Below, one piece after another: positions 1 to 64,000 of a stretch of 64,000 bases of DNA. The position numbers were made by a program, and so were the translations under genes. The notes beneath the pieces are model-generated. The model made no database searches and was not told the DNA's origin. It saw only the letters and a list, made by a program, of their open reading frames with translations. This stretch comes from Spiroplasma endosymbiont of Atherix ibis (GTDB lineage: Bacteria; Bacillota_I; Bacilli_A; Mycoplasmatales; Mycoplasmataceae): NCBI RefSeq assembly GCF_964020005.1, contig NZ_OZ026474.1:62001-126000 (forward strand). The letters run 5' to 3'. Numbering within the stretch: the stretch's first letter is position 1; each line of letters begins with the position of its first letter.

Positions 1-974
1 CAATTATTGATGAATCACATATGATGATTCCACAATTAAATGCAATGTATAATACAGATAGAAGTAGAAAGCAAACTTTGATAGAACATGGATTTAGATT
101 ACCCAGTGCAATTGATAATAGACCTCTTAAATTTGAAGAATTTATAGAAAAATTAAAGAACACAATTTATACTTCTGCAACACCAGGTCCTTATGAATTA
201 GCTTTAACAGAAAATAAAGTTATTGAACAAATAATTAGACCTACTGGTTTAGTTGATCCACAAATTGAAATTCGCTCAACTATAAATCAAATGAATGATA
301 TAGTCGATGAGATAAACAATGTTGTAAAAAAAGGACAAAAAGTTTTTATAACTGCTATTACAATTAGAATTTCTGAAGATATTACAACTTATTTACAATC
401 AAGAAATATAAAAGTTTCTTATCTTCATTCTGAATTAAAAACTTTAGAAAGAAATCAAGTTTTAACAGATTTAAGAAAAGGAGTTTATGATGTTATAGTG
501 GGGGTTAATTTATTAAGAGAAGGATTAGATGTTCCTGAAGTAAGTCTTGTTTGCATTTTAGATGCAAATAAACAAGGTTTTTTAAGAAATACTAGAAGTT
601 TGATTCAAACAATAGGTAGAGCTGCAAGAAATTCAGAAGGTAGAGTTATATTTTATGCAGACTCAATTTCTCAATCAATGAAAGAAGCTATTGAAGAAAC
701 TGATAGAAGAAGGAAGATTCAAGAAGAATATAATATTGCTCATAAAATAACTCCAAAAACAATTATTAAAAAAATATCAAATATTATTTCTGATTCAGCA
801 ATTAGAAATAAAGTTGATGAATTAAAAAAATTAAAAAGAAAAGATAAAGAGAAAAAAAGAGAAGATTTTATTTCTGATTTAAGAAAACAAATGTTAACTG
901 CAGCAAAAGAACAAAATTATGAAAAAGCTGCAGAACTTAGAGATCTTATTTTAGAGTTACAAGTAGAAAGTTAG
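1..974 (+). CDS. uvrB: UvrABC system protein B, C-terminal part (5' end outside window)
   Basis: UvrB is the damage-verifying helicase-like subunit of nucleotide excision repair and works with UvrA and UvrC. The frame is open from base 3 and begins inside the gene at the helicase DESH motif (residues IIDESHMMIPQLN). It continues through the C-terminal helicase lobe (GVNLLREGLDVPEVSLV and QTIGRAARN) to the UVR domain near the end (AAKEQNYEKAAELRDLI), which binds UvrC. The start lies upstream of the window. It ends with TAG 11 bases before uvrA, so the two are very likely cotranscribed. The identity is secure from the motif order. Confidence 0.97.
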   Translation, partial: IIDESHMMIPQLNAMYNTDRSRKQTLIEHGFRLPSAIDNRPLKFEEFIEKLKNTIYTSATPGPYELALTENKVIEQIIRPTGLVDPQIEIRSTINQMNDIVDEINNVVKKGQKVFITAITIRISEDITTYLQSRNIKVSYLHSELKTLERNQVLTDLRKGVYDVIVGVNLLREGLDVPEVSLVCILDANKQGFLRNTRSLIQTIGRAARNSEGRVIFYADSISQSMKEAIEETDRRRKIQEEYNIAHKITPKTIIKKISNIISDSAIRNKVDELKKLKRKDKEKKREDFISDLRKQMLTAAKEQNYEKAAELRDLILELQVES

Positions 975-985
975 AAGGTATAATT

Positions 986-3826
986 ATGAATAAAAAAATT
1001 ATTGTAAAAGGAGCAAGAGAACACAATTTAAAAAATATTGATATTGAAATTCCTAAAGAAAAACTTATTGTTTTTACTGGTCTTTCAGGAAGCGGAAAAT
1101 CTTCATTAGCCTTTAATACAATTTATGCAGAAGGTGAGAGAAGATATATCGAATCACTATCTTCATTTTCAAGACAGTTTTTAAAATCTGTTGAAAAACC
1201 AGATGTAGATGAAATAGAAGGTTTAAGCCCCGCAATTTCAATTGATCAAAAAACTACAAGTCATAATCCAAGATCAACTGTAGGTACTACAACAGAAATT
1301 CATGATCATTTAAGATTATTATTTGCAAATATAGGAACTCCTTTTTGTATAAATGGGCATGGTCCTATTAAAACTTCTTCATTAAAAGAAATAATTGAAA
1401 CAATTAAAAAAGAAACAAAAGAAGATGATCAAATTTTTATTTTAGCTCCAGTTATAAGAGATAAAAAAGGAACTCATAAAGATTTATTATTAAAATTAAA
1501 AAAAGAAAATTTCTTAAGAGTTCAAATTAATGGGGAAATAAAAAATTTAGAAGATGATATTCAATTAAAACAAAACAAAAGACACAACATAGATATTGTT
1601 GTTGATAGATTAATTTATAAATTAAAAGATGAAGATTTACAATCAAGAATTTATTCTGCAATTGAAGTTGGTTTAGGATATTCAAATGGTTTAATAAAAA
1701 TTAATTATCCTAAAAAAAATGAATTTACAAGATTATTTTCAACTAAATATTCTTGTAATGAATGTGGCTTTTCAATTCCAAATTTAGAGGCTAATTTATT
1801 TTCTTTTAATAAAAAAAATGGAGCTTGTGAAACTTGTTCAGGATTAGGTGTAAATTTAGAAGCTGATCCAAGTCTAATAATTCCTGATTCATCACTTTCA
1901 ATTAGAGAAGGAGGAATTTTATATTACAAAAATATTGTTGATACAACAAATATTGAGTGACAAAAATTTAAATTACTTTGTGATTATTATCTTATAGATT
2001 TAAATTCTAAAATAAATAAATTAAATGAAAAGCAAATTAATGTAATTCTTTATGGCAGTGAAGAACCAATTGAAACAAAAATTACAACAGTAAGTGGTAA
2101 TGTTCTTAGAGCATTTGATTATATTGAAGGTGTGGCAACTTTAATTGAAAGAAAATATATAGAAACAAAATCAGAAGAAAATAGAAAATATTATGGAAAG
2201 TATATGATGTCAAAAGTTTGTAAAACTTGTGATGGTAAAAGATTAAATGATGTTGCTCTTAGTGTAAAAATTAATAATTTATCAATTGCTGATTTTGTGG
2301 AAATGACAATTGAAGAAGAGTTAGAATTTTTATTAAATTTAAATTTAACAGAGCAACAACAAAAAATTGCAAGTTTAGTTTTAAATCAATTGGTTTCAAG
2401 AATTAGTTTTTTAAATGAAGTAGGATTAAACTATTTAACTTTATCAAGAAGTGCAACAACTCTATCAGGGGGAGAAGCACAAAGAATTAGATTAGCTAAA
2501 CAATTAGGTTCAAAATTATCAGGTGTACTTTATGTTTTAGATGAACCTTCAATTGGTTTGCATCAAAGAGATAATGATAAATTAATTAGTACATTAAAAA
2601 AATTAAGAGATTTAGGAAATACATTAATTGTTGTTGAACATGATGAAGATACAATGAAAGCTTCTGATTGAATTGTTGATATAGGTCCAGGAGCTGGAGT
2701 TGATGGGGGAAATATTACAGCTCAAGGAACCTATGAAGAAATATATAAAAACCCAAATTCTTTAACAGGGAAATATTTATCAAAACAACTTTCAATACCA
2801 ACTCCTAAAAAAAGAAGAGGGGGTAATGGATTAAAAATTGAAATTAAAGGAGCTACAGAAAATAATTTAAAAAACATTGATGTAACAATTCCTTTAGGTA
2901 AATTTATTTCTATCACAGGAGTTAGTGGAAGTGGAAAATCCACTTTAGTAGAAGAAGTTATTTATAAAGGATTAAAAAAAGAGTTAAATAAAGAATTAAT
3001 TCGTCCTGGAAAATATAAATCAATAAAGGGTTGAGAAAATATTGATAAAATAATTTATGTTTCTCAAGATCCTATTGGTAAAACTCCAAGATCAAATCCA
3101 GCAACATATACATCAGTTTTTGATGATATAAGAGATCTTTATGCTGAAATTCCTGAATCTAAAATTAGAGGTTATAAAAAAGGAAGATTTAGTTTTAATG
3201 TCGCTGGGGGAAGATGTGATGCTTGTTGAGGTGATGGAGTTGTTCGTGTAGATATGCAATTTTTAGGATTTATTGAAGTTGTTTGTGAAATTTGTGATGG
3301 AAAAAGATATAATGAAGAAACTTTACAAATAAAATATAGAGGAAAAAATATTTGAAATGTATTAAATATGACAGTTCTAGAAGCACATAATTTTTTTGAA
3401 AATATTCCTAAAATAAGAGAAAAATTAGAAACAATTTTAGCTGTAGGTTTAGGGTATATAAAACTTGGTCAAAATGCAACAACTCTATCAGGGGGAGAAG
3501 CACAAAGAGTTAAGCTATCAACATTTTTATTAAAAAAACAAACTGGAAAGACTTTATTTTTATTGGATGAACCAACAACAGGTTTACATATTGATGATGT
3601 CAAAAGATTAATTGAAGTTTTAAATATTTTAGTAAATCAGGGAAATACTGTTTTAACTATTGAACATAATTTAGATTTTATAAAAGTTTCAGATTATTTA
3701 ATAGATTTAGGACCTGAAGGTGGAAGCGGTGGAGGAACTATTCTTGCAACAGGAACACCTGAAAAAATTATTCAAAGTAAAGAAAGTTTTACTGCTAAAT
3801 ATTTGAAGGAGTATTTAAATGATTAG
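986..3826 (+). CDS. uvrA: UvrABC system protein A
   Basis: UvrA is the damage-sensing ABC-type ATPase that loads UvrB onto DNA. The 946-residue length is normal for the family. The first Walker A (GLSGSGKSS, about residue 32), a CxxC zinc module (CNECGF...CETCSG), two ABC signature segments ([15 protein letters not shown] and [11 protein letters not shown]) and a second P-loop (GVSGSGKST) are present in the expected order. Several Trp positions are TGA codons, for example at 1958 and 2669, which shows genetic code 4. The stop TAG overlaps the folC start by 8 bases, indicating translational coupling. No disruption is seen. Confidence 0.98.
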
Positions 3827-4916
3827 TGTAGAAGAAGAATTAATTCCATCAGATATAATTTTTAAAAAAAATTATAATTTAAAAAAATTATTAGATGATT
3901 TTGGAAAACCACAGAATAACTTTAGTGTAATTAGTATTGTAGGTACAAATGGAAAAGGTTCAACTTCTCAATTTATTTTTAGTGGACTAAAAACTAAATT
4001 TAAAAATGTAGGTTTATTTATTTCACCTGCTTTTATATATCAAAACGAAAGAATTCAATTTAATACAGAAATGATATCTGATAATGATTTAAAAAGATTA
4101 TTATTAGATAATGAGAAAGTAATTAAAAAATATGAGCTTACTTTTTTTGAAATTTGAACTTTTATAGCAATACTTTATTTTAATGAAAAAAAAGTTGATG
4201 TAGCAGTTATTGAAGCAGGTATTGGAGGATTTAAAGATTCTACAAATGTTTTTGAAAAACAACTTGCTGTTTGTGTTACTTCTTTAGGTTTAGATCATCA
4301 AGAAATTCTTGGGCCTTCTATAGAAGAAATAATTTATCAAAAGCTTGCAATTGCAAAAAAAAATGTAAAAATTTTTATAAGCGCTGATAATCTACAATAT
4401 AAAAAAATTATTGATAAAGTCAATCTTAATAAAAAAATTTATACAAAACAAATAGAAGATTCAATATATTATCAAAGTTTTAATAAAGGACTTGCTTTAG
4501 AAACTTTAAAGTATCTGGATATACCATTTGCATCTTTTAGTAAATCTCCACTTGGAAGATTTACTATATTAAAAACAGATCCATTACTTATTTTAGATGG
4601 TTGTCATAATTATGATGGAGCTGTAAAACTTTCTAAGCAAATAAAAGACATAGATAATTTAATAATTTTATTTGGTTCTAGTGAAAGAAAAGATCAAATA
4701 AAAATACTAGAGGTTTTTAAAAAAATAAAAAAAGAAATATTTTTAACAGAATTTATCCATAAAAAATCATGAAAAATAGATAAAAATAAATTTAAAGAAT
4801 TCAAAATTATAGATAATTGAGAAGTATTTTTAGATAATAATAAGGATAAAAATATTTTAGTCTGTGGAAGTTTATATTTTATTCCATTAGTTTATAAATG
4901 ATTTGAGGTGCGATAA
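3819..4916 (+). CDS. folC: Folylpolyglutamate synthase / dihydrofolate synthase family protein
   Basis: FolC adds glutamate to folates using ATP, which retains them in the cell. The protein is 365 residues and has the P-loop GTNGKGSTS near residue 48, the family signature around [15 protein letters not shown], and the late motif [10 protein letters not shown] typical of Mur-ligase-like folate synthases. It overlaps the end of uvrA by 8 bases and is followed at once by an ECF transporter S component. Mollicutes do not make folate de novo, so the likely role is polyglutamylation of imported folate. In-frame TGA codons (for example 4155, 4899) are read as Trp. Stop TAA at 4914. Confidence 0.93.
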
Positions 4917-4917
4917 T

Positions 4918-5583
4918 ATGAATTTTTATTTATATACAAATATAGGAGCTGGAATTTTAATTATGACAATTTTTGTTTCTGCTCTTGCTTTAGAAAATTT
5001 TACATTTAAAAAAATAAGTCTAAAACATTTAACAGTAATATCTCTATTTGCTGCATGTAGTGCTATATTAACAGGTTTTACATACAAAATACCTCCAATA
5101 TTTGGAAATATTCATATTGCTTTAGGTGATTGAATAATATTTTTATTAGGATTTATTTTTGGTCCTTTGTGTGGTGTTATTTCAGCCATTTGTACAGATA
5201 CTTTAATGTCAATTGTATTGCCAAGTAATTACGGTTATCATGCTGGATATATGTTTGGTAAATGTGTTTTAGCTTTTTTTGGTTCTCTTATATTTTTAAC
5301 AAGAGGAGAAAAAAGGATTTTATTAAAAGTAATTGTTTTATACACTGTTTCATATATTTTTCAAAGTTTATTTTTAAATCAAATATGAATGATGTCTTGA
5401 AAAGGTATGGCAGCTTGATTAGATTTTATAAGTAAACTTATCAAATTACCTATTTCTTTACCTATATATATATCAATTACTTATCTTTCTTATTTACCAA
5501 TAAAAAAATTCCTGAAGAATTGAAATAATGAGTATATTTGATGCTTTAAATCTCAATATAAAAATAAAAACCTAGAGTACTAA
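4918..5583 (+). CDS. folT: ECF transporter S component, probably folate-specific (FolT-like)
   Basis: This is a hydrophobic protein of 221 residues with about six membrane segments, beginning MNFYLYTNIGAGILIM. The segment NIHIALGDW followed by a glycine-rich helix (FGPLCGVISAICTD) matches S components of energy-coupling factor transporters, which bind one vitamin and dock with a shared EcfAAT module. Folate specificity is inferred from its position one base after folC; no substrate residue proves it. I chose ATG 4918 because GAGGTG lies 8 bases upstream. The C-terminus runs into the left arm of the terminator hairpin. In-frame TGA codons are Trp. Confidence 0.8.
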
Positions 5584-5599
5584 ATCTAGATTTTTATTT
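5562..5599 (+). terminator. Rho-independent terminator after folT
   Basis: An inverted repeat of 15 bases with one mismatch (5562-5576 against 5585-5599, core CCTAGA/TCTAGA) has an 8-base loop and a T-rich right arm. It overlaps the last codons of folT and probably ends the uvrB-uvrA-folC-folT transcript. Confidence 0.7.
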
Positions 5600-5636
5600 C
5601 ATTTATTAGTTATAATTATTAAAGAGGTAGTTAAAA

Positions 5637-6566
5637 ATGAGCAAACTTTATGCAAAAAAAATAATTGATTTTTTTAAACTTGAAGTAGTTTCTGGAAAAA
5701 ATAAGTTGGATAATATAATAGAAGTTTATGGTATAAACAGAGCTGGACTTGAACTTACTGGTTATTTTGAAGAAGGTGAAAAATCACATAGAGTAATTGT
5801 TATGTCAACAAAAGAATATTCATATATTATGAATTTTGAAGAAAATGAAAGAAAAAAAAGATATGAAAAGTTATTTTCAAGAAATATACCAATGATTATT
5901 CTTACAAATAAGTTTGAAGATAATATAGCAATTGAAATTGGTAAAAAAACTAACTCATTGGTTGTTAGAACGAATACTGAATCAACTAGTGATTTTACTC
6001 AAAATATTTTGGAATTTATGGATGACTATTTTGCTCCTTTAGTAGAAGTACATGCTTCTTGTATAAATATTTTTGGTAAAGGTGTTTTGTTAATTGGAGA
6101 ATCAGGTATTGGTAAATCAGAGATTGCATTAGACTTAGTTAAAACAAATCATTTATTTGTAGGAGACGATAGAATAGTTATCACAAAAAAATCAAATGAA
6201 TTGTATGGTAAAAGTCATGAGATTTTAAAGAACTTAGTAGAAGTTAGAGGAATTGGAATTGTTGATGTTTCTCAAACAAATGGATATCAAGTTATTTTAG
6301 AAAAAACAAAAATAGACTTAGTAATTGAATTAACTAAGTTTAAAAAAAATGGAATAGATGACTCAGAGAGATTAGGAAATGTTTTTGTGGGATATAATAT
6401 TTTAGGTGTTGATGTTCCATATATAAAAATTCCTGTTTCTTCAGGAAGAAATATACCAAATATTATTGAAGCAGCTGTTGCTAAGTTAAAAATTAAACAT
6501 AGCGGTTTATATCAAGATGAAGCTCAAATTTTAAGTGAAAGAGCAATGAAATTTAATAATGATTAA
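5637..6566 (+). CDS. hprK: HPr kinase/phosphorylase
   Basis: This bifunctional enzyme phosphorylates and dephosphorylates Ser46 of HPr and so links glycolytic state to sugar uptake. At 309 residues it has the normal length. It shows the Walker A GESGIGKS at residues 154-161, the upstream conserved HASC segment (about 139-142) and the family signature EVRGIGIVDV. Its substrate HPr is encoded at 39812 and keeps Ser46, so the regulatory pair is complete in this window. A Shine-Dalgarno-like AGAGG precedes the ATG. It overlaps lgt by 8 bases and heads the hprK-lgt-trxB unit. Confidence 0.97.
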   Translation: MSKLYAKKIIDFFKLEVVSGKNKLDNIIEVYGINRAGLELTGYFEEGEKSHRVIVMSTKEYSYIMNFEENERKKRYEKLFSRNIPMIILTNKFEDNIAIEIGKKTNSLVVRTNTESTSDFTQNILEFMDDYFAPLVEVHASCINIFGKGVLLIGESGIGKSEIALDLVKTNHLFVGDDRIVITKKSNELYGKSHEILKNLVEVRGIGIVDVSQTNGYQVILEKTKIDLVIELTKFKKNGIDDSERLGNVFVGYNILGVDVPYIKIPVSSGRNIPNIIEAAVAKLKIKHSGLYQDEAQILSERAMKFNND

Positions 6567-7959
6567 TTTCTTATCAGATGTTATTTGAAATAATGGTCAA
6601 CCAATACCTTCTGATTATTATGATTCACTAAAATTTATGTATCCAGTTTTAGTAGGAATTGGGGTTTTTTCTGTAATTGGTATATCTGCTTTTAAAATTT
6701 GAAAAAGAGGAATTCCATTAAAAGAATTTGTGAATGGAATTTATATTTCTTTGCCTGTAGGAGTTCTTGGAGCAAGTATTTTTGGTAAATTAGGAGCTTA
6801 TGGAGATCAATGAAAAATATATATGTTATTTTTCTTTTGACATGGAGGTATGAGTATTTTTGGAGGACTTTTATGTGGAGTAACTGTAGCATTTTTATGA
6901 TTTTGACATAAAAGTAAAACTACGAGAGTTTCTGTATATGTATATGCTGATTGTATAGTTCCAAATATATTATTAGGTCAAGCAATTGGCAGATGAGGTA
7001 ATTTATTTAATCATGAAATTTTGGGAAGAAGAGTTGATGATATAAATAAAATAAACTGATTACCAGATTTTATTTGACATAGACTTTTTTATCTTCATAA
7101 TCTTTCCCAACCAGATCAACCTGAAATGAAAGAAATGCAATTTTGTGAACCTTTATTTTTATATGAATCTATGGCAACGTTAGTTTTATTTATTTTAATA
7201 ACTTTTGTTTTTTCAAATATAGGGAAATGAATTAGTAAAAAACCATGAAAAATTGATCCAATAAATTTTCCTTGTAAAGCAAATAAAACTTATAAGTCTG
7301 TTGAAAAAAATAATTTATATGAATATCCTAATCAAATACCTATTAAATATTTAATTGATAAAGAGGGAAAAGTTTATTTATCAAGAAGTTGAGCTTGAAA
7401 AAAAGCTTATCTTTTATATGAACCAAAAAAAGCTTTAGTTGAAGCAGAACAAGTAAAAATAAATAATCAAAAATCTATTGCTTTAAAAAGTAGAGAAAAA
7501 TATAATAATATGGTAAAGAAAATAAAACAAGAAATAAATAGTCAAAAACTAAATTTAAATAAAAATAAAATAACAAAAAAAGAATTTAAACTAGTTAAAA
7601 AAAATATTAAAAATAATTATAAAGAAGATATTAGAAAATTAAAGATAAATAAAAGTCCTTTGATAAGTTTTATTAAAAGAGATTCTAAGGAACTTTATAA
7701 TTTAAATAATCCAAATAATTATAATGTAGTACATTGTGGAGTTTTAACTAGTATTTATATTTGCGGATATACCTTTATAAGATTTATATTAGATCCTTTA
7801 AGAAATCCATATGAACTAACTGTAAAAGAAAACTCAATTTTAAATTATTTATTTTTAACAGCATTTTTACTTTTTGGAATAATATTGTTTGTTTGTGCAC
7901 AGTTTATAGCTCCAAAGAAATGAAGAGAAGAGGGTTGATTATATGAAAAATCATATTAA
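6559..7959 (+). CDS. lgt: Prolipoprotein diacylglyceryl transferase paralogue 1 (atypical)
   Basis: Lgt moves diacylglycerol from phosphatidylglycerol onto the lipobox cysteine of prelipoproteins. The protein is 466 residues, well above the roughly 280 usual in bacteria, because of a charged insertion of about 150 residues before the last membrane segments. The Arg signature [14 protein letters not shown] is present. However, the segment that normally reads EGGLSxHGG is HGGMSIFGG, so the family's essential His is Phe. The second copy at 8942 keeps it. Eight or more Trp codons are TGA, which is why no long frame shows under code 11. It overlaps hprK by 8 bases and trxB by 17 bases. It may be inactive, or specialised. 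Confidence 0.88.
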
Positions 7960-8875
7960 AACAGATTATGATTTAATAATTGCTGGTGCGGGTCCAGCAG
8001 GATTAAGTGCTGCAATTTATGCTGGAAGAGCCGGACTTAATGTTTTAGTTTTAGAAAAAGAAGCTCCAGGAGGAAAAGTAATTAAAACTGGAGAAATTGA
8101 AAATTATCCTGGTTTTATAAATATACAAGGACCAGATTTGGCAATGCATTTTTTTGAACAAGCAACTGCAATGGGAGCAAAATTTGAATTTTCAGGATTA
8201 AAAGATTTTGAAAAAAAGGAAATATTTAAAATTAAATTAGAAAATGGAAAAATTATAACTGCAAAAGCGCTAATAATAGCAACAGGAACAAAAGAAAATT
8301 TATTAGGAGTTGATGGAGAAATTGAACTATATGGAAAAGGTGTTTCATATTGTGCAGTTTGTGATGGAAGTTTTTATAAAGACAAGGTTGTAGCTGTTGT
8401 TGGAGGTGGATATAGTGCTATTGAAGAGTCAATATTCTTAACAAGATTTGCATCAAAAGTTTATTTAATTCACAGAAGTCAAAAATTTAGAGTTGATCAA
8501 AAAACATTGCAAAAAGCTAAAACTAATGAAAAAATAGAATTTATTTTAGATACAATAGTTGAAAAAATAGAGGGAAAAGATAAAGTATCATCAATTAAAA
8601 TTAAAAATACAATTAAAAATAAAGAAAGTGAAATAAAAGTTAGTGCTATTTTTCCATTTATTGGGAATTATCCAGTTACAAGTTTTATTAAACAAATTGA
8701 AATATTAGACGATGAAAAGCATGTAATAGGTGATGAAAGAATGAAAACCAAAATAGAAGGTTTATTTGTTGCAGGAGATGTTAGAAATACTCCGTTTAGA
8801 CAAATTGCAACAGCTACATCTGATGGAGCATTAGCTGGTCAAAATGCAGTAAATTATATTGAAAATTTGGATTAA
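7943..8875 (+). CDS. trxB: Thioredoxin-disulfide reductase
   Basis: This is an NADPH-dependent flavoenzyme that reduces thioredoxin. The 310-residue protein has the FAD-binding [17 protein letters not shown] near the N-terminus, the redox-active CAVC motif in the context [12 protein letters not shown], the NADPH-binding [10 protein letters not shown] and the C-terminal FAD motif [15 protein letters not shown]. It starts inside the end of lgt copy 1 and lies between the two lgt genes, an arrangement that suggests one transcript. There are no anomalies. Confidence 0.97.
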
Positions 8876-8941
8876 AATATCAAAATTTTTTTATTATTTG
8901 CTATGTTAAAATAAACAGAGTTAAAAAGGTGTTGATTATAA

Positions 8942-10240
8942 ATGTTATTTAGTTGAATTCAAGGAAAAAATTGAAGTAAACCAACAGATGAAAATTGATG
9001 AACAGTAAGAGATGATTATGGTTTTTTTCATGTATATGCTTTTACTATGACATTAGGTGTAATACTTGCTATTGCTATATCTGCAGTTAAACTATATAGA
9101 AGAGGAATACCTCTTACTGAACTTTGAATTGGAGCAGCTATAATTGTTCCAGTAAGTCTATTAGGAGCAAGTTTTTTTGGAAAATTAAATGCAGAAGGAA
9201 TTGGCAGGAATTCTAATGGAGTAGGTTTTTTTGGTTTATTTGCTTTTTGAGAAGGTGGAATGGCAATTCATGGAGGAGTTTATTCAGGAGCTTTGGTTGG
9301 GTTAATAGTATTTTATTTTCTTGGTAGAAGAACAAAAGTTTCATTGTGGGTTTATTCAGATTGCATAATTCCAAATATTCTTGTTGGACAAGGGATTGGT
9401 AGATGAGGTAATTTCTTTAATCACGAAGTAATAGGTAGACCAGTTGCTGAATGAAAAGGAACAGATAAAGATGCTTTAAATTGATTACCTTACTTTGTTA
9501 AAAGAAATATGGTTTGAAAATATGATGGAGAGAATAGTCAATTAAATGGAGTAGTTTTAGAAAATGGAAAAGAATATCTTATGTCACCAATTTTCCTTTA
9601 TGAATCAATAAGTTTAATTATTGCTTGAGCAATAATTACATTTGTTATTCCAAATATAGGAAAATGATTTGGTAAAAAGCCTTGAAAATTACATCCAAAT
9701 AAATATGATATAAAATATCCTAAATATAAAATTTGAAGAAATGAAGTTTATGCAAATCACCATAATAAAGAAATAGAAAAATATAAAAGTGAAATAAATA
9801 ATATTAATGATAAAAATTATATTGTAAAAAAATGAAAACAAGGAAAACTTTTATCTGAATGTAATAATCCTGAAAAATATATGCTCGTAAGAACGGGGGT
9901 GCAGGCGGGAGCTTATTTCTTTGCATGAAATTTAGTTAGATTTATTTTAGAATTAGGACGACCAGATGATCATTTATTTTTAATGTATAAAAAAGAATTA
10001 TCATTAGTTATAATTGGTTTATCTATGGTTGCAGGTCTAATAGTTGCGCTATTGGCTCAATTTGTTATTCCATATTTATTTAGAACTACAGGATTTATAT
10101 ATGAACAAGAATATTTCTATTTAGAAGATAACAATAAAGCAAAAAACAAAGATAAAGTATTAATTAGTAAAATTGAAAAAAATAAAATTAAACAAGAAAA
10201 AATTAAAGAAAAATTAAATAAAAAACTTGGTAAGAAATAG
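8942..10240 (+). CDS. lgt: Prolipoprotein diacylglyceryl transferase paralogue 2 (canonical active site)
   Basis: This is the second Lgt copy, 432 residues, with an enlarged loop and a Lys-rich C-terminal tail (about residues 395-432). It keeps both hallmarks: EGGMAIHGG with the conserved His and GRWGNFFNHEVIGR. It is therefore the more likely catalytic copy. About seven membrane segments are predicted. It is separated from trxB by 66 bases holding a possible promoter (TTGCTA... TAAAAT) and ends 9 bases before whiA. Mollicutes depend on lipoproteins (two are in this window), so an active Lgt is expected. Many Trp codons are TGA. Confidence 0.93.
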
Positions 10241-10249
10241 GGTTAAAGT

Positions 10250-11197
10250 ATGTCTTTTGCAATGGAAGTTAAAGAAGAAATTTTAAATCATACATTCACT
10301 AAAGAGCAAATAATTATGCTATTATCTGGTTTTATAAAATATAATGGAGAATTAATTTACACAAGTAATGGTGCTGTTTTAAAATTAACAAATAATAGTA
10401 ATAATGTTATTAGAAATATTTTATCACTACTAAAAACAATTTATAGTGGAAATATTGAAATATCAATTATTCAAATTCAAAAGCTTAGAAAAAATAAAAT
10501 TTATCAATTAATTTTAACAGATAATGTTATTGATTTCTTAAAGAGATATAATATTTATGATATTAATTCAAGCACAAAGATTATTAAAATAGATTTAGAA
10601 AAATATGACAAAAAAATAAAACAAGAATTAATACGAGCATATATTTCAGGAATTTTTATAGCTATTGGGAGTGTAAACTCACCAGAAACTACAAATTATC
10701 ATTTAGAATTGCAATTTAAAGAAGATGAATCTTCAAGTTATATTACAAAAATTCTTAAGAAATATAATTTTACTTTTAAAACAATAAGTAAAAAAAATAA
10801 ATTTGTTTGTTATATTAAAAAATCTATAGTAGTTTCTGACTTTCTAAAATTTATAGATACTTCAATTTCAGTTATGAAATTTGAAAATACAAGAATTAAT
10901 AGGGATGTTAGTAATAACATAAACAGAATGATAAATATTGATATATATAATCAACAAAAATCTTCTGTGACTGGTTCTAGACAAGTTGAAGTCATAGAAT
11001 TAATTAAAAAAAACAATTTAATGTCAGAGTTATCGTCTAAGGCACAATTACTCTCACAAATAAGATTAGAAAATCCAGACGCATCATTTTCAGAATTAGA
11101 ATTATTAATGAAAGAAAAAAATGTATCAATTACTAAGTCTGGAATCAGCAACTTATTTAAAATTATAAATAAGATTGCAAATACAATTGGAGACTAA
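10250..11197 (+). CDS. whiA: DNA-binding protein WhiA
   Basis: WhiA combines a degenerate LAGLIDADG homing-endonuclease fold with a C-terminal helix-turn-helix and is found across Gram-positives and mollicutes, where it has been linked to ribosomal protein gene control. The 315-residue protein begins MSFAMEVKEEIL, shows the middle segment AYISGIFIAIGSVNSPETTNYHLE characteristic of WhiA, and ends with the HTH region (SSKAQLLSQIRLENPDASFSE then VSITKSGISN). It lies 9 bases after lgt copy 2 and 3 bases before the XRE gene. Confidence 0.93.
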   Translation: MSFAMEVKEEILNHTFTKEQIIMLLSGFIKYNGELIYTSNGAVLKLTNNSNNVIRNILSLLKTIYSGNIEISIIQIQKLRKNKIYQLILTDNVIDFLKRYNIYDINSSTKIIKIDLEKYDKKIKQELIRAYISGIFIAIGSVNSPETTNYHLELQFKEDESSSYITKILKKYNFTFKTISKKNKFVCYIKKSIVVSDFLKFIDTSISVMKFENTRINRDVSNNINRMINIDIYNQQKSSVTGSRQVEVIELIKKNNLMSELSSKAQLLSQIRLENPDASFSELELLMKEKNVSITKSGISNLFKIINKIANTIGD

Positions 11198-11200
11198 AAA

Positions 11201-11422
11201 ATGAAAAAAGACATTATTATAACATTTAGTAAAAACATGAAAAGAATAAGGGTAAATGCACAACTAACTCAAGAAGAGTTAAGTTTCAGATCTCAGTTAC
11301 ATAGAAATTATATTTCTGACTCTGAAAGAGGTAAAAGAAATATTTCACTTAAATCTGTTGAGAAAATAGCAAAAGCTTTAAATGTTGAACCAATTGAATT
11401 TTTTAGGGAAATAGAAGATTAA
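11201..11422 (+). CDS. Small XRE-family helix-turn-helix regulator
   Basis: This 73-residue protein is essentially one HTH domain (FSKNMKRIRVNAQLTQEELS as helix 2 and HRNYISDSERGKRNISLKSV as the recognition region). The pattern, including HRNYISxxERG, resembles restriction-modification controller (C) proteins and SinR-like regulators. No methyltransferase or endonuclease gene is adjacent; the following 300 bases contain only a short open remnant. The start lies 3 bases after whiA. It could be a general transcription regulator or an orphan controller left from a lost R-M system; the sequence does not decide. Confidence 0.82.
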   Translation: MKKDIIITFSKNMKRIRVNAQLTQEELSFRSQLHRNYISDSERGKRNISLKSVEKIAKALNVEPIEFFREIED

Positions 11423-11424
11423 AA

Positions 11425-11450
11425 AAAAGTAGAACATAAGTTCTACTTTT
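11425..11450 (+). terminator. Terminator after the XRE gene
   Basis: A perfect 11-base stem (AAAAGTAGAAC, 11425-11435, with GTTCTACTTTT, 11440-11450) with a 4-base loop ATAA lies directly after the XRE stop and is followed by T-rich sequence. It ends the lgt-whiA-XRE transcript. Confidence 0.85.
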
Positions 11451-11475
11451 AATATATTTTTTAAATAGACTATAA

Positions 11476-11595
11476 AAAATATTAAGAATTAAGGGTAATT
11501 TAATTATCAGAGATAAAAAAATACTTGAGGATATTAGAAATTTAATTAACAATAATTCAAAAATAAAAAATAATATTAAGGGAATTGCTTTTTAA
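11476..11595 (+). pseudogene. Possible gene remnant downstream of the XRE regulator
   Basis: About 39 codons are open without a start codon (ending NNNSKIKNNIKGIAF and TAA at 11593). The residue composition looks protein-like, but I cannot assign a family. It sits between two terminators in a 320-base stretch with no other gene, next to a controller-like XRE protein. It may be a leftover of a deleted gene or simple AT-rich noise. Confidence 0.2.
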
Positions 11596-11685
11596 AATTC
11601 TTAAGATTATATCAGTTTTTTTATCAAACAAATTAGCATTATTTGTAAAATAGTGTTGATTTCTTTAAACATAAGTAACATAAAT

Positions 11686-11726
11686 AAAATTAGTCTTATA
11701 TTAATAAGATGTATAAGACTAATTTT
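11686..11726. terminator. Bidirectional terminator between XRE region and rhodanese gene
   Basis: A perfect 15-base inverted repeat (AAAATTAGTCTTATA at 11686-11700 and its complement at 11712-11726) has an 11-base loop. It has A-rich and T-rich outer arms, so it can end transcription from both the plus-strand genes and the minus-strand rhodanese gene. Confidence 0.8.
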
Positions 11727-11741
11727 TTATTATATTAAATT

Positions 11742-12137
11742 TTAATATATAACTACTTTTGTAAAATCATCAAATTTGGGATTATTTCTAATTTTTTTGT
11801 ATCCCTCATATAAAATATAAGTTTTAAATCCTTTACTTTTTAAATTCTTATAAATAGATAAGTGACTTCTTGAATCTTCATCAATTATAAGAATTTTATT
11901 TTTTTTATTTAAAACTTTAAAATATTTAAAATTAAAATTTATAACTGGAATATTGATTGTCTCTTTAAGATGATTTTCGTTATAAGATAATGAGTTTCTT
12001 ATATCTATAACTTGTCATTTTTTGCTCTTTAAAATATGATTAAGCTTTTTACTATTTTTTGTTTTATACTTTGCTTTGAAAGCATTTTTTTTAAAAACTT
12101 TTTCTAAAAATTTAAATACATATTCTAATCACTGCAT
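11742..12137 (-). CDS. Rhodanese-like domain protein without the active-site Cys
   Basis: This 131-residue protein has a basic N-terminal extension (about 45 residues, rich in Lys) followed by a single rhodanese-like domain. The characteristic start VIDIRNSLSYNENHLKETINIP is clear. Where catalytic rhodaneses have a Cys loop, this one reads LIIDEDSRSHLS, so there is no sulfur-carrying Cys. It is probably a non-catalytic member. Start ATG 12137 has GGTGA 5 bases upstream. One Trp is TGA (AAATGACAA), which hides it under the standard code. It stands alone on the minus strand and is bounded by the terminator at 11686-11726. Confidence 0.75.
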
Positions 12138-12435
12138 TTTTATCACCAAAATTATTATATATTGAAATACAAAAAAATATCTCTTAGATTAGGAAAATCA
12201 AATACTGAAAAAAGTAAATAAAGACATATAGATTGAAGAACTTATAGGTTAATATATTTTTTATTTAATTATTATTTTTAAAGAAAAAGATTTATAACAT
12301 TTATGCTTAAAAAAACTATATTTAATTAAAGTTATCTTGAGTACTTCTTTTTAACAAAATCAAATAATATTACAACAAAAATATTTTTTCTTCTTAAATG
12401 TAGTATTATATATATAAATGAATGGAGGGCCTTGT
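12138..12435. other. Intergenic region between rhodanese-like gene and secG
   Basis: About 300 bases are without a supportable gene. They hold the divergent promoter regions. A TATTAT box at about 12406 is a likely -10 for secG. I see no RNA gene or conserved structure. Confidence 0.4.
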
Positions 12436-12729
12436 ATGAATTTACTTGCCGGAACTGTATCACAGCAAACACTTGCAAACCAAATAATTCTAGGTTTTGA
12501 AATTATATCTTTGATTGTAGCAATATTGATGATAATTATAGGTTTAGTGCAAAACAAAAGTTCACAAACTGGATTAAGTGCTTTAAATGGTGGGAATGAT
12601 GAATTATTTTCTAACTCAAAAGAAAGAGGAATAGATAAAACAACATCAATTTGGATGTTTAGTTTAGGAGTTTCACTTTTTATAATTACAATTGTAATAG
12701 GAATAATTACAAACACTGTTCTAAACTAA
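12436..12729 (+). CDS. secG: Preprotein translocase subunit SecG
   Basis: SecG is a small membrane partner of SecYE. The 97-residue protein has two hydrophobic segments (IISLIVAILMIIIGLVQ and SLGVSLFIITIVIGIIT) separated by a Gly/Ser-rich loop (SSQTGLSALNGGNDELF), the usual SecG layout. I chose ATG 12436 over the in-frame ATG at 12418 because GGAGGG lies 6 bases before it. It precedes rnr by 28 bases, the secG-rnr-smpB order seen in many Firmicutes, which supports the call. Confidence 0.9.
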   Translation: MNLLAGTVSQQTLANQIILGFEIISLIVAILMIIIGLVQNKSSQTGLSALNGGNDELFSNSKERGIDKTTSIWMFSLGVSLFIITIVIGIITNTVLN

Positions 12730-12757
12730 GAATGTTTTTTTAGTAGAAAGAGATGTT

Positions 12758-14854
12758 ATGAAAAATACAATACTATCACGGGTAAAAGAAAATGAAAAAA
12801 TGCATCTAAATGATTTAGTCAAGAGTATTAAATCAAGTTATGAAAGTGTAACAGCTCTATTAAAAGAACTTCAAGAAGAACATTTAATTGGTTGAACGAA
12901 AGAAAATGTTATATACTTTATTGGAAATACATATAAAATAGGATCTATTAAAATTAATGATAAAGGTTTTGGATTTGTAAAAGAATTTAATAGTGAAGGT
13001 GAGGATTTTTTTGTTCCTCCAAATGGATTAAATGGATCAATTTCATCAGATGAAGTTGTTTTTACAGTTCAAAAAGAAAAAGATGATAGAATGAAAGCTA
13101 TCGTTGAAGATGTAATTTTAAGAACAAAAATATCATTAGTTGGTGAAATTATAAAAAGCAATAATGGAAAGTTTCTAGATTTTGTGGCTAATGAACCTGG
13201 ATTTAAAAATTATAGAATTGTAATGATAAATTCAAAAGATTTTTCTTTAAAAGAGGATTTGATTTTAAAAGTAAAAATACTAAATGTTAGGGATAAGAAA
13301 TTATTTGTAAGAATTCAAAAAATTATTGGTGATGCAAATAAAGCTGTTGATAGAATTTTTTCAATTGCATATGAGTATGAAATTAAACCAGAATTTAATA
13401 AATTAACAATTGAAAATGCCAATGAGGTTGCTAAACCTCTTGATTATAACGATTCAAAAATTAAAAGAAGACTTTCAAAATCAATAGTAAATAAAAATTT
13501 GGTAACTATTGATGGATCAGATTCTAAAGATTTAGATGATGCAATTTATGTTGAAAAAATATCTAATGGATACAAATTAATTGTAGCTATTGCTGATGTT
13601 AGTTATTATGTAACTCCATTTTCACCTTTGGATAATACTGCTTTATTTAGAGGTAACTCAGTTTATTTGGCAAATAAAGTTATACCTATGCTTCCAGAAA
13701 AATTATCAAATGGTGTTTGTAGTTTAAATCCAAATGAAGAAAAACTTTGTATGGTAGCTGAAATGGATTTTGATTTAAAAGGAAATGTAATAAAGAAAAA
13801 AGTCTATGAATCAATTATGATTTCAAAGGCAAGATTAACTTATAAAGAAGTGAACGAATTTTATGAAAATGGTAAATCAAAAAGACCAAAAGAGATTACA
13901 GATATGTTGATGCTTTCAAAAGAACTTCATGAAATTATAGATTTATCAAGAAATAAAAAAGGATCAATAGAATTTGATGTTGCAGAGCCAAAAATTATTT
14001 TGGACTCTGATTCTAATGTTATTGAGATAGCAAAGCGTGATAGAGGAATTAGTGAAAAGTTAATTGAAAATTTTATGGTTAGTGCAAATGAATGTGTAGC
14101 AACAGTCATATATGAAAAAAAACTTCCTTTTATTTATAGGAATCATGATGTTCCAAAAGAAGAAAAATTAATTGAATGACATTCGATTTTAAGAGTACTT
14201 GGTATAAATGTAAAACTAAATGATTTGGATAAAATTAATCCCAAAGCAATTAAAAATGCACTTATTCAAATTGAAGAACAAATAAAAGATCCAACAGAAA
14301 GAGATGTAATTAATGTAATTCTTTTAAAATTTATGGAAAAAGCAGCATATGAATTAGAAAATATAGGACACTTTGGCTTAGCAAGTGACTGTTATACTCA
14401 TTTTACAAGTCCAATTAGAAGATATAGTGATTTAATTGTTCATAGATTTTTAAAACAGTATTTAGTTGATAAAGATGTAAGAGAATTTAAATTGGAGCAA
14501 AATGAAAAGTTTGTTCTAAAAGCATGTAGTATTATTAATGATACGGAAAAACAAGCTTTTTTTGCTGAAAGAGAAGTTAACAAAGTTTGTATGGCAGAAT
14601 ATATGCAATCAAAAATTAATCAAGAATTTAATGGTATTATTGCTGCTGCATTGAAGTTTGGAATATTTGTTCAGTTAGATAATTGTGTGGAAGGTTTAAT
14701 TCATATATCAGAATTGCCTGATTTTACTTTTGATGAAAAAACAAGTATTATGGTAAATAAACAAAATAAAATTTTTAGATTAGGTCAAAAAATAAAAATT
14801 AAAGTTAAAAATGCAGATGTCAAAAAAAGAATTATAGATTTTGTGCTTGCTTAG
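12758..14854 (+). CDS. rnr: Ribonuclease R (RNB-type 3'-5' exoribonuclease)
   Basis: RNase R degrades structured RNA from the 3' end and, with SmpB and tmRNA, removes non-stop mRNAs. The 698-residue protein has an N-terminal winged-helix region, cold-shock domains (GFGFVKEF...DFFVPP), the catalytic RNB core with TIDGSDSKDLDDAI (metal-binding aspartates) and HFTSPIRRYSDLIVHR, and a C-terminal S1 domain (GIFVQLDNCVEGLIHISEL). The start at 12758 lies after AGAGATG. In-frame TGA codons at 12894 and 14177 are Trp. It lies between secG and smpB; the ssrA RNA is 3.4 kb downstream. Confidence 0.96.
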
Positions 14855-14869
14855 TGGTGGTGAATAAAT

Positions 14870-15313
14870 ATGGGAGAACATCTTTTAATAAAAAATAAAA
14901 AAGCTTATTTTAATTATGAAATATTAGATACATGAGAAGCTGGCATAGTTTTAACTGGTCCAGAAATTAAATCTATAAGAAATAAAGATGTCTCTATTAG
15001 TGAATCTTTTATACTTATAAGGCGTGGACAAGTTGAAATATTAAATATGAATGTAAAAAATTATGAATTTGCAAATCATATCAAACATAATCCAACCAGA
15101 AATAGAGTATTACTTTTGCATAAAAATGAAATAAAAAAAATCCTAAAAAGAATTCAATTAGAAAATCTTACTTTAATACCTTTAAAATTATATTTAAAAG
15201 GAAACTATGCTAAATTGGAAATTGCTTTAGGAAAAGGTAAAAAAACAGTTGATAAAAGAGAAACAATTAAACAAAGAGATATTGAAAGAAGACTAAATAA
15301 AATTAAAAAATAA
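14870..15313 (+). CDS. smpB: SsrA-binding protein SmpB
   Basis: SmpB delivers tmRNA to stalled ribosomes. The 147-residue protein shows the conserved N-terminal pattern [19 protein letters not shown], the EIKSIR motif, the segment [15 protein letters not shown] and the basic C-terminal tail ([20 protein letters not shown]) that reads the empty mRNA channel. A GGTGGTGA ribosome-binding site precedes the ATG by 6 bases. It follows rnr by 15 bases and forms a quality-control operon with it. Confidence 0.97.
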
Positions 15314-15369
15314 TAAATAACTTTTATAAGTTTTAAAAAAAGTATATTATAATTATGGAGGATTTTTTA

Positions 15370-15582
15370 ATGAGAACAGCAGCTTATATACTTTTTATAA
15401 TATCAACAATTTCATGGGCTATATTTTTAATACCTTTAGCTTGAATAATTCCAATGACAATAGCAGCAAGAAAGAGTATTGGTGATGGTAAAGAACATAT
15501 TGCTTTAGGAATATGTAATATATTATTTATGACTATGCCTTTTGGAATTGTATCTGGAATTTTATTATTAATACCAGAATAA
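15370..15582 (+). CDS. Small membrane protein of unknown function (70 aa)
   Basis: This 70-residue protein has two hydrophobic segments (ILFIISTISWAIFLIPLAWII and LFMTMPFGIVSGILLLI) joined by a charged turn (ARKSIGDGKEH). It is preceded by a good -10 box (TATAAT near 15347) and GGAGG 8 bases before the ATG, so it is very likely expressed. It resembles the repeat unit of the two minus-strand membrane proteins that follow, suggesting one small mollicute membrane family. The function is unknown. Confidence 0.7.
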
Positions 15583-15664
15583 TAGTATTTAAAATTTTAT
15601 TAATTAAAAATAAGTTTTTTATTTAAAAAAGATTGTGATAAAAAAATTCCTTAATTTAGGAATT

Positions 15665-16057
15665 TTATTTTGCTTTATTGTATTCAATACAAATCATAAT
15701 ACCACTAGCTAGCAATAAACCTGCAGCTATTAAATTTATTAAGTAAATAGGATCTGTTAAAGATCCTAATATTGAAAGACCTGTAATAACAATTGAAATT
15801 ATTCCAGCAGTAAGTATTTTTTTATTACTTTTATTTTTAGAATTCAGTAATACTAAAATAATAATTGGAAATACCAATGTTATAGATAAAGCTATTACTG
15901 AAATTATTAATGCAATAGTTCCTTTAGCAATTTTTTCAGTTTTTCCTGTTGCCATTAAAGCTATAGCAGCTAATATAACTATAATTGAAACAATTACTGT
16001 TGTTATAATCAAAATTAATGAACCTGCAATTCCTTAATTTTTTGATGTTTTACTCAT
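15665..16057 (-). pseudogene. Membrane protein paralogue A, interrupted by TAA at codon 8
   Basis: From ATG 16057 (GGAGG 10 bases upstream) the frame reads MSKTSKN, then TAA (16034-16036), then GIAGSLILIITTV and a four-helix membrane protein of about 120 more residues. The neighbouring paralogue B aligns base by base with this start and has TTG where this has TAA. So either the gene is inactivated, or translation restarts at an internal codon such as TTG 16012. The body is free of further stops. The function is unknown; glycine-rich helices with a short charged loop (NSKNKSNKK). Confidence 0.55.
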
Positions 16058-16115
16058 TTATTTTTTACCTCCTTTCAATATTATAAATAATAAATTTTTG
16101 TGTCCCTTAAAAAAA

Positions 16116-16544
16116 TTAAATTAATTCTTTATTATTTACTTCTAATTCTTTGTTATTTTTTCTTTCATTTCTTTCATTTTTTATTGGAGTTGACAATATA
16201 ATTATTCCACTTGCTAATGTTAAACCTCCAGTTATAAATTTTACTCCAAATAAGATTGATAGTGTTCCAACTACTATTTGAAATATAGCTAATCCATTAT
16301 AACTATCCTTATTTTTCTTCTGTAGCATAACTAAAATTATAATGTTTAAAATTAAAGAAATTCCAAAACCAATTATAATCATAATTATAATTGTTAGAAT
16401 TAATAATTTTGTAGTTGGAACATTATATTTATTAGTTCCTGCTAAAATAGCAAGAAATATTACTAATCCCAATAAAAAAATTGCATCTACACATATTGAA
16501 ACAATTGCTCCTGATAATCCCAAACTTTTTGATATTTTATTAAT
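16116..16544 (-). CDS. Membrane protein paralogue B with apparent ATT start
   Basis: This is a four-helix membrane protein of about 142 residues with a charged Asn/Lys/Glu C-terminal tail (NERNERKNNKELEVNN). It is a paralogue of the preceding gene on the same strand. Alignment of the two 5' ends places the start at an ATT (16544-16542) located 7 bases after GGAGG, where paralogue A has ATG. The alternative is TTG 16523, which lacks a ribosome-binding site. Either a rare ATT start is used or the gene has lost its start. Function unknown. Confidence 0.55.
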   Translation of the reverse strand: MNKISKSLGLSGAIVSICVDAIFLLGLVIFLAILAGTNKYNVPTTKLLILTIIIMIIIGFGISLILNIIILVMLQKKNKDSYNGLAIFQIVVGTLSILFGVKFITGGLTLASGIIILSTPIKNERNERKNNKELEVNNKELI

Positions 16545-16586
16545 ATCTTTACCTCCAAAAATATTTTATACTAATAGAAATAATTA

Positions 16587-16621
16587 AAAAACCTATTAGT
16601 TAAATTTATTAATAGGTTTTT
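16587..16621. terminator. Hairpin between paralogue B and the IS element
   Basis: A perfect 12-base stem (AAAAACCTATTA 16587-16598 with its complement at 16610-16621) and 11-base loop, flanked by A and T runs. It can act as a terminator for transcripts leaving the IS on either strand. Confidence 0.6.
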
Positions 16622-16659
16622 AAAATTTGTTCTGTAACCTTTTTTTGGACACCTTAATT

Positions 16660-17505
16660 TTATAACTTAATTCTAGATTCATTATAAAAAGATTCATACA
16701 TTTTTAGATTTAAAACATATTCATTTATATCTCTGTATTTATAATTTTCTTTTATAGCTTCTCTCTTCATTATGCTTCAAAAACCCTCAATATATCCATT
16801 GTCAGTTGATCTAGAAACCCTAGACATAATAAGTTTGAAATTAAATCACATTGTAGCTAGTCTATAATTATATGATTTAAATTCTGAACCATTATCAGAA
16901 TGTATAATAGAGTTTTCTTTAAAAGAACCAAATTGATTTGTCATTTTATCAAATGACTCTAAAACTAGATCTTCTCATTTGTGTGTTTTTGTAATTAAAC
17001 CAAAAACTTTCTTGCTATTTACATGATAAAAAGCACAGGTATATAATCTATTTCCTGCAATTTCTTTTTCAGTAATATCAACTGAGAAAACATCACCATA
17101 TTTATTTAAATCACTTTTAGATTTGAATAATCTTGCATACTTTCCAATCTTTTCATTCTTTACTTTTTTAGATTTTATATATCTATAATTATTTGGCTTA
17201 ATATTTAAAAATTTCATAACTCTTAAAATTTTTTTATGACTATACTCAGAATTTAAATATTTTTTTACTCGTCTTGAAACATATATTTGAACTTCGTTTT
17301 TGTAAGCATTATTGATTTCCTGAACAAGTTCCCAATCATAACCTTTAAAATTGGGTTTACCTTTAGCAAGTCAATCATAATATGTGCTTTTTGCCAATAG
17401 AATAAGTTTGCATAACTCTCTAATTTGAACATCTTTTTTTGCTATTCAAAATTTATAAACAACTTTTGATTTGAGTGTATTTAATTGCCACTTATTTACT
17501 TTTTT
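16660..17505 (-). CDS. IS3-family transposase orfB (DDE integrase core)
   Basis: OrfB carries the catalytic core and is made as an OrfAB fusion by -1 frameshifting at A6G (17499-17505); there is no independent good start. It contains an N-terminal HTH_21-like region, then the rve/DDE domain with the first Asp in FSVDITEKE, the second in HSDNGSEF and the Glu in NGYIEGFWSIMKRE, the standard spacing for IS3. The stop is TAA at 16660. Four or more Trp codons are TGA. The frame is open throughout, about 280 residues. Confidence 0.9.
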
Positions 17506-17792
17506 CTATCAATCATTCTTCTTAATTCAGCAAACATCTCATCTCTCAATTTAAGATCTTCAGTTTCTCTTCGCAATTTTTTATTTTCTTTTTCTAAATC
17601 TTTAATTTTGTCAATTTGATTAAATTTTGAATTATTAAATCCACTTCTGCCTTTTTGATCATAGACTTTTATTCAATTTTTAATTCTTTGAACATCAATA
17701 GCTACTTGCTTAGCATATTGAGTTATAGAATGATTTGATTTATAAAAATTAATAATTATATTTATTTTTTGATTAACTGTATACTTATTCAA
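17496..17792 (-). CDS. IS3-family transposase orfA (DNA-binding helix-turn-helix protein)
   Basis: This 98-residue protein has an N-terminal HTH (YAKQVAIDVQRIKNWIKVYD) and a C-terminal coiled coil (KIKDLEKENKKLRRETEDLK), typical of IS3 OrfA, which binds the inverted repeats. The start is TTG 17792 with GAGAGG 7 bases upstream; no in-frame ATG is available. The A6G motif lies just before its stop and lets ribosomes shift into orfB. Confidence 0.85.
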
Positions 17793-17890
17793 AATAAAAC
17801 CTCTCTTCATTCACAAATATTTTATACCTATATATAAAATATTTTAATTTTGTGTCCGAAAAAAGGTTACACTACAAGGTTTTTAATATT

Positions 17891-18145
17891 TTATTTTCAA
17901 ATGTAAACTAAAATATTTGCTGGTTTTCCACAACCACAAACTCCGCAATTTTCTTTTTCTTCTTTTAATTCTATAAAAGCATTTAAGTAATCAGAAAATC
18001 CCTTTACCAAACTGTTGTTAACATGTTCTCCTTTTTCTAATGAAAGCAGAATTGTTTGTCCTTTATCTAAAATTTCTTGTAAATCTTTTAATTCATATTT
18101 AGACATATCAGTAATTTCAAAGACCTTATTTAAATTTTTACTCAT
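17891..18145 (-). CDS. Small protein with C-terminal CxxCxC motif, function unknown
   Basis: This protein is 84 residues. The N-terminal three-quarters is helical and charged (MSKNLNKVFEITDMSKYELKDLQEILDKG). The C-terminus carries three closely spaced cysteines in ENCGVCGCGKPANI, which could bind a metal or form a redox site. The true end is TAA 17891; a TGA two codons earlier is Trp. GGAGTGAG precedes ATG 18145. The IS right inverted repeat ends only 19 bases beyond the stop, so the IS landed immediately downstream without cutting the gene. I do not recognise the family. Confidence 0.7.
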
Positions 18146-18220
18146 TTTCTCACTCCTCTATAAAAATTATATTCTTAAATATAAAATATAATAGAAATTT
18201 TATTTATTAAAATAATGTTT

Positions 18221-18226
18221 TATAAT
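18221..18226 (+). promoter_or_regulatory. -10 box of ssrA
   Basis: TATAAT lies 8 bases before the first base of the mature tmRNA acceptor stem (18235), the expected distance for a sigma-A promoter. The -35 region is AT-rich and not well defined. Confidence 0.7.
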
Positions 18227-18234
18227 ATATTTAT

Positions 18235-18647
18235 GGGGGTGCCCCGGTTTCGACAGGATACATCTGGTCCATAACTGCAGTGGTTTGGTAGACCTTAATA
18301 CTACTAGGTTTGATAAAATGCAAACGAAGAAAAAAATGAATTTGAAATGCCAGCATTTATGATCAATAATGCATCAGCTGGAGTTGCTTTAGCAGCTTAA
18401 TAAACTATCGAAGTTTATAGCAATTCAACGTTATGAAGTGTGTTTGTGCTTCATTGATTAACGTATTAACTAGCACAATAGAATAAATGATTTTAATGAT
18501 AAATTTATTTGAAATATAATCATTAACGCTATAAAATTGAATCTTGTTGAATCTGTTGTTTTATAGTGTAAGTTAGATACAACTAAACTGTAGATGTTAT
18601 GTGTTGGAGTATTTTGGACGCGGGTTCGATTCCCGCCATCTCCACCA
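18235..18647 (+). ncRNA. ssrA: tmRNA (transfer-messenger RNA)
   Basis: tmRNA rescues ribosomes stalled on broken mRNA. The 5' end GGGGGTGCCCCGGTTTCGAC and the 3' end GGTTCGATTCCCGCC-ATCTCCACCA form the tRNA-like domain: the first seven bases pair with CATCTCC before ACCA, allowing two G-U pairs. The T-arm GGTTCGATTCC and the encoded CCA are clear. The tag reading frame starts at GCA 18320 and ends with TAA TAA at 18398: it begins ANEEKNEFEMPAFMINN and ends GVALAA (26 residues). The core resembles other Spiroplasma/Mycoplasma tags, which contain EMPAFMINNASAG. Partners SmpB and RNase R are encoded upstream at 12.8-15.3 kb. Confidence 0.97.
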
Positions 18648-18690
18648 TTTTTTATTTTTAATTGTTTTATAAGAAAGGAATGTAATTTAT

Positions 18691-20637
18691 ATGAATATTT
18701 TGTCAATATTAATTGCATGTCTTTCTTATACAACAATTATGGCTATGTGTTATACAATATTTTGAGGTTTAACAAGACATTTGTTTGCTAAGTTAAAAAT
18801 TTATTATGATTTTTTTTTAGGATTTGTTTTGGGGTTTATTTCAACATTTTCAATTGTTTTAATAAATTTGCTTACTAATAATGCTAGTAATTTAGAACTT
18901 ACTATTTTATTACCAACTTTTTTATATTGAGTTTCTATTATTTTTATTTCATCATTTTCAAGTATTGGAATATTAACATGTAATATATTAAATTTAGTTT
19001 TGTTTTCTTCATTATTTAGTGATTTTTTTGGAAAACCAACAAATGCTTCAACAATTACAATTTTAATAATAGCTTATATAGTTCCACTTTTGAATTATCT
19101 AATTTCACTATTTTGAAAAAAAATATCCAATTGATCTAATTGATCAATAACAACAATTATTCTACTTATTGTAGGATTAACTTGAAATTTAATTATAATA
19201 AAAACACCAAAAGATCTTCCAAATATAGCTAATTTATTATTTTGATTAGGTAGTGGATATTTAGCCTATGCTTATATTACAGTTGTTAATCAAATATATA
19301 TTCATGCTTTAAAATTACAAAATATTGTTAGATATGATAATTTATATTACTTAAATTTTTCCTCAGCTCATGAACAAATCCTAAATAAAGTTCAAGAAAA
19401 TAAAATAAAATATGGAATATATTTAACTTATTTTATTTCTGATTTTGAAAAGTTTGAATCAAAAGTAAATGGAGAAATAAAAGAAAAAATTGTAAATTCA
19501 ATTTCTGAAGAAAGTTATAATCTAATAAAAGAAAGTTTTTTAAATGCAATATTTTTTAAACCAAACTATAAAACTTTTGGAGTTTTTATTCCAATAGAGA
19601 TTAATGAAAGCTTTAATGAAAATGAAAATAATTATTTAGAAGTAATAAAAAATATATTTAAAAAAATAAATGTAGATTTTAAAATTGATAATTATAGAAT
19701 ATCTATAAAATTAAAATCAATTTGTTCATATTATGGATTGCACTCTAATAATTTAGATACTCTATTAGAATATAATAAACATGTTGCTAATGATTTCTTA
19801 TTAACTTATCAAGATAGAAATATTATAGTAAGTCCAATAGAAATTTTAAAAGAGAAAAATCAAAATAAAAAAATGCTTTCGCTAAATGAGGTAGCAAATT
19901 TAAATCAATTTGTAACGTTATTTCAACCTATATTTTCTATAGAAGAAAAAGATTTTAATTCTTATTTTTTAAATGGAATGATTGAAGGAATTGAAATAGA
20001 TTCTGAATTATTTAGTAAGAAAAATAAATTAATTTTGGATATGGGGTTATGAACTTTATTTTTAAGATATACTTCATTTCAATCTTTAAAAAAGTTGTCA
20101 AAACAAAATATTTCAGTTAAAGAAAAACCTATTTTTATAGATTATGATAGTAATTATTTATCAAGTGATAATTTTGATGCAAATGAATTTTTGTTAAAAT
20201 TAAGAAATTTGAAAATTAATTTATCAAAGATAGTTTTAAATTTTGATTTAAATAAAGATGTTGAAAATCAAAAGTTATTAGAAAAAAACATTCAAAAATT
20301 GAAAAAAAACTTAATAAGAATATCAGTTTCAAATTTTGGTTCGTTAAAAACAGATTTTTCTTTAATTAGTTTATATAGACCTGAATTTATTTTTTTAGAA
20401 AAAGAAATCTCAAAGAAAATAAATTATATTAAAGAAAATGAAAATATAGTATTGGAAAGTATTAAAATTGCAAATAAAATAGAAGCAAAATTAATTGCAA
20501 CTTCTGTAAATAGCTATATAATTTATAAACATCTAAGATTTTTAGGAATTAAAATATTTACAGGTGAACTTATTGGTAGTTCAATTGAGCCAAAAGAAAT
20601 AATTTCAGAAGAATTAAAATATTTATTAAACAAATAG
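18691..20637 (+). CDS. Membrane protein with degenerate GGDEF and EAL-like domains
   Basis: The protein is 648 residues. Residues 1 to about 225 form about seven membrane helices. A GGDEF-like domain follows: YDNLYYLNFSSAHEQI mirrors the YDxLTxLxNRxxF start, but no GG(D/E)EF motif is found. The C-terminal third follows the EAL domain order: LFQPIFSIEEK, then RISVSNFGSLKTDFSLI where active enzymes have DDFGTGYSSL, RPEFIFLEKEI for VDYLKIDRSFV, and HLRFLGIKIFTGELIGSS for LxxLGxxxxQGYLFG. The catalytic residues (EAL, DD, EGVE) are replaced. It is probably a sensor or scaffold rather than a c-di-GMP enzyme. It starts 43 bases after tmRNA and ends 14 bases before mgtE. Domain calls are by eye. Confidence 0.65.
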
Positions 20638-20651
20638 AAGGGAAATTATAA

Positions 20652-22103
20652 ATGTTAGAAAAAAAAGAAAATTTAAAAATCTTGAGTGAGGAAATTGAAA
20701 AATTAGTAATTGATAATGATATTAAAAAGCTTAGAGATTTAGAAGAATTGCACTATCCACAAGATATTGCAGAAGCACTTGAACAATTAGATGAAAAAAT
20801 TATTATTATTGCTTTAAGATTATTTACAAATGATACAAGTAGTGAAATTTTTCCACATCTTGATGCAGATATACAAGAAAAAATTATAAATAAAATGTCT
20901 TCTAAACAAATTGCTGAACTATTTTCAGATTTATATACAGATGATATTGTAGATATTCTAGAAGAAATGCCTTCAAATATTGTTAAAAAAGTTTTACGAT
21001 CGTCAACTCCAGAAGCAAGAGCACAAATAAATAGTATTTTAAAATATAATGATGACACTGCAGGAAGCATTATGAGCGTTGATTATACAAGATTTAAAGT
21101 AGATTGAACAGTTACTGAAGCAATTGAAAAAATTAGAGAACGTGATGAAGAATCTGAAGATCATAATACATTTTATGTAGTAGATGATTTAAATAATTTA
21201 AAAGGAACAGTAGAATTAAAGGATTTAGTTTTTTCTAAAGGTAACTTAAAATTATCTGAAATTATGGATGAACGTGTTCTTTTTGCCTTTACAAAAGATG
21301 ATCAAGAAACTGTTATAGATAAGTTTAAAAAGTATGATATTACAACTTTACCTGTTATTAACATTCAACAAAAATTAGTTGGTATTGTTACAATAGATGA
21401 TGTTCTTGATGTTATTGAAGAAGAAGTAACAGAAGATATTCATAAAATGGCTGGTATTACTCCAACAGATGATGAATATTTTAAAACTAGTATTTGAAAA
21501 ATGGTTAGATCAAGAAGTATTTGATTAATGTTTTTAATGATTTCTGCAACTTTATCACAAATTATAATAACTATATTTATGAAAATTTACAGTGCAAATC
21601 AAATAAACAATGGTCAAAGTTCAGTTAGTGAAATTAGTTATATTATTACAATGTTTTTAACTCCTTTACTAACAATAATATCAGGAACAACTGGGAATGC
21701 AGGTAGCCAATCATCAACTATGATTGTTAGAGCTTTGTCTTTAAAAGAAGTAGAAACAAAAGATTTTGCAAGGGTATTGTGGAAAGAATTTAGAGTAGCG
21801 CTTATTACTGGTTTAATATTAATATCTATTAACTTTGTAAGAATGGTTATAATTTACTCAGTTGAAAAAAATAGAAATCTTGATGATCCAAGAATTTGAT
21901 ATACAATTGCAACACTTTCTATTTCAATGTATTTATCTGTAATAATGGCAAAAATAATTGGAGGAACTCTTCCAATACTTGCTAAAAAACTGAAATTAGA
22001 TCCTGCTGTAATGGCGGCACCTTTACTTACAACAATAGTTGATGCTTTATCTACTGCAATATTTTTCTCAATTGGTTTAATTTTCTTTGCACAATATATT
22101 TAA
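20652..22103 (+). CDS. mgtE: Magnesium transporter MgtE
   Basis: MgtE is a Mg2+ channel gated by cytosolic Mg2+. The 483-residue protein has the N-domain of superhelical repeats (LHYPQDIAEALEQLDEK, AELFSDLYTDDIVDILEEMP), two CBS domains (about residues 135-255, ending TTLPVINIQQKLVGIVTIDDVLDVIEEE) and five membrane segments with the conserved pore region TPLLTIISGTTGNAGSQSST and the late PILAKKLKLDPAVMAAPLLTTIVDALS. GAAGGG precedes the ATG. It is immediately downstream of the GGDEF/EAL-like gene and upstream of trmB. Confidence 0.96.
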
Positions 22104-22117
22104 AAAAAGAGGTCAAA

Positions 22118-22768
22118 ATGAGATTAAGAAATAAAAAATGAACTAAAGATTATATTAAAGATAACTTAAAATATATGATAAAGATAAAGAAGAAAATTAA
22201 CGTTGATAAATTATTTATAAAAAAACAAGATACTTATTTAGAAATAGGTTGTGGAAAAGGAAAATTTATAATTGAGCAAGCTATTAAAAATAAAGATAAA
22301 AATTTTATAGCGATGGAGAAAGAAACTACAGTAGTTGGTGTTGCTTTAAAGAAAGCTATTACAACTGAAAATTTTGATTTAGCAAATTTATTATTTTTAA
22401 ATAAATTTGCTGAGAATTTATTAGACATATTTGAAAATAATTCAATTAGTGGAATATTTCTTAATTTTTTAGATCCTTGACCTAAATTCAAAAATTTTAA
22501 AAAAAGACTGACATATATAGATTTTTTAAATATATATTGAGATTTGCTCAAAGATAATGGAGTTATTGAAATAAAAACAGATAATGATAAACTATATGAG
22601 TTTAGTTTAGAACAAATAGCAAAATCAAAATTTAAATTAATTTATAATACAAATAATTTATATTTTGAAAAAAAATTATTGAAAGACAATATAGCAACTG
22701 AATATGAAGAAAAATTTTGTAGTTTAGGTAAAAATATAAATAAAATAGTAATAAAAAAAGAACTTTAA
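22118..22768 (+). CDS. trmB: tRNA (guanine-N7-)-methyltransferase
   Basis: TrmB makes m7G46 in the variable loop of tRNA using S-adenosylmethionine. The 216-residue protein has the SAM-binding motif YLEIGCGKGKF near residue 45, NFIAMEKE as the acidic loop, and the family hallmark LDPWPKFKNFKKRLT, where W is a TGA codon. The C-terminal ATEYEEKFCSLGKNI matches the TxYExxxxxxGxxI end of TrmB. AGAGG precedes ATG 22118. It converges on the minus-strand membrane gene, with 3 bases between their stops. Confidence 0.94.
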
Positions 22769-22784
22769 CTTTTAAGCTCTTTTT
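22755..22784. terminator. Shared terminator of trmB and the convergent membrane gene
   Basis: An 11-base stem with one mismatch (AAAAAGAACTT 22755-22765 with AAGCTCTTTTT 22774-22784) spans both stop codons and is flanked by A and T runs, so it can terminate both convergent transcripts. Confidence 0.7.
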
Positions 22785-23311
22785 TTTGGTGGATTTTTAA
22801 TAAAATCTAAATAAGCTTTTTTAAATTCTTGATTTTGACTTATTAGATATTTAGTAATTTCAAAGAATAAAATTAAATAAATTAAATTTATTCAAAATAA
22901 TATAAAAAATATTCATCATGTTTTTTTTGTATTTTCTGCTCAACTAATTTTATTTATTAATGATCCACTAGTTAATTCAATAAAAAAAGCTCCTAGAGTA
23001 AATAAAATTATAAAAGTATAAACAAATTTATTTTTAATAATTTTTATTTCCTTGTCAGCTGTTTCAACATTTGTTATTACTTCAATATTATAAAATAGAG
23101 AAATTGATGCTTTACTTAGGTTTGTTGTTAAACAAACTAAATAAACTAAAATAAAATTAAGACTAATTTGACAAACAAGAGTTATTTTTTCTTTAGTTGA
23201 TAGAGGTATACTTAACAATATTATTGAACAAATCACAATAAGAGATAAAGTCATTGAACCAAATCATAATATTGGTTTTTTTAGATCTGCTTTAATTAAT
23301 TTAAAATCCAT
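22772..23311 (-). CDS. Four-helix membrane protein of unknown function
   Basis: This 179-residue protein has four clear hydrophobic segments: SMTLSLIVICSIILLSI, QISLNFILVYLVCL, FVYTFIILFTLGAFFIE and WWIFFILFWINLIYLILFF. It ends with a basic tail PPKKRA. The start ATG 23311 is preceded by AAGGTGAAA. In-frame TGA codons are Trp. I do not recognise a family. It is divergent from the nucleoside transporter locus, with the riboswitch region between them. Confidence 0.7.
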
Positions 23312-23403
23312 TTTTTTCACCTTATTTATTATATTAGATATAATACTTTTTTGAAAGAATTTATATTATAAGTAAAGAATTTTATAAAACTATAAATATC
23401 ATT

Positions 23404-23409
23404 TATAAT
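23404..23409 (+). promoter_or_regulatory. -10 box of the nucleoside transporter operon
   Basis: TATAAT, 20 bases before the riboswitch P1 stem, would place the transcript start near 23416, just upstream of the aptamer. Confidence 0.55.
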
Positions 23410-23428
23410 AAAAGTGTAAATTAAAAAA

Positions 23429-23491
23429 GCTTTTATAAGCCAATAAAATGGGTTGGTTTTTCTACAATGTACCTTATACATTTCTAAAAGC
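23429..23491 (+). promoter_or_regulatory. Purine riboswitch aptamer, guanine class
   Basis: The aptamer fits the purine riboswitch three-way junction. P1 is GCTTTT (23429-23434) with AAAAGC (23486-23491). J1/2 is ATAA. P2 is GCCAAT with GTTGGT around a 7-base loop AAAATGG. J2/3 contains the invariant TTTCTAC. P3 is AATGT with ACATT around a loop carrying CC, able to make the loop-loop G-C pairs with the GG of L2. J3/1 is TCT, so the specificity base (xpt position 74, here 23484) is C, which selects guanine over adenine. J2/3 is canonical, unlike the 2'-deoxyguanosine variants of Mesoplasma. It lies upstream of the nucleoside ABC importer and deoD. The expression platform is not obvious; it may involve the T-runs near 23530. 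Confidence 0.88.
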
Positions 23492-23596
23492 GATATTAAG
23501 AAAATTAAAATAAAAAAAATTATTTATGATTTTTTGTTTTTTTATGAATAATAGCTGAAGTTAATTTACGCAAATTAAGTATAGGAGAAAAATGAA

Positions 23597-25015
23597 TTGA
23601 AAAAATTACTTTCAGGATTAATGGTGGGAGTTGTTGTTTTATCATCAACTTCTAGTCTTGTATCATGTAGTAAAATCTCTGCAATAGCAGAAATTTATCT
23701 AGTTACAGATAGTGGTAAAATTTTAGATAAATCTTTTAATGAATCTACTTATAAAGCTGGGAATGAATTTTTACAGCAAGTTGTTGGTAATATAGATTCA
23801 AAATTTAAAAACTCAAAAATATCAAAAATTGAACCAGAAAATGCTAGTACAAAAGTTTTAAAAAATCAATATACTAATGCAAAAAATAATGGAGCAAAAA
23901 CAATTTTACTTCCAGGATTTCATCATGCTATTCCAGGAGAAGGAAATAATTTAGCACCAAAGATAATGGAAAATGTTGAACAAGGTTCAACAATCATATT
24001 AGATGGAAGAAGTTCTAACAAAAATGAATTGGGATTTAGTTTTAGAGGAGATATTTCAGGATTTTATGCGGGAATGTCTGCTATTATTTGATCTTTAAAG
24101 AATACTGATAATCAAACTATTTCTTTAGGATCATTTGGGGGAATTTCAAATCCTCAAGCTGTTGATAGCTTTATTGTTGGTTATTTAGCTTCAATAGAGT
24201 TGTTTAATGAATATAAAACAAACAAAGAGGGCAAAGAACAATTGTTAAAACCTATAGAAAAAGGTGGTTTTGCTCTCAGTGAAGAGAGTTTAAAAAGAGA
24301 AGTTAAGCGTACTCAAAAAGACTTACCAAAAGATTTAACAGATTCATCTTGATTTTCACAATCATTTGCTCAAGGTGATGGAATGAATGTAACAAAGAAC
24401 TTAATTCAAAATAAAGCTACAGTTATTATGCCTGTTGCAGGTCCACAGACTTTAGATGTAATTGGACTTTCAAAAACAAATGATGGGGGTAAGACTGTTA
24501 AAATAGTTGGTGTTGATACAAATCAAGCAGAAGCTTTTCCTCAAAATGAAGGAATGTTCATAACTAGTGCTGAAAAAGAACTTACAAATGCAACAATAGC
24601 TGGTCTTTCACATACAAAATATTGAATAAATCAATATAATAGTCAAAGTACTCAAAATAATATAACAAATGAAGTAGGAAAGTATTTAGAAAATAAAATT
24701 TCTATAACTAGAGAAAATGAAGAAGGTATTTTTGAAACGGTTGACTTATCTAAAGAGGAATCTTGAGAAGGTCAAACCTTATGAGTAGGGGGCAATATGT
24801 CATCTGGAGGAAGAAATTTACTTGATTTAAAAACTGCAACAAATATTAAAAAAATATTTTCACCAGAAGCATTGAGTGAAGCATCAATAAAATTATTTGA
24901 AACTATTAATAAAAATGATTATGGTAAGTGCATAATTAATGAAAAAGTTATAAAATATTATGCTAAATCAATCAAAGAAAATGACAAATCAGGAGGTAAC
25001 CAAAACAATGGCTAA
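23597..25015 (+). CDS. BMP-family lipoprotein, nucleoside-binding component of an ABC importer
   Basis: This 472-residue surface lipoprotein has the signal peptide and lipobox LVSC at about residues 21-24 (MKKLLSGLMVGVVVLSSTSS before it). BMP/Med-type features follow: LVTDSGKILDKSFNESTYK, GFSFRGDISGFYAGMSA, SLGSFGGISNPQAVDSF and KIVGVDTNQAEAFPQNE. The family binds purine nucleosides. The start is TTG 23597, 9 bases after GGAG; the nearby ATG 23592 is out of frame. Two downstream permeases, an ATPase and deoD complete the salvage route. It overlaps the ATPase by 8 bases and lies behind the guanine riboswitch. Confidence 0.9.
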
Positions 25016-26555
25016 TTATGCAATTGAAATGAATAATATCTCTATGATTTTTAATAAAAAAATTATAGCCAATGAAGATATAACTTTAAAAGTTGAAAAA
25101 GGAGAAATTCATTGTTTAGTTGGAGAAAATGGAGCAGGTAAATCTACTCTTATGTCTATTCTTTTTGGAATTTATCAACCAACTAAAGGAATAATAAAAG
25201 TTAATGGTGAAGAAGAAATTATTACTTCTCCAATTAAAGCAACAAAGTTAGGAATTGGAATGGTTCATCAACATTTTAAATTAATTGATATTCTTCCTGT
25301 TTGAAAAAATATTGCTTTAGGAGTAGAAAATGTTTTAGGATGAGAATTTATTAATAAAAAAGCAGTAATTAAAAAAACAACTGAACTTATGAAAAAATAT
25401 AATTTAGAAGTAGATTTAAATGAAAAAATTCAAAATATATCAGTTGGAATGAAACAAAGAGTTGAAATATTAAAAATTTTATATAGAGATGTAGATATTT
25501 TGGTATTTGATGAACCCACAGCAGTTTTAACTCCTCAAGAAATTGAAGGCTTATTAGAAGTAATGTTAGAATTTAAAAAAATGGGTAAAACTATAATTTT
25601 TATTACACATAAGTTTGCTGAAATTAAAAAAGTAGCTGATAAAGCAACTGTTATAAGAAAAGGTAAGTTTGTAGGAACTTATGATCTTAAAAAAACAAGT
25701 ATTGAAGAAATTTCAAAAGCAATGGTAGGTAGAAAAATTGTGGAAGTTAAGAATAACTCAACAATTCAACCAGGAGAAACTGTAATTAAATTTGAAAATA
25801 TAAATGTTAGAAAACATAACAATCACAAAATAATTGGATTAAAGAATTTTAATTTAGAAATAAAAGAAGGGCAAATAGTTGCAATTGCTGGAATTGAAGG
25901 CAATGGACAAAATGAAATAGTTGAAGTTCTCAGTGGTTTAGTTAAACCTATCAGTGGTAAAATACTTTGTAGAAAAAAAGATATTACAAAAATTTCAATT
26001 TCAAAAAGATATCTTTTACATAAAATGAGTTTCATTCCAGAAGATAGACATAAACATGGTTTAGTTTTAGATTCAAATATTATAAACAATACAACTTTAC
26101 AAGATATTAGAACGGAAAAATATAGTAAAGGTTGATTTGTAAATTTTGCTAAAATTCAAAATCATACACAAAAAATTATTAAAGATTATGATGTTAGAAA
26201 TGCTGATGCAGGTTTTACAATTGTAAGAAACTTGTCTGGAGGAAATCAACAAAAAGTTATTATAGGTAGAGAACTTTCAAGAGAAAATGATTTCATAATT
26301 ATTTTTCAACCAACACGAGGTTTAGATATAGGTTCAATTGAGTTTATTCATGAACAAATATTAAGAGCAAAAGAAAATAAAAAAGCTATATTATTAATTT
26401 CTTATGAACTTTCAGAGGTATTACAATTAGCAGATGAAATTATTGTTGTTAACTCAGGTAGTGTAGTTGGAAAATTGAATAAAAAAGAGGCAACAAGAGA
26501 AAAAATTGGTAGATTAATGGTTTCACAAGTCCAAGGAGAAACTGCAAATGTTTAA
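25008..26555 (+). CDS. ABC transporter ATP-binding protein (nucleoside/sugar type, two ATPase domains)
   Basis: This cytoplasmic 515-residue protein has duplicated ABC domains. The first has Walker A GENGAGKST (about residue 39), signature ISVGMKQR and Walker B ILVFDEPTAVLTP. The second has a degenerate P-loop GIEGNGQNE, signature LSGGNQQK and Walker B FIIIFQPTRGLD. This degenerate second site is standard for the RbsA/NupA type that pairs with BMP lipoproteins. AGGAGG precedes ATG 25008 by 10 bases. It overlaps its neighbours by 8 bases on both sides, indicating one operon. Several Trp codons are TGA. Confidence 0.95.
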
Positions 26556-28455
26556 AATAAAATTTTGAACAGTGAAAGTAAAAACTGAAGCACTTGTTAA
26601 GTCTTCAACTTTTGAAGAAAAATTAAGTCTTATTAAAGCATCAGTTATTTCAATACTAATAGGTTTAATAGTAGGTATTTTATTTGTATTTTGTAACGGA
26701 GAAAATGGTTTTTTATTTATTTGAACAGCCATTTCAAGATCTCTTACAACAAATATAAATAGAACGTTAGTTTATTTTGGTTGTTATACATTAATTGGCC
26801 TTGGACTTTCACTTGGTTTTAAATTAAAAATATTTAATATGGGAGGTTCAGGACAAATATTAACAGGGTTAATAATGACTTTTGTTATTACAAATACTTT
26901 AGGAACAAAAGATCCGGTAACAGGACAAATGATTTTAGATACTAAATATGCTCCATTAGTATTTTTTGTAACAGTATTGTCTGGTATGACAATTTCAACT
27001 TTGACAGGAGCTTTAAAAGTTTACTTAAATGTTCATGAAGTTGCATCATCAATTTTATTAAACTGAACATTTTGATATTTATTAAAATGATATATGACAA
27101 TAATAGGTAATGCAGCGTCAACTCCTTCTTTAAATGAAAATATGGCTATGATGGGAAACTCTGTTTGAGCTTTATGTGTTCTTTGTGCACTATTTGCTGT
27201 TGTTATAACATATATTGTTATTTCATATACAACAACTGGATATAGACTAAAAATTGTAGGTATGTCTCCAAGTGTTGCTAAATATTCAGGTATTAAGAGC
27301 TCTTATTACATTTTAATTGTAATGGCAGCACAAGGCGCTTTTATAAGTATCGGAGGATTTTTCTATTATTTCTTAATTCAAGGAAGTTTAACATTTAGTA
27401 AAGATCTTGTTCCTCAAATTGGATTTGATGGAATTCCTGTTGCACTAGTTGCTTTCAATAATGTATTAGGTATTGTACCTATAGCATTATTTTGAGGAAT
27501 TTTTAAAGAAGGAGCAGCTGTAGCTATTACTACACCAGAACTTAATAGTTTGCAACCAGAAGTTGCAGATTTAATTTTTGGTATTATTATTTATTGTTCA
27601 ACTTTATATATATTATTTTTCAAATTTAATCCTTTACAAAAAATTAAAGAAAAATTATATGTTCAAAAAGATATTGTAACAAAAAATCAAATTATTGATT
27701 ATAAAGCTGAAATTAAAAAACAAAAATTATTTTTAAAAAATATTTCTCAATTAGAAGAATTGGTAGAAATTAGAAATAAAATTTTAAAAACTAATAAAGA
27801 AGACAAAAATAAAATTGCTTCACTTAAAGAATTATATAATGAAGTTAAAATTTTCCATTATAAAAAACATCATAAAAATATTCAAATTCTAAAACAGAAT
27901 ATTAATGATTTAATTAAAAATGGTTATTTAATATATAAACAAAGTTCAATTAAGGGACTGAAGTTATCTTATAGTAATAAAAAATTTCAATCTATTTTTT
28001 CAGCACTTGATAATATTATTAAACAAATAAGTGATTTTGAAGATCAAAATAAAGTTTTTAATACTCAAATAAAAGAAATAAAAAGAAATATAAAAAATCA
28101 ACTTAAGTTTTTAAAAAAATCTATGATAAATGATTCAAACTTATTAGAAAGTATTGACAAATTAAAAAAAGAATCTTTTGATAAAATTCAAAAAATTCAA
28201 AACGAAAAAATAGCTTATAAAAAAAGTATTGAAACAAAATCTCTTGAAATAATTAATGTTTCTAATAATAAAATAAATAATTATAAAAAAAATTATATTA
28301 ATTCATTTAAAAAGGCTAAGGATTTTTTAAATAAGTTATTAATAGAGTATAAAAATGATATAAAAAATTCAAATCAACAAGAAAAATTTAATATTAAAAA
28401 GAAATATTTTGAAAAATTAATGGAGGTGAAAGAAAAACATGACAGACTTCATTAG
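26548..28455 (+). CDS. ABC nucleoside permease 1 with a long C-terminal helical extension
   Basis: This protein is 635 residues. Residues 1 to about 365 are a standard BPD_transp_2 permease (about ten helices, with NMGGSGQILTGLIMTFV and YSGIKSSYYILIVMAAQGAFISIGG). The last 260 residues or so are highly charged Lys/Glu/Asn-rich helix, beginning after FNPLQKIKEKL and predicted coiled coil, on the cytoplasmic side. Typical family members end near residue 370. The extension may contact the ATPase or another factor; this is inference. The ATG overlaps the ATPase stop by 8 bases, and the gene's end overlaps the second permease by 17 bases. Confidence 0.9.
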
Positions 28456-29380
28456 TGGATTATTTGCTGATACAACTACTTTCTTTGTTATATTTATGCT
28501 AGCTGCAATTGCTGGCATGTTCTCAGAGAGATCTGGTGTTGTAAATCTTGGAATTGAAGGATTTATGACTATGGGAGCTCTTGGTTATAGTATTTTTGGT
28601 TATGCAGTTCATGCATCTAGGTCACAACCAAGTCAATGATTACAATTAATAGGATTATTAATTGGTGCTATTATGGGAGGATTATTATCTTTATTACATG
28701 CTTTTACAGCAATAAAATTAAAAGGAGATCAGATTATATCTGGTACTGCAATTAATATACTTGCACAAGGTATTGCATTAGTTTTGGCAACATCTACAAT
28801 TACAGGCTCAGAAAATTATATTGCTACAGGTTTTTTACCAATAGCTATTGATAAAGGAGTTAATCAAATATTTACAATTTATTTAATTATCGCTATTATA
28901 ATTTCCCTTATTGTAGGTTTCTATTTTACTTTTACAAAAACAGGTACAAGACATATTTCAGCGGGAGAAAATCCTCATGCACTTGATGCAGCAGGTATTT
29001 CTGTTATAAAATATAGATTTTGATGCATAATACTATCTGGTGCCATTGCTGGATTAGCTGGAGGTATATTTGTTGTATCAAGATTATTAGGAAGTTTTTC
29101 AGGATCAGTTCAAGGTTATGGTTTCATTTCACTTGCAATTATGATATTAGGTCAATGAAGAGTAAGTATGATTACATTATTTGCATTTGTATTTTCAATT
29201 TTATTTGGACTTGGAACACAATTGCCATTTTTGAAAACAAATAATGAGTGAATGACTAAAAACTCATCATTGTTAAGAATATTACCATTTGTAATGTCAC
29301 TTATTGTTATGATGATTTTTGCAAGAAAATCAAAACCTCCAAAATCAAATGGTATCCCATTTGATAAAACTTTAAAATAA
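28439..29380 (+). CDS. ABC nucleoside permease 2
   Basis: This 313-residue integral membrane protein of the BPD_transp_2 family is the partner of the preceding permease. It shows the signature FSERSGVVNLGIEGFMTMGA near the N-terminus and the coupling-helix region GENPHALDAAGISVIKYRF, both typical of nucleoside/ribose permeases. TGGAGGTG precedes ATG 28439, which lies within the coiled-coil coding end of permease 1. A terminator follows the stop. The two permeases, ATPase and BMP lipoprotein form a complete importer. Confidence 0.95.
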
Positions 29381-29415
29381 AAAATAAAAACTTTTATTTA
29401 AACTTTTTATTTTTT
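29379..29415 (+). terminator. Terminator of the nucleoside transporter operon
   Basis: A 12-base perfect stem (AAAAAATAAAAA 29379-29390 with TTTTTATTTTTT 29404-29415). It is AT-only, so its strength is uncertain, but it is well placed directly after the permease 2 stop. Confidence 0.5.
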
Positions 29416-29448
29416 GTTTAAAATTAAATTTGGAAAAGGAGAAATAAT

Positions 29449-30168
29449 ATGTCAAATATACCTACACCTCATATTGAAGCTAAAAAAGAAGATATAGCAA
29501 ATATAGTATTAATGCCAGGAGATCCATTAAGAGCGAAAAAAATAGCAGAAACATATTTAAAAGATATAAAACTTGTAAATAGTACTAGAAATATGTTTAT
29601 GTATACAGGAACTTATAAAAATATAAAAATAACTATTGCAGGAAGTGGTATGGGTTGTCCAAGTATTGGTATTTACTCTTATGAATTATTTAAATTTTAT
29701 AATGTTGATTATATTATTAGAGTTGGTAGCGCTGGAAGTTATAATGAAAAAATAAATGTCTATGATGTTTTTAATGTTAAAGAAGCTTTTGGCGAAAACA
29801 ATTATGCAAAAATTGCTGCAAATATTGATTCAAATATTCTTGAATCAGGAGAAAACGTATTCAATAAAATTGAAGAAGTGGCTAAAAAAAATAATATTAA
29901 ATTACATTCAGGAAGATGTCATTCATCTGATGTTTTTTATAGATATGAAGATTCAATGAAATTTGCAGTTGAAAATAATTTAGATGTAGTAGAAATGGAA
30001 TCATATGCTTTATTTGCAAATGCTATTGTAACTAATAAACAAGCAGCTTGTTTATTAACAATTTCAGATAGCTTTATTACAAAAGAAGTTACAACAGCTG
30101 AAGAGAGACAAAATAATTTTTTGCAAATGATTGAATTAGCTTTGGAAACTTCTTTGGAACTTAAATAA
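29449..30168 (+). CDS. deoD: Purine-nucleoside phosphorylase, DeoD type
   Basis: DeoD splits purine (deoxy)nucleosides with phosphate into base and (deoxy)ribose-1-phosphate, the first step after nucleoside uptake. The 239-residue length is exact for the family. Motifs include LMPGDPLRAKKIAETYL, SGMGCPSIGIYSYELF, RVGSAGSY, VVEMESYALFANA and LLTISDSF. GGAGAA precedes the ATG. It lies just downstream of the nucleoside importer, so import and phosphorolysis are linked, although a weak terminator separates them. Confidence 0.97.
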   Translation: MSNIPTPHIEAKKEDIANIVLMPGDPLRAKKIAETYLKDIKLVNSTRNMFMYTGTYKNIKITIAGSGMGCPSIGIYSYELFKFYNVDYIIRVGSAGSYNEKINVYDVFNVKEAFGENNYAKIAANIDSNILESGENVFNKIEEVAKKNNIKLHSGRCHSSDVFYRYEDSMKFAVENNLDVVEMESYALFANAIVTNKQAACLLTISDSFITKEVTTAEERQNNFLQMIELALETSLELK

Positions 30169-30175
30169 AATTAGT

Positions 30176-30213
30176 AAAATCACCAGAAATTAAAATTTTG
30201 GTAATTTTTTTTA
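30176..30213 (+). terminator. Terminator after deoD
   Basis: An imperfect stem pairs AAAAT-C-ACCA (30176-30185) with TGGT-A-ATTTT (30199-30208), followed by a T-run. It sits 8 bases after the deoD stop. Confidence 0.55.
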
Positions 30214-30285
30214 TTTGGAAAAAAATTCTATTATATTATTTAAAATGTAGTAAAATATTAATAATTTTATAAAAGGGGTATTTAA

Positions 30286-31251
30286 ATGAAAATTTTGGCA
30301 ATTGAATCAAGTTGTGATGAGTTTAGTATTTCAATCATGAATAATGGCAAAATTTTGTCAAATGTTATTTCAAGTCAAATAGAAGAGCACTCAAAATTTG
30401 GTGGAGTTTTACCAGAATTAGCTTCGAGATTGCATGTAGAAAATTTTCATTGAGTTCTAAACAAATCACTTTATCAAAGTAAAGTAAAATTAAAAGATAT
30501 TGATTATATTTCTTATACTTCAAATCCAGGACTAATAGGAAGCTTAATTATTGGAAAATTAGTTGCACAAACATTAGCAATATATTTGAATAGGCCACTT
30601 ATGAAAATGAATCATATTCAAGGACATATTTATGCAGCAAATATTGAAGAAAAAATGTTATATCCAGTTCTTGCTCTTGTAATAAGTGGAGGTCATACAC
30701 AAATACAATTATTAGAGAAAACTTTAGATTTTAAAGTTATTGGATCTACTCAAGACGATGCAGTTGGAGAATGTTATGATAAAGTGGCTAGAGTTTTAGG
30801 ATTAAAATATCCAGGTGGTCCAAAAATTGATAAGTTGGCTCAAAAAGGGGATTCAACTAAATATATATTACCTATTAGTAAAAATGATGATACTTACGAT
30901 TTTTCTTTTTCAGGATTAAAAACTGCAAGTTTAAATCTTATAAGTAAATTAAATCAAAAACAAGAGGAATTAATAGTTGAAGATTTTTGTGCAAGTTTTC
31001 AAAAAACTGTTTTAGATACTTTAATGTTAAAATTTGAAAAAGCTGTTAAAGAATTTAAACCAAAATCAATAACAGTTGTTGGTGGTGTAAGTGCCAATAC
31101 AGCAATTAGAAATAAATTTTGTGAAATAGGAAATAAATATAATATAAGTAAAATCATTATTCCAAAAATAGAGTATTGTACAGATAATGCAGCTATGATT
31201 GCAGAATTAACTAATGAGTTTTTAACTAAAGATAATCAAGGAGGATTATAA
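30286..31251 (+). CDS. tsaD: tRNA N6-adenosine threonylcarbamoyltransferase TsaD
   Basis: TsaD transfers the threonylcarbamoyl group to A37 of ANN-decoding tRNAs, making t6A, an essential modification. The 321-residue protein starts [18 protein letters not shown], a signature of the Kae1/TsaD family, and carries the metal site MNHIQGH (HxxxH) near residue 107 plus VISGGHTQ and [13 protein letters not shown] lies 8 bases before the ATG. It is followed after 3 bases by an RpiR regulator. One Trp is TGA. Confidence 0.97.
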
Positions 31252-31254
31252 TAT

Positions 31255-32034
31255 ATGAGATCATTTTTAAGTAAATTGACAACGATTGATGATAAAGATT
31301 TAACAATAAAAGAAAAAAAAATTGTAGAATATATTAAAAATCATTTAAAGGAAATTGTTGATTCAAATATGAAAATTGAAAGAATGGCACAAGAAGCTGG
31401 GACAGGTTATAGTGCTATTTATGGACTTTTAAAAAAATTAAATATTAAAGGATTTAGAGATTTTGCAATTTCACTTGCAAATGATGCTGAAAATCAAGAA
31501 ATTAATGTGGCAAAGAATGATGAAAATATTGTTTCAGGGTATATAAATATAATTAAACAAAATTATGCTTTAATTGAAAAAAAATCTATTTTTGAAACTC
31601 TAAATATAATTAAAAACTCAAAAAGAATTTTCTTTTGTTATTGAGAAAATTTGCTTTGAGGTCCAGCACATGAATTATCAAACTTTTTTTATAAAATAGG
31701 ATTTAATGTTTATTTATTAGACAGTGATCAAGATACTATAAAAGATAGAGTAAAATTTTCAAATAGCGATGATGTATTTATTTTTCTAACAAGATATGGT
31801 AATTCATCAAGATTAGATAATATAATTAAAGAACTTGGAGAAAAGAAAAGAAAAATAATTTATATATCAGGTAAGATTGCTTCTTATGATGTTACAAAAT
31901 ACTTAAGTTCAATACATACATTAATAGTTGATAATTCAGATGAAAGCATTTATAAAGGACATATTTCTCAGTCAGTTCCTTTTAATTATTTTAATGATTT
32001 ATTGATTTATCATTTTTTAAATTCTGAAAATTAG
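31255..32034 (+). CDS. RpiR/MurR-family transcriptional regulator
   Basis: This 259-residue protein has an N-terminal HTH_6 domain (about 1-80: IKEKKIVEYIKNH, ERMAQEAGTGYSAIYGLLKKL) and a C-terminal SIS-like sugar phosphate domain (about 115-250: SKRIFFCYWENLL, DDVFIFLTRYGNSSRLDNII). RpiR regulators sense phosphosugars and control sugar catabolism. No sugar operon is adjacent, so the target is unknown; it lies between tsaD and a hydrolase. TGA codons are Trp. The SIS domain is divergent. Confidence 0.8.
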
Positions 32035-32058
32035 TTTTTTATAAGTTATAATTAATTT

Positions 32059-33168
32059 ATGAAAAAAAAGAAAAGAATTAGAAAAAATAAACTTATAAAT
32101 ACTATTAAAAGAGGTTTTAAAACTTTTTATGGAATTATGGAGAAACCTTTTTCTGAATCAAATTTTAAGGTTTCTAAAAAAATTAAAGAATTTAATAAAA
32201 CAAAAGAAGATAGAAAATGATTAAAAGAGATTCTAACTACTAATAAAATAGTTAGAAAGTTTTATAAAAGACCTGAACTTGAAATAGGTGATTTTGAAAA
32301 TGTCTCTCTTTTTTGTTTTAAATCAAGAGATAATATTAAACTTGCAGGTTTAATTTATGAGCCAAATAAGAATTCAAATAAGTGAGTTATTGCATCTCAC
32401 TGATTTGCAGGACATAAATCATGAGCCCTACACCATGCTATGACATTTGTTAAAATGGGTTACAATATTATTTCATATGATTTTAGAGGTCATGGTCAAT
32501 CTCAAAATTATTCTACAACAATGGGAGGTAAAGAGCATTTTGATTTGATGGGAGCTGTTGACTGATTAAAAGAAAATCGAAAAATTGATCAGCTTGCATT
32601 TATGGGTACAAGCATGGGAGGTTTTGTTTCAAATTATTGTTCAGTACTTTATCAAGAAGAATTAAAAAAACTAAATTTTAAATTTATTATTTCTGATGTT
32701 GCATATGCAAGTATATTTACTTTATTTTTACACATAAAAAAAGTTTATTTGTGAGTAATTCCTAAGATAAAAACGAAAAAATTTATTAATAAAATTATTG
32801 AAAAACAAAATAAGCAAGAATCTAATATAAATCTTCATGAAGTAAATCTTTTTACATTATTAGAAAAAAAGGGAAATAAAAATTTATTTCCAACTTTATT
32901 TTTCCATTCAACAGATGATAGAGTTACAAGTCCTACAGATACTTATGAACTTATAATTAAAAGAAGTTTTGAACAAGATGATTTTTTAATGTTTAATTTT
33001 TCAATGCACACACAAGCTATTAGATATCATTTTAAAAGTTTTAATTATAAAATGGCAGAGTTTATTTCTAAGTTTGAAAAAGATAAAACTTTATTTAAAA
33101 ATATTATAGATGATTGAAAATTAGCAGAATTGGAAAAAAAAGATGAAATTTCTATTTTACTAAAATAA
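32059..33168 (+). CDS. Alpha/beta hydrolase
   Basis: This 369-residue protein has a basic N-terminal segment (KKKKRIRKNKL) and an alpha/beta hydrolase fold. VIASHWFAGHKSWALH forms the oxyanion region, IISYDFRGHGQS follows, the nucleophile elbow is GTSMGGF, the acid is probably in HSTDDRVTS, and the His is in SMHTQAIRYH. The substrate is unknown; relatives include esterases and peptidases. Similar genes occur in several copies in Spiroplasma and Mycoplasma. It starts 24 bases after the RpiR gene. Many TGA Trp codons hide it under the standard code. Confidence 0.85.
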
Positions 33169-33198
33169 AAATAAGATAGTATTTACTTTCTTTTTTTG

Positions 33199-33204
33199 TA
33201 TAAT
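33199..33204 (+). promoter_or_regulatory. -10 box of asnS
   Basis: TATAAT at 33199, 29 bases before the asnS start, with a TTTACT-like -35 near 33182. Confidence 0.5.
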
Positions 33205-33232
33205 ATTATTATATAAAAAAGGAAGTGTTAAT

Positions 33233-34594
33233 ATGAAAGATATTAGAACATTATTTTTAGAGTTTAAAAATATTAAAGAAGTTACTTTAATTGCAAGAGT
33301 GAGAAGTAACAGACAAGGAAAAACTGTAAGTTTTTTAGTTTTAACAGATGGAACTACAATAAAAGATGTACAAGTAGTTTATAAATCAGATGTTAAAGGA
33401 TATAATGATGCAATACAATCAAGAGTTAGTTCAATAGTTGAAGTAAGAGGAATTATTGTTTTAACACCAGATAAACAACAAGATTTTGAAATACAAGCTC
33501 AAGAGATTATTTTATTAGATCAGTCTATTGAAGAGTATCCGCTTCAAAAAAAAAAGCATTCACCAGAATTTTTAAGAGAGATTTCTCATTTAAGAGCTAG
33601 GACAAAAACATTTCAGTCAATCTTTAAAATTAGATCAGTTGCAACATTTGCGATACATAAATTTTTTCAAGAAAAAAATTATGTATATGTTAATACACCA
33701 ATAATTACAGAAAATGATGCAGAAGGTGCAGGAGAATCTTTTATAGTTACAACAAGACAAGATGGAAAATATGAAGAAGATTTTTTTGGTAAAAAAGCAA
33801 GTCTTACTGTTTCAGGTCAATTAAATGGCGAAGCTTATGCTCAAGCATTTAAAAATATTTATACATTTGGTCCAACATTTAGAGCTGAAAATTCTAATAC
33901 CTCAAAGCATGCAGCTGAATTTTGAATGATGGAACCAGAAATGGCATTTTGTGATTTAAAAGAAAATATAAAAATTATTGAAGAACTTATAAAATATTTA
34001 ATTAATTATGTTTTTGAAAATGCAAAAGAAGAATTGGAATTTTGTAATGAAAATTTAGAAGAGGGTTTAATTGATAAATTGAATAATGTTAGAAGCGTTA
34101 AATTTGTAGTTAATAAATATGAAGAAGTTATAAAGATTCTTCAAAAAGCAGTTTTAGATGGACATAAATTTGAAGAATCATCTATTGAGTTTGGTCTAGA
34201 TTTAGCAACTGAGCATGAAAGATATATATGTGAAGTTGTAAATAAATGTCCTACTTTTGTAGTTGATTATCCAAAAGAAATTAAAGCTTTTTATATGAAA
34301 CAAAATGATGATAATAAAACTGTAGCAGCAGCAGATTTATTAGTACCTGGAATAGGTGAATTAGTTGGGGGAAGTCAAAGAGAAGATGACTATAATAAAA
34401 TAATTAATAGATGTAAGGAAACGGGTATCAATCTTGAAGAATTAAGTTGATATAATGATTTAAGAAAATTTGGTTATTATAAATCTTCTGGTTTTGGATT
34501 AGGATTTGAAAGACTTATAATGTATATTACAGGAGCTTCAAATATAAGAGATGTTATTTCATTTCCAAGAACTCCAAGAAATTTACTATTTTAA
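33233..34594 (+). CDS. asnS: Asparaginyl-tRNA synthetase
   Basis: This class IIb aminoacyl-tRNA synthetase charges tRNA-Asn. The 453-residue protein has an N-terminal OB fold ([21 protein letters not shown]) for the anticodon and a catalytic core with motif 2 [28 protein letters not shown] and motif 3 [15 protein letters not shown]. The NTSKH context and the HAAEFWM pattern favour AsnRS over AspRS. GGAAG precedes the ATG. It is monocistronic, with its own promoter and a terminator behind it. Confidence 0.97.
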
Positions 34595-34620
34595 AAGCAA
34601 TTGAATTGCTTTTTTTATTT
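34593..34620 (+). terminator. Terminator after asnS
   Basis: The stem AAAAGCAA / TTGCTTTT (34593-34600 with 34606-34613) has a 5-base loop followed by a T-rich run, directly at the asnS stop. Confidence 0.8.
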
Positions 34621-34694
34621 TAAATTCATTGAAAATATTATTTGTATTTATAATTTAGTGTAAAATTAATATGATAAGTAGGGGGCGAATAAAA

Positions 34695-35660
34695 GTGTTA
34701 GTTTCGTTTGTTATTACATGGCAAGAAATTGAAGAAAATATTAATGCCACATTACAAAGTGTTCTTGATCAAACTGATAAAGATTATGAAATAATTTTAA
34801 TTTCAGATAAAATGATAGAAGAAAATAATGAATTATCTATATTAAGAAATTATTTTTGAGATATTGATAATTTAAAAATAGTTGTTAATAGCTCAATTCA
34901 AGGAGCAGCAGTTTGTTGAAATACTGCAATTGATTTAGCTGAAGGTGAGTATACTAAGTTTATTTCTCAAGGTGATACTATCAATTCTGATTTTGTAAAA
35001 GTTCTTAGAGAAAATTTAAGTAAATTTAAAAATGAAGAAATTGATTTAATAGAATATAATGTTCAATTAAGTGGATTGTCTAATAAGTGTATAGGTACTT
35101 ATTTAGAAAAAGGTAAAATTTATAATTTAGTTGAAAATTATGAACCACTTGCACAAATTAGTGCAACTATTTCAAATAAATTATTCAGAACAAATTTATT
35201 AAAAAAATTTGGATTTAAATTTAGAAGATTTGTAAGATTTGATATGTTATTTGTCTATAAAGTTTTAGGTCAAGCAGATTCTTATTTATTTTTAGATTCA
35301 GAACCATTAGAAATAATGTCTTTAGGTCCAATTCAATATTCTGCATTCGATTTAGTAAATCAATGAACACATATTTTAAATTACTATAGAAGAATTGGAA
35401 AATTTAAAGACTTAAAAGATTATTTAAATTATGCTTATTATAAAACATTAATTCATATATGATTGTGAAATATTAGAAAATATAATAATAAGTTATTAAT
35501 TAAAAAATCTGGGAGTTTTGCAAATCGAAAATTTGAAGATAAAAGAGAAGATTTTTTAAAAAATAATGAGGCTTTTAAAAAAACTAAAGATATTAAATTT
35601 ATTGAAATAGTTGAAAGTTTTCCTACTTACATTAAGAATTTATTAAAACTTGCAAAATAA
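34695..35660 (+). CDS. Glycosyltransferase family 2 protein
   Basis: This 321-residue GT-A fold protein starts VSFVITWQEIEENINATLQSV and continues with QTDKDYEIILISD, the nucleotide-sugar binding strand, and NTAIDLAEGEYTKFISQGD, in which the usual DxD is replaced by QGD. It probably makes a membrane glycolipid or capsule sugar; the acceptor is unknown. I prefer GTG 34695 because GGGGGC lies 9 bases upstream; an in-frame ATG at 34671 has no such site and lies only 14 bases from the TATAAT at about 34650. It is followed after 13 bases by an RDD protein. Confidence 0.8.
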
Positions 35661-35673
35661 AAAGGTAAATTTT

Positions 35674-36354
35674 ATGGAAAAACAAAATAATAAATCTCAT
35701 TTAAAAAAATCTTCTCATAAATTGGTAAAACCACATTTGGGAAGAATTTTTTTATCTAGACTTTTTGATATTATTATTTGTTCAGTGCCTACAATAGTTT
35801 TATCTTTTTTAAATCCCATTCATGATTGAAAAACATTTCTTATAAATATTTCAATAAGTCAGGTTATACTATTTGTGTATTTTATTTTAGTTCCTTATTT
35901 TTTGAAAGGAAATACACTTGGGAAATTAATTTTTAATTTAAGATTAAAAAAAGAAGACCAATCAAAAATTAAGTTAAAAGATATATTATTTAGAGAGTTT
36001 TATTTTTTATATATTCCTTTATTATTTCAAATTATAGTTCAAATAATTATGGGGATTATAATTTTTACTAATTCTAAAGAGACAGATTTAAGTTTTGTAC
36101 TGAGAATTATAAATAGTATTGGTTATACATTTTTAGCTATTTGATTTATATATATACCTTTAACAATATATTTGCAAGAAGAAAATATTTCTTCTGTAGA
36201 TTTAAAACTAAATATAAGAGTATATTATTTAGAGAAAATATTAATATTTGAAAAAAAGGAAATTTATAAAAAACATATTCATTTAGAAAATGATAGACCT
36301 GGAAAAGTAGATGTATCTGAAATTGATAAAATAATAGGAGAAGAAAATGAATAA
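35674..36354 (+). CDS. RDD-family membrane protein
   Basis: This 226-residue protein has an RDD-type membrane domain: GRIFLSRLFDIIICSVP holds the Arg and Asp for which the family is named, and GNTLGKLIFNLRL is the second hallmark. There are about four helices in residues 25-175, then an acidic cytoplasmic tail. Transport or ion-exchange roles are proposed for the family; the function here is unknown. AAAGG precedes the ATG. It overlaps the next gene by 8 bases. Confidence 0.8.
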
Positions 36355-37549
36355 TTTTGAAAATGTAATAAAAAAAATTCAAGAAATTGTTGAAAAAAAA
36401 TATTTTACAGGTGCTGTTTTAAAAATTAATCAGAATAAAAAAAATATATTTTCTTATTGCTTTGGAATAAATGATTTAGAAAAAAATAGTTTAATGAAAG
36501 AAGATTTAATTTTTAGAGCATATTCAATGACAAAAACTTTGACAGTTGCAGCTTTTTTGACTTTAGTTGATGAAAAAAAAGTTTCTTTAAAAGATCCTTT
36601 ATCTAAATTTTATCCAGAGTTTAAAAATATGAAAGTTTTAGATAAAAATAATTTAGATGAAGTAATAGAGTGTAAAAATGAAATTCTGATTAGTCATTTA
36701 CTTACAATGACATCTGGATTTACATATTTTGGAAATAAAAATAAAACTCAAAAGGAAACTACAAATTTACTATCTAATTTTGCTAAAAAGCAAAATGATA
36801 AATTTATGAATTATGAATCTTTTATGAAAAAATTATCTGAAATACCTTTAGAGTTTGAACCAGGAACTAATTGGAAATATGGTCTATCTTTAGATGTTAT
36901 TGCTGCTGTTATAGAAAAAATAACTAAAAAGTCTTTTAGAGACTTTGTTAAATTAAAAATTTTTGAACCTTTAAAAATGTTTGATAGTGATTTCTTTTTA
37001 AAAGATAAAAGTCGTGAAGCTAAGGTTTATGAATGAAGTTTAATAAATGATGAACCTAATTTAAAAAAAATTGAAAATTTTAATTTTTTTATTCAAGAGT
37101 TGGATAAAGTTCCAAGTATGCCAATGGGTGGGGCAGGTTTATTTACAACTGCAAAAGATTATATAAAATTTTTGGATTTTCTTTTAGATGGAAAAGATTC
37201 AAAAGGAAATAAATTATTGAGCTCTCAAATTCTTAATGATATGACAAAAGATCAATTAAAAAAAATAAGAAAAAATTTTATATGAAATTTAAATCAAGAT
37301 TATAGCTATGGTTTTGGAGTAAGAGTAAGAGTAGAAAATAAAAATTATCCTTTAACAGAAATTGATGAATTTGGATGAGATGGATTATTAGGATCAACAG
37401 CTCTTGTAGATCCAAAAAATAGAATCACAATGTGTTTAATGTTAAGTTCGAAACCAGGTCATAATAAATTAGTAGAGTCAGAATTTTTTGAAGCTCTTTA
37501 TAAGGATTTAAAAAATAATAAAAAAATTAATATAGTAGAGAAATTATAG
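36347..37549 (+). CDS. Serine hydrolase, beta-lactamase/class C family
   Basis: This 400-residue protein has a beta-lactamase-related fold: the SxxK nucleophile motif in RAYSMTKTLTVAAFL, HLLTMTSGFTY, WKYGLSLDVIAAVIEK in place of the YxN element, and FGWDGLLGSTALVDP near the usual HTG strand. No signal peptide is visible. Mollicutes have no peptidoglycan, so a cell-wall role is excluded; esterase or peptidase activity is more likely. It overlaps the RDD gene by 8 bases and is followed by pcrA after 11 bases. Confidence 0.85.
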
Positions 37550-37560
37550 GAGTATTTTGT

Positions 37561-39735
37561 ATGATAGAAAATTTATTAAAAGAGTTAAATGATGAGCAAT
37601 TGGATTCTGTAATTACAACAGATATTCCTTTAAGAATTATAGCTTGTGCAGGAAGTGGTAAAACAAGAGTTATTACAACTAAGGTTGCATATCTAATAGA
37701 AAAAGAAAAAATAAGTCCTTTTAAAATATTGGCTGTAACATTTACTAATAAAGCAGCTCAAGAAATGAAAGATAGAGTAAAAAAAATACTTCCAAATTTA
37801 GATAGAAATCCCATGATAACAACTTTTCACTCTTTTTGTGTTCGAGTTTTAAGAGAAGATTGTGAATATATTGGTTTATCAAAGGATTTTACAATAATTG
37901 ATAATTCTGATCAAAATAAAATAATTAGAGAAATTGTAAAAAAATTAGACATCAGAGATGATAAAAATAAGCCAGAAAAAAAGATTTTATCAAAAATAAG
38001 TAATTGAAAAACAAAACAATTAACTTGGGAAGAAGCTTATGAAGAAACTTTTAATATAGTGGAAAAAAAATGAGCAAAAGTTTATAGAGATTATGAGCAA
38101 TATTTATGTGATAAAAACTATTTAGATTTTGATGATTTGATTTTAAAAGTACATAAATTGTTTAATGAGAATATAGATATCAGAGAAAAGTGAAAAATGC
38201 GTTTTGATTATATTATGGTTGATGAATTTCAAGATACAAATTATACTCAATTTGATTTAATTAAGTGATTAACAAAATCAAGAAATAATTTAACTGTTTT
38301 TGGTGATCCTGATCAAACAATTTATTCATGAAGAGGAGCAAAAGTTAATATCATTTTAAATTTTAAAAGTGAGTTTAAAAATGCAAGAACTATTATGTTA
38401 ACTGAAAATTATAGATCTACAAAACCTATTTTAGACATTGCAAATTATTTTATTGATAATAATAAAAATAGAGAGAAAAAAGATATTTTCACACGAAAAA
38501 AGGAAGGAGAAATAGTTCATGTAAAAGAAGTTGCTTCAAGAAATTTTGAAGCAAAATTTGTCTCTAAAAAAATTAAAGAGTTAGTTGAAACAAAAGAATA
38601 TAAATACTCAGACATGTATGTTTTATATCGAACTAATGCTTGATCTCAGGAGTTTGAAAAAGAATTTCAAAATCAAAAAATACCATTTCAATTAATTGGA
38701 GGATTTAAATTTAGAGATAGAAAAATTATTAAAGATGTTACTGCATTATTAAGAACTATTGCTTTTAAAGATGATTTAGCAATAGATAGAGTTTTTGGAT
38801 TTACACCAAAAGTTGGTGCAGTAACTGCTTCAAAATTAAAACAAGCAGCTTATGATTTAAACATTAATTTGTTTGATTTTTTAACAAAATATAAAGAAGA
38901 GGTTTATTCAATTTCAAAAAATTTAAATGAACTAATAGAGTGTTTAATAAAAGCAAGAAAACTTTTTAAAGAGAATAAAAGTTTATTAGAATTAGCAGAA
39001 TTACTTGTTAAAGAGTCTGTATATAAAGATAGATTAGATTTAAAAGATAAAGAAGATTTAGAATCTTTACAAAATTTAGAAGCTTATTATGATCAAATGG
39101 AGAAATATGATTTTGATTATAATCAATCTGAGAAAGAAATTAATAGAACTATAAATTTTTTACAAGAACAGGCTTTATCTAGTGATGAAGATAATTTAAA
39201 AGAAGTTAATAAAGTAACTTTATTAACTATTCATTCAGCAAAAGGATTAGAAAATAAAGTCATTTTTATTGTTGGTTTAAATAAAGATGTTTTTCCTTCA
39301 AAAATGAGTTTTTATTCAATGGAAAGTTTAGAAGAAGAAAGAAGGGCATTTTATGTTGCAATAACAAGAGCCCAGGAAAAACTTTTTATTTCTTATGTTT
39401 CTGGAGAATATTCTTATATTTCAAGTGGAGAATTAGGTCCTTCTAGATTTATTCAAGAATTAAATCCAGATTTATATGAGATTGAAAAAAGTATTTATTT
39501 TCATTCAAATAATGATATATCAAGTAGTTATAGAGGTAGTGCTAAAAACTTAGAAATTAAACCAATAAAATTAGAAGCTGGTGTTGTTAAAGGAGATAAA
39601 ATTAAACATATGATTTTTGGAAAAGGGAATGTAATTAAAGTTATTGAAAAGCATATTTCAGTTGCTTTTGATGATCCAAAACAGGGTATTAAAATGATAC
39701 CAATAAATTCAAGTTCATGAGAAAAAATAGATTAA
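37561..39735 (+). CDS. pcrA: ATP-dependent DNA helicase PcrA/UvrD
   Basis: This 724-residue superfamily 1A 3'-5' helicase acts in repair and plasmid replication. It shows the Q motif (LNDEQLDSV), motif I ACAGSGKTR, Ia TFTNKAAQEM, II VDEFQDTN, III FGDPDQTIYSWRGA, IV LTENYRS, V VTLLTIHSAKGLE and VI FYVAITRAQEKL, and a C-terminal Tudor-like tail (KHMIFGKGNVIKVI). AGGAG precedes the ATG. Trp codons are TGA. It ends at a 34-base perfect palindrome. Confidence 0.96.
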
Positions 39736-39769
39736 TTTATACAAGAAAAAAATTTTTTTCTTGTATAAA
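39736..39769. terminator. Perfect 34-base palindrome terminator after pcrA
   Basis: Two perfect 17-base arms (39736-39752 and 39753-39769, each holding TTTATACAAG or its complement) begin at the base after the pcrA stop. The A7/T7 centre forms the loop and upper stem. It can act on both strands. Confidence 0.75.
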
Positions 39770-39811
39770 ATACTTTTTTATATAAAATAATATTGTTAAG
39801 GAGGATAATAC

Positions 39812-40075
39812 ATGACTTCATTCACAGCTAAAGTAATTGATCCAGTTGGATTACATGCAAGACCTGCATCAGTTTTAACTAAAGAAGCTTCAAAATTTGC
39901 TTCAGAAATTAAAATTAAATGTGGAGACAAAGAAGGTAATTTAAAATCAATTATGAACGTTATGGCACTTGCAGTTAAAACAGGTGCTGAAATTACAATT
40001 GAAGCAAATGGCGAAGATGAAAAAGAAGCTATTGAAACAATTGAAAAAGCAATGAAAGATAACTCAATTATCTAG
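39812..40075 (+). CDS. ptsH: Phosphocarrier protein HPr
   Basis: HPr relays phosphate from enzyme I to the sugar-specific PTS components. The 87-residue protein has the active-site His15 in DPVGLHARPAS and the regulatory Ser46 in GNLKSIMNVMAL, the target of HprK at 5637. AGGAGG precedes the ATG by 7 bases. It is monocistronic, unlike the ptsHI pairs of many Firmicutes; ptsI lies 9.5 kb downstream. Confidence 0.98.
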   Translation: MTSFTAKVIDPVGLHARPASVLTKEASKFASEIKIKCGDKEGNLKSIMNVMALAVKTGAEITIEANGEDEKEAIETIEKAMKDNSII

Positions 40076-40082
40076 TAATAAC

Positions 40083-40107
40083 AAAACCCTTTAAAAGGTT
40101 TTTTTGT
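40083..40107 (+). terminator. Terminator after ptsH
   Basis: The stem AAAACC / GGTTTT (40083-40088 with 40097-40102) is followed by a T-run, 7 bases after the ptsH stop. Confidence 0.75.
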
Positions 40108-40169
40108 TTAATTAAAATTCAATATATAAAAATAAATAATAGTATAAATATTTTAATATTAATTTTTTT

Positions 40170-40198
40170 AAAAAAAGGGTATCTTTTTTCCTTTTTTT
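40170..40198 (+). terminator. Second hairpin terminator between ptsH and the nrd leader
   Basis: AAAAAAAGG (40170-40178) pairs with CCTTTTTTT (40190-40198). It separates ptsH from the nrd leader and suggests that the leader has its own promoter, perhaps the TATAAC at 40203. Confidence 0.5.
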
Positions 40199-40225
40199 AG
40201 TTATAACAATATTGGAATAAAAAAC

Positions 40226-40350
40226 ACAATTTCACGAAAAAAAGACTTTGTAAATTTGGTGAAAGTCCAAAACTGTACCAGCACCTGTAATAAGGATATA
40301 AATTAGAATATTAATTTATAACAATTTGAGTCAGATAGCACGTCTTTTTA
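40226..40350 (+). promoter_or_regulatory. Cobalamin-riboswitch-like aptamer upstream of nrdFIE
   Basis: The sequence follows the cobalamin riboswitch core in order. TTTGGTGAAAGTCCAAA (40255-40271) is the GGUGxAAxUCC hairpin. ACTGTACCAGCACCTGTAA (40272-40290) matches 17 of 19 positions of RCNGNNCCCGCNRCUGURA. An extra hairpin lies at 40298-40319. AGTCAGATAGCACGTC (40329-40344) resembles the B12 box (RAGYCAGGAKACCUGCC). The 3' part pairs with the 5' flank: AAAAAGAC (40239-40246) with GTCTTTTT (40342-40349), as expected for the closing helix. A strong intrinsic terminator follows. The ligand cannot be read from the sequence; the B12 box differs at several positions. Confidence 0.8.
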
Positions 40351-40402
40351 TTAAATCTTTTACTGGCTATAAAAGAGAATATTTATTTGATAATATTTTA
40401 GC

Positions 40403-40430
40403 CACGATACAAAAATCGTGTTTTTGTTTC
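40403..40430 (+). terminator. Intrinsic terminator, likely expression platform of the nrd riboswitch
   Basis: A perfect stem CACGAT / ATCGTG (40403-40408 with 40415-40420) has loop ACAAAA and a following TTTTTGTTT run. It is preceded by a GGCTA/TAGCC hairpin (40365-40403). The 3' arm TCGTG can alternatively pair with CACGA at 40233-40237 or with CACG in the B12-box region, which offers a switching mechanism (inference). Confidence 0.75.
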
Positions 40431-40450
40431 ACTAAAAAAGTATTTTGTGA

Positions 40451-40482
40451 AATGATTAATTTTAAAAATTAATCATTTTTAG
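40451..40482 (+). terminator. Second hairpin with T-run in the nrd leader
   Basis: AATGATTAAT (40451-40460) pairs with ATTAATCATT (40468-40477), with loop TTTAAAA and then TTT. It is a second terminator-like stem between the riboswitch terminator and nrdF. Confidence 0.5.
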
Positions 40483-40504
40483 TAATTTAATTTTAGGTAT
40501 TAAT

Positions 40505-40552
40505 TATAATATAAGGTGCATTTAGTGCACATAATTCTATAAAAGTATAGAA
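40505..40552 (+). promoter_or_regulatory. Possible internal nrd promoter with two inverted repeats
   Basis: A TATAAT (40505-40510) is followed by GTGCA-TTTA-G-TGCAC (40516-40530) at the expected transcript start, and by TTCTATA/TATAGAA (40535-40541 with 40546-40552). The first repeat is placed like an operator; the second would be a short leader hairpin. If this promoter works, it would bypass the upstream riboswitch terminator. No NrdR box is seen. Confidence 0.4.
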
Positions 40553-40577
40553 ATCTTAGGAAAGGTAACATAAAATT

Positions 40578-41600
40578 ATGGCAAAGAAAAAAAACCAGTA
40601 CTATTACGATTCTCTTTCTCCAATTGAGTTTGCAATGAGTAAATTTAAAGGAAGAATGAGATCAGTAAATTGAAATATTATGAATGATGATAAAGATTTA
40701 GAGGTTTGAAATAGAGCAACTCAAAATTTCTGATTACCTGAAAAAATTCCAGTTTCAAATGATTTAGTATCTTGAAAAACTTTAACTCCAGAATGACAAC
40801 AATTAGTTACAAGAACTTTTACAGGATTAACATTGCTTGATACAATACAAGCAACTGTAGGAGATGTTGCACAAGTTCCAAATTCATTAACAGATCATGA
40901 ACAAGTAATTTATACTAATTTTGCATTTATGGTAGCAGTTCATGCAAGATCATATGGAACAATTTTTTCTACTTTATGTTCAAGTGAACAAATTGAAGAA
41001 GCGCATGAATGAGTAATTAATTGTAAAAGTTTGCAAGAAAGAGCTAAGGCTTTAATTCCTTATTATGTGGGAAATGATTCTTTAAAATCTAAAGTAGCAG
41101 CAGCACTTATGCCAGGGTTTTTATTATATGGTGGATTTTATTTACCATTTTATTTATCATCTCGTGGTAAATTACCAAATACTTCAGATATAATAAGATT
41201 AATTTTAAGAGATAAAGTTATTCATAACTATTATAGTGGTTATAAATATCAAAGAAAAGTTGAAAAATTATCTCCTAAAGAACAAGCTGAAATGAAAAAA
41301 TTTGTTTTTGATTTATTATATGAATTGATTGATTTAGAAAATAAATTTTTATATGAGTTATATGATGGATTTGGAATTGCAGATGATGCAGTAAGATTTA
41401 GTTTATATAATGCTGGAAAGTTTTTACAAAACTTAGGTTATGAATCTCCATTTACTGAAGAAGAGACAAGAATTGAACCTGAGATTTTTACTCAATTATC
41501 AGCTAGAGCTGATGAAAATCATGATTTCTTTTCTGGAAATGGTTCATCATATGTTATGGGTGTTACTGAAGAAACTTCAGATGAAGATTGAGAATTTTAA
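40578..41600 (+). CDS. nrdF: Ribonucleotide reductase R2 subunit, metal-free class Ie type
   Basis: R2 supplies the radical for dNTP synthesis by NrdE. The 340-residue protein is clearly NrdF (TLLDTIQATVGD, AVHARSYGTIFSTL, GFYLPFYLSSRGKLP), but three metal-binding Glu are replaced: Val119 in FMVAVHARSY, Pro179 in LMPGFLLYGG and Lys213 in LILRDKVIHNYY. Asp88, His122 and His216 remain. This V/P/K set defines the class Ie R2 described in Mesoplasma florum, which works without metal through a DOPA radical on Tyr126; Tyr126 is present here. First gene of nrdFIE, behind the riboswitch-like leader. AGGAAAGG lies upstream. Confidence 0.96.
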
Positions 41601-41603
41601 AAA

Positions 41604-42071
41604 ATGCATGAAGATGTAATAAAAATATCTAAAAAATATATTAAAAAACCAAAAGGAAAAGTATTTGTTGTATATTTTTCCTCAATATCAAACAACACAC
41701 ATAGATTTATGGAAAAGTTAGATGTAAATTATTCAAGAATTCCTTACGATTTAGAAAATGAATTAATTGTAGATAAGGAATATGTTTTAATAACTCCAAC
41801 ATATGCTGGTGGTGGTGGAGATAAAAAAGGATCTGTTCCAGCTCAAGTTGTAAAATTTTTAAATAATGAAGTTAATAGAAATTTGTGTAGAGGTGTAATA
41901 GCATCAGGAAATACAAATTTTGGTGACACATTTGCTATTGCAGGACCTATAATTTCAAAAAAATTAAAAGTACCTTTTTTATATCAATTTGAACTTTTAG
42001 GAACAAGACATGATGTTGATACAGTTAGAAAAATCTTAGACGATTTATGAGAGGAAAAAGAAAATGAATAA
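41604..42071 (+). CDS. nrdI: Flavodoxin-like protein NrdI
   Basis: NrdI delivers an oxidant (superoxide) to NrdF; in class Ie it is needed to convert the R2 Tyr to DOPA. The 155-residue protein has the FMN phosphate loop [18 protein letters not shown], the TPTYAGGGG isoalloxazine loop and [17 protein letters not shown]. It starts 3 bases after nrdF and overlaps nrdE by 8 bases. The C-terminal WEEKENE tail is read through a TGA Trp codon. Confidence 0.95.
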
Positions 42072-44229
42072 AGATAGTATCAAAAGTCTTTCTGGAACAA
42101 ATGAATCTGATGAATATATAAAATTGAATGCTAGAGCAAAATTATTTGTTCCAGGGCAAGATAACTTTAAACTAGATATTCAAGCAGCAGAATTGTATAT
42201 GAAAGAGCATATTGAACCTAATATGATGAAATTTTCATCAGTGAAAGAAAGAATAGAATATTTAGTAAAAAATAAATACTATGATGAAAAAGTTATTGAA
42301 AAGTATTCAATAAAAGAAATTGAAGATTTAACAGATTATGCATACTCATTTAACTTTAAATTTCCAAGTTTTATGGGAGCATTAAAATTCTTTAATGCTT
42401 ATGGATTAAAATCATTTGATGGAAAAAAATATTTAGAAAACTATGAAGATAGAGTAGTTTTAAATTCTTTATTTTTAGCTGGTGGTGATTTTCAAAAAGC
42501 TAAAAATATTTTAAAACAAATAATTATGGGAAGATTTCAACCAGCAACACCAACATTTTTAAATGCAGGTAAAAAGCAAAGAGGAGAGTATGTATCTTGT
42601 TACTTATTAAGAGTAGAAGATAATATGGAATCAATTGCTAGAGCAGTTACCACTTCATTACAATTATCAAAAAGAGGTGGTGGGGTTGCTTTATGTTTAA
42701 CTAATCTAAGAGAATTTGGAGCACCAATTAAAAATATTGAAAATCAAGCAACAGGTGTTATTCCAGTAATGAAAATTTTAGAGGATTCATTTTCATATGC
42801 AAATCAATTAGGACAAAGACAAGGAGCTGGAGCAGTTTACTTAAATGTTCATCACCCTGACATTATGTCTTTCTTAGATACAAAACGTGAAAATGCTGAT
42901 GAAAAAATTAGAATTAAATCATTGTCATTGGGAGTAGTTATTCCAGATATTACTTTTGAATTAGCAAAAGAAAATAAGGAAATGGCTTTATTTAGTCCTT
43001 ATGATATTGAAAGAGTTTATAAAAAACCATTTTCAGATATTTCTGTAACAGAAGAATATGAAAATATGTTAAAAAACTCAGAAATAAAAAAAACTTATAT
43101 TAATGCAAGAAAATTGTTTCAAACAATTGCTGAATTACATTTTGAAAGTGGATATCCTTATTTATTATTTGATGATACTGTAAATAATAATAATGCTCAT
43201 CCAGTAGCTGGAAGAATTGTTATGAGTAATTTATGTAGTGAAATTGTTCAAGTTTCTACACCAAGTGAATTTAATTCTGATTTATCTTTTTCAAAAGTTG
43301 GTGAAGATATATGTTGTAATTTAGGAAGTATGAATATTGCAAAAACAATGGAAAGTGGAGAAGAATTTTCAGAAGTAATTTATAACTCAATTCTTGCTTT
43401 AGATCATGTTTCAAGAAATAGTGATTTATCAAGTGCTCAATCAATTGAAAATGGAAATAAAAATAATCATGCATTAGGTTTAGGAGCTATGAATTTACAT
43501 GGATTTTTAGCAACAAATCATATTTATTATAATTCTCCAGAAGCAATTGATTTTACAAATATTTTCTTTTATACAATGGCTTTTCATGCTTTTAAAGCCT
43601 CTAATAAATTAGCAAAAGAATTTGGTTCATTTTCAGGATTTAAAATTTCTAAATTTGCTGATGGCTCATACTTTGAAAAATATACAAAATGTGAAAAAAA
43701 TAAGTGAATTCCAGAATCAAATACAGTCAAAAAAATATTTGAAAAATATAATGTTACAATTCCAAGTCAAGAAGATTGAATTTCTTTATCAAAAGAAATT
43801 CAATCTTCAGGATTAGCGAATTCGCACTTAATGGCTGTTGCTCCAACTGGATCAATTAGTTACTTATCTTCATGTACACCAAGTTTACAACCTGTAGTTG
43901 CACCAGTTGAAGTAAGAAAAGAGGGAAAACTTGGAAGAGTTTATGTACCTGCATATAAAATTGATTTTGATAATATGGGTTACTATTCATTAGGAGCATA
44001 TGAAGTTGGACCAAATCCAATTATTGATATTGCAGCTGCAGCTCAACAACATGTTGATCAAGCAATATCATTAACATTATTTATGACAGATCAAGTAACA
44101 ACAAGAGATTTAAATAAAGCATATATTAGAGCTTTTAAAAAAGGATGTGCTTCAATTTATTATGTTAGAGTTCGTCAAGAAGTACTTGAAAATAGTGAAA
44201 ATTATGAATGTGATGCTTGTGTTATATAA
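42064..44229 (+). CDS. nrdE: Ribonucleoside-diphosphate reductase large subunit (class Ib type)
   Basis: NrdE reduces ribonucleoside diphosphates. The 721-residue protein has [22 protein letters not shown] with the first catalytic Cys, the loop [29 protein letters not shown] with the radical Cys and asparagine context, [12 protein letters not shown], and the C-terminal redox pair CDACVI, which is re-reduced by thioredoxin or NrdH. No N-terminal ATP cone is seen, as expected for NrdE. Its neighbours NrdF and NrdI complete the system; trxB at 7943 can supply reducing power. Confidence 0.97.
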
Positions 44230-44260
44230 AATAAAAACTATAAAGGTTTTTTATTTTTTT
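44228..44260 (+). terminator. Terminator after nrdE
   Basis: AAAATAAAAAC (44228-44238) pairs with GTTTTTTATTTT (44246-44257) with one bulge and then a T-run, just after the nrdE stop. Confidence 0.6.
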
Positions 44261-44306
44261 TTCATAAAATATTTGTAATGTATAATAATTTTTAAAGGAG
44301 AAAGTT

Positions 44307-45053
44307 ATGATAGAGATAAAAAATATATCCAGAAAATTAGGAAATTTTGGATTAGAAAATGTTAGTTTTAATATTGAAAAAGGTGCTGTAGTAGCATTTG
44401 TTGGAGATAACGGTGCTGGTAAAACTACAACTATTAAAGCACTTTTTGGAGAATTAAAAATAGATAGTGGAGAAATATTAATTGATGGAGAAGACTTATT
44501 TAAAAATAACAATTTATCTAAGGTAGCCTTTTTTCCTGATTCAAATAATGTTCCACTAGATATTAGAGTACATGAATATTTACATTATATTTGTGCAGCA
44601 AATAATATGAATAAAAAAAGAACAGAATTAAGTATTGATAATGTTTATAGATTATTGGAACTTAGACCTTATAAAGATAAAAAAATTAAAGAATTGTCTT
44701 CTGGTTGAAAAAAGAAAGCTATAATGGCAAGTGTTTTAGTTAGATCACCAGAATATATAATTTTTGATGAACCAACAGCTAATGTTGATGTTGAATCTAA
44801 ATTATATTTTATAGATATTTTTAAATTACTTTCTAAAGTTGGTATAACAATTTTGATTACTAGTCATATTATTGAAGAACTTCAAGAGTTAGCAAATTAT
44901 TTAGTTTTAATTAAAAAAGGACAAATAGTTTATTCAAATAATTTTGATAAAAAGAAGGAGCACATTATGGATGTTTATAAAAGACATATGAATGAACCAA
45001 TTAAATATTTATATATTTTAAGAGATTTATATAATAAAAAGGATAATGAATAA
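44307..45053 (+). CDS. ABC transporter ATP-binding protein (ABC-2/exporter type), copy 1
   Basis: This 248-residue ATPase is intact, with Walker A GDNGAGKTTT (about residue 32), signature KELSSGWKKKAIMASVL and Walker B YIIFDEPTANVDVES. The short form without an extra domain fits drug- or bacteriocin-type exporters. GGAG precedes the ATG. Its partner permease follows with a TAATG overlap but is broken, so this ATPase may be an orphan. It is highly similar to the truncated copy at 47.1 kb. Confidence 0.93.
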
Positions 45054-47057
45054 TGGAAAAACTAATAAAAAATAATAAAATAAAAAAACATTATAAATCA
45101 AAAGAGTTTAAAAATTTTACTTTACTTTATTTAATTAATTTAAAATTAAGTCTTAAAAACGCAGGATCAGTTATTAGTGGATTTATTTTTTCATTAACAA
45201 CAATTATTTTTTTTATAGTTGAATATACAAAAGTTATTGAAGTTTCTTCATTAAGTAATTATGGAGTTTATAAATATTTAACATTTTTACTTGGAGGAAT
45301 GACTTTAATTTTTCATATACTTTTAAACTCTTTATATTTATTTAAAAAACAAGTAAAAGATGGTATATCTTCAATTGAATTAAGAGCAGGTTATAAAACT
45401 TGAAAGTCTTACTTAATTAGAGTGCTTATTATTTTTACAGTTGCAACTATTTATATAACAACAACATTAGTAGTTGCTTTAATTTTAAATTTTTCTAGTT
45501 TAAGTAATACTACATTTTTCTTGAATTTACATTATTCACAAGTTTTCTTTTTCTACTTTTTAGCATATTTTTCAACAATAGTATTATCTACTATTATGGT
45601 ATTTTTTAAAACTTCATTATCTACAGCATTTGGTATGTTGTTTATGGTAGTACTTACAATGTCTCCAATGTTTGCATCATTTAAATATATGTTGACAGGT
45701 GATAGTACTATAGAAAATTACAAAGCAAATATCAAAATGATCGGTGCACAAGATTTTTACAATACTACAAAATCAAATCAAGAATGATTCAACGATAATG
45801 ATGGTAATAATAATTCTAAATCTTTAAAAGGAATTAATTTATATTTAAAAGAGGTTCTAGAACCTTTAAAAGTATATGAAGAAACACAAAGCAATTAATC
45901 AGGTAAATATAATAGTAAAATAGTTCCTAGTGAATTGCTTCCAAGTTGAAACTTAAAAAAATGAATTTATTAGTAATGAAAAATATGATTATGATAAAGC
46001 AATTAATATAGTTATGAGAAATATGGCTTTTGGTCAAGTTTATTATAATTATGATATGTTTAAAAAGAACAGTAAGCAAAATTTAAAAGAAGTAACAAAT
46101 AATTATTTATTAGAAACTACTCCAATATGAAATTTATTAAAGGATATAAATCAAAGTGTATTGGATAATCAAAATAGTATAAAAGATAATAATTCAAATT
46201 TAATTCCTTCTATTTTTGTTAAAAACTTAAATTCATATTATGGGAAAAGTATTAATACAGTAGATATGAATATAAATAACTTTATAAAGGAAATATCTTT
46301 AAAACTTCCTCAATATTCAACAGTATTTAATTTTATAAATAATTATTATAATAAATATAAAACAATTATTATTTCTGAAAGCAAAAGTATTGGTAAAGCT
46401 TTTAATTCAAAAGAAGCTATATACCATGGAATAATGGATACTCCTTTAGCGTATGAACTTGATAAACATAATAAAAATAAAATACATTTTTACTCTTGAA
46501 AGAAATTTTATGAATCTGAAAATCAAACTCAAAATAATAGTCCAAATGATTATTTTTGTTTCTTAACTTTAAATGGTAGTGATAAAAAACCTATATCAGT
46601 TTATGATACAAATTAAGAAAATATACAAAGCAATAATAATATGGCTGAAGTTTATAAAAAATTTCCTGAATTAACAATTATTAATCAATTAATAATTAAT
46701 TTATGAAGAGATTCAATGGAATTTAGTATCGGAGACTCTATTGAAGAAAGTTTATACAATTATCATGATTCTACTGTTAAATCAAATACTTTAAAAACAG
46801 ATTTATTTAGACACTTTGCAGCAATGTCATCAGGATTATTTTCACAAGTATTGTTAAATGATTCATATAATACTGAAAGTACAATATTTTATCAAGGTCA
46901 ATTTTTAAATATTTCAAATATATTTGATTTTGAGAACTACAATTCAGAAAATAAAACTCCTGGATCACAAATGGAACCAGTATATGAAAAAGTTCAAATT
47001 AAAAAAAGAGTTGTATTTATGATACCTTTAGCATATGCAATGTACTTTATACTAATA
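45053..47057 (+). pseudogene. Broken ABC permease with large extracellular domain, copy 1
   Basis: From ATG 45053 a membrane domain of about six helices (KNFTLLYLINLKLSL onward) is open for 281 residues and then meets TAA (45896-45898). The same frame resumes (SGKYNSKIVPSELLPSWN), then shifts frame in an A-run at about 45954-45960, continues as a long hydrophilic domain (NEKYDYDKAINIVMRN...) with another TAA at 46614, and ends with the last helix AYAMYFILIIPLA. At that point the reading frame runs directly into the middle of an ABC ATPase. Both nonsense codons and the frameshift indicate loss of function of the full-length protein. Confidence 0.85.
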
Positions 47058-47732
47058 ATTCCATTAGCATTTGTTGGAGATAATGGTGCTGGTAAAACTA
47101 CAACTATTAAAGCTCTTTTTGGATAACTTAAATTAGAACAAGGCGAAATATTAATGGATGGAAAAAGTATTTTTGAAGAAGAAAATCTTCAAAGAATTGC
47201 TTTTTTTCCTGATTCAAATAGTGTCCCTTTAAATATGAAACTTAAAGATTATGTAGCATATATTTGTGCTGTTAACAGTATTCCTAAAAAAGAAGCTAAG
47301 GAAAGAGCAAATAAAATATTTAAGATGTTATCTTTAGAACCATATATTAATAAAAAAATTAAAAGTTTAAGTGCAGGTTGAAAAAAAAGAGCTATAATGG
47401 CAAGTGTTTTGGTAAGAACTCCTGAATATATAGTATTTGATGAACCAACAGCTAATGTTGACGTAGAAGCAAAATTGTCATTTATGAATATTCTTCATGA
47501 ATTATCAAATATAGGAGTTACAATTTTAATTACAAGTCATATTCTTGAAGAACTTCAAGAAGTTGCAAATTATGTAGTTTTTATTCGTGATGGAGAGGTA
47601 GTTTTAGAAAAAGATTTTGATAATAAAAAAGAATTAATATCGCAACTTTATAAAGATGTAATGGCAGAAAAAAATAATGGTGAAAAACTTTTAAAAGAAA
47701 TTTACAGTTTAAATGAAGGGTTGGTGAGTTAA
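47058..47732 (+). pseudogene. ABC ATPase copy 2, N-terminus deleted and fused to permease 1 tail
   Basis: The frame enters from the permease as LAFVGDNGAGKTTTIKALFG, followed by TAA (47124-47126) where copy 1 has GAA (Glu), then LKLEQGEILMDG. It continues intact through signature SLSAGWKKRAIMASVL and Walker B YIVFDEPTANVDVEA to the stop at 47730. About 30 N-terminal residues and any start are missing. The TAGCATTTGTTGG segment at the joint also occurs in copy 1, which suggests a deletion through short homology. Even the remaining part is interrupted, so it is almost certainly inactive unless translation restarts at ATG 47154. Confidence 0.85.
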
Positions 47733-47733
47733 T

Positions 47734-49459
47734 ATGGAAAAAACAACATTAAATTTAGTTAAGCTTAAGAAACCTAAAAAGGAAAATAAATTTAATGGTT
47801 TTAAAACTTTATATTTAATTAATTTAAAGAGATTAATTAGAAATAAGGGTATATTAGCTACTTCAATTATGTCAATAATAATTACATTAATTTTTTCATG
47901 AGTTACTGCTGGTACTGCAAAAAATCCATATACTATTATGTCTTTTGGATTAATAATGTTATCTATTGGATATATTATTCAAGTATTTTTCTTTATATTA
48001 TTTATGATAATTATGTCAACAGAACTTATTAAAAAACAAATGCTAGATGGTATTCAAAATATTGAGACTAGATCTGGAATGAAATTTAAGTCAACTTTCT
48101 TATTGAGATTATTAGTATTTATTACATTTACTGCAGGATTGTGAGGTATAAATACATTAATTACTATCTTAACTTCATCATCAGTTTTATTTAAATTTGA
48201 TTTAATTTTAGGAATAATATTTAGTACATGTATTTTTTATTTATTCTTAATATTTTTTGGAACACCAATAATATTTTTTATAACTATTATTTGTTCTATT
48301 GCTTGAAGCGTTATGCTAAATATTTTTATTTCTTTAATCTTAGTTTTTTCAGGGATGATATCTTCAATTTCTATATTATTTGATAATGATCAATTGAATA
48401 ACAATAAATTGGTAATGAATTTAAATTTAAAATTAGAAATTGCAAATTCTTTTTATAATACATTTAAAGATGATGAAAATATAAATTTTGTTTTTAATGA
48501 TTTAGATCAAAATAATAATCAACAATCAAATTTTTCAAAAGCAATTAATGACAATGGGTCATTAAAAACAAAAAAAATTAATGTAACAGATTTTTATTAT
48601 TACAATTTAGTTTCTAAAAAAAATATAGTTGAAGCAAAAGATATTTCAATATTAGAAAAATCTTTATATGGGGGAAAACCAAATTTAAAATATTCATATG
48701 ATAATGAAAATTTAGCATTTGCACCTAAAAATGTATTAAGTGGAACAGAAATATTTGAAAAAATATTAAATCCTATTTATCAGGAAATTTTAAATGGTAT
48801 GAAACCTAATAATAAACCTCCTGTTTCAAAACCTGGTTATATGGGTGGTTTTATAAATAAAAATGATAATTCACAAGAATTTCATGATTTAACTCCTTTA
48901 TCTAAATGATTATCAAAACAATTTTGAAGAAGAAATAAATAAAACAGTAAATATAGTTTATAAAAGATATCTAGAATTAATGATAATAAATGATATTATT
49001 ACTGAAACTTGATTAAATACAATGATGTCAAAAACTGAACTTTATAGAAGCTCAAGTACTAGTACTATGTTTAAACAAGATGAAGTTTATTCAACTTATC
49101 AACAATGAGTTAATAGCTCTATTTTAAAAAATAATTTAAACATATTTCAACATTTTTCTATAATGTATGGACAATTATTTGGTAAAGCAATGAATAAGGA
49201 TTTAATTTTCTCAAATTCACTTCTATCTTATTCAGGAATAACAACAGGATTTTCAAATTATGAAGATTTAAATAAAGTAGATATTAGAAATCGTAGTGAT
49301 CAAGATCAAAATAAACCCTTAGAACCAATTTTTAAAGATTTAGTATTAAAGAAAAAAATGGGATTTAGTACTTTATTAGATTATTTAATGTATTTATTAA
49401 TAAGTTTTGCAATGATGTATCTTGTTTATTTATTATGATCTAGAAAATCTAAAATTTAG
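47734..49459 (+). pseudogene. ABC permease with large extracellular domain, copy 2, frameshifted
   Basis: Starting at ATG 47734, one base after the ATPase stop, it encodes about 390 residues: six helices (FKTLYLINLKRLIRN to LILVFSGMISSISILF), then a hydrophilic domain rich in Asn. Near 48900-48910 the reading frame shifts by one base: the first frame ends at TAA 48940, while the other continues NNFEEEINKTVNIVYKRY to the last helix FAMMYLVYLLWSRKSKI and TAG 49457. It is a paralogue of permease 1. The frameshift separates the final helix from the protein. Confidence 0.8.
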
Positions 49460-49478
49460 ATATTAGAAAGCTTTTAAT

Positions 49479-49525
49479 AAAATATCCAGCAGTTTTTTAA
49501 AACTGTTGGATATTTTATTTTTTTA
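49479..49525 (+). terminator. Strong terminator after the ABC locus
   Basis: A 17-base stem with one G-T pair (AAAATATCCA-G-CAGTTTT at 49479-49496 with its partner at 49499-49516) is followed by a T-rich run, 20 bases after the permease 2 stop. Confidence 0.85.
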
Positions 49526-49603
49526 TCTATTTTTTATCTTTAGTTTCAATTATTAAAGCTCATAAATTGTGTATAATATATTTGTTTATCAGGAGGAATA
49601 TCA

Positions 49604-51322
49604 ATGTCTAAAAAATTATCAGGAATTGGAGCAAGTAATGGTATATCTTTTGCAAAAGTATATATACTTGATGAAAAACCAATTATTATTTCAAAAGAAT
49701 CAACTAAAAATGTTGATTCAGAATTGTCAATTATAACTTCATCTATAGAGAAAGCAAAGAACGATTTAATAAAATTACAATCTATTGCAAAAGAAAAATT
49801 AGGTGAAGAGAAAGCAGCTATTTTTGAAGCACATGCATCAATTTTAGAAGATCCAGCAATGGAAGAAGAATTTACAAATTTATTAAAAGAAAAAAAATAT
49901 AATGCAGCAAGAGCTATTAAAGAAGTAGCTGACAAATATATTTCAATGTTTGAAGCAATGGATGATGATTATTTTAAAGAAAGAGCTGCAGATGTTAAAG
50001 ATGTAACAGAGAGATTAATTAGATATGTTTTAAATCTACCAGTTGCAGATTTAGCAACAATAAATGAAGAAGTTATTATTGTTGCAGAAGATTTAACACC
50101 ATCACAAACAGCACAATTAAACCCAAAATTTGTAAAGGGTTTTGCATGTAATATTGGGGGAAGAACTAGTCATGCTGCAATTATGGCAAGAAGTTTAGAA
50201 ATTCCAGCAGTTTTAGGATTAAAAACAATTGTACATGATGTAAAAGAAAATGATATTTTGGCACTAAATGGTGAAACTGGAGATGTTGAAATAAATCCTA
50301 AAAATAAAGAAGAGTGAGAGAAACTTGTAGAGAAATTTGTAAAAGAAAAAGTGGAATTACAGAAACTAAAAAATCAACCAACTTTAACTAAAGATGGATT
50401 TGACGGATTTATATTAGAAGGAAACATTGGAAGTCCAAAAGATGTAGCTTCAGTTTTAGAAAATGGTGGAGAAGCAATTGGATTATTCAGAAGTGAGTTC
50501 TTATATATGGATAATGACCATTTTCCAACAGAAGAAGAACAATTTATTTCATACAAAAAAGTTGTTGAAGAAATGAATGGTAAAATTACAGTTATTAGAA
50601 CTTTAGATATTGGTGGAGATAAAAAACTATCATATTTTTCATTCCCAGATGAAATGAATCCTTTTTTAGGATATAGAGCTATTAGATTTACTTTAGATAG
50701 AAAAGATATTTTTAAAGATCAAATTAGAGCTTTATTAAGAGCAAGTGCATTTGGACCAGTAGGAATTATGTTTCCAATGATTGCAACAGTTGATGAATTT
50801 TTAGCAGCAAAGAAATTTACATTGGATTGTAAAGCTGAATTAGAAAAAGAAGGTCAAAAAATTGGAACAGATTTAGAAATAGGTATGATGGTTGAAATAC
50901 CTGCAGCTGCAGTTAATGCAGAAAATTTTGCAAAAAATGCTGATTTCTTTTCAGTGGGAACAAATGATTTAATTCAATATACAATGGCTGCAGATAGAAT
51001 GAGTGAAAATGTAACTTACTTATATCAACCATATAATCCTTCAATTTTAAGATTATTAAAAATGACAATTGATGGAGCACACAAATATGGAAAATGAGCT
51101 GGAATGTGTGGAGAAATGGCAGGAGAGCCAGATGCAATTCCATTATTAATGGGATTAGGTCTTGATGCCTATTCAATGTCAGCTACAAGTATTTTAAAAG
51201 CAAGAAGCATTATGTCAAAACTTACTTTAAAAGAAACACAACAATTAGCTAATAAAGCACTTGAATGTGAAACTTCAGATCAAGTATTAAAATTAGTTAA
51301 AGATTTAATGAAAAATAAATAA
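49604..51322 (+). CDS. ptsI: PTS enzyme I (phosphoenolpyruvate-protein phosphotransferase)
   Basis: Enzyme I takes phosphate from PEP and passes it to HPr. The 572-residue length is standard. The swivel-domain active His lies in [19 protein letters not shown]; the PEP-binding domain includes [48 protein letters not shown] and the catalytic Cys in [17 protein letters not shown] precedes the ATG by 8 bases. TGA at 50315 and 51095 are Trp. It lies in a PTS cluster with crr, separated by tag. Confidence 0.97.
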
Positions 51323-51327
51323 TTATT

Positions 51328-51346
51328 AGCCTTTAGGCTTTTTTTA
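51328..51346 (+). terminator. Terminator after ptsI
   Basis: The stem AGCC / GGCT (51328-51331 with 51336-51339) has a TTTA loop and a 7-base T-run, 6 bases after the ptsI stop. Confidence 0.75.
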
Positions 51347-51376
51347 TTTGAACAAATTTTAAAAAGGAAAAAATAA

Positions 51377-51937
51377 ATGAAAAATAAAAGATGTGATTGA
51401 AAAAGTCAAAATAAAGAGTTAATTAAATACCATGATAATGAATGAGCAAAAATTATACATAATGATAAAATTCTTTTTGAAAATCTTATATTAGAAACTA
51501 TGCAAGCAGGATTGAGTTGATTAACAATTCTTTTAAAAAGAGAGGAATTTAGAAAAGCTTTTGATGATTTTAATTATAATTTAATTGTAAATTGAAATCA
51601 AAATAAAATAGAAGAATTATTAACAAATAAAAATATTATAAGAAATAGGTTAAAAATAGAATCAGTTTTATCAAACTCTCAAAATTTTATAAAAATTCAA
51701 AAAGAATTTGGAACATTTGACAAATATATTTGAAATTTTGTTCAATATCAACAAATAGTAAATAAATGAGATGAAATGTCCCAAATACCTTCTCAAAGTG
51801 AGCTTTCCCTTAAAATCTCTAAAGATTTAAAGAAGCGAGGTTTTAAATTTTTGGGTGCTGTAACTGTATATTCGTTTTTACAAGCTATTGGAATTATAAA
51901 TGATCATATAAATGATTGTTTTGTTAAATATTTATAA
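51377..51937 (+). CDS. tag: DNA-3-methyladenine glycosylase I
   Basis: Tag removes 3-methyladenine from DNA. The 186-residue protein begins RCDWKSQNKELIKYHDNEWA, matching the RCxW...YHDxEWG start with its zinc-binding Cys, and has LETMQAGLSWLTILLKREEFRKAF, the catalytic Glu/Trp region, and the end GFKFLGAVTVYSFLQAIGIINDH with the zinc-binding His/Cys (NDHINDC). Many of its Trp codons are TGA. AAGGAAA precedes the ATG. It lies between ptsI and crr without a functional link. Confidence 0.93.
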
Positions 51938-51995
51938 TTTAAAAAGTGAAGAAATCAAGTTTTTATTGTAAAATTAGTTTTGAGGAGAAGTTAAT

Positions 51996-52472
51996 ATGGG
52001 ATTATTTACAAAAAATAAAAGTTTAGATGTATTTGCACCAGTAGATGGTGAAATAATAGATCTTTCAAAAGTTGAAGATGAAGTTTTTTCAGAAAAAATG
52101 TTAGGGGATGGATTAGCTTTTATTCCTGAAAATGGAGAGTTTGTAGCACCGATAGATGGTAAATTAGTAACAGTTTTTCCAAGTGGTCATGCTTATGGAA
52201 TAGTAAATTCAAATGGAGTTGAAATTTTATTACACATTGGTTTAGATACAGTTTCATTAAATGGAGAGGGATTTGATATAAAAGTAAAACAAGGTCAAAG
52301 TATTAAAAAAGGTGACTTATTAGTAAATGTTGATGTTAAAAGTGTAGCTGCTAAAGTTCCTTCAATGCATACACCATTAATTTTTACAGTTGATTCAATG
52401 AGTGGAAAAAGTTTTGATATTCTTAAAACTGGAAAAGTTAAAAAAGGTGACTTAGTAGCTCAAGTAAAGTAG
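51996..52472 (+). CDS. crr: PTS glucose-type IIA component
   Basis: IIA-Glc accepts phosphate from HPr and passes it to IIB of a sugar permease. The 158-residue protein starts LDVFAPVDGEIIDLSKVEDEVF and carries the paired histidines in FPSGHAYGIV and ILLHIGLDTV, the latter being the phosphorylated one. The IIB and IIC parts are not in this window. GAGGAGA precedes the ATG by 8 bases. It is the last gene before the IS-rich tract. Confidence 0.96.
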   Translation: MGLFTKNKSLDVFAPVDGEIIDLSKVEDEVFSEKMLGDGLAFIPENGEFVAPIDGKLVTVFPSGHAYGIVNSNGVEILLHIGLDTVSLNGEGFDIKVKQGQSIKKGDLLVNVDVKSVAAKVPSMHTPLIFTVDSMSGKSFDILKTGKVKKGDLVAQVK

Positions 52473-52490
52473 AAATAAGTATAAAGTGAG

Positions 52491-52516
52491 TAGGCATATT
52501 TATGCCTATTTTTTTT
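52491..52516 (+). terminator. Terminator after crr, at the edge of IS-B copy 1
   Basis: TAGGCATA/TATGCCTA (52491-52498 with 52501-52508) is followed by eight T. The same TAGGCAT occurs near the other end of the adjacent IS (around 53714), so this hairpin may be formed by the IS terminus. Confidence 0.65.
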
Positions 52517-52518
52517 AT

Positions 52519-53440
52519 TTATATAGTTATTGTGCCATAAAAGACATCTTTATTTTTTCATTCTATATTTAAAAAACTATTTTGAGATTTTTTTGAGTTA
52601 TATCATTTATCTCATTCAATAACATCAGTTATATAATGTTAAAGTGATTCATATTTTTTATTATGAATTGTTCCTTTTTTAAGTAAAGAGTGATAACTTT
52701 CAATAACAATGTTATCTGCATATGTTTTTTTTCGCTCCCATTGATATAATTAAATTGTTCAAATCACAAACAGTTTTTCACGTTTTGCTTGTGTATTGAA
52801 CTCCGTGATCTGAGTGAATAATTATTCCACTCGGATCTTTTATTTTTTTAATAACATTAATTGCTCTTTTTAAAGTAGCAATTACAAATTTTGCAGACAT
52901 TTTATAAGAAATATCTGATGAAATAACTTCTTTTGTGAATCCATCGATTATTGTTGATTTATAAGCTTTCTTTCCTTTTCAAATTAAATAAGTAATATCT
53001 GTATATAAAATTTTGTATTTTTCTTTGACAGCACTATATTTTCTTTGAACAAGATCTGGATATTCTACATTTGAATTTTGTAGTTTTCTTTTATTTGCTT
53101 TTTTTAATTGATTTTTAGCAAATCTAGCTATAATTTTATTTTCTCGCATTACTTTTCGAATTATATATGTTGAATATTTATGAGATAGTTATTTTGAAAC
53201 TTGCCTATATCCAAATTGCTTTCTATTATCATTAAATACTTTTAAAATATCGTATTTTATATAATCAAATTTATTTTTTTTATCTATGAAAAAATGATTT
53301 TTATATTTATCTCAATAGGATTTTTTAAAATTTAGTAACTCGAGTAGTTCCTTAATTGTTGTTTTATAATCTCTTGATTTAATAAAATTTATTTTTTCCT
53401 CTTTAGACATGTAGTTTCTCATGAGGTTAAAGACTTTTTT
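52519..53440 (-). pseudogene. IS-B copy 1 transposase orfB, inactivated
   Basis: The frame is entered by -1 shift at A6G (53434-53440) and reads KVFNLMRNYMSKEEKINF, then an IS3-type HTH_21 region and the DDE core: ILYTDITYLIW (first Asp), HSDHGVQYTS (second Asp), and IVIESYHSLLKK (Glu). It is broken by TAA 53189-53191, where copy 2 has GAA, by an extra base in the T8 run at 52725-52732, and by TAA 52639-52641. The stop is at 52519. Confidence 0.85.
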
Positions 53441-53673
53441 AAGGATTCATATTTCTCCTTCAAATTTTCTAATTCTGATTTATCTTCTTTAGATTTTGTA
53501 TTAATGCATAAATTATTATCTGTTCTATAGATTGATTGTCAGGTTCCAATTGTTCCCATTGGCACTTTATATTTTTTATAAGCTTTTGTTACACCGTTTT
53601 CATTTGCATAAAGTATTACATTTACTTTAAATTCTTCACTATATTTACTAAATTTTTGACCAAGTTTTGCCAT
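53389..53673 (-). CDS. IS-B copy 1 transposase orfA
   Basis: This 94-residue helix-turn-helix protein begins MAKLGQKFSKYSEEFKVNVI and has a C-terminal coiled coil (KEDKSELENLKEKYESLKK). It is intact and ends at TAA 53389. The A6G motif near its end normally lets ribosomes enter orfB. TCTTCC-rich sequence upstream gives GGAAGAAA as the ribosome-binding site. Confidence 0.8.
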
Positions 53674-53742
53674 ATTTTTTTCTTCCTTTTAAATATTTTA
53701 AATAAATTTTAATGCCTACTTTTTTCAACTCAGTCTAGAATG

Positions 53743-54056
53743 AAGGTTCCCCCTATAGAGGGAACGTTTTTTTTTATCATTTTTTATTTATTCTAATTCT
53801 ATCATTATTATAAAAATCTAATCATGCTCATGCTATTTTTAAGCATTGATTGATGTTTTCAATATGACATGTTCTTATAGTTTCATCTTTTAAACGACTA
53901 TGAAAACTTTCATGCTTGCCATTATGATGAGGTGTTCCTGGTTTTGAATAACTTCTAATGATTTGCAAATCATTACATAAATTTATGTAGTTTTCAGAAG
54001 TATATTGATTTCCATTATCTGAATGTAATAATATTGGACCTAAATATTTTTTATTT
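53743..54056 (-). mobile_element. IS3-type element A, 3'-terminal fragment
   Basis: The fragment begins with the terminal repeat AAGGTTCCCCC at 53743 and carries only the last 85 or so codons of the transposase, nearly identical to the full copy at 58842-60083. It is cut at about 54056, where the sequence changes to a YgjP-like gene. It lies 5 bases from the end of IS-B copy 1. Confidence 0.85.
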
Positions 54057-54211
54057 CTATATATTAATTGTTCAACTTCTCAATTATAGACTTGATATGG
54101 AGCAGAAACATAAATATTTGTATCATCTAATTTTAATCTAATAAATTTTTGATCTCTTAAAGTTAAGAAATAATCTATTTTTTGTCCTTTATAACTTAGT
54201 GTCTTTTTCAT
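53774..54211 (-). pseudogene. YgjP-like metallopeptidase N-terminus fused in frame to IS-A transposase tail
   Basis: From ATG 54211 the frame reads MKKTLSYKGQKIDYFLTLRD and DTNIYVSAPYQVYNWEVEQL, the N-terminal strand-rich part of DUF45/YgjP-like proteins. After residue 51 it continues without a break into transposase sequence (YLGPILLHSDNGNQYTS ... FYNNDRIRINKKW). The 145-codon chimera has no internal TAA or TAG. The metallopeptidase HExxH region is lost. The start lies 1 base after the stop of the upstream membrane gene, so the chimera would be translated from that operon. No peptidase activity is possible; whether the product exists is unknown. Confidence 0.8.
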
Positions 54212-54212
54212 C

Positions 54213-55079
54213 TTAATTTGTTTTTTTACCTTTTAATTTTTTTTGCATTTTTTCTTTTCTTTTGTTTATTCTTTCCTCTTCAGCTTTTTTAATAGCTTCA
54301 ATTTTTTCTCTTCTCTCTTCTGCAATAGTTTCTTTTCTTATTCTTTTAACTTCTTTATCAACTTGAAATGGATCAAACTCTCCGAATTCAATTTTTCCTT
54401 CAATAACTTGATTATATAAACTTCTTGCAAATTTATCTTTAACAAAAAAATCACTATAATCTAATTTTCTTGTTCTAACCATATGGGCTTCAAAAATTGA
54501 TAATATACCAAATAAAAAAAATATTGCATAAATACATTGCAAAGTAATCATTCAACCACTATATGGTGTAAATTTGTCTTTTAATGATTTCCATAACTGT
54601 CATGTTTTATCTACATTTGGAGCTGTTGGACTAGTTTTTGTTCCTATTTCATAAAAAGGAATTGTAAAATAAATTCCATATATTAGACCAGTTAATAAAA
54701 TTGGTCAAAAAATAAAGTTAAAAGCCAAATGAGCTCTTTTACCCCAGGTTAGCTTATTAAAAAAAGGTTTTACACTTGCAAATAATATTATAATCATCAT
54801 TAAAAATCATAATAAAGGTGAAGCAACATCAATTGTTATTCTAGTTTCTAATGTACTATTATTTCCTTTTAAAATTAATGCTCATATAAATTCAACTAAA
54901 GTTCTTAAACCATCATCAAATCCAACATTTAAAGCTAAAATTATTGGTGCTATTAATCAAAAAGCAATCATAGTAATTCTAAAAATTACTATAACTATCA
55001 TAAAAAAAACTGATGTTGTTTTAAAATTTTTAAAATTAATTTTTCTTAGTTTGTGCTCTTTATTTTTTTCTTTTTTCAT
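54213..55079 (-). CDS. Membrane protein with charged coiled-coil tail, function unknown
   Basis: This 288-residue protein has about four or five helices (FFMIVIVIFRITMIAFWLI, LLWFLMMIIILFASV, FIFWPILLTGLIYGIYF, LQCIYAIFFLFGILSI) followed by a Lys/Glu-rich C-terminal helix of about 75 residues (EVKRIRKETIAEERREKIEA). Start ATG 55079 has AGGTGAAA upstream. Trp codons are TGA. It is the promoter-distal partner of the broken membrane gene at 55143-55978. I do not recognise a family. Confidence 0.75.
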
Positions 55080-55142
55080 TTTTTCACCTAGCAATCTTAC
55101 TTTACATAAAAATAAATTTAAACATTATTTTGTTTAAATTCT

Positions 55143-55978
55143 TTAATTTTCACTATCATCTATATCTTTTCTTCTTGAAGTATATTTATAATTTTTATCT
55201 AATAAATTTGAAGGTTGAGTATTTTCATAATCACTAGAATAACTTGCTAGTGGATCTTGAATAATTAAATTTTCATCTGATGATGAAACAAATTGTCTAT
55301 TTCTCTTAAAATCTAAATTTCTATTATTTTCTTGATTGTCAATAGAAAAAGGTATTATTTTATTTTCATTTTCGCTCTTATCTTCATTCAATAATTCAGA
55401 CATATCAAGACCATTTAATGCTCCTGTTCTTTCAATTTCATCTATAGCTTCTTCATAAGATTTACTTAATCCACTTTTCATATTAAGAATTTCATTTTTT
55501 AATTCTGAAACATCTTTGGCTTCAGTTGTATTAATATTTGAAGAATTATCAATAATATTTTCTTGAACTTGTTGCTGTTTTTGAACTACAGTTTGCATTT
55601 TTTGTGTATTTATAGCTGGTTCTTTTGAAATACTAATAATTGAAATTACTGAATCTATACTCAATAAACAAAATAAAGGCATAATATAAAAGGTAATAAA
55701 ATGATAATAATTGAAAAACTAGTAATTGTACTAAAAAATGAAAACACACTAGCTGCTTTATTTTTTAAAATATTTGAAAATAAAGTAATAATAAAATATA
55801 AAAAACCACTAACTAATATTATTCAATTTATTAAATAAAAATTTTTTAACGAAAAATAAATTGTATACTTTATTTTAAGGTCATTTTGAGAAATTACATC
55901 TATTCAAGGTATAATAGTAATTAAACTTATAGAAATTATTAATGTTATTATAATTCTTCAGATTTTAATTTGTTTCAT
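55143..55978 (-). pseudogene. Membrane protein gene split by a frameshift
   Basis: From ATG 55978 (GGTGGG upstream) a frame with three helices (MKQIKIWRIIITLIIS..., FSIIIILLPFILCLYFV) ends at TAG about 55650. An overlapping frame from 55682 (MPLFCLLSIDSVISIISIS) continues as a 160-residue Glu/Asn/Ser-rich hydrophilic domain ending RRKDIDDSEN. The hydrophobic stretch at the overlap reads naturally as one helix if a single base is added or removed near 55685-55700. I infer one gene of about 275 residues with a frameshift; two overlapping genes are the alternative. Confidence 0.6.
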
Positions 55979-56046
55979 TTCTTTCCCACCTTTAAAGTTT
56001 ATTATATAATTTTCTTTGCTAAATTAAAGCAAAAAACTATTTAATT

Positions 56047-56475
56047 TTATCTTGCCATTTTAAAATGTCTAATAGTTCCTTCATAAAAAGGTTCTGAAAC
56101 AATTTTAAATCCCATTTTTTCATATAATTTAATTGCTGTTTCTTGTGCATTTAAATAAATTTTATCTGCTTTTAATTTATCTGTTGTGAAATTAACTAAA
56201 TAATTCACTAATTGTAAACCTATTCCTTGACTTCTAAATTTTTTTAAAACTGCAATTCTTCCTAAATATCATTCTTCATTTTTCTTAACAATTCTAGCAC
56301 AACAAATTTCTTTATTATTATAAAAACCTATAACATGAAAACTTAATTAATCATATTCATCAATTTCTTCATCTAAAGGATAATTTTGTTCTTCACAAAA
56401 AACTTTTTTTCTAATTTCTAATGCTTGATCAAATACTAAGTTTACATTTGAAAAATCTACTAAAAATTTCATCAT
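56047..56475 (-). pseudogene. GNAT-family acetyltransferase with internal TAA
   Basis: The gene encodes about 142 residues: MKFLVDFSNVNLVFDQALEIRK..., the acetyl-CoA motif LGRIAVLKKFRSQGIGLQLVNYL (RxxGxG) and the end LYEKMGFKIVSEPFYEGTIR. At codon 43 (56347-56349) there is TAA in EEIDEYD-stop-LSFHVIGFYNN, where family members usually have a charged or polar residue. The rest is in frame. It begins 2 bases after lepA stops. Probably inactive unless the stop is suppressed or translation restarts. Confidence 0.8.
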
Positions 56476-56476
56476 A

Positions 56477-58279
56477 TTAATCATCTAATTTAAGAACAGC
56501 TATAAAAGCTTCTTGAGGAACATCTACTGAACCAATAGCTTTCATTCTTTTCTTTCCTTCCTTTTGTTTTTCAAGTAACTTTTTCTTACGAGAAATATCT
56601 CCTCCATAACATTTAGCTAAAACATTTTTTCTCATTGCTTTGATAGTTTCAAGTGCAATTATTTTACCTCCAATTGCTGCTTGAATTGGTACTTCAAAAT
56701 TTTGTCTTGGTATTATTTCTTTTAATTTTTCAGTTAAAATTCTTCCTCTTCCCTGAGCAAAATCTTTATGTACAATAGTTGATAAAGCATCAACTATATC
56801 TCCATTTAATAAAATATCCATTTTTACAAGTTTTGATGTTTTGTAACCAACTAGTTCATAATCAAATTAAGCATAACCTTTTGACATTGATTTCAACTTA
56901 TTAAAGAAATCAAAAACAATTTCATTTAAAGGCATTTCATAAATTAAAGTTCTTCTCGTATCATCAACATACTCAATATTAATATAAATACCTCTTTTAT
57001 CTTGACACAAACTCATTAAATCACCCAAATACTGATCTGGGGTCATAATTGTAACTTTCACAAAAGGCTCTTGGATAAACTTTATTTTTTGAGGATCTGG
57101 TAAAAATGCTGGATTATCAATTTCAATTATTTCATTATTAGTTTGTGTTACTTTATAAACAACTGATGGTGCAGTTGCTATTAAAGTTAAATCATATTCT
57201 CTTTCAAGTCTTTCTTGAATAACATCCATATGTAATAATCCTAAAAAACCACATCTAAAACCAAAACCTAATGATTGAGAACTTTCTGGTTCATAAACTA
57301 AACTTGCATCACTTAAAGATATTTTTTCTAAAGCTTCTTTTAAATCTTTATATTTTGCAGTATCAACAGGATAAATACCACAATAAACCATTGGATTTAA
57401 TTTTTTATATCCTGTTAATACTTGTTTAGCTTGATTATTTTTAGTTGTAATTGTATCTCCAACTTGAACATCTCTTACAGTTTTAATTGAAGCTGCAATT
57501 CACCCAACTTCTCCAGCTTCTAAACTATTTTTTTTAACTTCAAAAGGAGTTTTTACACCAAGTTCAGTAACTTCATAAGTTGCTCCTGATTGCATCATTT
57601 TTATAGTTTCTCCAACTTTTACAGTTCCATCCATAATTCTAACTGAAACCATAACTCCTCTGTATTTATCATAATATGAATCAAATATTAAAGCTTTTAA
57701 AGGCTTTGAATCATCTGCTTCTAATGGAGAAGGTATAAAATTTACAATTGCTTCTAATACATCCTCTACATTTAAACCAGTTTTTGCACTAATCATTGGA
57801 GCATTTGAGCAATCTATTCCTATTACTTTTTCTATTTCTTATTTAACTCTATCTGGTTCTGCTGCTGGTAGATCAATTTTATTAATTACAGGAACAATTT
57901 CTAAATTATTGTCTAATGCTAAATAAACATTAGCTAGTGTTTGAGCTTCAATTCCTTGACTTGCATCAACAACTAAAAGAGCACCTTCACAAGCTGCTAA
58001 ACTTCTTTATACTTCATAGGTGAAATCTACATGACCAGGAGTATCAATTAAATGAAAAATATATTTTTCTCCATCTTTTGCATTATATTTTAATTGAACT
58101 GAGTTTAACTTAATTGTAATTCCTCGTTCTATTTCAATATCCATTGAATCTAAAAGTTGTGCTTGCATATCTCTTTTTTCAACACTTCCTGTTAATTCAA
58201 GAATTTTATCGGCTAAAGTAGATTTACCATGATCAATATGAGCAATTATACTGAAATTTCTAATTTTTGATTTATTCAT
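56477..58279 (-). pseudogene. lepA: Elongation factor 4 (LepA) with three in-frame TAA codons
   Basis: LepA is a ribosomal back-translocation GTPase. The gene is full length (about 600 codons), with the G1 motif [12 protein letters not shown]3 [14 protein letters not shown], domains II-V and the LepA-specific C-terminal region ([42 protein letters not shown]). Three internal TAA codons occur: codon 91 (58007-58009) where the family has Ser in EVSRSLAAC, codon 147 (57839-57841) in DRVK-stop-EIE, and codon 471 (56867-56869) where the family has Ser in KGYASFDYE. LepA is dispensable in many bacteria, so decay is plausible. GGAGAA precedes the ATG. Confidence 0.9.
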
Positions 58280-58515
58280 AAATAATTATTCTCCATATTT
58301 TCCTTAATTATTATAACCAATATTCTTTTATAATTAAAAATAAAAAATCATAGACTGTTTTTAACAGAGTTTAAAATTGAAAATTAAAACTATTTTAATT
58401 TTTTTATTTGCTCATTTATATTAAAAAACAATTTTTTCTTCAAATATCACCTTATCTTTATTCTTTGGTTTTAAATAATATTAAATATTTGATTTAACTA
58501 AAAATTCATAATCGT
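58280..58515. other. Stretch between lepA and the lipoprotein, decayed coding sequence
   Basis: About 235 bases carry no intact gene. On the minus strand, pieces of protein-like frame follow the truncated lipoprotein (for example YYLKPKNKDKVIFEEK) separated by stops. The lepA promoter should lie at its left end. Confidence 0.4.
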
Positions 58516-58740
58516 TATTTTGCATCTTCTAAAGTAATTAAATTTGTTGCAAACCTCCTTTTCATAATGCTGTGTTCATATTTTTGTCACATCCTGTTCA
58601 AAATTTTGAATTACTTGAGTTAATTCAACTTTTGGTTTAGAAACTTTCTTATCGTCTATTTTTTTACCACATGCAACAACACTAACAGCTGATGAAGCAA
58701 CAATTCCAAATTTTGCCAATACACTTAATAAGTTTTTCAT
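58516..58740 (-). pseudogene. Short or truncated lipoprotein
   Basis: The 74-codon frame starts MKNLLSVLAKFGIVASSAVS and has lipobox VVACG (Cys 24), a typical mollicute lipoprotein signal. The mature part (KKIDDKKVSKPKVELTQ) ends at TAA 58516 after TNLITLEDAK. One base downstream in another frame the sequence continues protein-like (NNDYEFLVKSNI, stop), so a longer gene was probably truncated by a frameshift at the A-run near 58519. It may still be expressed as a short lipoprotein. It lies behind a promoter with a 16-T tract. Confidence 0.6.
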
Positions 58741-58781
58741 ATTTTCCTACTTTTTAAAAACAATTCAAATCGATATTACTA

Positions 58782-58807
58782 ATTGTAAAAAAAAAAAAAA
58801 AAGTCAA
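58782..58807 (-). promoter_or_regulatory. Lipoprotein promoter with homopolymeric T16 tract (possible phase switch)
   Basis: On the minus strand TTGACT (58807-58802) and TACAAT (58787-58782) match -35 and -10 boxes. The bases between them are nothing but T (run of 16 at 58787-58802, counting edge bases), leaving a 14-base spacer as written. A change in the number of T would change spacer length and so promoter strength. Confidence 0.6.
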
Positions 58808-58896
58808 GTTTTAAATACGAAAAAATAAATTGAAGGTTTAGAAGGTTCCCCCATTTTAGGAGACACTTTTATATAATAATAGAAAGGAAAAAATAT

Positions 58897-59226
58897 ATGG
58901 CTAAAAAAGGACAAAAGTTTAGAAAATGAACTCAAGAAGAAAAAGAAAAAATTATTGAATTAAGTTTGAATTGATATTCTCTAAAAGAAATAGCATTAAA
59001 ATTTAACTCAACTACTGGATCAATTGTAACAATAATTAACAAATATAAAAATGCAAAGATAAGTGAAGCAAAACCTCGCTTGCCTTATAAAATAGATTAC
59101 AGCATATCTCAAAAGGCAAATGATTTGTTTATAGGAGTTCTATTCGACTATAATAAAGAATTAATTAAGGAGAATAATATTTTAAAAAAGCAATGAGCCT
59201 CCAAGGGCGAAACCAAAAAGAAATAA
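58897..59226 (+). CDS. IS-A transposase orfA
   Basis: This 109-residue protein begins MAKKGQKFRKWTQEEKEKII, with an HTH (YSLKEIALKFNSTTGSIVTI) and a C-terminal helix (DYNKELIKENNILKKQ). AAAGGAAA precedes the ATG. It ends at TAA 59224. The heptamer AAAAAAG at 59184-59190 allows a -1 shift to orfB. Confidence 0.82.
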
Positions 59227-60046
59227 TTCAGGAATTATTAATAAATACTAAATATAATCGAACAATAATTTGCAAAATTTTAAATATCAATAGAACATCA
59301 ACATATAAAGAAAATAAAACTTTAATGAATTTCCTCAATGATACAAGAATTATGAATTTAGTGATTTCAGAAATTGAAAAAAATAATTTTCTTAGTGCTT
59401 ATAGTGCTAAAAGATGATCTTTATATTTTAAATTGAATTATATTGACCCTTTTAGGATAAATCACAAAAAATTAGAACGTATATTTAAAAAATTTAATCA
59501 TATTGCATATTATATTAAGAAACAAACTAAACATGAAATTAAAAAATATAAAGAAACTATTAGAAAAAATTATCTTAAAGAAGCAAAAGAAATGGGATTT
59601 GAAAACATTTGAACTAGTGACATAACTCAATTTTCAGTTAAAACAAAAAAAGTTATATTTGCACAGTTCAAGATAATTTAACTGGAGAAATAATAGGAAA
59701 ATCTAAAATAATAGATAATCAAAAAACAAATTTTGTGCTTGAAGCTGTAAAAATGGCATATAAAAATAAAAAATATTTAGGTCCAATATTATTACATTCA
59801 GATAATGGAAATCAATATACTTCTGAAAAATACATAAATTTATGTAATGATTTGCAAATCATTAGAAGTTATTCAAAACCAGGAACACCTCATCATAATG
59901 GCAAGCATGAAAGTTTTCATAGTCGTTTAAAAGATGAAACTATAAGAACATGTCATATTGAAAACATCAATCAATGCTTAAAAATAGCATGAGCATGATT
60001 AGATTTTTATAATAATGATAGAATTAGAATAAATAAAAAATGATAA
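59193..60046 (+). pseudogene. IS-A transposase orfB, frameshifted
   Basis: The integrase-type transposase has the first Asp in IWTSDITQFS, the second in LLHSDNGNQYTS and Glu in NGKHESFHSRLKDE. The first frame (from 59193 or via the -1 shift) stops at TAA 59679; one missing base near 59664 moves the rest (VQDNLTGEIIGKSKI onward) into another frame that runs to TAA 60044. The HESFHSRLK and DFYNNDRIRI ends are typical of IS3. Confidence 0.85.
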
Positions 60047-60088
60047 AAAAATAAAAAAACGTTCCCTCTATAGGGGGAACCTTATAGA

Positions 60089-60723
60089 CTGAGTGAATAA
60101 TTATTCCACTCGGATCTTTTATTTTTTTAATAACATTAATTGCTCTTTTTAAAGTAGCAATTACAAATTTTGCAGACATTTTATAAGAAATATCTGATGA
60201 AATAACTTCTTTTGTGAATCCATCTATTATTGTTGATTTATAAGCTTTCTTCCCTTTTCAAATTAAATAAGTAATATCTGTATATAAAATTTTGTATTTT
60301 TCTTTGACAGCACTATATTTTCTTTTAACAAGATCTGGATATTCTAAATTTGAATTTTGTAGTTTTCTTTTATTTGCTTTTTTTAATTGATTTTTAGCAA
60401 ATCTAGCTATAATTTTATTTTCTCACATTACTTTTCGAATTATATATGTTGAATATTTATGAGATAGTTCTTTTGAAACTTGCCTATATCCAAATTGCTT
60501 TCTATTATCATTAAATACTTTTAAAATATCGTATTTTATATAATCAAATTTATTTTTTTTATCTATGAAACAATGATTTTTATATTTATCTCAATAGGAT
60601 TTTTTTAAATTTAGTAACTCGAGTAGTTCCTTAATTGTTGTTTTATAATCTCTTGATTTAATAAAATTTATTTTTTCCTCTTTAGACATGTAGTTTCTCA
60701 TGAGGTTAAAGACTTTTTTAAGG
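60089..60723 (-). pseudogene. IS-B copy 2 transposase orfB, 3' end missing
   Basis: It is open from the A6G site (about 60717-60723) through KVFNLMRNYMSKEEKINF, SKELSHKYSTYIIRKVMREN and ILYTDITYLIWKGKKAYKST to GIIIHS, where it is cut at the junction with IS-A. Its catalytic second Asp and Glu are lost, so it cannot be active. Confidence 0.8.
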
Positions 60724-60952
60724 ATTCATATTTCTCCTTCAAATTTTCTAATTCTGATTTATCTTCTTTAGATTTTGTATTAATGCATAAATTATTATCT
60801 GTTCTATAGATTGATTGTCAGGTTCCAATTGTTCCCATTGGCACTTTATATTTTTTATAAGCTTTTGTTACAACGTTTTCATTTGCATAAAGTATTACAT
60901 TTACTTTAAATTCTTCACTATATTTACTAAATTTTTGACCAAGTTTTGCCAT
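60668..60952 (-). CDS. IS-B copy 2 transposase orfA
   Basis: This 94-residue orfA is the same as in copy 1 except for scattered changes, such as Gly to Val in NENVVTKAYKKYKVP. The start is ATG 60952 with GGAAGAAA upstream. It is intact, but its orfB partner is truncated. Confidence 0.75.
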
Positions 60953-61039
60953 ATTTTTTTCTTCCTTTTAAATATTTTACATAAATTTTAATGCCTACTT
61001 TTTTCAACTCAGTCTAAGTATCTAAAATATCTAAAGGAG

Positions 61040-61055
61040 TTTTTTTTTTTTTTTT
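61040..61055 (+). repeat. 16-T homopolymer upstream of the CPBP gene
   Basis: A run of 16 T follows AAAGGAG, and TATATT comes right after it, which could serve as a -10 box. No clear -35 remains upstream; the adjacent IS-B end is 23 bases away. It may be a decayed homopolymer promoter or the tail of a lost terminator. Confidence 0.35.
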
Positions 61056-61094
61056 ATATTCTTATTTAGTAGTAAAATTAATTAAGGTGATTTT

Positions 61095-62093
61095 ATGAAA
61101 GAAAATTCAAATAATTTTTGAAATAATTTGAAAAATAAAAATAATAGTTTTAGATCTAAACATTTTGATTTAAGTGAAGAGACAAAATTTAGATTTGATA
61201 TTTTAAATTATAAGACTGATGGAATGATTTTTGTTACATCAGTTTTAATAGTACCTTTTATTTTAGCTTTATTTATTCCTTTTGTAGCTGATGCTAATTC
61301 AGCATTTTCTTCAAGTTCAATTTTTTCACTTTTATATATTCTATCTGTTTCTATTGGATTGATATTTAATTGTATTAGAAATGGAGCAGGATTTTTTAAA
61401 GGAGGCTATTCATGAGTTTATATGTTCATATTAGGTCCACAAATAATCTCTGTAATTATTTTTCCTTTAACAAAGTTTTTTTTGACTGAAAATATTGAGG
61501 TTATTAAATTTTTTGCTTCTTTATTAACAATGATAGTAACAGAAGTAATTATTATTACTCTTGCTTTAGTTTATGATAGAAAAATCCTTAAAAGATTAAA
61601 AGAAACAATTAAATATAAATGAAAAGAAATAATTTTAATAACAATTATTTGTACTGCTTTAATGTTTTTAATAATAAATTTTATAATTCAATATTTAATT
61701 GAAAGTAAGCTAATAGGTGCTGGACAAAGTAGCAATCAAAGTTCATTGGAAAGTATTTTAAAAGATAATAAGTATGGTTTAAAAGTAAAAATAGTTTATG
61801 CTATTTTGTTATTTATATTAACTGTAATAATTGCACCTTTTTGTGAAGAATTATGTTTAAGAAATAGTTTTAATTTAAATGCATCAAATAAATGACTTGG
61901 TTTTGTTTCAAGCTCTTTATTCTTTGGTTTTGTTCATTGAGGTCCAAGTTTTGATTTTGTTCATATAATGAGTTATAGTGCAGCAGGTTTTATTTTATCG
62001 GGAGTATTTTTATATACAAAAGGAAATATGACGTTTTCATGATTTATTCATATGTTAAATAATTTAATAGTTTTTGTATTAATCTTACTTTAA
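61095..62093 (+). CDS. CPBP-family intramembrane metalloprotease (CAAX protease-like)
   Basis: This 332-residue membrane protein has about eight helices. The catalytic motifs of the Abi/CPBP family are present in the C-terminal half: PFCEELCLRNSF (EExxxR), FGFVHWGPSF (FxxxH) and WFIHMLNNL (HxxxN). The long N-terminal part is not conserved. AAGGTGA precedes the ATG. Family members process prenylated proteins or modify bacteriocin immunity; the substrate is unknown. Trp codons are TGA. Confidence 0.88.
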
Positions 62094-62120
62094 AAAAATA
62101 GAAATTATAAGAGGTTACTT

Positions 62121-63014
62121 ATGACAATAATTAAAGCAAATCAAAATGATGTAGATCAAACTATTTTTAATTTTATTAAAAAAAATTTTAAATCAACAAA
62201 TTTATCTATTATTTACAAGTGATTTCGAAAAGGAAAAATAAAAATAAATGATGTAAAAGTTAAAGATAGTAAAATTAAAATTAAATTAGATGATGAAGTT
62301 AAAATATATGATAGCAGTCAAACAAAAAAAAGAGATCAATTTATTGAAGTAGATTTTTCTAATTTAGAAATCATATATGAAGATGAGAATATACTAATTG
62401 TTGACAAACAGCCAAATTTAGAAGTTCATTCACCAATTAATATTAATTTAGATCAAATGGTTAAAAGTTATTTGAAAAGTAAAGGAGACTATAATCCAGA
62501 ACAAGAAAATAGTTTTGTTATAAGTCATGTTCATAGAATTGATAAATTAACAAAAGGTTTAGTAATATATTCTAAAAATAAAATTACTTTAGATACTCTT
62601 TTAAAAGAATTAAACAATAAAAACAATATTACTAAATTATATTTAGCAAAAACAGAAAATAATAACTTACAAGTAGGTAGCATTAAAGGTTATATAAAAT
62701 ATGATAATGATAATCAAAAAGCAAAATTTAGAGTAGAAAAGTTTAATAATGCTAAAAAAGTAGAACAAATAAATACTTTAATTGATGAACAAAAAAATAT
62801 TTATGAAATTCAAATATTAACAGGAAGAAAACACCAAATCAGAGCTGTATGCAATTTTTATAAATCACCAATATGTAAGGATTTTAGATATGGTGCTAAA
62901 AGAAGTGAATTAAAAGAAATTGACTTGATTGCATATAAAATAATATTTAAAAATTTTGATGGTCATTTAGCATATTTAAATGATAATGAATATAAATCAA
63001 AATATAATTTTTAA
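62121..63014 (+). CDS. RluA/RluD-family pseudouridine synthase
   Basis: This 297-residue protein has an N-terminal S4 RNA-binding domain (NLSIIYKWFRKGKIKINDVKV) and a catalytic domain with the signature HVHRIDKLTKGLVIYSK, where Asp is catalytic, plus LTGRKHQIRAVC. It isomerises uridine in rRNA; whether it is RluC- or RluD-like cannot be told. AGAGG precedes the ATG. A gap of 27 bases separates it from the CPBP gene. Confidence 0.9.
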
Positions 63015-63053
63015 TGTTAAAATTAATGTAATGTTTTTTCTAGGAGGTTGTCA

Positions 63054-64000
63054 ATGTTATCTACAAAACAAGGTATATTCAGTGTAATTGTTGGTACAAC
63101 AATTTCTATTCTTAATGCTATAATTCAGTTTTTGACTATGTACTGAGTTTTAGAAAAATTTGGTACAGAGTTTAACGGGTTTGTACGTTTGGTTACATCT
63201 TTTTCTGCTATAATTTCAACTGCAGAAGGAGCTCTTGGTATTGCAGCTTCTATTTTACTAGTTAAACCTTTAGTTAACAACGATTGAATAAGTGCAAATG
63301 AAATTTATTCAACAACAAAGAAAAGTTTTAAAAAATCTGCAATTATAGGATTAATTTTAGTTTCACTAACTGCTGTTGCTTATCCACTTTATGCTGGAGT
63401 TAAATCAGGAGGAGGAAATATATTGAATCCTTCCTCTTGAGAAAACGCAGGCATTGGTTTAGTTGATAAAGAAGGTATTACTTATGCTAATGCAAAATAC
63501 TGAATGCTAATATTAGTTGCATTAATTTTTGGAACAAAAAATTTTATTTCAGCTTATTGATTTAGTGTTTATGAAACCATAATTATTGCCAATAATAAAA
63601 ATGTTATTAGAAGAATAATAATTTTATTTACAGATGTTTTAGTAAGTGGTTTAACTTTCTTTTTACTTGCAAAAACTAAAAATCCTATAATTCCTTTTAT
63701 TCCAACATTTTTCTATTCACCTATTAAAGGTTTATTAATTTATATGTATGTTAAGAGAAAATACTTATGATTGAAATACTATAAAGATTTTAATAGTTTT
63801 AAACTTAATACTACACAAAGCAAAATATCATGATCAACATTAGGTTCATCACTATTATTAAATTCAGATATCGCAATAGTTTCTGTTATTTTAGGATTGA
63901 ATGTCTCGTCAACTTTATCACTTTATTTAGTTGTTGCTTTAAATGTTAGACTGATTATGACAAATTTTGTTGTTTCTTTTAGAGAGTTTTTTGTAACTTT
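63054..64000 (+). CDS. Flippase-like polytopic membrane protein, 3' end outside window
   Basis: The first 315 or so residues show at least eight hydrophobic helices starting GIFSVIVGTTISILNAIIQF, with the MATE/polysaccharide-exporter pattern VLEKFGTEFNGFVRLVTSFSAI early on. This fits the MVF/MATE-type lipid or polysaccharide flippases of mollicutes, perhaps acting with a glycosyltransferase such as the one at 34695. TAGGAGG precedes the ATG. Several TGA Trp codons. It is cut by the window end. Confidence 0.72.

Follow-up and report, generated by a model that had tools for sequence, protein, structure and literature searches.

The locus and its neighbours

The window analysed here comprises 64,000 nucleotides of the genome of the Spiroplasma endosymbiont of Atherix ibis, which consists of a single contig of 1,072,050 bases and is 99.9% complete. 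A gene for a 648-residue protein, referred to below as the EAL gene, lies between a tmRNA gene, its direct upstream neighbour, and a conserved cluster partner, mgtE, followed by a trmB-like gene (Table 1). The EAL gene starts with ATG and runs uninterrupted for 648 codons under translation table 4, with eight in-frame TGA codons read as tryptophan, and the homologues share its start position in the alignment. The intact frame given in the initial annotation (18691-20637, forward strand) was confirmed. The second gene of the cluster, mgtE, follows after a gap of 14 bases. Upstream on the reverse strand, two adjoining frames at 16660-17843 of the window resemble an IS3-type transposase pair (HSDNGSEF motif); this pair was present at this place in the genome of the window, whereas the compared flanks of its nearest relatives did not include it.

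Table 1. Genes of the EAL locus and domains of the encoded protein, with positions in the window
Feature	Position	Strand	Basis
tmRNA gene (ssrA)	18235..18647	+	ARAGORN; tag EEKNEFEMPAFMINNASAGVALAA
Gene of the putative 7TM, GGDEF-like, EAL-like pseudoenzyme, 648 aa	18691..20637	+	Table 4 frame; Pfam EAL
Membrane domain, residues 1-212, seven predicted helices	18691..19326	+	AlphaFold2, hydropathy, loop charges
Helix 7, residues 173-219, predicted to run from membrane into cytoplasm	19207..19347	+	Model; alignment
Predicted GGDEF fold without GGDEF motif, residues 213-380	19327..19830	+	Model; structural match to 5m3c
EAL fold, residues 395-648, 0/11 canonical residues	19873..20634	+	Pfam, profile against PDB, VIA-align, residue table
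mgtE (Mg2+ transporter)	20652..22103	+	Pfam MgtE 3.2e-35, MgtE_N, CBS; synteny
trmB-like methyltransferase gene, third of the cluster	22118..22768	+	Pfam Methyltransf_4 1.3e-37; synteny

Domain architecture of the protein

The protein was modelled with AlphaFold2 from 35 aligned sequences (mean pLDDT 86.8). The membrane domain of the model contained helices at residues 3-26, 36-62, 65-86, 88-108, 119-141, 147-169, and 173-219, and the charges of the loops fitted a topology with the N-terminus outside and the C-terminus inside. Six of these helices reached best 19-residue hydropathy means of 1.6-2.3, whereas the seventh reached 1.26 only. The seventh helix carries A206 and L209, both invariant in the 35-sequence alignment, and in the model it is a plausible signalling helix. 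No Pfam family matched the seven-helix domain, and no relative of it was found with Pfam.

Residues 226-379 of the predicted structure followed the helix and strand order of a GGDEF domain. The first seventeen Foldseek matches of the 648-residue model were all GGDEF-EAL tandems, and the best match in the PDB with VIA-align was the GGDEF-EAL tandem of PA0575 (5m3c), with a Z-score of 25.1 over 404 residues (214-638) and an rmsd of 14 that arose from the differing placement of the two domains. By sequence, no GGDEF match was obtained with Pfam or with a family profile against PDB sequences; the assignment of the GGDEF fold is one from predicted structure. Two other matches were set aside: in the search for GGDEF by sequence, the sole PDB match of profile A4 was an unrelated allergen (E 0.7), and a phmmer search of the PDB with the single protein aligned residues 225-302 to an ADP-ribosyltransferase (E about 0.2), which was taken as chance. 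The GG(D/E)EF active-site motif was absent from the protein, and the equivalent stretch was FKPNYKTFGVFIP. The GGDEF fold holds the most conserved motif of the family, YGLHSNNLDTLLEYN, with G349, L358, and N362 invariant; this strongest motif (YGLHSNN...YN) stands at the end of the fold.

The C-terminal part was recognised both by sequence and by structure. Pfam EAL (PF00563) matched residues 403-629 with an E-value of 5.6e-15 and 55.8 bits against a curated cut-off of 31.3, and EAL was matched by all 35 sequences of the family alignment; therefore, the match is not due to chance. A profile of the family matched solved EAL structures by sequence, the best being an EAL enzyme of Vibrio cholerae (E 8e-17). 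Residues 395-648 of the model had the helix and strand order of an EAL domain and aligned with single EAL structures over about 235 residues (Z 20-23, about 3 Å), and the different fold that would have spoken against the initial annotation was not found for them. No DHH or DHHA1 domain matched in the 648-residue protein, the C-terminal part of which is EAL. The domain order proposed in the initial annotation, with a 7TM part followed by GGDEF-like and EAL-like segments, was thereby borne out by the Pfam EAL match and the predicted structure.

Loss of canonical active-site and pocket residues

The EAL parts of the 35 family members were aligned with PdeL, PdeH, and CsrD of E. coli and with class-level EAL proteins, and eleven canonical catalytic or binding positions were compared, with a metal and catalytic set that included the E of EAL, N, E, DD, K, the E of EGVE, and Q. 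All eleven residues were present in 16 of the 17 class-level EAL proteins, and the E. coli proteins had 11 (PdeL), 10 (PdeH), and 6 (CsrD). The window protein had none, and the family members had 0-2 without consistency. The motif changes listed in the initial annotation were as stated: SNFG was found for DDFG and SVN at the position of EGVE, no EAL or GGDEF motif was present, and all catalytic signatures were lost. The residues that were invariant in the 35-sequence alignment were Y39, F85, A206, L209, G349, L358, N362, R459, Y485, F495, and G625.

LapD and FimX provide precedents for a dead EAL domain with c-di-GMP binding. They are catalysis-free GGDEF-EAL tandems like the 648-residue protein, were both among its structural matches, and were solved with c-di-GMP bound according to the entry titles. 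By this precedent, the protein might be a receptor that still binds a cyclic dinucleotide, either host- or microbe-derived c-di-GMP or c-di-AMP. However, the 35 sequences do not conserve the R of EALxR or the further pocket residues (asparagine, glutamates, aspartates, lysine, and glutamine) and, judged from the alignment, the c-di-GMP pocket of the LapD/FimX type is not kept in the dead EAL domain. Even with the canonical residues lost, c-di-GMP or another nucleotide might still be bound in a different way. No counterpart of the periplasmic output domain of LapD was seen in the mollicute protein.

The genome of the window gave one EAL match and no GGDEF match with Pfam. No diguanylate cyclase was found with Pfam in 248 genomes of the order, a result that depends on the sensitivity of Pfam, and there were only four weak GGDEF matches in these genomes (L084, L085, L086, and L087). 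Read by eye, the four proteins had the order membrane-PAS-GGDEF-DHH and look like GdpP, the c-di-AMP hydrolase; on this reading, none of them was counted as a true diguanylate cyclase. Mollicutes use c-di-AMP. Like the window protein, GdpP (PAS-degenerate GGDEF-DHH) is found in the membrane of mollicutes and its GGDEF domain is degenerate, but the window protein has an EAL domain and no DHH domain. Since the pocket is unconserved and the search of the order gave no diguanylate cyclase, we regard a cyclic dinucleotide receptor as very unlikely. The nucleotide sensing suggested in the initial annotation was weakened accordingly, since the loss of catalytic residues extends to those that bind c-di-GMP in canonical EAL domains and the order yielded no cyclase capable of making the ligand.

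Conservation of the gene and its relation to mgtE

The EAL gene was present at full length in 41 of the 60 genomes of its family, and the frames were intact in all orthologues aligned. The dN/dS ratios against the four nearest aligned orthologues were 0.12-0.18 for the whole gene and 0.10-0.16 for the EAL part, as simple Nei-Gojobori counts with partly saturated synonymous sites and with the distant pairs, which were near saturation, left out. The loss of all catalytic residues would fit a decaying, functionless relic, and "relic" was the term used in the initial annotation. However, the whole-gene dN/dS, the retention in 41 of the 60 genomes, and the place of the gene at the head of a conserved EAL-mgtE-trmB cluster showed that this term is wrong: purifying selection acts on the gene, and its presence is the norm in its lineage. 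Given the low ratios between near relatives, the intact frames of the aligned orthologues, and an architecture kept over the whole length, decay was rejected as extremely improbable. The conserved non-enzymatic role that the initial annotation had also proposed was supported.

The order EAL-mgtE-trmB was found in genera g1, g3, g8, g9, g10, and g12 wherever the available sequence reached far enough to show it, and EAL-mgtE was found in the rest. The cluster lay on one strand with gaps of tens of bases, with genus g5 and the f8 genus as exceptions. This conserved order and the short gap in the window would suit an operon partner that regulates MgtE, or a Mg2+ sensor. However, no MgtE match was found in the 14 genomes of g5 (G061, G082, G112, G147, and others), and 13 of the 14 kept the EAL gene, which adjoined trmB where examined. 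Conversely, mgtE was retained in 18/18 genomes of five f1 genera (g2, g4, g6, g7, and g11), none of which had the EAL gene, and in f8 mgtE was located about 4 kb from it. Because g5 is without MgtE and other genera have mgtE only, the EAL protein and MgtE are neighbours and not obligate partners. An obligate partnership was ruled out on these grounds, and we give regulation of MgtE or Mg2+ sensing little credence. The location next to mgtE noted initially stood as far as adjacency and conserved order were concerned, but neither gene needs the other. The genera close to g5 all carry mgtE at the EAL locus.

A probable pseudoenzyme acting by protein contacts

The protein is probably a membrane-anchored pseudoenzyme that arose from a diguanylate cyclase/phosphodiesterase tandem and relays a membrane signal through protein contacts. 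The seven-helix membrane part would take up the signal, and the long helix 7, as placed in the model, would hand it on to the two cytoplasmic domains, one GGDEF-like and one EAL-like. Given the residues lost, these two domains would no longer make or break c-di-GMP, and the alignment suggests that they have most likely lost its binding too. They may instead act by altering how they bind to one or several partner proteins. The protein would resemble in its action those degenerate E. coli GGDEF/EAL proteins that work through protein contacts, and not a phosphodiesterase.

CsrD, BluF, and RflP/YdiV of E. coli likewise have degenerate GGDEF and/or EAL domains; they were listed as degenerate, and their protein contacts have been studied (PMC5635695). 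CsrD is membrane-anchored with both domains degenerate, as here, which is a likeness of build and not evidence of common descent. Of the 11 EAL positions, CsrD kept 6 and the mollicute protein none, and a further difference is the 7TM domain of the latter. Additionally, E. coli makes c-di-GMP and has many active cyclases, whereas none was found in the mollicute order.

No description of a 7TM-GGDEF-EAL family in Spiroplasma was found in the open-access papers searched, among which there was one report of a mollicute EAL domain outside Acholeplasma. In that report, published in 2024, gene U1 of the coral mollicute Candidatus Oceanoplasma callogorgiae has an EAL domain, read as potentially degrading c-di-GMP and taken by the authors as a sign that the use of c-di-GMP was kept or regained (PMC11535214). 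As described there, the U1 product is a membrane protein with an EAL-like region and is encoded by one of the most transcribed genes (PMC11535214); it was compared with the window protein by description alone. Our results bear on the claim that a mollicute EAL domain implies c-di-GMP signalling (PMC11535214), and we argue that an EAL match in this order need not mean the use of c-di-GMP. With a GGDEF-EAL protein under selection and no cyclase found, this seems to be a lineage in which the c-di-GMP machinery has outlived its messenger.

Homologues and co-occurrence with MreB and fibril

A separate type of dead protein, which speaks for the pseudoenzyme reading, was found in a second mollicute family, f5, in which 9/9 genomes had an EAL match. 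The six f5 proteins that were read had one membrane helix and a degenerate PAS-GGDEF-EAL part, distinct from the 7TM type. In L061-L067, KYYDGEF or KYYDGQF stood at the GGDEF position, and there were 4-6 MreB matches per genome. The first Foldseek match of the modelled f5 protein (pLDDT 63, medium confidence) was the crystallised PAS-GGDEF-EAL protein PA0861, and the same motifs were lost as in the 7TM protein. Comparison of the 7TM and f5 group profiles linked the two groups over the EAL part, with a probability of 95.7% and an E-value of 9e-9. Weaker members were found in G003, G245, and G059. When the profile was built from the members of all groups, a 673-residue 7TM homologue was found in G018 of family f3 (L186, 7308-9326, reverse strand), which carries the YGxHSN motif and has its EAL domain cut short at the end; this combined profile found nothing in f9, in G010 or G171, or in those f1 genera that lack the gene. 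In G018, a trmB match was located about 3.4 kb from the homologue, and MreB was represented by a single weak match only.

The genome of the window contained seven MreB-type matches and a full-length protein of 512 residues with an N-terminal nucleosidase-type domain, which we take to be the spiroplasma fibril protein. Together with the reading of TGA as tryptophan, these features point to a helical spiroplasma. Genomes with at least four PF06723 matches were counted as multi-MreB, and single weak matches were read as DnaK-like. Pfam EAL was found in 51 of the 54 multi-MreB genomes (42 of f1, 9 of f5, 1 of f11, and 2 of f9) and in 4 of the 194 others, or at least 5 with G018. In f1, the EAL gene occurred in exactly the genera with a full-length fibril protein and in none of the five genera without one, with G171 as the exception. 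This co-occurrence hints at shape, swimming, or chemotaxis. The protein could then serve the MreB/fibril swimming machine as its sensor or anchor in the membrane: the 7TM domain would detect an attractant or the state of the membrane, and the switching of helicity by MreB would be steered by the dead GGDEF-EAL part. This would be a special case of the pseudoenzyme reading with the partner named. Spiroplasma shows chemotaxis without a two-component system (PMC5289999), by a mechanism that has been called unknown (PMC5289999, PMC7609405), which makes a role in chemotaxis an attractive lead.

However, the RpoB tree, built by a quick method, placed those f1 genera that lack the EAL gene in one clade, which amounts to essentially one shared loss. 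The phylogenetically independent EAL/MreB pairs numbered 2-4 concordant and 0 discordant, with a p-value of 0.125 at best. The EAL family or the PAS type was kept without multi-copy MreB in f8, G003, G245, and G018, and multi-copy MreB was present without an EAL protein in two f9 genomes and G171. In mycoplasma hosts, MreB proteins were reported to suffice for both helicity and kinking (PMC9663586), and within the window the EAL gene was not near mreB genes. The MreB link, strong by raw counts, was not significant when relatedness was counted, and it was weakened further by the G018 homologue. Since the independent events are too few and the protein is kept in some lineages that are without MreB, a role in the cytoskeleton or chemotaxis was treated as a lead and not as a finding, and a sensor or anchor of the swimming machine is considered unlikely. 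The narrower proposal, in which the 7TM protein with its dead GGDEF-EAL part is the sensory transducer of helicity-switching chemotaxis and signals directly to the MreB/fibril ribbon, is held to be quite improbable; if it were true, a c-di-GMP module that has lost its messenger would be the long-sought chemotaxis transducer. The gene is a concrete candidate for the sensing of surroundings by spiroplasmas, in which chemotaxis proceeds without two-component systems (PMC5289999).

Within genus g20 of f9, multi-copy MreB varied between close species (G009 and G022 against G016 and G028), with five MreB matches or a single weak one, and no EAL protein was found in either MreB state. In the genome of the window, a second, distant fibril-like match was located at G000:C1:820876-822123 on the reverse strand, with 22% identity over residues 4-449 and a TAA within the matched stretch.

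Follow-up and report, generated by a model that had tools for sequence, protein, structure and literature searches.

The window analysed here is a 64,000-nt stretch of the genome of the Spiroplasma endosymbiont of Atherix ibis (one contig, 1,072,050 bp, 99.87% complete; G000 in our survey), and it carries on its forward strand nrdF (40578-41600), nrdI (41604-42071) and nrdE (42064-44229), preceded by a leader RNA (40234-40425) that is a compact relative of the cobalamin riboswitches with a kissing hairpin, an antiterminator and a terminator. Elsewhere on the same strand we observe an ordinary tmRNA (18235-18647) and a purine riboswitch (23411-23506; RF00167, 44.5 bits, above the gathering score), the latter preceding the start of a lipoprotein-like ORF (23597) and an ABC ATPase gene (24960) that are likely involved in nucleoside uptake.

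The class Ie RNR operon

Under translation table 4, nrdF is a stop-free frame of 340 aa with seven TGA codons read as Trp. Residues counted on the protein place V119, P179 and K213 where three metal-ligand glutamates would stand, while the conserved Asp (D88), two His (H122, H216), Q91 and the Tyr that becomes DOPA (Y126) are retained. The downstream genes encode the flavodoxin-like activator NrdI (155 aa; TIGR00333, 178 bits, cut-off 74.65) and the R1 catalytic subunit NrdE (721 aa; TIGR04170, 988 bits, cut-off 750), with an overlap of 8 nt between them. The top PDB match in a phmmer search is the R2 of Mesoplasma florum (6gp2, also 6gp3, 8bt3 and 8bt4; E = 1.7e-206), so that solved structures are available at 87% identity. 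An earlier note on this DNA had reported the Val119/Pro179/Lys213 substitutions with Tyr126, His122 and His216 kept, had filed the protein as a class Ie (VPK) R2 in a complete nrdF-nrdI-nrdE operon, and had proposed an alignment with the M. florum protein as a check. That alignment (HMMER, 6gp2/8bt3) is gapless with 295/340 identities, the glutamates are replaced in both, and W52, D88, Q91, V119, H122, Y126, P179, K213 and H216 are identical; across residues 80-130 and 172-220 the only differences are T128/S and S195/A. The residue count, the intact operon and the orthologues described below thus agree with the earlier reading of the genes, which had overlooked the leader RNA.

The M. florum enzyme shares the VPK triad, D88, Q91, H122, Y126, H216 and the nrdFIE order with the window operon, and at the active-site residues checked the two do not differ. 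Metal-free activity has been published for M. florum R2 (PMC11846895), as have the nrdFIE order and the NrdI-dependent DOPA chemistry of class Ie, with which the window operon agrees (PMC11846895). The R2 of Gardnerella vaginalis, whose metal-free DOPA chemistry is also described (PMC11846895), has its three metal glutamates replaced as well (PDB 8rag, 8rah), but by QSK rather than VPK, scores 409 bits against 688 for M. florum R2 in a phmmer search with the window protein, and lies in an nrdHIEF rather than an nrdFIE operon. On this basis we class the window NrdF as an unremarkable VPK-type class Ie R2 of a kind already known, whose metal independence would follow by homology.

A whole-genome search for NrdF over 320 genomes of the order gave a match in 137, comprising 104 at ≥74% identity, 18 at 29 to 35% and 15 very weak ones; we read the loci of all 104 high-identity and all 18 divergent matches and of 8 of the 15 very weak ones (L204-L211). 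The same seven residues (VPK) occur in 104/104 high-identity orthologues, each with nrdF, nrdI and nrdE on one strand and in the same order, whereas the metal-ligand set D-E-H-Y-E-E-H is found in all 18 divergent NrdFs, which come from other families of the order. There are no intermediate triads among the 122 alignable NrdFs (104 VPK, 18 EEE). L204, one of the very weak matches, has D-E-H-Y-E-E-H as well; the other seven read, the class Ia-like L205-L211, align unreliably at position 179 and were left out of the triad reading. The gapless M. florum alignment and the 104 concordant orthologues exclude a VPK triad produced by chance or misalignment. In most of the divergent loci (L186-L203) NrdF is accompanied by an NrdI and an NrdE of its own, with nrdF often divergent from nrdI-nrdE; L203 has no nrdI or nrdE within the 10 kb read. 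With respect to named genomes, the matches listed (80 of 589 confirmed loci) comprise 8 VPK, 3 QSK and 69 metal-type proteins, the 8 VPK loci belonging to mollicutes, Streptococcus ictaluri, Lactobacillus kitasatonis and an Atopobium. This VPK distribution is already published, with John et al. (2025) reporting VPK R2 proteins in 128 GTDB genomes, 93 of them Mycoplasmatales and nearly all with nrdFIE (PMC11846895), and the window protein is therefore a further case of a known enzyme.

Whole-genome searches of the window genome found one NrdF, one PF02867 gene (the window's nrdE), no class III RNR (NrdD) and no class II RNR over the TIGR02504 cut-off, which leaves nrdFIE as the sole RNR detected. 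NrdD is present in 14 of the 20 genomes searched in the window genus, with the window genome counted among the 20. Because NrdI makes class Ie oxygen-requiring, this species should need oxygen for making dNTPs de novo.

In the specific case of family f5, nrdI and nrdE form a single frame without a stop in 7 of the 8 VPK genomes (G040, G053, G058, G316, G317, G318 and G319, with G314 unfused), and these are the only fusions among the 104 VPK loci sets. The fusion loci are L034:5032-7635, L027, L029, L030, L033 (= L120), L121, L124 and L125; the junction is free of ATG, GTG and TTG in the codons read at six loci, and the 868-aa product of L034 matches both NrdI (175 bits, cut-off 74.65) and NrdE (976 bits, cut-off 750). 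We found no publication naming an NrdI-NrdE fusion in the openly accessible literature. For the QSK enzyme, R1 has been reported to help DOPA formation (PMC11846895), and a sister family with NrdI and NrdE in one polypeptide is relevant to why it does so in class Ie.

A compact cobalamin-type leader upstream of nrdF

The protein is of a known kind, and the novelty of the locus lies in the RNA ahead of nrdF. Its aptamer (40236-40348, forward strand, as are all leader elements) matches Rfam AdoCbl-II at 27.1 bits (E = 3.8e-4 in 531 nt) under a permissive Rfam threshold, and the default scan of the window does not report it. Because this score is below the AdoCbl-II gathering score of 36.5 bits, we file the aptamer as a relative, and not a member, of Cobalamin (RF00174) and AdoCbl-II (RF01689); RF00174 itself has no match over cut-off in the window genome in the 320-genome survey. 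In the predicted fold, a closing stem pairs 40239-40246 with 40342-40349. Within it lie the P4 hairpin (40255-40271, pairing 40255-40259 with 40267-40271, with pairs invariant in 6/6 leaders), the L5 segment CCAG (40278-40281), a variable hairpin at the P7 position (40298-40319, pairing 40298-40305 with 40312-40319, 85.7% of cells paired) and a J6/3-like strand GAGTCAG that is also the 3' arm of P6 (40328-40334, 6/7 columns invariant). The P8-P11 peripheral region is missing, with a short AU-rich hairpin in its place. That region is mostly missing in AdoCbl-II too, and its presence is a criterion for RF00174 only.

Downstream of the aptamer, the P13 hairpin (40356-40376) presents in its loop L13 the sequence CTGG (40363-40366), the kissing-loop partner of L5 in the leader comparison. 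The antiterminator 5' strand TGGCTA (40364-40369) faces TAGCCA (40399-40404), and an intrinsic terminator, CACGAT-loop-ATCGTG followed by TTTTT, spans 40403-40420. L13 can thus pair alternatively with L5 (CCAG:CTGG) or with the terminator shoulder (TGGCTA:TAGCCA), and the leader combines the L5-L13 kissing loop with the expression platform, antiterminator and terminator, of a cobalamin riboswitch. The terminator finder reports 2 terminator-like sites in the leader region against 0.0 expected in shuffles, and the fold as a whole exceeds shuffles in stability by only a small margin (z = −1.6). In comparison with RF00174 and RF01689, P4, L5, the J6/3-like strand, the P13 docking loop and the terminator platform are held in common, while the window copy differs in being compact and below the gathering scores.

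We observe the compact form in six species, namely the window species and G019, G009, G017, G002 and G007, all six of which are missing class II RNR; according to the NrdF tree and leader searches, the RNA has been lost in a nested subclade of close relatives (G001, G004, G010). P4, P5, L5 and P13 are invariant across the six leaders, and the core stretches are invariant at 37/40, 6/7, 24/24 and 24/27 columns (86 to 100%), compared with 39/104 four-fold sites of nrdF (38%) and 56/177 columns between terminator and start codon in the same species. This core invariance, far above that of the four-fold sites, speaks for a functional RNA. There is little covariation among the six leaders: two pairs of the P7-position hairpin show a compensatory A-U to G-C change, a count reached by 27/500 shuffles, and one P6 pair is broken in the closest relative (L003, G019).

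The antiterminator pairing is kept in 11/11 leaders, two having a mismatched last pair and one a G-U pair, and L026 and L139 show a two-pair compensatory change from CT/AG to TC/GA. These pairs were compared by anchored strings and not in the MAFFT alignment of the 11 segments, where the shoulder of L026 and L139 is out of place. The L5-L13 pairing has 4 bp in the window type and 5 in L026 and L139, and in the other platform type most leaders pair CCCAG with CTGGG, as judged by eye. Among the leaders of 16 relatives' loci, RF00174 is over threshold in L018 (74.4 bits), L026 (74.4), L031 (67.8) and L012 (38.3), L004-L007 give sub-threshold cobalamin matches (24.0 to 27.3 bits), and seven other leaders scanned have none. 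A covariance model (R1) for which the six compact leaders were the sole input finds exactly one copy in the window genome, with the best other match in the window at 20.1 bits (E = 0.22), and recovers relatives' cobalamin riboswitches at 63 to 78 bits; its matches include the nrdF leaders of G036, G031, G005, G219 and G025. The G005 riboswitch, over the RF00174 threshold (38.3 bits), has P13, antiterminator and terminator sequence in common with the window.

Cobalamin riboswitches and class II RNR across the order

RF00174 is over cut-off in 35/320 genomes of the order, and 17 of the 104 VPK genomes have it 122 to 347 nt upstream of nrdF on the same strand, at distances that we worked out by hand from the survey coordinates (G005, G015, G025, G031, G036, G040, G053, G058, G205, G207, G214, G219, G314, G316, G317, G318 and G319). 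A class II RNR over the TIGR02504 cut-off is found in 13/17 of these genomes versus 4/87 of the other VPK genomes (Fisher, P = 3.9e-10, ignoring kinship), and the 13 span 7 genera and 2 families. One such class II protein, of 834 aa, matches the vitamin B12-dependent RNR model NF005991 at 1295 bits (cut-off 854). With respect to the remaining four genomes, G005, G053 and G317 contain class II fragments or partial matches (in G005 the gene is fragmented and the riboswitch weakened), and no class II was seen in G316. Conversely, G003, G115, G220 and G301 have class II over cut-off, and G295 a partial match, without an nrdF riboswitch. The earlier note took metal independence for a likely adaptation to metal-starved hosts; these patterns point elsewhere, to nrdFIE being, in the relatives, a B12-independent partner of class II RNR behind a cobalamin riboswitch, as far as gene content can suggest. 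In the openly accessible literature we found no cobalamin riboswitch on a mollicute nrdF.

This arrangement is in line with Streptomyces coelicolor, in which a B12 riboswitch controls the B12-independent class Ia operon nrdABS beside the class II NrdJ (Borovok 2006, cited in PMC4991794). There the enzyme is class Ia and metal-dependent, whereas the mollicute enzyme is metal-free class Ie, and the window lineage no longer has the class II partner. A second point of comparison is the 2'-dG riboswitch ahead of nrdF known in M. florum (PMC12268651), a terminating OFF switch in the leader of the same gene with an unrelated aptamer of the purine family; the Mesoplasma nrdF leader L011 accordingly matches 2'-dG-I (88.7 bits), while the window leader is cobalamin-type.

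Cobalamin riboswitches also occur elsewhere among these genomes. In G205 one lies upstream of class III NrdD (riboswitch 166178-166348; NrdD, L212 on G205:C1, from 166715), and at G207:C1:136045-138460 an NrdD gene with many stops and a weaker riboswitch both look decayed. Six near-complete genomes of genus g8 (G204, G206, G208, G209, G212, G213) give no match for NrdF, NrdE, class II or class III, and five of the six retain cobalamin riboswitches.

As to B12 use in the window lineage, the closest counterpart in G000 of a riboswitch-linked ECF-S-like protein, whose reference copy sits 3' of a cobalamin riboswitch in G034, is 22% identical (22.8 bits); the protein reaches at least 60 bits in 19/60 genomes of the family. 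With no class II and only this distant relative, no B12 use is visible in G000. The PduO adenosyltransferase was tried as a marker of B12 use and was uninformative, being found in 0/60 family genomes, those with class II included. Among ORFs following non-nrd riboswitches, that in L220 is without a Pfam match at E 0.1, that in L222 matches ECF_trnsprt below cut-off and that in L229 scores above the cut-offs of two ECF S families, and given these mixed results a role in B12 uptake is only presumed.

A putative OFF switch and its alternatives

We consider it likely that the class Ie operon stands behind an OFF switch derived from a cobalamin riboswitch, with core and platform still under selection. 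The anatomy of the leader, its kinship to cobalamin riboswitches, its conservation and the association with class II are observed, and from here on we infer the OFF direction, the ligand and the physiological role. With ligand bound, L5 would kiss L13 (CCAG:CTGG), leaving L13 unavailable to TAGCCA, so that the terminator would form and nrdFIE would be off; with no ligand, TGGCTA would pair with TAGCCA and transcription would go on. Where a relative has a class II RNR, the presence of B12 would then silence the B12-independent enzyme. In the window lineage, class II has been lost and the aptamer is shortened, with core and platform kept under selection. By homology, the enzyme so controlled would be activated by NrdI, supplying reduced oxygen for the hydroxylation of Tyr126 to DOPA, and the DOPA radical would start catalysis in NrdE without Fe or Mn. 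On our best reading the switch was first tied to B12, and its present ligand is possibly still a corrinoid. That a B12 riboswitch has outlived B12 use altogether, its stripped-down aptamer having stayed under selection after the loss of class II and its transporter and now reading another corrinoid or another ligand while controlling the sole detected, metal-free RNR, seems to us unlikely.

It is rather unlikely that the leader is a decaying relic, purposeless after the loss of class II, or a merely fixed attenuator. Such a decay would fit the absence from G000 of class II and of anything closely related to the B12-linked transporter protein, the shortened, sub-threshold aptamer, the loss of the RNA in three close relatives, the broken P6 pair in G019 and the pairing of a fragmented class II with a weakened riboswitch in G005. 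It sits poorly, however, with a core that is 86 to 100% invariant in six species when only 38% of four-fold sites in the adjacent gene are, and with the full invariance of the L5 and L13 loops, which ligand-dependent docking needs. Conservation alone does not name a ligand, and no B12-dependent RNR was found in G000, so the conserved leader might instead serve to bind a protein or some other RNA-based regulator, having inherited its resemblance to a cobalamin aptamer but no longer using it to bind a small molecule. We regard this as quite improbable, given that conservation falls on residues of the cobalamin core and docking loops, and that the antiterminator/terminator module is the same as in the over-threshold riboswitch of G005.

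On the side of the enzyme, NrdF could bind metal here through D88, H122 and H216, or be inactive with dNTPs coming from salvage. Its metal-free status is homology-based, and the purine riboswitch ahead of the lipoprotein and ABC gene pair makes nucleoside uptake possible; but the metal-site substitutions and the second-sphere residues checked all equal those of M. florum R2, published as metal-free (PMC11846895), and class Ie is the only RNR detected in the genome, in an intact operon, which makes either variant highly improbable.

Under the preferred reading of a cobalamin-riboswitch-derived OFF switch, a metal-free RNR becomes connected to B12, and the mollicute class Ie operon looks, by genomics, like an RNA-switched, B12-independent spare of class II. 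The order offers a testable series, from a full switch with class II, through a weakened switch with broken class II and a compact one without class II, to none, and this series bears on how riboswitches shrink, change or die.
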